A stretch of DNA of 36,513 nucleotides from a virus. The stretch covers positions 1 to 36,513 of IMG/VR virus record IMGVR_UViG_3300026097_000007; one strand, given 5' to 3'. Each line of letters starts with the position of its first letter. The first letter of the stretch is position 1. The notes under the pieces were generated by a model that was not told the origin of the DNA, made no database searches, and saw only the letters and a list, made by a program, of their open reading frames with translations. Made by a program: the position numbers and the translations under genes. Positions 1 to 36,513 of the stretch are shown here, piece by piece.

Positions 1-127
1 CCCTAGCATTATTGATATGATGGAGCAAGGAATCTGTTTAGATGCTATTGGAGCTAGTTATGGAGTATCTAAGCAAAGGATATATCAGGTACTGACAAAG
101 TACGGTATTGATACACCTGCAAGAAAA
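1..127. repeat. Terminal exact repeat, left copy (contig closure)
   Basis: These 127 bases are identical to 36387-36513, and the HNH reading frame runs through both copies in the same phase. An exact overlap of 127 nt at contig ends is what a de Bruijn assembler with k=127 leaves on a circular or circularly permuted molecule. It is therefore most simply an assembly overlap and not a biological terminal repeat. The non-redundant genome is then 36,386 bp. Confidence 0.9.
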
Positions 128-487
128 AGAAAAAACTTTTTAAGGGATAAGCCACCAAAATATTATTGGCTAGATAGGATGCTAAGAGCAAAAGGCATCG
201 AGAACGAACACAGAAGGCGTCTATTGAACGATCTCGATTTACCTGACCATTGCCCTGCCTTAGGGATAGAAATCAACTATGGCGGCGTTGCTGGGGCTAA
301 ACCCGGATGGAAAGGAAGAACGGATAACTCACCAAGCATTGATAGAATTAATTCTTCAGTAGGGTATGAGCCAGACAACATTCAAATTATTTCTTGGAGG
401 GCCAACAGAATCAAAAACGACTCTACTCCAGAAGAATTGAGGTTGTTAGCAGACTATATGGAAAAGAAGGTAGGTAATACTACTTGA
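2..487 (+). CDS. HTH-HNH endonuclease, 3' part of a gene split by the contig ends
   Basis: Probable homing-type DNA endonuclease. This is the carboxyl part; the true start is at 36355 across the circular junction, giving about 172 residues in all. An N-terminal helix-turn-helix is visible (LDAIGASYGVSKQRIYQ). It is followed by an HNH-like nuclease region with CPALGIEI, a SIDRI motif, then GYEPDN and a WRANRIKND tail, the pattern of small phage HNH proteins of the CP.LG...SLDRI..GY..N type. It lies alone at the head of the rightward block with its own consensus promoter and is followed by a 378-bp structured non-coding stretch, a setting typical of a mobile endonuclease. It could also act as a regulator through the HTH. 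The family assignment is fairly sure; mobility is inferred. Confidence 0.75.
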   Translation, partial: PSIIDMMEQGICLDAIGASYGVSKQRIYQVLTKYGIDTPARKRKNFLRDKPPKYYWLDRMLRAKGIENEHRRRLLNDLDLPDHCPALGIEINYGGVAGAKPGWKGRTDNSPSIDRINSSVGYEPDNIQIISWRANRIKNDSTPEELRLLADYMEKKVGNTT

Positions 488-497
488 CGTAAAGTTC

Positions 498-526
498 TTG
501 ACATTATAATACATTTGTGAGATAAT
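498..526 (+). promoter_or_regulatory. Sigma70-like promoter upstream of the virion gene block
   Basis: TTGACA (498-503), a 17-bp spacer and GATAAT (521-526) lie just after the HNH stop codon and point towards the structural genes. Five of six -10 bases and all six -35 bases match the bacterial consensus. It probably feeds the non-coding stretch and the late genes beyond. No phage RNA polymerase is encoded, so host polymerase would use it. Confidence 0.6.
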
Positions 527-536
527 GGTGTTGTAA

Positions 537-745
537 GGTTAAAGAAATAACCATTGACCCCTCTGGCCCGGAGGATGGGTTGACCCACTAGATAGGGATA
601 CCCTGTAAACAGAGCTAAAGTGGAAACCTCATAGGATATTAAACTTTAGATTAAAAGTCCGAGACTACAAGGAAGTAGTTACATGACTATAAACTGAAAG
701 GTATGACTAGCCTTTAGATATATAAAATAGTGCTCTGATAAAGGT
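537..745 (+). ncRNA. Candidate structured non-coding RNA (group-I-intron-like helices)
   Basis: No gene is seen between 488 and 865. By eye this part holds many short complementary arms: GGTTA/TAACC (537-541, 548-552), TGGG-TTGA-CCCA near 576-587, AGGG-ATA-CCCT near 594-603, CTCTG 561-565 with CAGAG 610-614, CTAAAGT 615-621 with ACTTTAG 643-649, GAGACTA 661-667 with TAGT(G)CTC 728-735, and CTGA/TCAG near 734-748. Their order can be drawn as P4, P6, P7 and P9 of a group I intron. CC(A)TTG 551-556 with CAAGG 668-672 would be P3, and GAGACTACAAGG resembles the conserved R element. Part of the GGTTA/TAACC hairpin competes with that P3. The bulge in the putative P7 is on the less usual strand, and no coding exons are interrupted, so intron identity is only a hypothesis. 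Confidence 0.35.
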
Positions 746-835
746 CAGTATCTAGGTATTCTAGTATAGATAGTAGAGTATATAGTAGATAAAGTATATA
801 TACTATCCTATAGGAATACACTATACGGGCAAGTT
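740..835. repeat. AT-rich TAGATA/TATAGTA repeat stretch before the first virion gene
   Basis: A run of short overlapping TAGATA, TAGTA and TATAG motifs includes a perfect 12-bp palindrome AGTATATATACT (793-804). GATAGTA and TACTATC arms enclose most of the run. No reading frame of note is present. The composition and motif resemble the array at 32762-32850. This could be a protein binding or DNA-unwinding region, or the untranslated leader of the late operon. Confidence 0.4.
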
Positions 836-865
836 GTATCTAAAATTTAGAAAAAATTAGAAATT

Positions 866-1159
866 ATGGCTACAACAAAGAATGTTAAAAAGAAAGGTAG
901 TAAGCTAGAGTACAGAGGTGAAACCTTCTCTGGGTATAATAAACCTAAGAGGAATACCTCTGGATCTAGTAAGTTCACCGTCTTGGCTAAAAAGGGTGAC
1001 GAAGTTAAGAAGGTTAACTTTGGTGACCCTAACATGTCTATTAAGAAAGACCAGCCTAGTAGAAAGAAATCGTACTGTGCTAGGAGTGGTGGTATCAAAG
1101 GTGGCTCAGACAAGTTCTCTGCCAACTACTGGTCAAGACGTAAATGGGATTGTAGTTAA
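866..1159 (+). CDS. Small basic conserved phage protein, function unknown
   Basis: A 97-residue, lysine-rich protein with many K/S/G and a C-terminal cluster (SYCARSGGIKGG...YWSRRKWDC) that looks like a compact nucleic-acid-binding end. Similar short basic proteins occur near the terminase genes of marine podoviruses, but I cannot name a function. It is the first gene of the structural block and its stop overlaps the next start as TAATG (1157-1161), suggesting translational coupling. The ribosome binding site is weak: only AT-rich sequence precedes the ATG. Confidence 0.75.
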   Translation: MATTKNVKKKGSKLEYRGETFSGYNKPKRNTSGSSKFTVLAKKGDEVKKVNFGDPNMSIKKDQPSRKKSYCARSGGIKGGSDKFSANYWSRRKWDCS

Positions 1160-1359
1160 TGGATATTATCCTCGCAGCAGCACTTGCAGTTTGTGCAACA
1201 ACTCCTGAGAACTGCGTAGTAGAAACTACCTCTGAGGTTACACAAATCTCTGTCTGTGGCCTAGCGCCAGAAGAAGATGGTAGGCCTATTGAACTATCAG
1301 CTACTTTACCTAAAGGTGAGTACACTTTTTTGTTAGAGCCGAGCTGTAACTATTTTTAA
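1159..1359 (+). CDS. Small cysteine-containing protein with hydrophobic N-terminus
   Basis: A 66-residue unknown. Residues 1-14 are hydrophobic (MDIILAAALAVCAT), so it may carry a short signal or lipoprotein-like leader. Four cysteines are spread along the chain, which would fit an exported, disulphide-bonded product. It starts on the TAATG overlap with the preceding gene. No family is recognised; a virion or envelope-facing role is only a guess. Confidence 0.55.
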   Translation: MDIILAAALAVCATTPENCVVETTSEVTQISVCGLAPEEDGRPIELSATLPKGEYTFLLEPSCNYF

Positions 1360-1375
1360 TTCAAGGTAAGTAACA

Positions 1376-1771
1376 ATGGGATCATGGGACAATAGAGGAA
1401 AGGCGGAGACGTCTAAACCTACCCAAATTCAACCCGGAGAGAAAAAGTCAGCAGGTAGGCCTAAGGGCAGCAAGAACAAAAAGACTTTAATCGAAGCAGC
1501 AGTGCAGACTGCGCTAGTCAATGAACTAGAACAGGATGCAATGGAGATCTACCACAAAGCTGCGGAGATGGCCAAGGAAGGCGACAAGACAATGATTAAG
1601 TTGTTTCTACAGCGTCTTCTTCCAGAGCTTAAAGCAGAAGGTGGCTCTGATGGTAGTAAGTCTATTGGTGGTATCCAAATCGTAGTCAACCAGACAGACT
1701 CAGCACCTAAGGATATTTCAGGGGCTGTAACTATCAACCAGATAGAGGCGAAAGAAGAAGATGCCAGCTAA
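1376..1771 (+). CDS. Putative terminase small subunit / DNA-binding protein
   Basis: A 131-residue protein with an AT-hook-like basic patch GRPKGSKNKK (about 28-37), then a predicted helical stretch (LIEAAVQTALVNELEQDAMEIYHKAAEMAKEGDKT is its span, about 39-73) and a low-complexity tail. The GRPKGSKNK start followed by helices and the position upstream of the large terminase suit a small terminase or a packaging-associated DNA-binding protein. The sequence AAGGTAAG ahead of the ATG can serve as ribosome binding site. It overlaps the next small gene. The role is inferred from position and composition, not from a clear family match. Confidence 0.5.
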   Translation: MGSWDNRGKAETSKPTQIQPGEKKSAGRPKGSKNKKTLIEAAVQTALVNELEQDAMEIYHKAAEMAKEGDKTMIKLFLQRLLPELKAEGGSDGSKSIGGIQIVVNQTDSAPKDISGAVTINQIEAKEEDAS

Positions 1772-1913
1772 AAAAGGACTATATTCTAACATTGCTGCCA
1801 AACGTAAGCGCATTGCTGCTGGCTCTGGCGAGCGCATGAAACGTAAAGGTGAAAAGGGTAGACCCTCTGCTAAAGACTTTAAGCAAGCAGCCAAGACAGC
1901 GAAGAAGAAATAA
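1761..1913 (+). CDS. 50-residue highly basic phage protein
   Basis: MPAKKGLYSNIAAKRKRIAA begins a 50-residue protein that is about one third Lys/Arg and ends AAKTAKKK. This KKGLY.NI.AKR.RIAAGSGE...PSAK.FKQAAKT pattern is very common as a small orphan gene in phages, usually near packaging or head genes. It starts inside the end of the previous gene in another frame, with GAAGAAG upstream. A nucleic-acid-associated role is likely; the exact function is unknown. Confidence 0.75.
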   Translation: MPAKKGLYSNIAAKRKRIAAGSGERMKRKGEKGRPSAKDFKQAAKTAKKK

Positions 1914-1916
1914 AAT

Positions 1917-2477
1917 ATGGCTGATTATCTTACAAGGTCTGACTATAAGGTAATGTACCCTGCTGACTATCAGGATATTATTTTACAAAAAATAGCAGAA
2001 GGGCAGGCAGCTTTTGGTTGGGCTGACTTTACCATCGCATCAGGCAGCTCTGTGTACTTTCAGTTAAAGACTAACGGAACGATTACACACATGTTTGGCC
2101 GTGATGTCACTACTGACTCAACAGAGTTGACTTACAACCTTTACGAAGGCGGTAGTTTTACAGATGGCACAACAGAAGTCAGTCTTGTAAACATTAACAG
2201 GATTCTTTCTGACACAGTTATCCCAATTACTGTTTATTCAGACCCAACTTCAATCGACTTGTCTTCTGCTGTACAAATAGACCAGAACGAGATTTTTACA
2301 CAAAATAAAAATACTATTGACACAGAAAGCATGGCAGGTGTTGATAGATGCTTGGCACCAAACACAGATTACATTTTTGAATTTAACAACCCTAGCAACT
2401 CTCAGTGCAGAGTGTTTGCTAAATTTTTCTTTTACTTCTGGAACGATAAATATCCCCAGAGAATTTCAGACCGATAG
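1917..2477 (+). CDS. Unknown protein, possibly virion decoration
   Basis: A 186-residue protein, beta-rich by appearance, with Thr/Ser/Asn/Gly-rich strands and no transmembrane segment. It starts three bases after the preceding stop. The alternating hydrophobic/polar pattern and the position between small basic genes and the terminase would suit a virion surface or head decoration protein, but no motif allows a firm call. It ends just before a GGAG ribosome binding site for the next small gene. Confidence 0.6.
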   Translation: MADYLTRSDYKVMYPADYQDIILQKIAEGQAAFGWADFTIASGSSVYFQLKTNGTITHMFGRDVTTDSTELTYNLYEGGSFTDGTTEVSLVNINRILSDTVIPITVYSDPTSIDLSSAVQIDQNEIFTQNKNTIDTESMAGVDRCLAPNTDYIFEFNNPSNSQCRVFAKFFFYFWNDKYPQRISDR

Positions 2478-2486
2478 GAGCTTATA

Positions 2487-2636
2487 ATGGCATATTCATA
2501 CGGAAACAAGATGGGCAAGACTGGCAAAAGCGGTATGGGCAATGATGGTATTGCTAAAGCTGGTGGAAAATCACCTAACGTACCAAAGGCTGCCAAACTA
2601 GCCAGCCCCGGCAAAAAGCCAATGCAGCAGGCTTGA
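2487..2636 (+). CDS. 49-residue Gly/Lys-rich basic protein
   Basis: A tiny ORF reading MAYSYGNKMGKTGKSGMG at its start, preceded by AGGAG at correct spacing. It is low complexity, with Gly, Lys and Ala making up most residues, so it is probably disordered and nucleic-acid-binding. It is the third small basic protein in a row ahead of the terminase. Composition and clear ribosome binding site support a real gene; the function is unknown. Confidence 0.65.
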   Translation: MAYSYGNKMGKTGKSGMGNDGIAKAGGKSPNVPKAAKLASPGKKPMQQA

Positions 2637-2645
2637 GGCTAACTT

Positions 2646-3989
2646 TTGTTTGACGTAGGTCAAAAACTAAATTTTAATCTACACACCCGCCAGTTCGAGG
2701 TCTTTAACGACCCCGCCCGGTTTAAGGTTGTTGCCGCCGGGCGTAGATTTGGTAAGTCCTACCTAGCTAGGATAATGCTTCTGATTGAAGCAATGAAAGA
2801 AAAGAACGAAGAAGGGTACGACCTAAAAAACAGAGCAGTGTACTACATTGCTCCTACGTTTGAGCAGGCAAAACGTATTATGTGGGGCGAGCTTAAAGAG
2901 ATGGGCCGCCCTGTCATAGAATCAACGCTAGAAAACCAAGGTATTATCAAACTCGTCAATGGGCGAGAGATTCACCTTAAAGGCGCAGACAGACCAGACA
3001 CACTTAGAGGCGTAGGCCTCTCATACGTTGTGATGGACGAGTATGCGTTTATGAAACCAGAGGTCTGGGAGTACATTGTACGCCCGACACTAGCTGACTG
3101 TAGAGGTGGTGCCCTTTTTATAGGTACCCCAGAAGGTAAAAACCACTTTTTTGAGCTCTACGAAGACGTCAGAAAGCACAAAAAACAGTGCGAAAAAGAA
3201 GATAAACAGCCAGAATGGTCTTGTTTTACGTTTTCATCAGCAGAAAACACTTTCATTCCCATTGCTGACGAGATTCAGCGGTCAATTGACCAAGGCACGC
3301 CAGCCGAAGTAGTACGACAAGAGTATTTCGCGTCATTTCAGGCTTCTGGCGGCAGGATTTTTAAGGAAGATAATCTTAAATATCTTGATGAGGAGCCAAA
3401 AGAAGGTGTCTACTACATCGCAGTTGACCCAGCAGGGTACGAAGAAGTCTCTAAAAAAGGTGCGAGGGAAGACAGGCTGGACGAAATGGCTATTGCCATC
3501 GTCAAAGTCGGTTCTTTCGGATGGTACGTTGCTGAAATTCGCACTGGCCGCTGGAATGTTAGGGAAGCATCCATACAAATTCTAAAAGCAGCCAAAGATT
3601 ATCAGGCATTGACAGTAGGCATCGAACGCGGTGCACTTAAAAACGCTGTCATGCCCTACTTGACAGATCAAATGCGCCGTTTAGGCGTTTTTCCGCACGT
3701 TGTAGACGTTACTCACGGCGGTAAAAAGAAAACAGAACGAATTGCTTGGGCATTACAAGGACGCATGGAGCACGGAAGATTGTTTCTTCCAGAAGATACT
3801 AGCGATTGTGAAGATCGCAGGTGGACAAAGAAGTTTATTAACCAACTATTAGACTTTCCTAACCCACTTACCCATGACGACATGCTAGATGCCTTAGCTT
3901 ATATAGACCAGATTGCCACTACATCTTACTTTAACGAAGATGACTTCGAAGATGAGTGGGAACCTATGGACGCAATTGCAGGATACTAA
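2646..3989 (+). CDS. terL: Terminase large subunit (DNA packaging ATPase-nuclease)
   Basis: Motor of head filling: it hydrolyses ATP to pump DNA through the portal and cuts the concatemer. Visible motifs are the Walker A variant AGRRFGKS (31-38), Walker B VVMDE (D131, E132), the coupling motif IGTPEG (159-164), and the RNase H-like nuclease acidic residues in AVDPAG (D261), IERG (E327) and THDDMLDA (D411, D412). The length of 447 is normal for the family. The start is a TTG: an in-frame TAA lies two codons upstream, the first internal ATG would remove Walker A, and GAGG (2635-2638) sits correctly. The portal gene follows after one base. Confidence 0.95.
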   Translation: MFDVGQKLNFNLHTRQFEVFNDPARFKVVAAGRRFGKSYLARIMLLIEAMKEKNEEGYDLKNRAVYYIAPTFEQAKRIMWGELKEMGRPVIESTLENQGIIKLVNGREIHLKGADRPDTLRGVGLSYVVMDEYAFMKPEVWEYIVRPTLADCRGGALFIGTPEGKNHFFELYEDVRKHKKQCEKEDKQPEWSCFTFSSAENTFIPIADEIQRSIDQGTPAEVVRQEYFASFQASGGRIFKEDNLKYLDEEPKEGVYYIAVDPAGYEEVSKKGAREDRLDEMAIAIVKVGSFGWYVAEIRTGRWNVREASIQILKAAKDYQALTVGIERGALKNAVMPYLTDQMRRLGVFPHVVDVTHGGKKKTERIAWALQGRMEHGRLFLPEDTSDCEDRRWTKKFINQLLDFPNPLTHDDMLDALAYIDQIATTSYFNEDDFEDEWEPMDAIAGY

Positions 3990-3990
3990 T

Positions 3991-6072
3991 ATGGCAGTGA
4001 ATCCTATCGTTGAAATGGAAGATGGCCCAGAAGGTGAAGAGTACGCCCGCAATGGTGACTCACGTCTTCTAGGCTACTGCCTACAGCGTGTCGATGAAGG
4101 CGAACGCTATAGAGATCAGAACTACGCTGAAAAATGGGAAGAGTATTACAGACTCTGGAGAGGCATCTGGGCTAGAGAAGATCAGCAGAGAGCCTCAGAG
4201 CGGTCTAAACTTATTTCCCCTGCTTTGCAGTCAGCCGTAGAGTCTACGGTTGCTGAGTACGAAGAGGCAGTATTTGGTCGTAAGCAGTGGTTTGACCTCG
4301 TAGATAACTACGAAGATAGACTAGCTGGTGAAGATAAAGACCTGCAAGTTCTTAGAATGTTCCTGATGGATCGTTTTGAAGAAGCAGACGTTCCTTCAGC
4401 TATGTCAGAGATCTTCCTTAACGCTGCACTGTACGGCACTGGTGTTGGTAAAGTTATTACTGACACAATTAACAAAAAAGAAGTTGAACGTCAGATTGAC
4501 CAAGCCGTTATTCAGCAGATTCAGCTTGCTGCACAGCAGGGACAGATTGCCCCTGAGCAGGCACAGCAGCTCGCACAGCAGGCGATCAGTTATGATGTAG
4601 TAGACAAGGACAGGTTCCTTGTAAAAGTCGAAGCAATCTCTCCTAGAGACTTTGTAATCGACCCTGCTGCCAGAAACATTGAAGAAGCTGAGTATTGCGC
4701 TCACGTTTGCTATAAGCCTCTACACCAGATCATCGAAAAACAGATGGAAGGTATCTACAACGCAGTAGATGTTGGTGAGCAGAGCGCCAATGAACGCACA
4801 TCTGGTGAAGAACACGACAATTCAGACGCAGTTAAGATTACTGAATACTACGGCCTTGTCCCAGAAAGCCTTTTAGACGTTGATCTTGATGAAGGCGAAG
4901 AGCTGGTAGATCTAGGTGTAAATGACAGAGAGGGCGAGGACTCTACTGCGTTCGATCTTTACGGAGAAAACTTGGTTGAAGCTATCGTTACGATTGCTAA
5001 CGACTCTGTTGTTCTTCGTGCTATTCCTAATCCTTTTTGGAACCAAGACCGCCCAATCATTGCCTACCAGCACGACACTGTACCTAACAGTTTCTGGGGC
5101 AGGGGTGTTTGTGAGAAAGGGTACAACGCACAGAAGGCACTAGACGCAGAGCTACGCGCTCGCATGGACGGCCTAGCACTCACAGTCCACCCGATGATGG
5201 GTGTTGATGTCACTCGTATGCCAAGATCCGGTAGCTTTACAGTAAGCCCCGGTAAGTCTGTACCAACTAACGGTAACCCAAGAGAGATCTTGAGTCCGTT
5301 TAACTTTGGTCAGGTTGACCCAGCCATCTTCCAGAGCACTGGTGATCTTGAACGTATGGTAGGTGTTGCTACTGGTACTAACGATCCTTCAGCACCACTG
5401 AACATTTCACCGACTAACAGCACAGCGTCTGGCATGTCCATGGCGTTGTCATCAGCCATCAAGCGTTCTAAGAGAACACTGGCTAACATTGAAAGAAACA
5501 TCATCAAGCCTTTCCTTTACAAAGCTACATGGAGATTCATGCAGTTTGACGAGGAAAACTTCCCAGTGCGTGACATTAACTTTGTCACACATTCATCACT
5601 GGGTATTACGGCTAGGGAGCTTGAGCAGCAGCAGCTAATTCAGTTGTTACAGACTGTACCTCCAGAATCCCCAGCCTTTATGGTAATGCTCAAAGCCATT
5701 TACGACAACTCAAGCCTTAGCAATAAGGAAGAGCTTGTAACGGTTATTGAGCGGATGATGCAGCCTGACCCACAAGCCCAGCAGATCCAGCAGGCTCAGG
5801 CGCAGCTAGAGTTCCAGAAGGAGCAGGCAGAAATCCAAGAGAGAGTAAGCAGAACCGGAAGGAACGAGGCTGACAGACTGAAGACTCTGGCAGAGATTGA
5901 GCTAGGTCAGGATAAGTTGGATGTAGAACTCCAAAAAGAGATTCTAGATCTTTTAGCCGCCCGCGCTAATAAGCAAAACGGGAGTGAGAATGGCGTTACA
6001 GAATCAAGAGAACGAGAAGTTTTATCAAGACCTGTTCAATCTAACCAGCCAACGGGAATGGAAGGTATTTAG
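3991..6072 (+). CDS. Portal protein (head-tail connector)
   Basis: A 693-residue portal, the dodecameric channel at the packaging vertex. The order after the large terminase, the size and the sequence (WEEYYRLWRG near the N-terminus, SKLISPALQSAVESTVAEYE, later a long Gln-rich coiled stretch near 590-650) fit podoviral portals of the P22 or head-to-tail connector type. The ATG at 3991 is chosen because it follows the terminase stop by one base; a longer frame begins inside the terminase gene at 3913 but would not have its own ribosome binding site. The last 83 bases overlap the next gene. A Gln-rich segment QQIQLAAQQGQIAPEQAQQ (about 174-192) is unusual and probably forms an extended helix. 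Confidence 0.9.
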   Translation: MAVNPIVEMEDGPEGEEYARNGDSRLLGYCLQRVDEGERYRDQNYAEKWEEYYRLWRGIWAREDQQRASERSKLISPALQSAVESTVAEYEEAVFGRKQWFDLVDNYEDRLAGEDKDLQVLRMFLMDRFEEADVPSAMSEIFLNAALYGTGVGKVITDTINKKEVERQIDQAVIQQIQLAAQQGQIAPEQAQQLAQQAISYDVVDKDRFLVKVEAISPRDFVIDPAARNIEEAEYCAHVCYKPLHQIIEKQMEGIYNAVDVGEQSANERTSGEEHDNSDAVKITEYYGLVPESLLDVDLDEGEELVDLGVNDREGEDSTAFDLYGENLVEAIVTIANDSVVLRAIPNPFWNQDRPIIAYQHDTVPNSFWGRGVCEKGYNAQKALDAELRARMDGLALTVHPMMGVDVTRMPRSGSFTVSPGKSVPTNGNPREILSPFNFGQVDPAIFQSTGDLERMVGVATGTNDPSAPLNISPTNSTASGMSMALSSAIKRSKRTLANIERNIIKPFLYKATWRFMQFDEENFPVRDINFVTHSSLGITARELEQQQLIQLLQTVPPESPAFMVMLKAIYDNSSLSNKEELVTVIERMMQPDPQAQQIQQAQAQLEFQKEQAEIQERVSRTGRNEADRLKTLAEIELGQDKLDVELQKEILDLLAARANKQNGSENGVTESREREVLSRPVQSNQPTGMEGI

Positions 6073-6256
6073 TGAATACTGCGAGGATATCTTAAAAACT
6101 AAGATTGATTCGGCACTTGATTTAGACACCCTAGAGGATCTGCACAGATCCAAAGGACAAGTAGAAATCCTCCGAATGATCGTTTCTTTTAGAGATATCC
6201 TTGAATCACAATATCAATTCATTGAAGAAGAAGAACAGGATTATGAAGATTTTTGA
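5990..6256 (+). CDS. Small helical protein overlapping the portal end, unknown
   Basis: An 88-residue protein with a predicted all-helical, acidic sequence (WKVFSEYCEDILKTK, then LEDLHRSKGQVEILRMIVSF). GGAG at 5981-5984 lies five bases before the ATG at 5990, which is preferred to the GTG at 5984. It overlaps the portal 3' end by 83 bases in another frame. Small proteins with this character sit behind the portal in several marine podoviruses; an assembly or head-completion helper is a reasonable guess but is unproven. Confidence 0.6.
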   Translation: MALQNQENEKFYQDLFNLTSQREWKVFSEYCEDILKTKIDSALDLDTLEDLHRSKGQVEILRMIVSFRDILESQYQFIEEEEQDYEDF

Positions 6257-6461
6257 TATTAAGTGCAAGTCGTGCTTTTACACTTGGGAAGATATGGCAA
6301 ACGACACGTCAGACATCTTTAAGTGTAGAAAGTGTGGTCAACTTGCACAGCCAATTCTGAGCACTTGCAACTTTAGTTGTGATGGCACAGACCCCGGGTT
6401 TCCTACTGCATACGAGCAGTGGGGTAGAACCCATGAACGCAGGGCGCGGGCAGGAAAATAA
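6243..6461 (+). CDS. FmdB-like zinc ribbon protein
   Basis: A 72-residue protein beginning MKIFDIKCKSC. CKSC (8-11) and CRKC (about 28-31) form a two-knuckle zinc ribbon of the FmdB/CxxC-CxxC regulatory type, and a basic C-terminus (THERRARAGK) follows. The ATG at 6243 is preferred over an upstream in-frame ATG at 6201 because the ribbon fold starts here and AGGA precedes it. It overlaps the preceding gene by 14 bases. In phages such proteins occur between portal and scaffold; the role is unknown. Confidence 0.75.
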   Translation: MKIFDIKCKSCFYTWEDMANDTSDIFKCRKCGQLAQPILSTCNFSCDGTDPGFPTAYEQWGRTHERRARAGK

Positions 6462-6526
6462 CCCTAACGCTTTGATTAAACTCACTCCTACAACCCTTAG
6501 TTCATTTTTTAAGGCAGGAGATATAA

Positions 6527-7360
6527 ATGGAAAGCAGAATCGTGGATCAGCAGGAAGAAGTTGAGGCATTGGAAGGCGAAGAGTTTGTAAACCTTAGTGA
6601 GGCTTCGGCTGAAGAAGAGGTAACAACACCTGAACCAGAAGAAGGCCAAGGAAGTGAGGTTCCTGAGAAGTTTCAGGGTAAGTCCTTTGAAGACGTTGTT
6701 GATATGTACCGCAATCTTGAAAAAGATTATGGTCGAAAAGGCAACGAAATCGGAGAGCTTAGAAAACTCACAGACGAGCTTCTACAGCTAGAAATCCAAC
6801 AGAAGAAAAACGCAACTGAGCGCGTAGCGACCAAGGAAGAAGAGGTTCTGTCAGACGACGATTGGTTCTCTTCACCTAAGCAGGCTACGGACAAGTACCT
6901 TGAAAAGTCAGGACTGGCTCGTGAGGTACGAGAGTTAAAGGAAAAACTTTCAAGCAAGGACCGTGAGGAAGCACACAAGACATTTGTTGAAAAGCATCCT
7001 GATTACATGGATCTTGCACAAAATGAAAGTTTCCAGCAGTTTGTATCAACTTCTAAGTACCGCTTAGATCTTGCCAAGAAAGCAGATCAGTATGACTATG
7101 AAGCAGCTAACGAACTGTTTGACCTTTACAAAGCCATTAACCCTAACTTAGGTGCAACTGAAGATAGCGGTAACGATAAGGCCAACAGACAGGAAGCCCG
7201 TAAAAAGGCAACCCTAGAAGGCACCGGAAACCGTAACAAAGGTACTAAGAAAGTCTACAGACGCGCAGACCTTATCAAAATGAAAATGACAGACCCTGAT
7301 CGGTACAATTCTATGCAAGAGGAAATCATGCAAGCGTACAGTGAAGGGAGAGTAAAGTAA
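6527..7360 (+). CDS. Scaffolding protein
   Basis: A 277-residue, highly charged protein. It has an acidic disordered N-terminus (residues 8-45, rich in Glu), a central coiled-coil with heptad-like Leu/Glu/Lys (YRNLEKDYGRKGNEIGELRK starts it), and a basic C-terminus (RQEARKKATLEG, then KKVYRRADLIKMKMTDPDRY). This arrangement and its position directly before the capsid gene are typical of podoviral scaffolds, which nucleate capsid assembly and leave or are recycled before packaging. A strong AGGAGATATAA precedes the ATG. The capsid gene follows after 19 bases. Confidence 0.85.
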   Translation: MESRIVDQQEEVEALEGEEFVNLSEASAEEEVTTPEPEEGQGSEVPEKFQGKSFEDVVDMYRNLEKDYGRKGNEIGELRKLTDELLQLEIQQKKNATERVATKEEEVLSDDDWFSSPKQATDKYLEKSGLAREVRELKEKLSSKDREEAHKTFVEKHPDYMDLAQNESFQQFVSTSKYRLDLAKKADQYDYEAANELFDLYKAINPNLGATEDSGNDKANRQEARKKATLEGTGNRNKGTKKVYRRADLIKMKMTDPDRYNSMQEEIMQAYSEGRVK

Positions 7361-7379
7361 ATCGTAGGAGATTTTAATC

Positions 7380-8312
7380 ATGGCTCTAGGAAGTAATCAT
7401 GTAACTTCAACCACCGCGGCGACTTTTGTCCCAGAGGTGTGGTCAGACGAAGTTATCGCATCATTTAAATCAAACCTTGTTCTAGCCAATCTGGTAAAGA
7501 ACATGAACCATCAGGGCAAAAAGGGCGATGTTATTCATATCCCTGCCCCGATCCGTGGATCAGCTAGTCAGAAGACTGCTGAAAGTCAGGTCACACTGAT
7601 TACCAACACCGAGGGTGAAGTACAGGTCAACATTGACAAGCACTTCGAATACTCACGGATGATCGAGGACATCGTTGCTACGCAGGCACTTAACAGCCTT
7701 CGTCAGTTCTACACTGATGATGCTGGTTTTGCTCTTGCTAAGCAGGCTGACTCCGATCTAGGTGATCTGTTCGGCGGCTTTCAGGGCGGCACTGCTTACA
7801 GCGGCGCAGTCATTGGTTCAGATGGCAGCACTGCTTGGGATGGCTCTGCTTCTACTAACACTGGTAACGGCGCTGCCCTTACTGATGCTGGTATTCGTCA
7901 GATGATCCAGACCCTTGATGACGCAGACGTTCCGATGTCACAGCGTTATCTCGTAATCCCACCTGTTGAGAAGAACAACCTTCTTGGCATTAGCCGGTTC
8001 ACTGAGCAGGCTTTTGTGGGTGAAGTTGGTGCTACTAACAGCATCCGCAATGGCCGTGTTGGCAACATCTACGGTGTTGAGGTTTACGTCTCCAGCAACC
8101 TACCAACGGTTCAGGCTGATGACGAAAGCACCGACTACCGTGCCGCTGGCATGTTCCACGAGAGCGCAATGGTTCTCGTCACTCAGCTTGCACCACGGGC
8201 ACAGACCCAGTACAAGCAGGAGTACCTCGGTGATCTGCTTACTGTAGATATGCTCTACGGTGTATCAGAGCTCCGTGACGACGCTGCTGTTGTAGCAGTT
8301 GTTCCTTCCTGA
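7380..8312 (+). CDS. Major capsid protein
   Basis: A 310-residue HK97-fold-like coat protein. The N-terminal sequence (TFVPEVWSDEVIASFKSNLV, about 16-35), the central GDVIHIPAP segment and the DLLTVDMLYGVSELRDDAAV ending are characteristic of podoviral/siphoviral capsid proteins. A clear GTAGGAG lies upstream. It is preceded by the scaffold and followed by a strong hairpin terminator at 8331-8362. GC content looks higher than in most neighbours, as expected for a highly expressed gene. Confidence 0.92.
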   Translation: MALGSNHVTSTTAATFVPEVWSDEVIASFKSNLVLANLVKNMNHQGKKGDVIHIPAPIRGSASQKTAESQVTLITNTEGEVQVNIDKHFEYSRMIEDIVATQALNSLRQFYTDDAGFALAKQADSDLGDLFGGFQGGTAYSGAVIGSDGSTAWDGSASTNTGNGAALTDAGIRQMIQTLDDADVPMSQRYLVIPPVEKNNLLGISRFTEQAFVGEVGATNSIRNGRVGNIYGVEVYVSSNLPTVQADDESTDYRAAGMFHESAMVLVTQLAPRAQTQYKQEYLGDLLTVDMLYGVSELRDDAAVVAVVPS

Positions 8313-8330
8313 TCGTAGGTAGGAAACTCA

Positions 8331-8362
8331 GGTTGGGGGAGCAAGTCTCCCCCTGCCTTTAA
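8331..8362 (+). terminator. Hairpin terminator behind the capsid gene
   Basis: GGGGGAG (8335-8341), loop CAAGT, CTCCCCC (8347-8353) form a perfect 7-bp GC stem that can be lengthened by AGG/CCT after a two-base internal loop. It is followed by TGCCTTTAA, so the U-run is poor and termination is probably partial. That would set capsid transcript levels above those of the tail genes further on. Confidence 0.7.
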
Positions 8363-8374
8363 CTAGAGGTCTTT

Positions 8375-8533
8375 ATGATTACACTTGAAGATACAGTAAC
8401 CGGCAAGACGTTTGAAGTGACAGAAGAACACTTTGAACAAAATCTTTGGAGAAGCAAGCGTTACAAGAAGGCTGAAAGAAAGCCACTAGGACGCCCAAAG
8501 AAGACTTACACGGAATCAACTGAGGAAGAATAA
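8375..8533 (+). CDS. 52-residue protein with AT-hook-like end
   Basis: A short ORF beginning MITLEDTVTGKTFEVTEEHF, with a basic GRPKK patch near residues 39-43 and an acidic tail. GAGG (8366-8369) precedes the ATG and its stop overlaps the next start as TAATG. It lies between the capsid terminator and the adaptor gene. It is real by codon and signal context; the function is unknown. Confidence 0.7.
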   Translation: MITLEDTVTGKTFEVTEEHFEQNLWRSKRYKKAERKPLGRPKKTYTESTEEE

Positions 8534-9219
8534 TGGCTACCTACCTCTCAGTAGTAAACTCTGTTTTACGTCGCCTTAGAGAGCGCGAAGTAACTTCAGT
8601 TAATGACAATGCTTATGCTCGTCTTATCGGGACGTTCGTTAATGATGCAAAAAGAGAGGTAGAGGATGCTTGGAACTGGACGCACCTAAAAAACACCATT
8701 CAGGTTGCCACAGAGCAAGGTACGTTTAGGTACGAATTAAATGGGAGTGGTCAGCGTTTTCGGTTACTTACTGATTACGCTGGCCGCCCTTCTGTTTTTA
8801 ATGACACAGAAGATACTTTTCTACAGAAGTCACCCAGCACTCGTTGGATGTCTCGTCAGCTAAACCACGATGATGTTACAGAAAACCAGCCACAGTGGTT
8901 TGAGTTCAACGGGTTTAGTGATGACGGTGATGTACTTGTAGACTTCTACCCAATTCCTGACAAAGTTTACTCAATTAACTTTGACGTTGTTATCCCACAA
9001 GACGATCTAGCTACAGATGGCTCTGATGACGCTACACAGATCAAGTGTCCTGTGCAGCCTATTACCTTTGGCGCATGGTCAAGAGCTATTTATGAGCGCG
9101 GTGAAGACGAAGGCTACCTATCAGACTTAGCCTTCCGTGACTACACTAGCTCGCTTGCTGATGCTATTGCTTGGGATAATGGCAACACTTCTGATGAAGC
9201 TAACTGGTTTGCAGTTTAA
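8533..9219 (+). CDS. Head-tail adaptor protein (P22 gp4-like)
   Basis: A 228-residue protein. The N-terminal region (VVNSVLRRLREREVTSVND, then LIGTFVNDAKREVEDAWNWT) matches the pattern of podoviral adaptor or tail accessory factors that bind under the portal and dock the tail hub. The remainder is beta-rich (FRYELNGSGQRFRLLTD, VDFYPIP) with a C-terminal helical part. Start and stop both use TAATG overlaps with neighbours, so translation is coupled. The adaptor assignment rests on pattern and position. Confidence 0.75.
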   Translation: MATYLSVVNSVLRRLREREVTSVNDNAYARLIGTFVNDAKREVEDAWNWTHLKNTIQVATEQGTFRYELNGSGQRFRLLTDYAGRPSVFNDTEDTFLQKSPSTRWMSRQLNHDDVTENQPQWFEFNGFSDDGDVLVDFYPIPDKVYSINFDVVIPQDDLATDGSDDATQIKCPVQPITFGAWSRAIYERGEDEGYLSDLAFRDYTSSLADAIAWDNGNTSDEANWFAV

Positions 9220-10760
9220 TGGCTAAACTACTTACACCGTTTTCTGTTGTAGGGCCAGCTTCTTACGGCTTAAACACTAAACTAGCTGGGCTAGAGATTG
9301 GCCCACAGTGGTGTCTTACAGCAAGAAACTGTGCTTTGTCAACCCAAGGCACTATTTCAGCTAGAAAAGGATGGACTACTTTTGATGGTGCCAGTCAGTT
9401 ATCTGGCGAACCTGCTGTTAAAACAATCCACGAGTACATAGACAACGGTAACAGCAGCCGTATTGTCTGGTCAGCAGGAAACAAGCTGTACGAAGGTACC
9501 TCATCAGTATCAGAAGTTACCGGCACAGTCACAACACCGACTGATGACAACTGGAAGTTTGTTAATTTTAACGGTGACTGCATCGGTGTTCAGGCAGGAC
9601 ATTCTCCTATCATCAAAACAGACGGTGGTAACTTTGCTGACATCAGCTTTGACACTGCACCATCAGACCCAATTGATGCACTATCTGCTTGGGGTCGAGT
9701 TTGGTACGTAGATGGTGATGCACAGACCATTAGGTATTCTGATCTACTGCAAGAAGATGTACTAGACACAGGCTCATCAGGCTTGATTAACATGTACACA
9801 GTCTGGTCTAACGGAACAGATGAGATTGTAGGCATCCAAGAGTTTAACAACTACTTGGTTATCTTTGGCCGTAAACAGGTTGTTTTATACGCAGGCGGAG
9901 AAGATCCTAACAACGCCCTTCAGCTAGTTGATATTATCAACAACACTGGGTGCATTGCTCGTGACTCTATCCAGAACATTGGCAACGATATCTTGTTTCT
10001 TGGTGAAGAGGGTATTATCTCACTAGCCCGTAACATTCAGGCAGGTGGTGATGTTCGCTCACTACCCCTTGCTAATTTAGCAGACAATGTTTCTGACTTT
10101 ATGGCCCAGTTTTCTCTTTCAGAGCCAGCCCAAAACATAAAGTCTTGTTACAAAGCAGACGAAGGTTTTTACCTAATCTCTTTCCCTACATCAAAGATTA
10201 CATTTTACCTTAACATTAGGTACCCAACACCAGATGAAAAAGCTAGAGTGTTTACTTGGTACGACATTAACCCAACTGCACTAGCTGTAGACAGGCAAGA
10301 TAATGTTTACCTCGGACAGCCGGGATATGTTGGGTTGTACAACGGCTACGAAGACAATGGCGAAAGCTATGTAATGAATTTCAAATCTGGCTGGGTTTCA
10401 GGTGAAGGTGAAGTAGGTACAGCGACAAAGATTTTTAAGCAAGCAGTGCTTACAATCAGAGGTGGCTACGGAGCAAGGATAACCTTTGAATGGGGGTTTG
10501 ATTTTCTGCCTACTACTTACGACTCAGAAAACAACAGTGTTGAGGTTTCAGTAAGCCCATCAGAGTACGGGGTTGCAGAGTACGGAACAGCAGAGTTTTC
10601 CCGTATAAACCCAGTTAGCCAGTTGCTATATAGAATGTCAGGAAGTGGTAAGTCTGTGCAGTTTGGCTTAGAAACAGAAGTTGATGGCGCAGAACTAAAC
10701 ATACAAAAAGTTGACCTTTATCTTAAAGGCGGCAAGATTGCTCGTAGAGGTAGACGATAA
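9219..10760 (+). CDS. Tail hub/nozzle-like structural protein (P22 gp10-like)
   Basis: A 513-residue beta-rich protein with many short WxxG/YxG repeats and no catalytic motifs. It begins MAKLLTPFSVVGPASYGLNT and its first 40 residues contain an ARNCALSTQGTISARKGW segment typical of podoviral proteins that follow the adaptor (packaged-DNA stabilisation or nozzle beta-propeller type). Position between adaptor and collar-fibre genes and TAATG coupling on both sides support a tail tube/nozzle role. The C-terminus is basic (KGGKIARRGRR). Confidence 0.75.
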   Translation: MAKLLTPFSVVGPASYGLNTKLAGLEIGPQWCLTARNCALSTQGTISARKGWTTFDGASQLSGEPAVKTIHEYIDNGNSSRIVWSAGNKLYEGTSSVSEVTGTVTTPTDDNWKFVNFNGDCIGVQAGHSPIIKTDGGNFADISFDTAPSDPIDALSAWGRVWYVDGDAQTIRYSDLLQEDVLDTGSSGLINMYTVWSNGTDEIVGIQEFNNYLVIFGRKQVVLYAGGEDPNNALQLVDIINNTGCIARDSIQNIGNDILFLGEEGIISLARNIQAGGDVRSLPLANLADNVSDFMAQFSLSEPAQNIKSCYKADEGFYLISFPTSKITFYLNIRYPTPDEKARVFTWYDINPTALAVDRQDNVYLGQPGYVGLYNGYEDNGESYVMNFKSGWVSGEGEVGTATKIFKQAVLTIRGGYGARITFEWGFDFLPTTYDSENNSVEVSVSPSEYGVAEYGTAEFSRINPVSQLLYRMSGSGKSVQFGLETEVDGAELNIQKVDLYLKGGKIARRGRR

Positions 10761-11458
10761 TGACCGATTATAATAAGTCAGTAAACTTTGCAGTCAAGGA
10801 CACACTGACAGCAGGTGATCCTAATAAGATTGTATCTGGTGCAGAGATTGATACAGAGTTTAATAATATCTCATCTGCATCTACAACTAAGATTGATAAA
10901 GTACCTGCTGCTACTACAGGAAATATTGCTCAGTTTACTGCTACAGGTGCTATTGAAGACAGCGGTAATAACCAGACAACTCTTCTTCAAATTGCCGCAC
11001 CCGCTGGCGTTGTAATGGCTTTTGGAGGCAGCACTGCACCAACGGGCTGGCTAGAGTGCGACGGATCTGCTGTCAGCCGCTCAACGTATTCTGATTTGTT
11101 CAGTGCTATTGGCACAAACTTTGGTGTAGGAGATGGTACTTCAACTTTTAATCTTCCAGATCTTCGTGGTGAGTTTATTCGTGGATGGGACAATGGGCGT
11201 GATGTAGACAGTGGCCGTACTATCGGATCTAGTCAAGGCGGAAGTGTTGAACCTCACACCCACGATTATACACTGTACAAAGGCGGAAGGTTTGAAAGAA
11301 ACGGTGGTGCAACTGCCGCAGTAATTCTTGATGAAACAGCAGCTAATGGCGGCGACACAGACGATAATCCCGATGAGTTTGACTTTGCTACTAGCTCGTC
11401 AGGTGATACCGAAACTCGCCCCCGCAACGTAGCCATGATGTACATTATTAAGACATGA
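10760..11458 (+). CDS. Tail fibre with phage collar domain
   Basis: A 232-residue fibre. The N-terminal 50 residues (including GAEIDTEFNNISSAS) look like a short trimerising/anchoring stem. Residues about 74-135 carry the collar fold sequence: GVVMAFGGSTAPTGWLECDG, then TFNLPDLRGEFIRGWDNGR. The C-terminal RPRNVAMMYIIKT is the classic end of this family. It contains HTH at about 170-172, reminiscent of metal-binding His in fibre tips. The stop codon overlaps the next start (ATGA). Confidence 0.85.
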   Translation: MTDYNKSVNFAVKDTLTAGDPNKIVSGAEIDTEFNNISSASTTKIDKVPAATTGNIAQFTATGAIEDSGNNQTTLLQIAAPAGVVMAFGGSTAPTGWLECDGSAVSRSTYSDLFSAIGTNFGVGDGTSTFNLPDLRGEFIRGWDNGRDVDSGRTIGSSQGGSVEPHTHDYTLYKGGRFERNGGATAAVILDETAANGGDTDDNPDEFDFATSSSGDTETRPRNVAMMYIIKT

Positions 11459-11760
11459 TCCCTAGCAAGGTAGCTGTAGTAAACAAACCTGAGTACACCA
11501 TTTGGCTAGAGAATTACAGAAACATCGCCACGTTTATCCACGCTGATGTTTACAAGTACAACAAATCTGTTAGGCAAGAGTTTGGGGAAGATTTAGACAA
11601 GTTGCTAAAACTGCACAACTTTCCACTTTATGTACTAACAGACAAAGAAAACACAAAGCTGAAAAAGTTTATGAGTATTTACGGACTGGTTTTAGATCAC
11701 ACACCTCTCTGCGATGATGGAGTCGAAAGAGAAGTCTATCGGTTAGATAGGAGAGTATAA
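11455..11760 (+). CDS. Small protein at the gp13 position, unknown
   Basis: A 101-residue mixed alpha/beta protein (YTIWLENYRNIATFIHADVY, then FPLYVLTDKENTKLKKFMSIYG). I recognise no family. Its place immediately before three genes that look like internal virion proteins parallels T7 gp13, which precedes gp14-16, but the sequence gives no direct support. Coupled by ATGA to the fibre gene and by TAATG to the next. Confidence 0.65.
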   Translation: MIPSKVAVVNKPEYTIWLENYRNIATFIHADVYKYNKSVRQEFGEDLDKLLKLHNFPLYVLTDKENTKLKKFMSIYGLVLDHTPLCDDGVEREVYRLDRRV

Positions 11761-12377
11761 TGGGCGGTATAGTAGACGCAGTAGGTGGTCTGTTTGGAGT
11801 AGGGGGCAGTGAATCTGTCAACCCACTTCAGTACAGGCCTTTTGATGTAAGCTCAGTTTTAGGGCAATCTAGTGTAGATGGGCAGCAAGTAAACGCACAG
11901 CTATCACCAGAGCTGCAAAGGATTTACTCAGGTCTTCTAGGGCAAGTACCTCAGCAGTTGCAAGCAGCGGCTACACCAGAAGCATCGATAGGCTTTCTTA
12001 GTAGGGCATTTGCACCTCAGTTTGAAAGGCAGCAGTTGTCTCAAGAGTCTAGACTATTTAATCAAGGTTTGTTGGGTAGCACTGCTGGTCAGCTACAGTC
12101 TCAAGGGCTTAGAGAAGCCCAGAATCAGGCTCTAGTACAGAACGCACTATCTGCCCAGCAGCAGGCTTTCCAGAGGGGTCAAGGCTTACTAGGCAGTGCA
12201 CTACAGTTAGGTGCAGCACCACTAGGCTTGGCACAGCTAGGCGGGCAGTTTGGCAGTGAGGCACTTAGAGCGCAAGAAGGAACAGAAGGATTAAGACAGC
12301 AAGCTGAAGCCAATCAGGCTAACTTCTTTGCAAGTCTTGTTGGGTCTGGCGCTTCGTTATTTGGAGGGACTGCCTAA
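11760..12377 (+). CDS. Internal virion / DNA ejection protein (gp14- or gp7-like)
   Basis: A 205-residue Gln/Ala/Leu/Gly-rich protein (LGSTAGQLQSQGLREAQNQA, LQLGAAPLGLAQLGGQFG). It has a glycine-rich hydrophobic start and end (MGGIVDAVGGLFGVGG; FFASLVGSGASLFGG), as in proteins that are stored in the head and inserted into the cell envelope during ejection. It is the first of three consecutive genes of this character. Classification is by composition and order. Confidence 0.7.
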   Translation: MGGIVDAVGGLFGVGGSESVNPLQYRPFDVSSVLGQSSVDGQQVNAQLSPELQRIYSGLLGQVPQQLQAAATPEASIGFLSRAFAPQFERQQLSQESRLFNQGLLGSTAGQLQSQGLREAQNQALVQNALSAQQQAFQRGQGLLGSALQLGAAPLGLAQLGGQFGSEALRAQEGTEGLRQQAEANQANFFASLVGSGASLFGGTA

Positions 12378-12378
12378 A

Positions 12379-13467
12379 ATGGAAAGCAGATTATTGAACA
12401 TCGGCGACTTGTTTAGTCAATCCAGTGACGCTACTACCGGTCTTTTAGGTGGTGGTATTTTTAGCCAACCTGAGACTAGAGGGCAACGCAGATCAAGGCT
12501 TTTGACAGACGCTATTTCTAATGCAGGGCAAGACCCTTATGCAAGACTAGGTGCTGCTTTTGGTGGCCTTGTTGGCATGGGTGCTAGAGCAGGTGCTGAA
12601 GGACTAGGTATTCTTGATCAGCCTGAAGAAGTAAAAAAAGCAGAAGCTGTCCGTCAGGTGCAAAGAGAAGCCGCTGAAGCAGGTGTTGACCTTTCTTCCG
12701 ATCCAAGAGGCTTTAGAGATTTTGTTGTAAACAGGTTCCAAGAACTTGGGCAAGATCAATTAGCTATTGATTCTTTAATAAGGATTGGAGCTGTTGAAAA
12801 AGAGATTGCTCCTGAGCCTGTAGAAACTAATATAAGGGCAGTTGGTGGTACACCTAGAGCTAATGCTCTTGTGGAAAGATACCCTGAAATTGGGCAGCTA
12901 GCAGAAGGCCAAGAAGTATTTATTACTCTTTTGGATGGTGAGTTTAGAGGGGTAGAAACTAAATCTACTCCAGAAGACAGAACGCCTTCAAGAATAAGAG
13001 AGTATACTTTGGCTCTTGAAAGGGGCTTAATTAACGAGAACACTACTCTCGAAGAATACAACAGATTAAGAGCTGGCGGAGATAAAAGAAGAGCTGCTGC
13101 TCCAACAGAAACTTCATTGTCTCCATTTGAAGCAGTTATTGACACTAACGAAGAAATTAAAAATAGGATTGAAGGTTTTGTTGAAGACACCCCTCAAGCC
13201 ACTTTAGCTGGAATAGGAATTCCTTTTACTGGAGGAAGGGATGAAGATGCAGTTAGTGCTGTTTCTTTGCAAGTGCAACAAAGAGCTTTAGAAATAAGAA
13301 ATCAGTCCCCTGAACTTAGTGTAGAACAGTCTCTTAACGAAGCTATTAATGAACTTAATACGCTAAGAAGCGGAGCACCAGCTCCAGATACAACTGGAGC
13401 ACCAACAGCTCCAGCAGGAACTGCTACTCCACAGAATGATCCGTTTGCTGGTAGAGTCAACCCTTAA
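12379..13467 (+). CDS. Internal virion / ejection protein (gp15- or gp20-like)
   Basis: A 362-residue protein. An amphipathic Gly/Ala segment occurs at about 52-80 (ARLGAAFGGLVGMGARAGAE), followed by a charged helical body and a Pro/Ala/Thr-rich tail (APAPDTTGAPTAPAGTATP). The ATG at 12379 follows the previous stop by one base; the longer upstream frame would begin inside that gene and is rejected. GGAGGG lies 11 bases upstream. Codon use turns AGA-rich and AT-rich from here on. Confidence 0.7.
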   Translation: MESRLLNIGDLFSQSSDATTGLLGGGIFSQPETRGQRRSRLLTDAISNAGQDPYARLGAAFGGLVGMGARAGAEGLGILDQPEEVKKAEAVRQVQREAAEAGVDLSSDPRGFRDFVVNRFQELGQDQLAIDSLIRIGAVEKEIAPEPVETNIRAVGGTPRANALVERYPEIGQLAEGQEVFITLLDGEFRGVETKSTPEDRTPSRIREYTLALERGLINENTTLEEYNRLRAGGDKRRAAAPTETSLSPFEAVIDTNEEIKNRIEGFVEDTPQATLAGIGIPFTGGRDEDAVSAVSLQVQQRALEIRNQSPELSVEQSLNEAINELNTLRSGAPAPDTTGAPTAPAGTATPQNDPFAGRVNP

Positions 13468-13476
13468 GGTATTTTT

Positions 13477-16400
13477 ATGGCTTTAAATCCTAGTAATTTT
13501 AGAGCAAGTAGAAATGACCCGCGTTTAAGAAGAGTGCCGGGACAAGAGCTTGCGCCACAAAAAGATGAAACGGCAGAAGAGGTTGTTCAAAGAGAGAGAG
13601 ACACGCCAGCGTCTAGACAGCAAGCGCAACAAGAAGCTAGTCAGCAAATTGAAACAGGTTTTTCTAGACCAGAACCTCCTCTCGGAACTTTAAAAGAAGA
13701 AGATATTGTTAGCTCTTACACCTTACAAAAATTAGGTGCTGAGCCGGGAGATAAATTTGTTGATGGGCAGTTTGAGAGGGTGGTTTCTCAAGAACCTAGA
13801 GGCGAGATTATTACTGAGTATGACATATCCATTTCACCTACCCTTCAAAATGCTGGAGCAGAACCCGGCGATATGCTAGAAGATGGTAACATAATTAAGT
13901 CTGGCCAGAACGCGCCATTCAGAAACTTTCTTTATGGCATGAAAGAGGGTGATGATCTTGTAGAGTCATTCAGTAATTACATGAACAGTTACTACCCACT
14001 TCCTAACATTAACATTAGTTTTGAAAATGGGTTTCAATTTTTTGATGACTTTGATGAAGGATTTCAAGACGCTACACCAGAAACAAGAAGACAACTTTTA
14101 AGAGAATACAAAGACGCTGAACTAGAAAAAATGCGTGAGGATTTTGAGCCAGACAGAGGCACCTTTTCTTTTGGAGCTGGTAATCTGGTTGGTGAAGCCG
14201 GAATACTTTCTCTTGTTCCCCTTACAGCAGGGACTAGGCTTGGAGCTCTTGCAATAGAAGGTGCTACTTTTGCTGGAGTAGATTTTGCTATTGAATCTTT
14301 AGCAGAAAATGGTGAGCTCCCCCCTGCCGCAGAATTAGGAGAAAGGACTGCATTAGGATTTGCTGGCGGCGCTGGCGCTTCTCTTGTTGTAGCGGCTGGC
14401 AAAAGAGTTGCGGCTAATGTTGCAGAAGGTCGTTCAAGAAAAAGGGCGTTAGAAACTCAACAAGATGTTGAAGACAGAATTGTAAAAAAAGTAGCTGTTG
14501 GAGAATCTCCTACCAAAGCAATCAAAGAAGTGCAAGAAGAGTTGGGGTTTTCTGACGAGTACCTTTCTGCGCTTGCTAATTTAACAAACAAAAAGCTGGA
14601 CATTCCTAGCACTCAAAGTAAAGCTAGGCAAGCTGCTATGTTTGATGTGACTAATGACTCTGTTGTTAGTAGACAAAAATCTGGAGCAGTTGATAAACTA
14701 CTAGGAGCAATTCAAACTAGAATTAAAAACATAAGTCCGGCCCTTGCTGGAAGACTTCGTAATTTTGAAGCTGATGCTCATAGAAAAACAGCAAACAGTC
14801 TTGTAGAGGTACAGCCTTTTGCAAGAACACTCAGTAGGCTTCCATCTAATATAAGAAATCAAGTAGACCTTCAACTATTTAATGGCAATTTTGATGCAGC
14901 TAAGGGATTAATTAAAAGTGTATCCCCAGATGAGTTGCCTAATTTTGACAGTGCATTAAAAACTATTAATAGAATAGGCGATGAGCTGGTTGAGTCTGGT
15001 TATGAAATGGGCAGGCTTCCAAATTATTTTCCAAGATTAATAAAAGATCTTGACGGACTTAGAAAAAGTTTAGGTGTAGAAAAAAGAAGTTTGATTGATG
15101 AAGCTCTTCGTCAAGCAGCAAGAAGCAGAAAAATTGAAGTAAATGATTTGTCTTTAGATGAGAGAACACAAATTATTGACAGAGTTCTTAGAGGGTACAC
15201 CCCTAAGACCGTAGACAATAAATTAAGTTTTACTAAGCCACGGACTATTGAAAAAATTGCTCCAGAACAGCTTAAGTTTTACGAAGACGCAAACACTGCA
15301 CTGCAAGCCTACATTAGAAGATCTGTTGATGACATAGAAAAAAGAAAGTTTTTTGGAAAGGCCTCTACAAATTCTGATGATGGCCTGTTAGATACACAAA
15401 CATCTATTGGTAGGTTAGTAGATCAAGAAAGAGCAAGAGGCACAATTACACCGGAAGGTGAGTTGTCTTTGCAGGACATGTTATCTGCTAGATTTATTGG
15501 TGGCGAAAAAAGCCCAGCATCTTTAATTCAAGGTGTAAGAGATATTGGATACGCTTCTACTATTGCTAATCCTTATACTGCGCTAATTAATTTAGATGAA
15601 CTTTCTAGGTCTGCCGCTATTTATGGCTTTAGAAATACGTTAGCTAGTTTGTTTGGTAAAAAATATACTGATGTAGCTGAGCTCGGTTTAAGAAATGCAG
15701 CCGAGGAATTTGAAAGTCCTGAAAAAACAGCACGATTTTTAAGAAGTATGTTTTCTGCTTCTGGGTTTACTAAATTAGACAGGCTGGGCAAAGATGCTAC
15801 AATTAATGCAGCTCTTAGAAGATTTATGAGCAAAGCACAAACTGCAAAAGGAAGAACAGAATTAAGAAGACAGTATGGTGCACAGTTCGGTGATGAGACA
15901 GAGGCGTTGATTCAAAACCTTCAAGATAGGACTGTTACAGATAACGTAAAGCAGTTAGCGTTTTCTGCTCTTGCTGATCTTCAGCCAATAGCTAGATCCG
16001 AAATGCCAGAAGTATATTTAAGAAATCCTAATGGAAGAATCCTTTATCAGTTAAAATCGTTTACACTAAAACAGTATGATCTTGTAAGAAATCAAATTGT
16101 CAATGAGTTTAGAACTGGAAGTAAAGCACAGGCTGCAAAAAAAGCTGCTGTTCTTATGGCTTATATGACTGCTTCAGGGACTGCATTAGGTGTTGTTAGA
16201 GACTTAATGTTAGGAAGAGAAGTAAAGCCAGAAGATATTCCGGGAAGGGTTATGTGGACATTGCTTGCTCCTTATGGAATGAGTAAGTATCTAGGAGAAA
16301 GGTACTTTCAAAGAGGAGATATTAGCGGTGGTGTGCTTAATACTATCGCTCCTGCTACACCTCTTATTGACGAGCTATTTAGTTTATCTGCAAATGCTGG

Positions 16401-16548
16401 TGATTACGCTTCTGGCGAAAAAGAAATTGAAGATGATCTGTTTAGGGCGATAAATGACGTTCCTGTTATTGGTAAATTAATTTACAATTGGCTTGGCGGC
16501 GGAGCAGAAAAATGGAACGAAAGAGAAGAAGAACTCAGAGAGGAATAG
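13477..16548 (+). CDS. Large internal virion / ejection protein (gp16-like)
   Basis: A 1023-residue protein, the longest here. The N-terminal 60 residues are charged and Gln-rich. Two copies of a TLQ..GAEPGD...DG unit lie 40 residues apart (about 82-98 and 122-138). A Gly/Ala-rich hydrophobic region (about 229-300) and another near 890-910 could insert in membranes; between them are long helices. The end shows NGRILYQLKSFTLKQYDLVRN, then DIPGRVMWTLLAPYGMSKYL, a pattern I associate with large ejected proteins of marine podoviruses. No lytic transglycosylase or polymerase motif is seen. AGA is the dominant Arg codon. Confidence 0.75.
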   Translation: MALNPSNFRASRNDPRLRRVPGQELAPQKDETAEEVVQRERDTPASRQQAQQEASQQIETGFSRPEPPLGTLKEEDIVSSYTLQKLGAEPGDKFVDGQFERVVSQEPRGEIITEYDISISPTLQNAGAEPGDMLEDGNIIKSGQNAPFRNFLYGMKEGDDLVESFSNYMNSYYPLPNINISFENGFQFFDDFDEGFQDATPETRRQLLREYKDAELEKMREDFEPDRGTFSFGAGNLVGEAGILSLVPLTAGTRLGALAIEGATFAGVDFAIESLAENGELPPAAELGERTALGFAGGAGASLVVAAGKRVAANVAEGRSRKRALETQQDVEDRIVKKVAVGESPTKAIKEVQEELGFSDEYLSALANLTNKKLDIPSTQSKARQAAMFDVTNDSVVSRQKSGAVDKLLGAIQTRIKNISPALAGRLRNFEADAHRKTANSLVEVQPFARTLSRLPSNIRNQVDLQLFNGNFDAAKGLIKSVSPDELPNFDSALKTINRIGDELVESGYEMGRLPNYFPRLIKDLDGLRKSLGVEKRSLIDEALRQAARSRKIEVNDLSLDERTQIIDRVLRGYTPKTVDNKLSFTKPRTIEKIAPEQLKFYEDANTALQAYIRRSVDDIEKRKFFGKASTNSDDGLLDTQTSIGRLVDQERARGTITPEGELSLQDMLSARFIGGEKSPASLIQGVRDIGYASTIANPYTALINLDELSRSAAIYGFRNTLASLFGKKYTDVAELGLRNAAEEFESPEKTARFLRSMFSASGFTKLDRLGKDATINAALRRFMSKAQTAKGRTELRRQYGAQFGDETEALIQNLQDRTVTDNVKQLAFSALADLQPIARSEMPEVYLRNPNGRILYQLKSFTLKQYDLVRNQIVNEFRTGSKAQAAKKAAVLMAYMTASGTALGVVRDLMLGREVKPEDIPGRVMWTLLAPYGMSKYLGERYFQRGDISGGVLNTIAPATPLIDELFSLSANAGDYASGEKEIEDDLFRAINDVPVIGKLIYNWLGGGAEKWNEREEELREE

Positions 16549-16551
16549 TCA

Positions 16552-19077
16552 ATGCCTATCTTTAGAGGATCACAGAACGCTACTATCTCTACTGGTGATA
16601 TTGTAGCTACACAAGCTGATATAGCTGCTGCTGTCACATTAGCGGAACAAGCCCAAGCTGCTGCTGAGGCTGCACAGGCTGCTGCTGAGACTAGTCTAGA
16701 TGACTTTGATGATAGGTACCTCGGTGCTAAGTCTTCTAACCCTACAGTAGACAACGATGGCGATGCTCTTATTGATGGTGCTTTGTACTACAACACCACA
16801 GAAGATGTGATTCGTGTCTATGATCTATCTTCTGATACATGGTCTGATATAAAGCCATCTGCTACAGAGCAGGCAAATATCAATGCTGTTGCCCCTATCG
16901 CATCCCAAGTAGAGACAGTAAGTGATAACATTTCTGATGTAACTACTGTTGCTGGAGTGTCAACTGACGTATCAACAGTTGCCGGTGTTTCTACGGATGT
17001 TACATCAGTCGCTGCTATTGGCACAGATGTTACAGCGGTGTCAGGAATTACAGCAGATGTTACATCGGTAGCTGCCGTAGACACAGATGTTTCTGCTGTT
17101 GCAGGTATTACATCTGATGTGACTACTGTGGCTGCAAACATTGTTGATATACAGAACGCAGATCAGAACGCACAAGATGCAGAAGCAGCAAAGATTGCAG
17201 CAGAATCGGCCTTTGATAGTTTTGATGATCGTTATCTAGGAGCTAAATCATCAGAGCCAACTGTTGATAATGACGGTGATGCACTGCTTACCGGAGCACT
17301 CTACTATGACACGACTTTAAGTCTTTTAAGAGTGTACACAGGATCAGTTTGGGCGAGTATTGACTATGACCCAACCAACGTCGCTATCACTGGCGGGAAC
17401 ATTGATGGTACAGCTATTGGCGAAACTACTCCGTCTACTGGTGACTTCACGACTGTCAATGCAGATGCGGTTGTTGTGCCGGGTGAGCTACTCATGCCGG
17501 TCAATGGAGAGATTCTGTGGCCTGTTGATCTAACTGTGCCTGATAACTTTTTTGACACCAGCCTGCGTCTTTTTACTGCCCCTAATGAGCGAGCTGTAAT
17601 TGCTGCTACTCCAGCAGGTCTTTTTACTAATGGAAAGGACGGTGCTTGGCTTGAGCCGTCTCCGACGACTACCTACACCGATACCAGCGGCACTACTGCT
17701 GCTACTGTTGGAGATGCAGTTGCTCGTATTGATGATCTGTCCGGCAATGACAACCACGCCACTCAGGCAACCTCTGCTGCTCGACCGCTTCTGGCTGCAA
17801 CGCCTGATCGAGTAACCTTCGATCTGGTAGACGATAACTTCTCAATGGACTTTACTGGGTCTGGTGGTTTTACCGCTACGCTATTACAGGGTTCGGATGA
17901 GGGTATTGTTCACGCTAAGGTATCTGTCCCTGATGGTGCATACTCAATCACTCAGGATGAGTCGTATTTCCCCAGCGATAACATTACAGGACTGTTCCTT
18001 GTAGAAGGTGATATTGCAGCCAACGCAGTGCCAAGCGTAAAGAACTACCTTGTTGGCAAGGGCGCAGGTGCTGACTTTGCTGGTGTGACGAGTATGGAGA
18101 GTTGGTTCAAAGAAAGAGACGATTTAATTGAGTTGTATGCTAATGACTGGGACGTATCATCTGTCACTGATTTTAGAAATTTTGCAGAAAGAGCCGATAT
18201 TACTGTTTTAAATGTATCCAACTGGGACACATCATCTGTTATTACTTTTCTTCAGTTTGTAGATAACTGCTCTAGCCTCACAACACTAGATGTTAGTAAT
18301 TGGGACACGTCTTCTGTTACTAGTTTTGATAGGTTTGCACAAAGATGCAGCAGTCTCACTACACTAGATGTCTCTAACTGGGACACGTCATCTGTTACTG
18401 ATTTTAATTCTTTTGCACGCAACTGTTCTAGTCTAACAGCACTAGGTGTTAGTAATTGGGACACGTCTTCTGTTACGAGTTTTAGAAGGTTTGCAGCCGG
18501 CTGCGGTAACCTCACAACTTTAGATGTCTCCAACTGGGATACTTCTTCTGTTACGAGTTTTAGAGATTTTGCAATTAGCTGCGGTAACCTCACAACACTA
18601 GATGTTAGTAATTGGGATACTTCTTCTGTTACTAATTTTTCTAATTTTGCACGTAGTACAGATATAAGTGTTTTAGATGTCTCTAATTGGGATACATTTT
18701 CTGTTACTAATTTTAGTGATTTTGTACGAAACTGCTCAAGCCTCACAGCTTTAGATGTATCTAACTGGGATACTTCTTCTGTTACTAATTTTAGTAGATT
18801 TACACTAGACGCTTCCAGTCTCACTACCGTCACAGTAACAGGCGGGACAGGCAATCCTTTTGCGGATAGCCCTTGTACTAATTACGAAGAGGCTTTTACC
18901 AACACCAATCTAACCCAGCAGTCGATTGATGACATTCTTGTTGCAATTGAAGCGGCAAACACATCTAACGGTACCTTTGACCAGTCAGGTGGAAATGCAC
19001 CATCAGCCACGGGTGAGGCAGCGATTGATGATCTTAGAAGCAGAGGCTGGACAGTCACCGTCGAAGGAGGATATTAA
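16552..19077 (+). CDS. Long tail fibre with coiled-coil stem and BspA-like repeats
   Basis: An 841-residue receptor-binding fibre candidate. Order: an Ala-rich helical start (residues 18-47); a DRYLGAKSS...DNDGDAL..GALYYNT module (about 54-98); a TDV/V-rich stretch in which SVAAIGTDVTAVSG-like units repeat (about 128-200); a second copy of the DRYLG module (about 226-268); a GNIDGT..G..TPSTGDFTTV link; then, after a unique region, nine 24-26 residue LDVSNWDTSSVT.F..FA..CSSL repeats (about 528-759) of the BspA/DUF285 type; then a unique C-terminus. The repeated domain probably forms the surface-binding tip. GAGGAATAG is the ribosome binding site. Confidence 0.85.
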   Translation: MPIFRGSQNATISTGDIVATQADIAAAVTLAEQAQAAAEAAQAAAETSLDDFDDRYLGAKSSNPTVDNDGDALIDGALYYNTTEDVIRVYDLSSDTWSDIKPSATEQANINAVAPIASQVETVSDNISDVTTVAGVSTDVSTVAGVSTDVTSVAAIGTDVTAVSGITADVTSVAAVDTDVSAVAGITSDVTTVAANIVDIQNADQNAQDAEAAKIAAESAFDSFDDRYLGAKSSEPTVDNDGDALLTGALYYDTTLSLLRVYTGSVWASIDYDPTNVAITGGNIDGTAIGETTPSTGDFTTVNADAVVVPGELLMPVNGEILWPVDLTVPDNFFDTSLRLFTAPNERAVIAATPAGLFTNGKDGAWLEPSPTTTYTDTSGTTAATVGDAVARIDDLSGNDNHATQATSAARPLLAATPDRVTFDLVDDNFSMDFTGSGGFTATLLQGSDEGIVHAKVSVPDGAYSITQDESYFPSDNITGLFLVEGDIAANAVPSVKNYLVGKGAGADFAGVTSMESWFKERDDLIELYANDWDVSSVTDFRNFAERADITVLNVSNWDTSSVITFLQFVDNCSSLTTLDVSNWDTSSVTSFDRFAQRCSSLTTLDVSNWDTSSVTDFNSFARNCSSLTALGVSNWDTSSVTSFRRFAAGCGNLTTLDVSNWDTSSVTSFRDFAISCGNLTTLDVSNWDTSSVTNFSNFARSTDISVLDVSNWDTFSVTNFSDFVRNCSSLTALDVSNWDTSSVTNFSRFTLDASSLTTVTVTGGTGNPFADSPCTNYEEAFTNTNLTQQSIDDILVAIEAANTSNGTFDQSGGNAPSATGEAAIDDLRSRGWTVTVEGGY
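18134..18828 (+). repeat. Nine tandem 72-78 bp units in the tail fibre gene
   Basis: Each full unit is 78 bp and encodes a 26-residue LDVSNWDTSSVT block; the first and seventh units are shorter (24 and 25 residues). The WDTSSVT core is nearly constant, while the two residues before each Phe and the three after (DRFAQR, NSFARN, RRFAAG, RDFAIS, SNFARS, SDFVRN) vary. DNA of neighbouring units is very alike, so unit gain, loss and gene conversion are likely. Confidence 0.9.
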
Positions 19078-19079
19078 TT

Positions 19080-19481
19080 ATGAGAATCACTATTGCCTGT
19101 CCTGAGGTGATGGTTGCTGATGCCAATCAGTTTGCTATGGCTGTAGGCGATGGCCCGGCAGATGCCAATACTTACCGAGAGAACTTCTGGTACGACGCAG
19201 AAGCCAACGCCTATAGTGCAGCATCCTTTACTGCTGACCAGAGCTGGATTGACAGCCTTGCAGGTGAGGTCACCCGCCCCGCATGGGACTCGGAAAGCAC
19301 CATCGACATGGCTGCTGCTAACCGGGCAAAGGACGCGCTGACACTGTACTCACCAGAAGAAGGCGGGTCTGCCAGTGTTGGTGCAATTGTCGGTATCTAC
19401 GGCATTGCTGGCCCCGCTGCTCTGGAACTGCTTGGGCTAACTAAAGATAAGCCAGAACTGCCTGAAGACATCGAAGAGTAA
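19080..19481 (+). CDS. Unknown protein after the tail fibre
   Basis: A 133-residue acidic protein with an Ala/Asp/Glu-rich sequence and a hydrophobic stretch near 98-115 (SVGAIVGIYGIAGPAALELL). It has an excellent GGAGG ribosome binding site, and higher GC than the fibre gene. It follows the fibre directly, the usual place for fibre assembly chaperones, but no chaperone motif is seen. An alternative is a small membrane-associated protein because it precedes the lysis-like genes. Confidence 0.65.
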   Translation: MRITIACPEVMVADANQFAMAVGDGPADANTYRENFWYDAEANAYSAASFTADQSWIDSLAGEVTRPAWDSESTIDMAAANRAKDALTLYSPEEGGSASVGAIVGIYGIAGPAALELLGLTKDKPELPEDIEE

Positions 19482-19492
19482 AGGAATAGACA

Positions 19493-19726
19493 ATGGAACC
19501 ATCTTTCATCATTAACATCATCATGTCATTTGTCCTAGTCCTGATCGGCTGGTTTATGAGAATCCTTTGGGACAGTGTAAAGCGCCTACAGTCTGACATG
19601 GCAGAGCTGGAGCGTCATGCCTCTGAGACCTATGTAAGACGTGATGACTACCGAGATGATATGGCTGAAGTTAAGTCTATGCTACGTCAGATATTTGAAG
19701 TGTTAAACGGTAAACAGGATAGATAA
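19493..19726 (+). CDS. Single-pass membrane protein with coiled coil
   Basis: A 77-residue protein. Residues 5-24 are a hydrophobic transmembrane helix (IINIIMSFVLVLIGWFMRIL), followed by an amphipathic helix with heptads (VKRLQSDMAELERHASETYV) and a second helix (MAEVKSMLRQIFEVLNG). N-anchored coiled-coil architecture resembles an i-spanin or a holin partner, and it sits just before the probable holin. No o-spanin lipoprotein is seen nested or next to it, so the spanin idea is weak. Confidence 0.65.
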   Translation: MEPSFIINIIMSFVLVLIGWFMRILWDSVKRLQSDMAELERHASETYVRRDDYRDDMAEVKSMLRQIFEVLNGKQDR

Positions 19727-19727
19727 T

Positions 19728-20096
19728 ATGTGGGCAGGTATTGTATCAGCAGTGGCGGGTATTGCTCAGTCTTGGATTGACAGCAAGAAAGCTAAGTACG
19801 AGGCTGAGAAGACCTTTCAGATGAAGATGGCGGAGATGGAGGCCACTTGGGATCTGATTGCTCTCAGGCAAGCACAGTACAGCATCAAGGATGAGATCAT
19901 TACTATCATCATCTTCTTTCCGCTAGTTGCTTGGTGGTTTCCCTCTCTAAGGCCACAGGCGCTTCAGTGGGCTGAGTTTGTTACTACCATGCCATACTGG
20001 TACCAGATGGTTATGTTCGGCATTGTAGCGGCTTCTTTCGGCCTTCGCTGGTGGTTCGGTAAGCAAGGGTTCAGTATAAAAAAAGGCAGCCCATAA
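19728..20096 (+). CDS. Probable holin (three-TM, GTA-type)
   Basis: A 122-residue membrane protein. It has a hydrophobic N-terminus (MWAGIVSAVAGIAQSWIDSK), a charged amphipathic helix, then two further hydrophobic segments at about 58-74 (IITIIIFFPLVAWWFPS) and 90-109 (WYQMVMFGIVAASFGLRWWF). This resembles the holins of three transmembrane segments described for gene transfer agents and marine phages. It would time the release of the endolysin. It is the last gene of the rightward block; the leftward terminator lies inside its 3' end. Confidence 0.7.
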   Translation: MWAGIVSAVAGIAQSWIDSKKAKYEAEKTFQMKMAEMEATWDLIALRQAQYSIKDEIITIIIFFPLVAWWFPSLRPQALQWAEFVTTMPYWYQMVMFGIVAASFGLRWWFGKQGFSIKKGSP

Positions 20097-20107
20097 TAAG
20101 ACTGCCT
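20077..20107 (-). terminator. Rho-independent terminator of the leftward block
   Basis: AGGCAG (20084-20089) and CTGCCT (20102-20107) form a 6-bp stem around a 12-base loop. On the minus strand the stem is followed by seven U (A-run at 20078-20084). It lies 14 bases beyond the endolysin stop codon, so it ends leftward transcripts. There is no T-run on the plus strand, so rightward messages would not end well here. Confidence 0.8.
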
Positions 20108-20120
20108 AGCTACCTTAGGA

Positions 20121-20663
20121 CTATACATAGCCCTCGATGATCTTGTATCTTCGGGGGTTCTTTTTTTCTAGCCTATCTAGAGCTTCTCTGAACCCACCGC
20201 CGGCTAGTAATTTAGCATTATCCATAGCCCTAGTCTTGACCTGCTCTGCGTATCGAGAGTCTAGTAGTTCTACAGCAGCCTCTACCTTGTCATCGTTGTC
20301 AATAGCATGGAGCATACCTTTGAACTTTAATAGTGTAGGTACGCCAAGGTTAAAGGCCATGTCAATCAGCACAGTCTGCTCATCTTGGTCACACATAGGG
20401 AACATGGCAAGTCTACTTTCTAGCTCCTCTGTGTGCTTTCTGATGTCTCGTATCAATAGATCCTCAAAGAACATCTCAGCGTTAACAGGACTTTTGAAAT
20501 TAGTTCCACTGAATAGCTTAAGGACCTCAACAACATCAAGTGGGTTGTCTTCTAGGTTCCTGCCGTACCCTACAGTCCACTTGCCTACTGTGTCTTTGTA
20601 AGGTGATGTTCTGTAACCCTCGTGTTTCTTTACACGCTCAATCATCTTATCCGTTATAGCCAT
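20121..20663 (-). CDS. Endolysin, T4-type lysozyme (muramidase, GH24)
   Basis: A 180-residue muramidase that cuts the glycan backbone of peptidoglycan. The catalytic E-x8-D-x5-T pattern is complete: E15, D24 and T30 in KKHEGYRTSPYKDTVGKWTV, followed by GYGRNLEDNP. The later DMAFNLG (about 108-114) is the usual second family signature. No signal peptide or SAR segment is visible, so it needs a holin. It is the last gene of the leftward block, overlapping the DUF3310 gene by 17 bases, and faces the probable holin on the opposite strand. Confidence 0.92.
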   Translation of the reverse strand: MAITDKMIERVKKHEGYRTSPYKDTVGKWTVGYGRNLEDNPLDVVEVLKLFSGTNFKSPVNAEMFFEDLLIRDIRKHTEELESRLAMFPMCDQDEQTVLIDMAFNLGVPTLLKFKGMLHAIDNDDKVEAAVELLDSRYAEQVKTRAMDNAKLLAGGGFREALDRLEKKNPRRYKIIEGYV

Positions 20664-21075
20664 CTACCTGCTCCATTTCAGCGATCAAGTAATCTAAGTA
20701 CCAGCGGGCTTTTTTCAAATCTTCCAGACCGTTTTTATAGGTGTAGCGCCAAAGGTATTTTTCAGTGTTGCCTTTTAGGTAACCTCTAAACTCTATTTCT
20801 GTCATAGAGGCTTTGATTGCCTCAATACACTCAATGCCACCTACGTTGTAGTGGATAGGTTTTTCTACATTGTCATACAACCCATCTTCTATAGCCTCTC
20901 TTTCTTGAGGCGTAGTCAAATCTATTGTGTTCAAATCGTCCATTTTAAGGGTGCCATAGTCCGCAGTCACCTGCTCGTAGTCATCTAGCAACTGGTTTTC
21001 ATAACTAGATTGCATGGGATTTGTGGTTGATGCGTTCTGGTACATGAATCTGTCTTCTGCGTGTAAGTTACTCAT
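20647..21075 (-). CDS. DUF3310 family protein (often annotated nucleotide kinase)
   Basis: A 142-residue protein. The disordered first 65 residues are followed by the DUF3310 signature: KPIHYNVGGIECIEAI (about 72-87), then EFRGYLKGNTEKYLWRYTYK and LKKARWYLDYLI. T7-like phages carry this domain and annotation pipelines call it a nucleotide kinase, but no P-loop is present, so the kinase label is doubtful. Its neighbours (ThyX upstream, RNR beyond) support a role around nucleotide supply. Confidence 0.8.
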   Translation of the reverse strand: MSNLHAEDRFMYQNASTTNPMQSSYENQLLDDYEQVTADYGTLKMDDLNTIDLTTPQEREAIEDGLYDNVEKPIHYNVGGIECIEAIKASMTEIEFRGYLKGNTEKYLWRYTYKNGLEDLKKARWYLDYLIAEMEQVDGYNG

Positions 21076-21700
21076 ATCTTAAAGCCTCCCAGCTCACTGG
21101 TGCTACGTCTTTACATACTTGGTCTACTTGTACAGCCAAGTCCCTTATCTCTTTCTGTGCGTCGTCCTGCACTCTTTCGTTGCAAAGTCTGGCATAGGCG
21201 TACAGGCTTGCAGTCTCAACCCAGCTAGTCTCTACACCCTGTGGCAGGATCATCCTAGCCTGCTCTGGTGCTACACCCTGAGAGATAAGGTTGTTGTATA
21301 CCTTGACAGAGTGTTCGGCCATCTGCTGCCAAGTCTGTTGGATAGTGTGAGAGTATTCATGTGTACCACCGCTGCCCTGCTTAATGCTGCCCTCTGGTGC
21401 TGATCTCCAACTATCAGGGTGAAACACAGATGGCTCAGTCCTGATGTACCTGCGGCTCTCTTCGTTTCTAGCAAACCCTACTGTGTGCCTGTACCACTGC
21501 CTAGCGACAAAGATAGGGGCCGTGATTCTAAACTGTAGCATCACATGGAAAAAGGGGCTTGTGTGGCCGTGTGAGGCTAGGTATTTAATCAGTCTAGCAT
21601 CCTTATCGTCAAACACATCCTTTTTCTTAGAAAACGAAACTCGTGCACAATTCGTGACAGTAATGTCACTCCCCATGCTATCAATCAACTCTGCTTTCAT
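21068..21700 (-). CDS. thyX: Flavin-dependent thymidylate synthase
   Basis: Makes dTMP from dUMP with FAD, NADPH and methylene-tetrahydrofolate. The 210-residue length is right. The signature region is RQWYRHTVGFARNEESRRY (67-85), a variant of the usual RHRxxSxNExSxR: Thr replaces the second Arg, the Ser position is Phe, and one residue is inserted. ARMILPQGVETSW-like residues (about 153-165) match the second conserved block. The ATG at 21700 is preferred: GGGGA lies eight bases upstream, and the longer frame needs a TTG at 21715. It overlaps the DUF3310 gene by eight bases. Confidence 0.9.
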   Translation of the reverse strand: MKAELIDSMGSDITVTNCARVSFSKKKDVFDDKDARLIKYLASHGHTSPFFHVMLQFRITAPIFVARQWYRHTVGFARNEESRRYIRTEPSVFHPDSWRSAPEGSIKQGSGGTHEYSHTIQQTWQQMAEHSVKVYNNLISQGVAPEQARMILPQGVETSWVETASLYAYARLCNERVQDDAQKEIRDLAVQVDQVCKDVAPVSWEALRYE

Positions 21701-21702
21701 AC

Positions 21703-21927
21703 TTAATATCCCCAAATCCTAATCTCACCACAATACTTTCCAAAAGATAAATCAAGTTCAAACAGGCAGTCGCCTCCGATCTGCGCTCCAATGAAGAAGT
21801 GAGAACGAACAGTCTTGTCTATCTCTACTCTGAACAAGTCTCTTTGAAAGCCAAGATCTTTTCCAATTATAAGCCACCAAGACTTGCCCTCACCCCAAGC
21901 TTTTGATCCATAGTTTAATAGTTTCAT
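21703..21927 (-). CDS. Small unknown protein
   Basis: A 74-residue protein rich in aromatic and Gly residues (KSWWLIIGKDLGFQRDLFRV; CLFELDLSFGKYCGEIRIWG). It is likely beta-rich and lacks a transmembrane segment. It overlaps the upstream gene by four bases (ATGA type) and leaves only two bases before the ThyX start, so it is translated as part of the nucleotide operon. No family recognised. Confidence 0.6.
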   Translation of the reverse strand: MKLLNYGSKAWGEGKSWWLIIGKDLGFQRDLFRVEIDKTVRSHFFIGAQIGGDCLFELDLSFGKYCGEIRIWGY

Positions 21928-22112
21928 AGCCCTAGTAGTCCTCTCAATCCGTGATTAGCTATAGCGTTAGTTATGATAGCAAGGCAAGTTAGGATGTGGA
22001 GGATGACCCACGCTGTGCGGATCAGGGCCACCACATCTGCCTTTCGGCTATCGGAGTAGGCTTTAGTGCCTATCGCCTTAGCCCATATTTCCCAAGCCTT
22101 ACGTAACTTCAC
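21924..22112 (-). CDS. Small single-pass membrane protein
   Basis: A 62-residue protein. The charged N-terminus (MKLRKAWEIWAKAIGTKAYS) is followed by a transmembrane helix at about 31-50 (RTAWVILHILTCLAIITNAI) and a short tail. Its start overlaps the end of the RNR gene by 14 bases. Small proteins of the LRKAWEIWAKAIGTKA type recur in marine phages; the function is unknown. Confidence 0.65.
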   Translation of the reverse strand: MKLRKAWEIWAKAIGTKAYSDSRKADVVALIRTAWVILHILTCLAIITNAIANHGLRGLLGL

Positions 22113-23985
22113 AACCCGCCGCTCCGCAGGCGATCTCTCCAGTCAAGTCAGTATTATCCTCTGCCTCTTGTACTTGTGTCAAGTCGATAGAAGTAAGGGC
22201 TGACTCCATTACCTTGTACTGCTCCTCATCGATGTCCTCGAAAGGTGCCTGCTTGTAAGTACCACCCATGTAAGGTAGGACAGAAATACCGTTAAAGTGG
22301 TTACGGTTCTTCCACATCCAATCACCTACTAAGTCCCACTCATCCTCTTTGACTGACACAGTTACTGACACATTATGGCTATTTTGGCCATCCCTGTGAC
22401 CAGTACGCACCCACTCACGGTTGAACCTAGACACACGATCTAGCAACTCTAGTGGTGACTCGTGTCGAAGGATCGCTGTCTCTGGTGCCTTCTGCGGGAT
22501 CTCGATAACCGCCTGATCGTCAGGTCTAAAGTATTCATCTTCTACCAACTCAGGATGGTTCTCTGCTAGGTAACCATAGATAGCTTCGTTCTTACCTACC
22601 CGCATACGGCGGATGTAGTAATCATTGTGCCAAGCATGGATACCAGAGCTAGTACCAAGCACAAGCGAGCTGGTGCCTGACGGCTTGATCGTAGTGGTAC
22701 GGGCTGCCTCGTTGATACCTAGCTTCTTAGCTACACGCTCGTTCTCTTTCAGTACCTCCTCCGTAGCCTGCTCTAGGTCTAGCGGCAGTACAGCACCTGA
22801 TCCAATGCCTGTCATACCAACACCGATCAGGGCATCTTTCTCTGTAGTTTCCTGCCACACATCCCTAAGGTAATGAAAATCGGTATATCCCGCTTGTAAA
22901 GTCCCGATGAAAGAAGCAGCCTTGGCTCGCTCGTTCAGGTCTTTCTGGTTCTCTACGTTACTTACGTTAAGCTCACACAGGTTACAGAATTGATAAGGGC
23001 GCAGCCCAATCTCAGCGCAAGGGTTAGTTCCCCAGTCCTTGTCGTTAGAGAAAAGTACACCCGGCTCACCTGATCCTGATGCTTCTACCTTTTCCCATAG
23101 GCTATCAAAGTCCTTGCGACTTACCTTGTGCCGAAGGATGACAGCAGAGTTGTTAGCTCGTCCTCTGTGAGGTGCAGTCTCCCACCAGTTACCGTGTTTA
23201 GCTGCCAGCATCTCTTCATCGTCCATACTGAACAGACTGATTAGGGCTGCACGTCGGATGCCACCAGCAAGTACAGCATCAGCGATGTAGCACATAATGT
23301 CGTGTACTTGGATAGGCTTGAGCTGTACACCTCGACCACCTTCCTCAATGGCAGTCTCAAACACCTTTTCAATGTTGTGCAAGCAGTCCTTTAATGGCTG
23401 TGGACCGGGAGCCTTGCCGCCTGATGTAACTAAATTAGCACCCTTAGGACGGATGTCAGAGAAGTCAAACACAGGGCGTGGCTTGCCGTAGAAGTAAGAC
23501 TCACAAAGAAACTTAACAGCGTCTGCCCATCCTTCAATACTATCACCGACTAGGAATCTCTTTTTCTTCTTCAACGGCCCAGAGATACTCGGTAGTTCAC
23601 GGACGTGGTGACGCTGTACGCTGTAACCTACACCTGTACCACCTAACAGAAGAAACATAGCTTCTGAGAAAGACTCAGGTGCATCTACTGGCATGTAAGC
23701 ACAATTAAAGATCCGGTTAGGGCTGTTCTGGATAGGCTTACCACCAAACTGCAAAGACCGCATAGAAGGCAGAACCTTCTTAGTCATTACAAACTTCTTG
23801 TAAACATCCTGAATCTCTTTCTTTAGCTTAGGATACTTGTTGATGTGCATAGCCATGTTGCGCTCAACAAGCTCCTCCCAAGTCTCTCGACGTCCGATCT
23901 CTGGCACATAGCGTGCGTACTTTGTAAACGTCGTAATGTCCGACAAGATCTCTGCGGATCTAGTTGTGATTGCTTGCTCTGTCAT
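22099..23985 (-). CDS. nrdJ: Ribonucleotide reductase, class II (adenosylcobalamin-dependent, monomeric)
   Basis: Reduces ribonucleotides to deoxyribonucleotides with coenzyme B12 as radical source. The 628-residue length and sequence match the monomeric Lactobacillus-type enzyme. The redox pair is C95 (FNCAYMPV) and C334 (YQFCNLCE). The catalytic thiyl Cys is C323 in TNPCAEIGL, with E325, and PSGTSSLVLGTSSGIHAWH follows. The C-terminal CGAAGC pair (620, 625) passes electrons from thioredoxin. No phage thioredoxin gene is seen, so the host supplies it. The start overlaps the deaminase stop as ATGA. The host or its surroundings must supply B12. Confidence 0.95.
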   Translation of the reverse strand: MTEQAITTRSAEILSDITTFTKYARYVPEIGRRETWEELVERNMAMHINKYPKLKKEIQDVYKKFVMTKKVLPSMRSLQFGGKPIQNSPNRIFNCAYMPVDAPESFSEAMFLLLGGTGVGYSVQRHHVRELPSISGPLKKKKRFLVGDSIEGWADAVKFLCESYFYGKPRPVFDFSDIRPKGANLVTSGGKAPGPQPLKDCLHNIEKVFETAIEEGGRGVQLKPIQVHDIMCYIADAVLAGGIRRAALISLFSMDDEEMLAAKHGNWWETAPHRGRANNSAVILRHKVSRKDFDSLWEKVEASGSGEPGVLFSNDKDWGTNPCAEIGLRPYQFCNLCELNVSNVENQKDLNERAKAASFIGTLQAGYTDFHYLRDVWQETTEKDALIGVGMTGIGSGAVLPLDLEQATEEVLKENERVAKKLGINEAARTTTIKPSGTSSLVLGTSSGIHAWHNDYYIRRMRVGKNEAIYGYLAENHPELVEDEYFRPDDQAVIEIPQKAPETAILRHESPLELLDRVSRFNREWVRTGHRDGQNSHNVSVTVSVKEDEWDLVGDWMWKNRNHFNGISVLPYMGGTYKQAPFEDIDEEQYKVMESALTSIDLTQVQEAEDNTDLTGEIACGAAGCEVT

Positions 23986-24359
23986 AATTTCTCAAATCCC
24001 TTATCTGTACTAAACCAAATTTCTTTTACGTTGGCTTCCTCTAGTGCCAGTCTGCAAATGGGGCAGGGTCGGCTGTTTCTTAGGTCACCCTTTTTGTTAA
24101 TCCTACACACTACCACTGTCTCTATGTCATCTCTTGCCCTGATAAGAGCAGCTATCTCAGCATGAAGACTAACTTTTTCTATCTTTCCTGTCCGCTTGGC
24201 GTACTCTGCTTGCATCGGATGAGTCTTTCGAGAGTTGGTAGCCCAACTAACAATCTGTCCTTTCTTGTCCAAACAAATCGCTGCGTGCCTAAACTTAGCC
24301 GGACTATGCTTTGCGAAGTCGATAACCTTGTCAATGTAGTCCTCCCTAAGCTCATCCAT
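23982..24359 (-). CDS. Cytidine/deoxycytidylate deaminase-like protein
   Basis: A 125-residue zinc-dependent deaminase fold. The Zn and catalytic residues are HAE (66-68) and PCPIC (98-102, Cys 99 and 102). The length is short for phage dCMP deaminases, and no allosteric CxxH insertion is seen, so the substrate could be a free nucleoside or a nucleotide. The operon position between RNR and phosphoesterase genes supports a pyrimidine supply role, feeding dUMP to ThyX. Coupled to RNR by an ATGA overlap. Confidence 0.85.
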   Translation of the reverse strand: MDELREDYIDKVIDFAKHSPAKFRHAAICLDKKGQIVSWATNSRKTHPMQAEYAKRTGKIEKVSLHAEIAALIRARDDIETVVVCRINKKGDLRNSRPCPICRLALEEANVKEIWFSTDKGFEKL

Positions 24360-24360
24360 G

Positions 24361-24618
24361 TCAGTGCTTCTCGCTAGTCAGATACTCATCTAGCATTGCC
24401 TGTGTCACTAGGACAAGCTCCTGCCCTGTTGTGTAGTCCTGATCTTTTTCTAGGTTATCCTCAAGTGTAGTGTTGAACAGAAGAGATCTATAAGCACCTA
24501 ACCCTGTCTCTGGGTTCTCATAGAACTCGATTACTCCAGCAAGCTCGTAACCCATGGCTTCCATGTCTGGGTTAAAGTCTACCTCAAAGTCCAAGTTCTC
24601 ATCAATCTCGTTGCTCAT
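24361..24618 (-). CDS. Small acidic unknown protein
   Basis: An 85-residue very acidic protein (many Asp/Glu), for example NEIDENLDFEVDFNPDMEAM at the N-terminus, then a more regular AGVIEFYENPETGLGAYRSL stretch. It overlaps the phosphoesterase end by four bases and leaves one base before the deaminase start. No motif recognised. Charge and size would suit a DNA-mimic or inhibitor, but nothing else supports this. Confidence 0.6.
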   Translation of the reverse strand: MSNEIDENLDFEVDFNPDMEAMGYELAGVIEFYENPETGLGAYRSLLFNTTLEDNLEKDQDYTTGQELVLVTQAMLDEYLTSEKH

Positions 24619-25403
24619 AGATACTTCTCCTTCAAGTAGTTAAGACTAAGAGGCATACCGCAGTAGAATCCGTTGCTAACCTCGTTCTTCATCATCACGC
24701 CATCAAACCTAGCGTTGCCCTGTGGCCCCATGTAGTCCTCATCGTGCTCGTAGCATGTGCCCCAGACTAATCCAATCTTAGGTCTGCCTAGTGCATCGTG
24801 GATCATACCGTGCTGGTAAATCTGCTGGTGCCCTTGGCTAAAGCTCTGTCCTACCTTCTGTAATCGGTTCTCAATGTTACCTGACAATGAGTTCTTGGTT
24901 AGAGACAATGGGTTTACAAAGTAGTGAGAGTATAAGATACCATCAATCTCTACTATGTCCAGAAAGCCGTGTTGTTCCCAACCGTACTCCTTTAGCTTTA
25001 GGTCATGGTACCCTACCGTTCCCTCTAGCCGTGGGTCTTTGTGTACAGCCCGTGTAATCCTATTCTCATGGTTACCTAAGCAAAACACTAACCGAGGATT
25101 GTACCGCTTCTTTTTGTTCAGCACACTGCGCTTCTGGTACTTCTTCAGCGGACCTAGTAGCTGATCCATCCCATCAATACCCGCCTGAATGTCCTCAGCG
25201 TAGGTCTTGTCATGGAAGTAAGCAGAGCTTCTCTCCTCGTAGGATGACAGACTACCCATGTCCCAGTGGTCACCGATATGGACAACCACGTCAGGCTTCA
25301 TGTCTACAATTAAGTTACCGATTGCACGAAGATAGTTCTTGTCAGTCTCCGGCTTGCAATGGATATCTGGTATAAACAAATGTTTTTTAGTCGATCCAGT
25401 CAT
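24615..25403 (-). CDS. Calcineurin-like metallophosphoesterase
   Basis: A 262-residue dinuclear metal phosphoesterase. Ligand motifs in order are FIPDIHCK (D13, H15), HIGDHWD, LGNHENR and the later HYFVNP and GHQQ. These motifs match DxH, GDxxD, GNHE and GH. The substrate may be a nucleotide, RNA or protein phosphate; the sequence does not decide. A similar gene occurs with RNR and ThyX in roseophage SIO1-like genomes. Its start lies 17 bases inside the HNH gene end, suggesting that the HNH gene was inserted just upstream. Confidence 0.85.
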   Translation of the reverse strand: MTGSTKKHLFIPDIHCKPETDKNYLRAIGNLIVDMKPDVVVHIGDHWDMGSLSSYEERSSAYFHDKTYAEDIQAGIDGMDQLLGPLKKYQKRSVLNKKKRYNPRLVFCLGNHENRITRAVHKDPRLEGTVGYHDLKLKEYGWEQHGFLDIVEIDGILYSHYFVNPLSLTKNSLSGNIENRLQKVGQSFSQGHQQIYQHGMIHDALGRPKIGLVWGTCYEHDEDYMGPQGNARFDGVMMKNEVSNGFYCGMPLSLNYLKEKYL

Positions 25404-25881
25404 AATTCCAACGCTCTTTCCTAATTATTGATTGTATTGTTCTAACAGATACACCATATTCTTTAGATAACATTTTATATGTGTACTGCCTAGGCAAATA
25501 TTTTTGTCTTATTTCTTTTACATTTTCTTTTGTCAGTAAACAGTTTCCATGCTTTTCTCCTTGTGCATTGGGCCTAGGCTTGGTTGCCCTCTTTCTATCT
25601 TTTTTGTCTCTCATGTTATCTTGGTGAGTTCCTAAATAAAGATGTTCAGGATTAACACAACAAGCAACATCGCATTTGTGAAGTACATACATGTCTTTTG
25701 GGTCTTCTACATGCACCATATAAGACAGTCTATGGGCAGAAACGGTTTTACCTTCTATCTTGACTCTTCCATAACCGCCACGATTTAAGGACTTGTCCCA
25801 TATCCAGCAGCCTGTCTCAGTAACTGGTGTGGAATACCTTTCAATCGTATCAATAAATTTTTCTTTATTCAACCCAATCAC
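25387..25881 (-). CDS. HNH homing endonuclease with C-terminal HTH
   Basis: A 164-residue HNH endonuclease of the phage NUMOD/HNH_3 kind: GCWIWDKSLNRGGYGRVKIE (about 24-43), then AHRLSY and VLHKCDVACCVNPEHLYLGT (about 66-85) and THQDNMRDK, which together carry the His-Asn-His and Cys zinc residues. The C-terminal YKMLSKEYGVSVRTIQSIIR is a helix-turn-helix for DNA recognition. It is clearly AT-richer than its neighbours and sits with 17-base overlaps on both sides between endonuclease I and the phosphoesterase. A recently arrived free-standing homing gene is likely. Confidence 0.88.
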   Translation of the reverse strand: MIGLNKEKFIDTIERYSTPVTETGCWIWDKSLNRGGYGRVKIEGKTVSAHRLSYMVHVEDPKDMYVLHKCDVACCVNPEHLYLGTHQDNMRDKKDRKRATKPRPNAQGEKHGNCLLTKENVKEIRQKYLPRQYTYKMLSKEYGVSVRTIQSIIRKERWNYDWID

Positions 25882-26287
25882 TTGGAATCTGTTCCCCTAT
25901 GGCATAATCAAAACCGTATTTTTCGCACCACTCAGAATATTTCATCTTCTGATTCTTGGTGCACCAAGCATCACGCTGAAAGAGAAACCTAAGGTCAACG
26001 TCTGGGTTGCACTCTTTAACAGCGATCATCTTCGTTCTCATCTCGCCAGTAAACCTACCCTTGATCTCTACATGAATGCCGTTGCCTAACACAACATCTG
26101 GTGTGTACTGGTGACACTTCAGCATTACCTTGCTGCCGCACTCTGGGCAGAAACCTTGTTTTACCTCCTTTGTGTAGTCTAGCTTGTAGGGTTCGTACTG
26201 ATACTTAATCCCTCTGTTACGAAGATTGTTACAAACCCTCCTCTCTAGCCCTGATCTGTACCGTGGCTCAGTCTTCGGTCTCGCCAT
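25865..26287 (-). CDS. Endonuclease I, Holliday junction resolvase (T7 gp3-like)
   Basis: Cuts branched DNA and helps degrade host DNA. The pattern YRSGLERRV (E15), QYTPDVVLGNGIHVEIKGR (about 60-78; D64, E74, K76) and RTKMIAV is that of T7 endonuclease I with its PD-(D/E)XK active site. A Cys-rich insertion CPECGSKVMLKCH (47-59) lies between the first helix and the catalytic Asp; T7 has no such zinc knuckle. The end has been reached by the following HNH gene, with 17 bases of overlap. The start overlaps the small acidic gene upstream by 20 bases. Confidence 0.88.
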   Translation of the reverse strand: MARPKTEPRYRSGLERRVCNNLRNRGIKYQYEPYKLDYTKEVKQGFCPECGSKVMLKCHQYTPDVVLGNGIHVEIKGRFTGEMRTKMIAVKECNPDVDLRFLFQRDAWCTKNQKMKYSEWCEKYGFDYAIGEQIPSDWVE

Positions 26288-26459
26288 GACTGTCGTCCCA
26301 CATGTCTGCTAAAATGTTAATAGTAGTTGCGCGTTCGTATAAAACTGTATCGATTTCTTCTTTCAAATCTTCTAATAACTTGGTTTCAATATCATCAACT
26401 GTTTCATAATCAGTGCTTATGTGTTGGATAAGCTCTATTAATGTATCTTCGTAGTTCAT
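26268..26459 (-). CDS. Small acidic unknown protein
   Basis: A 63-residue protein that is strongly acidic and predicted helical (DTLIELIQHISTDYETVDDI and ETKLLEDLKEEIDTVLYERA). It overlaps the exonuclease end by four bases and endonuclease I by 20. There is no motif. Tight overlap on both sides argues that it is a real, co-translated gene. Confidence 0.6.
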   Translation of the reverse strand: MNYEDTLIELIQHISTDYETVDDIETKLLEDLKEEIDTVLYERATTINILADMWDDSHGETED

Positions 26460-27307
26460 TCTGGTGGCCTCCAGCCCTCATCGTTTTCACCTCTCATCAA
26501 GTAAAGTAACTTGCACGTCGTGTGCATCCTCTCGACCGCCTCTTCCTCCTCTATGCCCTGCTTCTCTAAGTTTATGACCCAATGTTTTCTAGCTGTACGG
26601 TAGTAATCAAGTTCTCCTTTACAAGTCTTAAGTAGTGAGTCAGCGCGTTTGCCTCCTATCCTGTACAATCCGGGGATGTTATCTGCATTGTCTCCTGTAA
26701 GTACTTGACACCAGTAGTTGTGCATTGCCTCATCTTCTGTGATGCGGTACATGCTGCCCTCTTTGTTGTGCGTAGGCCAGCGATAGTGGTAGCCCGGTAC
26801 GTTGTCTAAGTCCTTGTCGATAGAGCAGATAACCACGTTCTCATCTTCTTGTCGCCATGCCTCCCATCCAATCGCTGCAACCTCGTCGTCTGCCTCCCAA
26901 CCTTCCCTGCTGATCACTGCGTTCCACTTATCAATCAAATGCTGGCGCACAGTGTCATAGTGAAAAGGCTTTTGATAGTCCTTACGGTTGCCTTTATAGT
27001 CCTCTGAGATTGCAAACCTAAAGTTTTTACTAAGGTCAGGCACTGTCAGCCAAACTTGTACGGCAGTGACGTACTCATAACTGTCAATAATGTTCTCTAT
27101 CAAACCATCACAGTTAGCCCTAGCATCGTCCTTACTCCTAGGAAAAGGCTCTACCGCATCTCCTGCATGGATAGCTGCTTCCTTAGCGTCTCCTTTTAAG
27201 CTGTAGGTATTGCAAAGCCTGCCATCATCATCAAACACGGCCCAATCCTGAGCAGCAAATGCCGCAGCATAAACTATAGAGTCAGCATCTATCACTAAAA
27301 CCGTCAT
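26456..27307 (-). CDS. 5'-3' exonuclease (FEN/T7 gp6-like)
   Basis: A 283-residue structure-specific nuclease. Metal-binding residues are visible in order: LVIDADSIVY (D6, D8) at the N-terminus, EADDEVAA (about 138-145), SIDKDLD (about 162-168) and LTGDNADNIPGLYRIGGKRA (about 203-222), the last being the helix-hairpin-helix that grips DNA. It corresponds to T7 gp6, which removes RNA primers and degrades host DNA. Its first bases overlap the small basic gene upstream by 26 nt. Confidence 0.92.
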   Translation of the reverse strand: MTVLVIDADSIVYAAAFAAQDWAVFDDDGRLCNTYSLKGDAKEAAIHAGDAVEPFPRSKDDARANCDGLIENIIDSYEYVTAVQVWLTVPDLSKNFRFAISEDYKGNRKDYQKPFHYDTVRQHLIDKWNAVISREGWEADDEVAAIGWEAWRQEDENVVICSIDKDLDNVPGYHYRWPTHNKEGSMYRITEDEAMHNYWCQVLTGDNADNIPGLYRIGGKRADSLLKTCKGELDYYRTARKHWVINLEKQGIEEEEAVERMHTTCKLLYLMRGENDEGWRPPE

Positions 27308-27446
27308 TTTTGAGCATGTCCTCTATTTGCTTCTCAAAATCCTGCTTTTTTGAGCGCCTCGATGGTTGTAAATGTTTTCCGCCTTTACGCATCCAACGGT
27401 CATCTTCTCTTAGCCACTCAGGTTGTTTACGTTTAGTCTTACTCAT
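27282..27446 (-). CDS. 54-residue basic protein between tRNA and exonuclease
   Basis: A small ORF beginning MSKTKRKQPEWLREDDRWMR, then KGGKHLQPSRRSKKQDFEKQ, and ending inside the exonuclease gene in another frame. It lies directly downstream of the tRNA on the same strand. The regular KQPEWLREDDRWM pattern and basic composition look like a real nucleic-acid-binding peptide. No family name can be given. Confidence 0.6.
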   Translation of the reverse strand: MSKTKRKQPEWLREDDRWMRKGGKHLQPSRRSKKQDFEKQIEDMLKNDGFSDRC

Positions 27447-27460
27447 AACTCTATAAAAGT

Positions 27461-27537
<77 letters not shown>

Positions 27538-27545
27538 GTTTAACA

Positions 27546-28154
27546 TCAGAACGGGATATCGTCGTTAAAATCTTCTTCTGTTTGTGCTGCTTCCTGCTGG
27601 TTCTCTAACTCCTTTTCTTTCTGGCTGGTGCTGCCTTTCTCTGCGTATGGCACAAAGAACTGGTCAGCAATTCGTAGCACGTCCTCTGCCGCCTGATCTA
27701 ATGATGATTTGCTGGTAAGGGTTGCAGCTACAATCTGTGCAGCATAGCCCATAGCAGACTGCCGCATGATAGCAGCCTGTCGATCATCACCGCCTACGAA
27801 AGAGTTAGAATTGCGTACAGCGCCACCGCTACCACGATTGCTAGAGCCACCCACGTTAGAATTTCCACCACTACCGGCCTCCTTTAGTGTTACATCACTT
27901 GCTTTAATGTTGTTGTAGGTGCGACCCCCGCGCTCTACGGTCTCGCACACGGCCTCAATGACATCGCCCTCTGCAAGCTGGTGCCATCCTGAACCCTGCT
28001 TGATGTTGGCCGCTGGCTTTTTCTTCTTGCCCAGTCCGTACCACTGTCCATCAATGTTGACGTTGACTGCAAACTGGTTGCCGTACTGGTCAGCCTCGCC
28101 AAAGTCTTTAACATAGATCTTGTCAATCTTACCTTGGATAATTTGCTTACTCAT
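27546..28154 (-). CDS. Single-stranded DNA-binding protein
   Basis: A 202-residue protein. The first 90 residues look like an OB fold (QIIQGKIDKIYVKDFGEADQ, NVNIDGQWYGLGKKK, EGDVIEAVCETVERGGRTY). A Gly/Asn/Ser-rich linker (about 93-120) follows, then a helical part and the acidic tip EDFNDDIPF. The DDIPF end is the bacterial SSB-tail motif that recruits other replication proteins. It sits directly downstream of the polymerase genes. It overlaps its upstream neighbour by eight bases. Confidence 0.85.
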   Translation of the reverse strand: MSKQIIQGKIDKIYVKDFGEADQYGNQFAVNVNIDGQWYGLGKKKKPAANIKQGSGWHQLAEGDVIEAVCETVERGGRTYNNIKASDVTLKEAGSGGNSNVGGSSNRGSGGAVRNSNSFVGGDDRQAAIMRQSAMGYAAQIVAATLTSKSSLDQAAEDVLRIADQFFVPYAEKGSTSQKEKELENQQEAAQTEEDFNDDIPF

Positions 28155-28383
28155 GGTTCAAATACTCCTTACGTTGACTATCTTCTAGTTCGTTAAATAC
28201 GTCTTCTGCTTTTATTGGGTTTATAATATATCCGCACCCATTGAGCATGTTCACAAATTCCCGCAAAGCATCCTTCCAGCAGGTAGGGTCAATTGTTTTT
28301 TGAATATAAGTGCTAGTCTCTCTGTCGTCAATCTTGATAGTCATCTTGCCATCTGCAATATCATCAAATGGAAACTCTCTCAT
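28147..28383 (-). CDS. Small unknown protein between polymerase and SSB
   Basis: A 78-residue acidic protein (FPFDDIADGKMTIKIDDRET; CWKDALREFVNMLNGCGYII). It opens with a short FPFDD sequence that loosely resembles an SSB-type tail in reverse order, but this is probably chance. It lies nine bases after the polymerase stop and overlaps the SSB start. No family recognised; a replisome accessory is possible from position. Confidence 0.6.
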   Translation of the reverse strand: MREFPFDDIADGKMTIKIDDRETSTYIQKTIDPTCWKDALREFVNMLNGCGYIINPIKAEDVFNELEDSQRKEYLNHE

Positions 28384-28392
28384 CTCATCACC

Positions 28393-29736
28393 TCAGTGAG
28401 TGTCGGCCCATGTCTCGCCCGCCTTAACTTCGCCAGCAAGCGGACACCGTAGCTTCAAAAACTTAGTAGCTTCTGCAAATGCTTCATCTACACTACTATT
28501 ATAACCCGATATGTCGTCTATTGCAACCTCCGCTTGTACCTCATCGTGTATGTTACCTACGAAAGTAACATCTAATCCTCGCTCCTTGATCTTTCTATCT
28601 AGGATACAAAGCACAACCTTCATGGCTATGCCACCGCCTGACTGGAACAGGTAGTTTAGTGCCTTGTGTTTCATTATCTTGCCTTGCTCGTCTCGGCGCA
28701 TCCATATCTTCCTGCCATCAAGTCCGATCAGGTATCCTCTGGCGGCTGCTTTCTCAACCTTTGGTTTAAGTGTTGATATGCCCGGAAACACCGATTCCAC
28801 TGCCTTAATGATCTTGTCTCCATCGGCCTGTGAAAGATTAAGTATTGACGCAACCTTGCGAGCAGAAGCACCGTAGACAGTAGAGTAGACACAAGACTTT
28901 GCCTCATCTCTTGTCTCCACGCCGTAGGGTCTACATGCTTCGAGCACTCTAGTGTGCGGATCTGTTCCAAGACTTTTGTCCCCGTTAATAAGGGCATCAG
29001 TGAAAGCGTGTGAGTTAATGTAGTGTGCTGCAATTCTAAGCTCCAGTCCTTCTGCATCGAACCCAACTAGGGTATAACCGTTCCCTTTATGGGTAAACAA
29101 TCCGCGCATCTCTTCACCAAAGAATACATCAGGGCTGGCCTTAGGTACGTTAGCTACGATCTTGTGTGTCATGCGCCCAGTGTTGGTGCCGTTAGGGTTT
29201 GCACAAGCTGGTACCCTGCCGTCTGGTCTGCAAGCCTCGATCCATCCAACTATCTGGTTTTTACGGTGAGTAACCTTACTGTACTTGGCAAGTTGTTGTC
29301 CTACTGTGCTGTGCATCTTGACTAGGTTAGGGCACGGCTCACCGTCTACCTTAATCTTTGGGTGACCTGTCGGTGTGTAAGCTGTAGGCTGCCATCCAAG
29401 TTGCACAAGCCTAGCACCTACCTTCTGGTGCTGGCTAAGTTCTATAGGGTGCCACTCTATCTTACCGAAAGGGCCACCAACATCCTGCCCTATGTCCGCC
29501 CTGACTGATAACTTACCAGCCTTAGTAAAAGGCTTATCTACTACACCTTTGGCGATATAGTAGTGTCCGAGCATAGCTGAAATGTCCGGCTTAATTTCTG
29601 ACTCAATCTTTTCTAACTCTGCAACTCTCTGCTTTGCCTGATCTAGATTAAACTGCCAACCCGCACGCTCCTGAGCCGCAATGATCTCAGCGACTTTATG
29701 TTCAATACGCATTGGCAGTTTCCAGTCAGGTTTCAC
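28393..29736 (-). CDS. DNA polymerase, family A polymerase domain (separate gene)
   Basis: A 447-residue polymerase domain without exonuclease. Motif A is VGFDAEGLELRIAAHY, motif B is RDEAKSCVYSTVYGASARK, and motif C is GNIHDEVQAEV. The residue matching E. coli Pol I position 762 is Tyr (R754...K758...Y762). The GTG at 29736 is chosen: AAGGAG lies eight bases upstream and GTG shares two bases with the stop of the exonuclease gene (GTGA). The alternative TTG at 29754 has no such site. The two genes together would equal one T7-like polymerase. Confidence 0.93.
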   Translation of the reverse strand: MKPDWKLPMRIEHKVAEIIAAQERAGWQFNLDQAKQRVAELEKIESEIKPDISAMLGHYYIAKGVVDKPFTKAGKLSVRADIGQDVGGPFGKIEWHPIELSQHQKVGARLVQLGWQPTAYTPTGHPKIKVDGEPCPNLVKMHSTVGQQLAKYSKVTHRKNQIVGWIEACRPDGRVPACANPNGTNTGRMTHKIVANVPKASPDVFFGEEMRGLFTHKGNGYTLVGFDAEGLELRIAAHYINSHAFTDALINGDKSLGTDPHTRVLEACRPYGVETRDEAKSCVYSTVYGASARKVASILNLSQADGDKIIKAVESVFPGISTLKPKVEKAAARGYLIGLDGRKIWMRRDEQGKIMKHKALNYLFQSGGGIAMKVVLCILDRKIKERGLDVTFVGNIHDEVQAEVAIDDISGYNSSVDEAFAEATKFLKLRCPLAGEVKAGETWADTH

Positions 29737-30236
29737 CTGCTCATCTCCTTGCAAAGTGCCTTATAGACTTCGTGTGTAACTTCAACGTCTCTCTTACAAT
29801 ATTCTAGCATGTCTTCACTGTACTCAGCAAACGAATCACAGTCGCCCTTGTGGAACCCAAGCCGCATACCCCAAGCCTCTAGGCTGTGTGGGCCTACACG
29901 CTGTGGCAATCCCTTCGGGCGCTCACGGTCAGGGTTCAACAACCGAGACATGACAAGTGTGTCTATCTCTGACTGTGTCTGCATATAAAACTCACCGATG
30001 AATCTCTCATCGTTCCATTCACACCACTGCCACAGTGCAGGAATATCAAAATTGATGATGTTATGTCCGATCACAATGTTACCTTCTAACGCCCTGACGA
30101 AATGCTCTATCTGGTCTGGGCGGTACTCGTACACAACACCTGTCTTAATATCTTTGGCTACAGCACAATGCACAGCAGTCATTTGGTCAAGCAGTCCGTC
30201 TGTCTCAATGTCGATCACTAACATTCTAGTAGTCAT
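29733..30236 (-). CDS. 3'-5' proofreading exonuclease (polymerase exonuclease domain as a separate gene)
   Basis: A 167-residue DEDD exonuclease. Exo I is VIDIETDG (D9, E11), Exo II is GHNIINFDIPAL (about 57-68), and Exo III is YCKRDVEVTHEVY (about 146-158). In T7 this domain is the N-terminus of gp5; here it ends with its own TGA, which overlaps the GTG start of the polymerase gene. The pair is probably translated in sequence and may assemble into one enzyme. There is a 15-base gap to the primase-helicase. Confidence 0.9.
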   Translation of the reverse strand: MTTRMLVIDIETDGLLDQMTAVHCAVAKDIKTGVVYEYRPDQIEHFVRALEGNIVIGHNIINFDIPALWQWCEWNDERFIGEFYMQTQSEIDTLVMSRLLNPDRERPKGLPQRVGPHSLEAWGMRLGFHKGDCDSFAEYSEDMLEYCKRDVEVTHEVYKALCKEMSR

Positions 30237-30251
30237 CAGATTTTTCCTCCG

Positions 30252-31919
30252 TCAATAATCATGCTCTGGTACCTCGCAAGTTTCTAATCTTCCTGTCATC
30301 TGATTAAGTTGCACCACATCTGTTGGCCCTGTAAAGCCCCACTCCCTGTTTTTCTTAACATTGATGCGAACCCGTCCCTTGTGCTCATCCTCTGTCTTCT
30401 CAGGCTCTAGGGCTGCGATCCAGAAAGCGAGCTGTTCAAAGCTGCCTGATCCTCTGGCAGATGCTGGGTCGATGTAGAGCCACTGTGCGTCATAGACCTC
30501 ATCCTTAACGTAATAGTGCTGGTCGATCCTGCGAATATGGGCAACCATTACCATGCTGCTGCCTGTTGCAGCGCAGAACGCCGCGACCTCTGACAGCACG
30601 TTGTCAATCAACTTCCGCTCGTTGCTCCTCTCATCGTGTGAGAAAAGGATGCTGATGTGGTCAAAAATAAATCGCTTAACACCTTGGCTGCGGTAGTACC
30701 TCAGCATGTGTAGCAGTCGATCAACACTTAGTCTGCCGCTGGGCCCAAGATCGATAAACCAAGTCCGACCATTGTTAATAAGATCATCATAGCTTTTCCT
30801 CGCCTTGTCCTCTGGTATTAGCTCAGGTTTTAGTCGATAGCGCGGCAAAGGGATGTCATTGTCTAGCGCAACCAGCCGCTGCGTTGCCTTCTTTAAGTCC
30901 TCCTCTAGAAAAAGCCATGCCACCTTTTCGTCAGTGTGCTTGATAAGCTCGTAGCCCATCTCTGCCACCCATGTAGACTTACCTACACCCGGTGGTGCCA
31001 TAACAATGCCAAGCTCACCATCGCGCAAACCGCCTAGCTTTTTGCTGAACTCTGGAAAGCTTTTGAAATGATAGCCAGACTTGATAGGCTCACGGATCAT
31101 ATCGTAGCTGACATCAGATCCGGGAATGATAAGTTCTGGCTGGTATTCCTTAGCCTGAAAGCAAGCTCTGACAAGCTCTCTAGTTTTGCCGTTCTTGATG
31201 CAATCGTTGGCATCCTTGCAACCGTCCGGTAACTCGGCAACCTTGATCTTTACCTCTGTCGCAAACAGCGCAGCAAACTTTTCGACACCTTCTCGGCCCT
31301 GTTCATCGTTGTCAAATACCAGAAGTACACCCGCAAAGCTCGTGATGTAGTCCCACGCCTCACGCTTCTCAAGACCACCGCAGCCCGCACCGTTAGGGAT
31401 CGATACCACCGAGTAATCCTTGCCTTGCGACTTGAACGCCTGCCACATTGCGAGTGCATCTTCCTCTCCTTCTGTGATAACGAGGAATTTGCCTCCTGCA
31501 GCATGTATTTGCTGACCAAATAACCCAGCATAATCTCCGATGACCTCCACGTCTTTTTTAATCAGTGCGTTTTTACGCTTGTACCCTGTACCCTTTCCAC
31601 TAGGGAAAAAGACAGCCTGCCGGTCGTGTTCTCCGCTCTCTGGCTTGATAGCCTGCCTGACACCGTACTTGGCAACGGCCTCATCATTGATACCACGGTG
31701 CGACAAGTCCGCCAGCGGGTACTGTTCAACCTCCTGAATATCCCATCTGCTACTCATTCGACCTCTCGCTTTGGTGGTAACTTCGCCACCGTTCAACGCA
31801 TTTCCTGAAAGATAGCCACAGTTAGAGAAACAATAGCCAGATCCGTCATGGTGAACACCTACACTGTCAGAACTTCCACACTTAGGGCAGGGCTGGCCAG
31901 TCTGTGCATATTTACCCAT
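30252..31919 (-). CDS. Primase-helicase (T7 gp4-like)
   Basis: A 555-residue bifunctional replisome motor. The order is a zinc-binding primase module with CPKC (near residues 10-13) and YCFSNCGY, a TOPRIM region (VITEGEEDALAMW and LLVFDNDEQGREG), then a hexameric RecA-like helicase with MAPPGVGKST (Walker A) and RFIFDHIS (Walker B) and VMVAHIRR (H4-like). The ATG at 31919 is preferred to 31973: it begins just before the zinc module and overlaps the stop of the small zinc-finger gene (31912-32073), so translation is coupled. The usual T7 length is 566. Confidence 0.92.
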   Translation of the reverse strand: MGKYAQTGQPCPKCGSSDSVGVHHDGSGYCFSNCGYLSGNALNGGEVTTKARGRMSSRWDIQEVEQYPLADLSHRGINDEAVAKYGVRQAIKPESGEHDRQAVFFPSGKGTGYKRKNALIKKDVEVIGDYAGLFGQQIHAAGGKFLVITEGEEDALAMWQAFKSQGKDYSVVSIPNGAGCGGLEKREAWDYITSFAGVLLVFDNDEQGREGVEKFAALFATEVKIKVAELPDGCKDANDCIKNGKTRELVRACFQAKEYQPELIIPGSDVSYDMIREPIKSGYHFKSFPEFSKKLGGLRDGELGIVMAPPGVGKSTWVAEMGYELIKHTDEKVAWLFLEEDLKKATQRLVALDNDIPLPRYRLKPELIPEDKARKSYDDLINNGRTWFIDLGPSGRLSVDRLLHMLRYYRSQGVKRFIFDHISILFSHDERSNERKLIDNVLSEVAAFCAATGSSMVMVAHIRRIDQHYYVKDEVYDAQWLYIDPASARGSGSFEQLAFWIAALEPEKTEDEHKGRVRINVKKNREWGFTGPTDVVQLNQMTGRLETCEVPEHDY

Positions 31920-32073
31920 CTCGCCACCCTTCATCTTCATAGACAGCGTCAAGACCCTGATCTTTGTGTTCATCGTCTGGACGTGTCGCTATCTCATAAC
32001 ACTTCCGGCAAAAGTCGTCATAGATTCTGACTTCCTCTGCCGTTTGTCTTTTGTTACAGCAACGACACCTCAT
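31912..32073 (-). CDS. 53-residue zinc-finger-like protein
   Basis: MRCRCCNKRQTAEEVRIYDD begins a short protein with a second pair FCRKC (21-25). CxCC and CxxC make a four-cysteine zinc knuckle. Its ATG overlaps the upstream stop as ATGA and its stop overlaps the primase-helicase start. It resembles the small MRCRxCN proteins often found near phage replication genes. Function unknown; zinc binding is inferred. Confidence 0.75.
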   Translation of the reverse strand: MRCRCCNKRQTAEEVRIYDDFCRKCYEIATRPDDEHKDQGLDAVYEDEGWRDG

Positions 32074-32279
32074 GGCTCTGAATCCTCCGAATGATCCGAT
32101 CCTGTAGGTTGCCCTTGCTCACCACCTGATCGGCTCTCCTGTGGCTTCTCTGTGGCTCTCATCTTAAATTCTAGCTCCAATCTTAGCCACTCCTCCTCCT
32201 CTAGGTCATCGTTAAGGAAAGCCCGAGACATTCTGTCCTGCCAGTCACTAAACCATTTGTTACATTCTTCAGTTGTCAT
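32070..32279 (-). CDS. Small acidic unknown protein
   Basis: A 69-residue protein beginning MTTEECNKWFSDWQDRMSRA, with a helical acidic centre (DDLEEEEWLRLELEFKMRAT) and a polar low-complexity tail. The ATG at 32279 is chosen because AGAGG is placed seven bases before it; longer frames overlap the cysteine-rich gene without a ribosome binding site. The EEEWLRLELEFK pattern is common in tiny proteins of cyanophages and related marine phages. No function. Confidence 0.6.
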   Translation of the reverse strand: MTTEECNKWFSDWQDRMSRAFLNDDLEEEEWLRLELEFKMRATEKPQESRSGGEQGQPTGSDHSEDSEP

Positions 32280-32451
32280 GTCTAATCCTCTCATCGTGTC
32301 CTTTGTCCTTGAACCTGTCACACCTAGCGAACGGACAGGCTGGCGTATCATGGTAAAGGCAAAAGTACTGTTGATAATACCTACAGTTGATACATGCGAC
32401 CCGCGTTAACCATTTGTTACCCGATATAGTCTGCGATTTTTTTGTAGTCAT
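32269..32451 (-). CDS. Small cysteine-rich protein
   Basis: A 60-residue protein. Six cysteines lie in a CINCRYY...YFCLYH...CPFARC arrangement (about 20-44), suggesting a metal or Fe-S site. The end is basic (DRFKDKGHDERIRHD). It overlaps the genes on both sides (35 bases with the upstream gene, 11 with the downstream one). The Cys pattern makes chance coding unlikely. Function unknown. Confidence 0.65.
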   Translation of the reverse strand: MTTKKSQTISGNKWLTRVACINCRYYQQYFCLYHDTPACPFARCDRFKDKGHDERIRHDN

Positions 32452-32752
32452 CCTTACCCACCCGGTTGATCCATTTTTTTACAAATACGGACATATGCTG
32501 ACCCATTTTGATATAGCTCTCTGAGTTCCTAGTTGGCCCAGTGTCTATAGCCAAGCCCAGCAGTTTGTCGATCTCTTCGTGGTACTCATCGTAACCATTG
32601 ACAGCCTCGAAAAAGTAAAGGCGGCCCTCTTTGGTCTCGCTCATCCATTCGATAGCTTGATCTATTAAATAACCTACGTCGCAGGTCGCCTCCTCATCCT
32701 GACGGTGCATACGTGCGGTATAGCTAAGTTCCATTGATTCAAAGTTAAACAT
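32417..32752 (-). CDS. Unknown early protein
   Basis: A 111-residue acidic protein (SMELSYTARMHRQDEEATCD; IDQAIEWMSETKEGRLYFFE), helical by appearance and without a membrane segment. GGAG lies about ten bases before the ATG. It is the first gene after the TAGATA array (32762-32850), so it may open an internal transcription unit. No family recognised. Confidence 0.65.
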   Translation of the reverse strand: MFNFESMELSYTARMHRQDEEATCDVGYLIDQAIEWMSETKEGRLYFFEAVNGYDEYHEEIDKLLGLAIDTGPTRNSESYIKMGQHMSVFVKKWINRVGKDDYKKIADYIG

Positions 32753-32761
32753 TTTTACTTT

Positions 32762-32850
32762 TCTCCATACTATAGATATATGTTAGATACTGTTAGATAG
32801 TATATAGATAATATATAGATACTATAGATACTAACAGTATCTGTTAGATA
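32762..32850. repeat. TGTTAGATA/TATAGATA iteron-like array with a hairpin
   Basis: Three TGTTAGATA copies (32781-32789, 32791-32799, 32842-32850) and several ATAGATA copies fill an AT-rich intergenic stretch. CTAACAG-TAT-CTGTTAG (32831-32847) is a perfect hairpin with a three-base loop. The segment separates two early genes and lies just upstream of the 111-residue gene. A TTGACA sits farther upstream inside the preceding gene on the minus strand. The array suits a protein-binding site, internal promoter or origin. Confidence 0.6.
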
Positions 32851-33119
32851 GGGTAACTGATAGTCGATACAACTGTCAACACCCTAACACTCACTGGCTG
32901 ACCTCTAATCATCAACTGCGGCCCTTGGAGTGTGATCTCGTCTATTTCATCTTCACTGATCATGTAGCTTGCTACTGGTATAGATAACCCTTTGTTCAAA
33001 ACTTCATCGTCAATTAGTTGTTTAAGTTCTTCAACTGCAAGTTTCGGGTTGTAATCTCTAGTGACTGAATGCCTGACCCTCCCTGACCATTCGGCAACGT
33101 GTACTGTCAAAAATTCCAT
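32844..33119 (-). CDS. Unknown early protein
   Basis: A 91-residue protein (TVHVAEWSGRVRHSVTRDYN; KLAVEELKQLIDDEVLNKGL; ASYMISEDEIDEITLQGPQL), mixed alpha/beta. AGAGGA stands upstream at good distance. Its last bases form part of the TAGATA array. The 55-base gap before it holds a short inverted repeat TAACC/GGTTA (33154-33167). No family recognised. Confidence 0.6.
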   Translation of the reverse strand: MEFLTVHVAEWSGRVRHSVTRDYNPKLAVEELKQLIDDEVLNKGLSIPVASYMISEDEIDEITLQGPQLMIRGQPVSVRVLTVVSTISYPI

Positions 33120-33174
33120 AATTAAATATCCTCTATAAGCGTCTATAATAGCGTAACCGGTAGGTTATCCCTAG

Positions 33175-33483
33175 TTAAGTAACATTCGGCCCGTCTGGCG
33201 GCTCTGTGGGCGTCTCAGGGCTGATTCCCAGCCCTTTTCTTGCTGCCATTGCATCCATTGTGGCGTTCATCATGGTGATTTTGTCATCCTCACTAGCTGG
33301 CTCGATGCTCAGGCACTTTACCTGCGCGATACCTGTTCTGTCATCGGATTTCGTCTTGATCGGATAGTCTACCTTGTCATACTGTCCCGATATCCACTCA
33401 ATGAAAGTTTGGGCGTCTGCTAGTGACTCAACCTCAATAAAAATTTCGCTCGGTATAGTCACCACCAGTCTATAAATAGTCAT
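33175..33483 (-). CDS. Unknown early protein
   Basis: A 102-residue protein starting MTIYRLVVTIPSEIFIEVES, a beta-alpha-beta-like start, then helices and a Pro-rich tail (SPETPTEPPDGP). The ATG at 33483 is preferred over 33504, since GGGAG precedes it. It overlaps the small membrane protein gene by 14 bases. No family recognised. Confidence 0.6.
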   Translation of the reverse strand: MTIYRLVVTIPSEIFIEVESLADAQTFIEWISGQYDKVDYPIKTKSDDRTGIAQVKCLSIEPASEDDKITMMNATMDAMAARKGLGISPETPTEPPDGPNVT

Positions 33484-33628
33484 TGTCTCGCTCCCTTTCA
33501 GCAATAGACTTGTTACCCCATAGCATCAATAAAGCGCCAGCGATGGCCAGCGTGACTAGCCATGCTGTACTTGTACCCTCACCGCCGGCCGCAACAAAAC
33601 AGCACAGCCCTAGTATCACTCTAATCAT
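33470..33628 (-). CDS. 52-residue membrane protein
   Basis: MIRVILGLCCFVAAGGEGTS begins it; a second hydrophobic segment runs at about 21-38 (TAWLVTLAIAGALLMLWG), then a charged end (KSIAERERDND). Two short transmembrane helices are likely. The start overlaps the upstream stop as ATGA and its end runs 14 bases into the next gene. Small early membrane proteins may alter the host envelope; no direct evidence. Confidence 0.6.
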   Translation of the reverse strand: MIRVILGLCCFVAAGGEGTSTAWLVTLAIAGALLMLWGNKSIAERERDNDYL

Positions 33629-33897
33629 ACCATCTCGCCTATTGTTTGGTTAAAGACCACCCTAACGCTGTCAATTTCAGCCTTTGGCACATCTCCCAGC
33701 GTATCGAGTACCCGCGCCCAGTGTTCTTGCGTAGCGTGGATACCTGATACGGCTACGCTGTGCAGCACAGCCTCCCGTATAGTCTCGCTCTCTGTTACCG
33801 GCAAGGCGGCAAGTGTACCACCGCTTGGGCTATAGTCACCCAACAGCCACTCCAAGCGTTCGTCGGTTGTCATATTGTCCGGGTTGTCGTCTCTCAT
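33625..33897 (-). CDS. Unknown early protein
   Basis: A 90-residue acidic protein (DNMTTDERLEWLLGDYSPSG; TESETIREAVLHSVAVSGIH). It overlaps the next gene by ATGA and its ATG lies one base past the stop of the tiny membrane protein upstream. No motif recognised. GC content is higher than in the middle genes, as in the whole 33.5-35.7 kb part. Confidence 0.6.
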   Translation of the reverse strand: MRDDNPDNMTTDERLEWLLGDYSPSGGTLAALPVTESETIREAVLHSVAVSGIHATQEHWARVLDTLGDVPKAEIDSVRVVFNQTIGEMV

Positions 33898-33898
33898 T

Positions 33899-33997
33899 TC
33901 ATGCTACCCCGAAAAGATACATTAAAAGAATGGCGGGAACCCATAGCAGGAAAAACCCCGCGCCAATAATTACAGTTTTCAATAGTAGGTCAAACAT
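33899..33997 (-). CDS. 32-residue transmembrane peptide
   Basis: MFDLLLKTVIIGAGFFLLWV then PAILLMYLFGVA: almost the whole chain is one hydrophobic helix. It overlaps the upstream stop by eight bases and its own stop is one base before the next ATG, so it fits the chain of coupled genes. A membrane mini-protein is likely; because of the short length the evidence is compositional only. Confidence 0.5.
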   Translation of the reverse strand: MFDLLLKTVIIGAGFFLLWVPAILLMYLFGVA

Positions 33998-34205
33998 TGG
34001 CTTTACCCTCTACAAGAAAATACCCCGAAGCTTTGGGCGCGTGCTCCGACACTACCCATTGGCGCTCGAGTTTACCTAACAATGATTCAACGCCGCGCAG
34101 GGTATAGCGAGCCGCCAATTCCTCGCAATAAGTCCAGATCCCGCCCTCGACAAGATATTGTCTGCGCTCGCTACCTTTCCTGATTTTCCAGATTACGTAT
34201 TCCAT
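33990..34205 (-). CDS. Small unknown protein
   Basis: A 71-residue protein beginning MEYVIWKIRKGSERRQYLVE with a later LAARYTLRGVESLLGKLERQ helix, which may form a winged-helix-like domain. The ATG at 34205 is chosen since AAGGTGG lies just before it, while the longer frame needs a TTG inside the Gp88-family gene. There is one base between that gene's stop and this ATG. Function unknown. Confidence 0.6.
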   Translation of the reverse strand: MEYVIWKIRKGSERRQYLVEGGIWTYCEELAARYTLRGVESLLGKLERQWVVSEHAPKASGYFLVEGKANV

Positions 34206-34206
34206 A

Positions 34207-34926
34207 TCATGCCACCTTCCGGACAAATCCGCTGTTGTCGTGCTTCGCTTCGCCTTTCGCTTTGAGTCCTACCACCACACCGGCAGGATCAAGAAAACGT
34301 AGGTCGGTCTCGTCTCCATTTACTACCTTACGACCATACCATTCTGCGGGGATCTGGTCAAATACCACTGCGACGTTACCGCCAGCCATGGAGACCATAC
34401 GGCACGCGCTGTCGTTATTTTCTGCAGCACTAAACGTCAAATGATAATTGGCGGGCATGTTACCTTCTGCCCACTTAATCGCACGCTGCGCGATTTTGGT
34501 ATAATCGTAAAACTGGATTTCCGGGAAAGCCTCCATAGGGTTTCTGTATTCTACCCCATCACGCTCACATCGGAATTTCTCCCATGGTAGATCTGACGTA
34601 CCATTAAGGCGAACAACTGGCACCATACCCTCGCGCTTGGCTTTACGGATCAGTGCTTCAATGGACCATACAAGCGATACCATGAAACCCTTGCGATCAT
34701 CGAACAGCCAGCGGGTTTTATTAATCCGCGCTTGCTGGATCTTGTCGAACCTACCCCGGCCTGCAGTATTAAGGCACGCTGCCAAACATCCGGCGCTAGC
34801 CTTTGGGCAGACTTGAACCCCGGCGATATCACCCGGCGCTAAATGTAAAATGCCAGTCATGTAGCCTTTTGCTTCGCCTTTGGCGGTTTTGGTGTTGCCA
34901 ATGCTGAGTATGTTGCGGTTTGCCAT
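34207..34926 (-). CDS. Gp88-family phage protein (DUF7227-like), function unknown
   Basis: A 239-residue protein of the family annotated gene product 88. Recognisable blocks are NTKTAKGEAKGYMTGILHLA (11-30), VCPKASAGCLAACLNTAGRG (39-58) with C40, C47 and C51, VVRLNGTSDLPWE (about 103-115), IQFYDYTK, YHLTFSAAENND, VAVVFDQIP, DLRFLDPAGVVVGLKAKG and GFVRKVA at the end. Three conserved cysteines (CX6CX3C) suggest a metal or Fe-S cluster. Its RBS AGAGG lies next to a small AAACC/GGTTT inverted repeat. No biochemical role is known to me. Confidence 0.8.
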   Translation of the reverse strand: MANRNILSIGNTKTAKGEAKGYMTGILHLAPGDIAGVQVCPKASAGCLAACLNTAGRGRFDKIQQARINKTRWLFDDRKGFMVSLVWSIEALIRKAKREGMVPVVRLNGTSDLPWEKFRCERDGVEYRNPMEAFPEIQFYDYTKIAQRAIKWAEGNMPANYHLTFSAAENNDSACRMVSMAGGNVAVVFDQIPAEWYGRKVVNGDETDLRFLDPAGVVVGLKAKGEAKHDNSGFVRKVA

Positions 34927-34960
34927 TTCTAAACCTCTTGTCGGTTTGGTTTCGTTTACT

Positions 34961-34989
34961 GTTGGGGACTAGATATACCAGACCCCAAC
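34961..34989. promoter_or_regulatory. Inverted repeat upstream of the Gp88-family gene
   Basis: GTTGGGG (34961-34967) and CCCCAAC (34983-34989) are perfect 7-bp arms around 15 bases. The minus-strand hairpin lies 34 bases before the Gp88-family ATG and has no U-run. It could be an operator, a translational control hairpin or a processing site. Nearer the start, AAACC/GGTTT arms flank the Shine-Dalgarno. Confidence 0.5.
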
Positions 34990-35008
34990 GATAAAAGCAA
35001 ACCCTAGA

Positions 35009-35239
35009 TTATGCCGTCTTGCGTGTTGCAATCTCAAAAGCTGCTTTTGCTGCATCCTCTCTAAATGTTTTGTTTAACATTTTAGCGGATGTTAGATCAT
35101 ATCCTGCCAGCTTGGCGGCACATTCGCATGCTGCAAGGTCTAGATCAACTTTTGTAATGTTTAACGCTGAGTTATCTCGCATAGCGTCTAGCATGATTCC
35201 AGCTTGGGCGACTTGGTTTTTAAAGTCTGCATAGGTCAT
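35009..35239 (-). CDS. Small unknown early protein
   Basis: A 76-residue Ala-rich helical protein (MTYADFKNQVAQAGIMLDAM; LAACECAAKLAGYDLTSAKM). The ATG at 35239 is chosen because GGAGAC stands eight bases upstream, in the same leader as the next gene upstream. No motif recognised. Confidence 0.65.
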   Translation of the reverse strand: MTYADFKNQVAQAGIMLDAMRDNSALNITKVDLDLAACECAAKLAGYDLTSAKMLNKTFREDAAKAAFEIATRKTA

Positions 35240-35247
35240 CGTATTGT

Positions 35248-35279
35248 CTCCAGTTGATAGGCGAGCGTTAGACGCTCGC
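35248..35279 (-). repeat. Leader repeat copy 1 with perfect hairpin
   Basis: On the plus strand, CTCCAGTTGATAGGCGAGCG (35248-35267) differs by one base from copy 2 at 35487. GCGAGCGT and ACGCTCGC (35261-35268, 35272-35279) form an 8-bp stem with three-base loop TAG directly before the ribosome binding site of the 76-residue gene. The hairpin runs over the stop codon of the gene upstream. Confidence 0.7.
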
Positions 35280-35477
35280 ATTTTTAAATTCAACGACAGC
35301 GTCGCATATCGCAGCCGCTAAAGTATCAATTGTCTTTTGAATCTCAGCGTTGTGCTCATTGTTCTCGCGATCAGTGAACCCGTCAGGTTTAGGCATATTG
35401 ATTAATTCCTTATATAGCTCGATGCGCTCAAGGGCAACTTCAATCTCATGCTTTGTTGGGTGGATATATTCTTTCAT
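35268..35477 (-). CDS. Small unknown early protein
   Basis: A 69-residue helical, acidic protein (HPTKHEIEVALERIELYKEL; NAEIQKTIDTLAAAICDAVV). The ATG at 35477 is preferred to the one at 35483 as its GGAG spacing is more normal. It begins behind leader repeat copy 2. No motif recognised. Confidence 0.65.
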   Translation of the reverse strand: MKEYIHPTKHEIEVALERIELYKELINMPKPDGFTDRENNEHNAEIQKTIDTLAAAICDAVVEFKNASV

Positions 35478-35486
35478 TGTCATTCG

Positions 35487-35520
35487 CTCCAGTTAATAGG
35501 CGAGCGCGTCATGCGCTAGC
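35487..35520 (-). repeat. Leader repeat copy 2 with imperfect hairpin
   Basis: CTCCAGTTAATAGGCGAGCG (35487-35506) has 19 of 20 bases in common with copy 1. GCGAGCGC (35500-35507) and GCGCTAGC (35513-35520) make a stem with one mismatch, so the stem sequence has changed while pairing is mostly kept. It sits between the stop of the 55-residue gene and the start of the 69-residue gene. Confidence 0.65.
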
Positions 35521-35521
35521 A

Positions 35522-35689
35522 TTAAGCTTCCGAGCCTTGTAGGCCAGTACGATATGAGAACCAAAAGCAGCGGCCGTTAGGTAGTAATTCAAACCGGCAC
35601 GCTGGCATCATCGCTTGCGCTTCGTCGATAGTCACCAGCCCACGGGCAATCTGGCTGGCGGTATACTTGATAGTTTGTGTGTTGCTCAT
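35522..35689 (-). CDS. 55-residue first early protein
   Basis: A small ORF starting MSNTQTIKYTASQIARGLVT, then IDEAQAMMPA and a CRFELLPNGRCFWFSYRTGL stretch. AGGAG lies eight bases before the ATG. It is the first gene after the leftward promoter, so it should be among the earliest products. No family recognised. Confidence 0.65.
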   Translation of the reverse strand: MSNTQTIKYTASQIARGLVTIDEAQAMMPACRFELLPNGRCFWFSYRTGLQGSEA

Positions 35690-35726
35690 GGTGTCGGCTC
35701 CTGTGCCTTCCGTTTAAGTTGTGTAC

Positions 35727-35755
35727 AGATTGCCACAGGTAGATCAGTACGTCAA
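35727..35755 (-). promoter_or_regulatory. Putative leftward early promoter
   Basis: On the minus strand, TTGACG (35755-35750), a 17-base spacer and CAATCT (35732-35727) lie before the first early gene, with about 38 bases to its ATG. The -35 box is strong, the -10 weak, as often seen in alphaproteobacteria. The adjoining iteron-like repeats upstream could bind an activator or repressor. Confidence 0.45.
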
Positions 35756-35761
35756 CAAGTT

Positions 35762-35863
35762 TTTATCTATCGATGATGCGGGTATCAATAGGCTTTATCT
35801 ATGGCTATTAACTGCGGGTATATAGAGGAACGATAGAAGAACGTGCGGATATATAGAATAACG
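35762..35863. repeat. Iteron-like direct repeats in the divergent region
   Basis: TTTATCTAT occurs at 35762-35770 and 35794-35802, and TGCGGGTAT at 35777-35785 and 35813-35821. Thus a composite unit of about 32-36 bp is present twice. TGCGGGTATATAGAGGAACG (35813-35832) recurs as TGCGGATATATAGAATAACG (35844-35863), 17 of 20 bases alike and 31 bp apart. Spacing of about three helical turns suits a protein bound on one face of DNA. Confidence 0.65.
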
Positions 35864-36008
35864 TGCGTGTCACACACTCTCTCTCCTCTCAACTATTCTG
35901 CATAGACTGTTCACCAGGTAGCGTTACCTTTCGTAACACTTTAGCTTGCCCAGGTACTTGTTGTATTTTTACCACAACTGTTGTTGTTTTTATACCACAG
36001 CCCCCCGT

Positions 36009-36022
36009 TATGTTATAACATA
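36009..36022. promoter_or_regulatory. Perfect 14-bp palindrome, operator-like
   Basis: TATGTTATAACATA reads the same on both strands. It lies near the middle of the divergent region, away from both promoters. Dimeric helix-turn-helix proteins bind such sites; the only HTH proteins recognised here are the two HNH endonucleases, so a host factor may be the reader. AT-rich palindromes can occur by chance. Confidence 0.35.
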
Positions 36023-36289
36023 TCAAATGCAAATAAGAATCACTCGCAAAGGTACTCTGTACAGGCATGGGGTACCCCCCTCATATGGTTTGGGTCCCAT
36101 AGTGGGTATATACACACACAGCTACAAGTGAGGCAAAGTATTACAGGGCCTAAAATTAGGAGAAGAAGAATATTATGTTAAATATAAATAATTGGGGAAC
36201 TATAGCAAGCTCAGGTCGCATGTAGACGACCTTCGCAGGGTGATTGAACGGGGTAAATATTTGATTTAACTGTATAATTAAAATAATAC

Positions 36290-36318
36290 TTGACAAATGT
36301 ATTGCAGTCGTGTATAAT
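36290..36318 (+). promoter_or_regulatory. Perfect consensus sigma70 promoter for the HNH gene and late block
   Basis: TTGACA (36290-36295), 17 bases, TATAAT (36313-36318): a full match to the bacterial consensus with ideal spacing. AAGGAG (36342-36347) and the HNH ATG (36355) follow. It should fire strongly with unmodified host polymerase. Confidence 0.85.
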
Positions 36319-36354
36319 AGTGTTAGGAGTAGTTAAAAAATAAGGAGTAAAACT

Positions 36355-36513
36355 ATGCCTTTACAGTCTACTTGGGAAGCGGAGATCCCTAGCATTATTG
36401 ATATGATGGAGCAAGGAATCTGTTTAGATGCTATTGGAGCTAGTTATGGAGTATCTAAGCAAAGGATATATCAGGTACTGACAAAGTACGGTATTGATAC
36501 ACCTGCAAGAAAA
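36355..36513 (+). CDS. HTH-HNH endonuclease, 5' part
   Basis: Starts MPLQSTWEAEIPSIIDMMEQ at an ATG with AAGGAG seven bases upstream and runs off the window end; the same frame continues from base 2. It contains the N-terminal helix-turn-helix (SYGVSKQRIYQVLTKYGI). Taking this start adds 16 residues to what the left end alone would show. See the entry at 2-487 for the nuclease part. Confidence 0.8.
   Translation, partial: MPLQSTWEAEIPSIIDMMEQGICLDAIGASYGVSKQRIYQVLTKYGIDTPARK
36387..36513. repeat. Terminal exact repeat, right copy (contig closure)
   Basis: Identical to bases 1-127; see that entry. The HNH gene continues seamlessly when the copies are merged, so the contig is complete. Confidence 0.9.

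Follow-up and report, generated by a model that had tools for sequence, protein, structure and literature searches.

A conserved folded RNA ahead of the late genes in uncultured phage lineages

The late-operon head

The window (the whole stretch of DNA analyzed, 36,513 bases of an IMG/VR virus record) carries a 127-bp terminal repeat, with bases 1 to 127 equal to 36387 to 36513. Given this repeat, the record presumably represents a 36,386-base circle. Early and replication genes (lysozyme, ThyX, ribonucleotide reductase, a split DNA polymerase, a primase-helicase, and others) run leftward. The late genes run rightward in an operon of ∼19 kb that includes the gene for a 131-aa protein, followed by TerL, portal, capsid, and virion genes. 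The 131-aa protein, which shows a weak match to DUF5681, is taken to be the terminase small subunit. A PHROGs scan of 34 proteins recognized no RNA polymerase, and a single-subunit enzyme is not expected among the early ORFs because none is long enough (628 aa at most). Since no phage enzyme was recognized, host RNA polymerase would be the enzyme that reads the late operon. Among the late genes, window positions 16552 to 19077 (+) encode an 841-aa protein with many near-identical repeats (LDVSNWDTSSVTNF) that appears BspA-like by eye. The sole tRNA in the window lies at 27461 to 27537.

The following features lie just ahead of the late genes:

36189 to 36268, + strand: element U, a conserved non-coding sequence that precedes the HNH gene (nhmmer E 1e-16)
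36355 to 36386, then 1 to 487, + strand: HNH gene (172 aa), crossing the circular junction (PHROG endonuclease, E 3e-24)
498 to 526, + strand: sigma-70-like promoter, TTGACA-17-GATAAT with TG before the second hexamer (11 of 12 consensus bases), directly upstream of RNA-A
556 to 844, + strand: RNA-A, the whole conserved RNA from outer helix to conserved 3′ tail (nhmmer profile A3 and covariation)

RNA-A is a conserved folded RNA of ∼290 bases. At least four phage lineages carry it ahead of their late genes; they are represented by the window and by three more copies in IMG/VR phage contigs (L004, L327/L328, and L412). RNA-A precedes the late operon in all four lineages. A strong sigma-70-like promoter was found directly upstream in three of them (11/12 in the window, 10/12 in L412, and by eye in L004), with only a weak site (9/12) upstream of RNA-A in L328. 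The gene that comes first after RNA-A varies: the window has a 97-aa ORF there and L004 a 70-aa ORF, and L328 and L412 both have the terminase-small-subunit-like gene. In every lineage, the RNA ends ∼20 to 35 nt before the first start codon (22 bases in L327/L328), and the stretch between the 3′ tail and that codon is not conserved. No intrinsic terminator-like site was seen behind RNA-A on that strand in the window. Across the late operon, 20 such sites were found on both strands, against 15.6 ± 4.6 expected, which is no clear excess.

RNA-A and its fold

The relatives were retrieved by different routes. L004 was found through an HNH protein search, which also gave L003; L327/L328 was found through a TerL protein search; and L412, whose TerL is 59% identical, was found with a gapped pattern from the first two lineages. 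Identity to the RNA-A of the window is 95 to 96.2% in L004, 72% in L412, and 60% in L327/L328. With a profile (A3) built from these same four copies, nhmmer gave E values of 3e-89 for the window, 4e-92 for L004, 6e-90 for L412, and 2e-81 for L327/L328. Between the window and L004, RNA-A is 96.2% identical, compared with DNA identities of 73% for both HNH and the terminase-small-subunit-like gene and 70% for a 186-aa gene; TerL is 85% identical.

The full-length search used the nhmmer profile rather than a calibrated covariance model, and the four-lineage profile retrieved no further copy from the fetched loci (∼3.1 Mb) and a single copy from the window. The IMG/VR searches relied on patterns and proteins and possibly missed further members; every relative retrieved is an uncultured contig. 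Exact-pattern scans with CCGAGACTACAAGG, GTAAACAGAGCTAAAG, and CGGGNNAGYTGTATCTAAA returned, beyond the known copies, only coding or chance matches, and a 16-base pattern scan of bacterial genomes returned chance matches only. No relative turned up in the phage and plasmid collections. A model of the 3′ domain (R1) had zero matches in 289 genomes of one bacterial class, a search too small to carry much weight. A likeness of the AU-rich hairpin to sequences in L361, L367, L368, L370, and L377 was set aside as a low-complexity palindrome.

Rfam 15 contains no match to RNA-A. In the window, only the tRNA (27464 to 27537) reaches its gathering score, and nothing relevant appears over positions 1 to 1200 at E 10. 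Single-sequence folding energy is mildly low (z of −1.68 for 551 to 745 and −2.30 for 525 to 870); because it is only mildly unusual, a single sequence could not settle the structure.

Comparison among the lineages gave a clearer result. On the four-sequence MAFFT alignment (A3), the fold comprises 56 pairs, with 18 changed on both sides and 96.4% of cells paired; the structure was derived from the same sequences, which favors the latter figure and affects the compensatory counts less. Shuffles of A3 gave 7.6 ± 1.7 pairs changed on both sides, with 0 of 500 reaching 18, and slid controls gave 0 to 4. Likewise, the covariation score was 0.381, against 0.166 ± 0.027 in shuffles (0/500 as high) and 0.03 to 0.10 in slid versions. 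The sample is four lineages, two of them close, and some helices rest on few changes. Judged from these alignments and searches, RNA-A looks like a new RNA family; it adds a covariation-supported family without an Rfam 15 match, at a regulatory position in an uncultured phage group.

A long-range outer helix encloses two hairpins and a multibranch domain and is followed by a long AU-rich hairpin; the loop of the first hairpin (H1) forms a pseudoknot with the conserved 3′ tail. The elements, all on the + strand of the window, are as follows:

537 to 552, + strand: P0, a 5′ hairpin (GGTTA/TAACC) that differs in sequence in all four lineages and is kept shortly before the outer helix
556 to 559, + strand: outer helix, 5′ strand (GACC), pairing with GGTC at 743 to 746; three of its four pairs are changed on both sides
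560 to 574, + strand: H1 hairpin (CCTC/GAGG), with an invariant stem and a seven-base loop containing RCCCG (566 to 570), which pairs with 826 to 830
577 to 603, + strand: H2, a two-part hairpin (outer GGG/CCC, inner CCC/GGG)
610 to 615, + strand: P1, 5′ strand (CAGAGC), which with GCTCTG closes the multibranch domain (hairpins B and C)
656 to 688, + strand: hairpin B, outer AGTC/GACT (from covariation) and inner GACTAC/GTAGTT (from single-sequence folds)
697 to 715, + strand: hairpin C (AAAGG/CCTTT), with 100% of cells paired over three counted pairs
732 to 737, + strand: P1, 3′ strand (GCTCTG), from covariation
743 to 746, + strand: outer helix, 3′ strand (GGTC), from covariation
756 to 819, + strand: L, the long AU-rich hairpin, with 23 pairs, 98.9% of cells paired, and 6 pairs changed on both sides
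826 to 844, + strand: conserved 3′ tail, CGGGC AAGTTGTATCTAAA, in which CGGGY pairs with the H1 loop (RCCCG)

The most divergent variants keep these helices in other letters. In L328, the outer helix is AAAC/GTTT, the outer stem of H2 is CCC/GGG, P1 is CAGGAT/ATCCTG, hairpin B has an outer AGAC/GTCT and an inner CAGTAA/TTACTG, and hairpin C is AGGT/ACCT. The L412 copy has CTACCT/AGGTAG as the outer stem of H2 and GGT/ACC in hairpin C. In the outer H2 helix, where 81% of cells are paired, all four pairs are changed on both sides; in P1, at 100% paired, this applies to three pairs. The pseudoknot itself shows a compensatory change, from G-C in the window and L004 to A-U in L328 and L412. For P0, 67, 12, 74, and 4 of 1,000 shuffles folded equally well or better in the four lineages. 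Several highly invariant stretches are apparently unpaired, namely, GAAACCTCA, CTATAAA, CTGATAAAG, and the 3′ tail.

Intron-like arms, HNH genes, and the same slot in relatives

The initial annotation, made from this sequence by itself, had described positions 537 to 745 as a structured non-coding stretch that could be drawn as a group I-like core. Its description of a structured stretch was borne out by the compensatory changes in homologs, with different helices and a larger extent (∼537 to 844). The complementary arms that it listed are all present (CTCTG at 561 to 565 with CAGAG at 610 to 614, CTAAAGT at 615 to 621 with ACTTTAG at 643 to 649, CC(A)TTG at 551 to 556 with CAAGG at 668 to 672, and GAGACTA at 661 to 667 with TAGT(G)CTC at 728 to 735). 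They can be drawn in P3-P4-P6-P7 order beside an R-like string, GAGACTACAAGG. This likeness to group I introns (RF00028), drawn from the window sequence, is superficial, and GAGACTACAAGG is not conserved in L328 or L412. On A3, the group I pairing has 72.9% of cells paired and 4 pairs changed on both sides, compared with 4.2 in shuffles, in contrast to the 18 of the fold described above. P3 (55% of cells paired) is broken in the three other lineages, and neither P3 nor P7 (75%) is conserved as a core in homologs. P6 is 68% paired; P4 reaches 95%, but its 3′ strand doubles as the 5′ strand of P1, which is better supported. The hairpin that had been seen as competing with P3 (GGTTA at 537 to 541 with TAACC at 548 to 552) is present and returns in every lineage as P0, with letters that differ each time.

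RF00028 gave no match at E 10 in L004, L328, or the window (including positions 1 to 1200), and none at E 0.5 in the loci of eight relatives. As had also been remarked at the outset, no split protein gene flanks the stretch: the ORFs on neither side are split, no interrupted gene with splice sites or pair of exons is visible on either side, and in L328 and L412 an intact ORF directly follows RNA-A. On the pairing test in four lineages, the lack of an RF00028 match, and the lack of an interrupted gene, we rejected a group I core and give next to no credence to a degenerate or unusual intron of this type. The other suggestion made at the outset, a new phage RNA, gained support from the three further lineages that share the fold with many compensatory changes.

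A sub-threshold Intron_gpI match was recorded elsewhere, at L412 4689 to 4864 (−), in the late region and far from RNA-A (20.2 bits, E 3.7e-5 for that record). It is possibly a true group I intron or a chance match; control genomes also match weakly.

The RNA had further been proposed to be one found with HNH genes. RNA-A occurs without HNH in L327/L328 and L412, whereas L003 has a 79%-identical HNH without RNA-A, its promoter being followed by the next gene; L319 carries another HNH gene and no copy of RNA-A. Because RNA-A and HNH each occur without the other, an HNH-linked RNA was rejected, as was an HNH-associated RNA of the HEARO type, for which there was also no Rfam match. The HNH gene is an independent neighbor and no part of RNA-A. 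Its presence here is uninformative about introns, which removes a false lead. A second, unrelated HNH endonuclease gene lies among the early genes at window positions 25387 to 25881 (−) (PHROG 59).

In four relatives, the slot of RNA-A is filled by RNA-B, a structured RNA with TAATCTAGAGCAACRCTAGAGRCACCGYGTTGCGA... and a covarying long-range helix (TTAGTGT/ACACTAA, AGGGTGT/ACACCCT). RNA-B and element U were located in relatives as follows:

L325, ∼3743 to 3990: RNA-B
L206, 2917 to 3130: RNA-B
L319, 852 to 1079: RNA-B
L202, 1 to 237: RNA-B
L004, 74 to 152: element U
L206, 2747 to 2820: element U
L319, 737 to 814: element U
L322, 1611 to 1685: element U
L325, 3593 to 3660: element U
L328, 3533 to 3613: element U
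L412, 11520 to 11588, − strand: element U

RNA-B resembles RNA-A in being structured and in standing at the same operon head behind the same promoter type (TTGACA/TATAAT in the three contigs that span that stretch). It differs in that sequence and fold are unrelated, and neither profile finds the other RNA; RNA-B has no Rfam match either. Thus, the late-operon slot is occupied by different structured RNAs in close relatives. L003 still has the 3′ flanking sequence of RNA-B ahead of its HNH gene. Thus, HNH genes lie beside either RNA, and the RNAs also occur in the absence of HNH. Element U (GGGGAACTA...GCTC(stem)TCGC) lies between the divergent operons in the window and in the relatives whose contigs reach there (L004, L206, L319, L321, L322, L325, L327/L328, and L412). 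Its six-pair stem is 100% paired in 8 sequences, with 3 pairs changed on both sides.

Possible roles of RNA-A

We tentatively favor RNA-A as a late-transcript leader that acts in cis on its operon, most likely through a put-like modification of host RNA polymerase. This reading is plausible while falling short of probable, and the put-like step within it is a guess by analogy. HK022 put RNA achieves antitermination via the β′ zinc-binding domain of RNA polymerase. RNA-A would be transcribed as the 5′ leader of the rightward late mRNA and would act on the whole operon rather than on a single gene; the folded leader would bind host RNA polymerase, and the bound enzyme would express the ∼19-kb late operon processively, as with HK022 put RNA. 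Action on the whole operon is suggested because the first downstream gene differs between lineages. A leader acting in cis is further suggested because no intrinsic terminator was seen behind RNA-A in the window and because in relatives this position, after a promoter of like type, is taken by the unrelated RNA-B. Against the leader reading, only a weak promoter site directly precedes RNA-A in L328. With terminator-like sites in no clear excess across the operon, a need for antitermination does not follow.

Like HK022 putL and putR, RNA-A is a structured phage leader just downstream of a promoter, ahead of an operon that host RNA polymerase would read (PMC9378689); a promoter followed by a long operon is what we found, with a weak promoter in L328. 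In contrast, put RNA is ∼70 nt with two stem-loops (PMC9378689) and serves early genes, whereas RNA-A heads late genes, is ∼290 nt long, and combines a multibranch domain with a long-range pseudoknot. This far larger size and the pseudoknot argue against a put-like activity, which is only proposed here.

Two other readings are serious rivals to a put-like leader. RNA-A may be processed, that is, cut from the late transcript and acting in trans as a free RNA or ribonucleoprotein; we regard this as a real possibility, though on the unlikely side. The elaborate fold, the pseudoknot that joins the 5′ part to the 3′ end, and the invariant, apparently unpaired letters in loops and the 3′ tail would all suit such an RNA. 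There is precedence in GOLLD and ROOL, large, elaborately folded phage or prophage RNAs of unknown function (PMC12286853). These are larger than RNA-A (659 nt for ROOL env-120 and >800 nt for many GOLLD RNAs), have Rfam models, and often lie near tRNA islands, whereas RNA-A matches neither the GOLLD, ROOL, and OLE models nor any other Rfam family and stands constantly at the late-operon head, away from tRNA genes. The occupation of its slot by another RNA in relatives also argues against a role in trans. A leader that controls the stability or translation of the first part of the late mRNA, as a 5′ stabilizer, a nuclease barrier, or a means of autoregulation by a late protein, would fit the short distance to the first start codon in all four lineages and the hairpin near the predicted transcript start in each lineage. 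We consider it unlikely, as the first gene varies between lineages, which makes control of one gene improbable, and the stretch leading to the start codon is not conserved. Very unlikely is a DNA-level element (a replication origin or a packaging or recombination site) with inverted repeats that look like RNA stems. Its position near the divergent-transcription boundary and beside the terminase genes would suit such an element, but the fold contains G-U pairs and interleaved, pseudoknotted pairing with compensatory change, and the promoter points into RNA-A.

The cis-acting leader also admits a bolder form, which we hold to be doubtful: a new family of pseudoknotted leaders would by itself reprogram host RNA polymerase for late transcription, with RNA-A and RNA-B interchangeable as at least two unrelated solutions for one slot, in a phage group without its own RNA polymerase. 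If RNA-A acts on host RNA polymerase, it would constitute a protein-free late-gene switch. To our knowledge, the precedent for a protein-free RNA switch is put RNA, in early transcription.

Two minor observations concern the region around element U. In the window (36060 to 36120) and its relatives, a conserved stretch (...TGGGTCCCAT...GTATATACACACACA...), which precedes element U by ∼100 nt in the relatives examined, is perhaps made up of hairpins or regulatory DNA. In L322 (1690 to 2050) and L321 (730 to 1090), element U is present and the profiles find neither RNA-A nor RNA-B; the ∼360-nt gap up to the terminase-small-subunit-like gene is a possible site of a third leader RNA.
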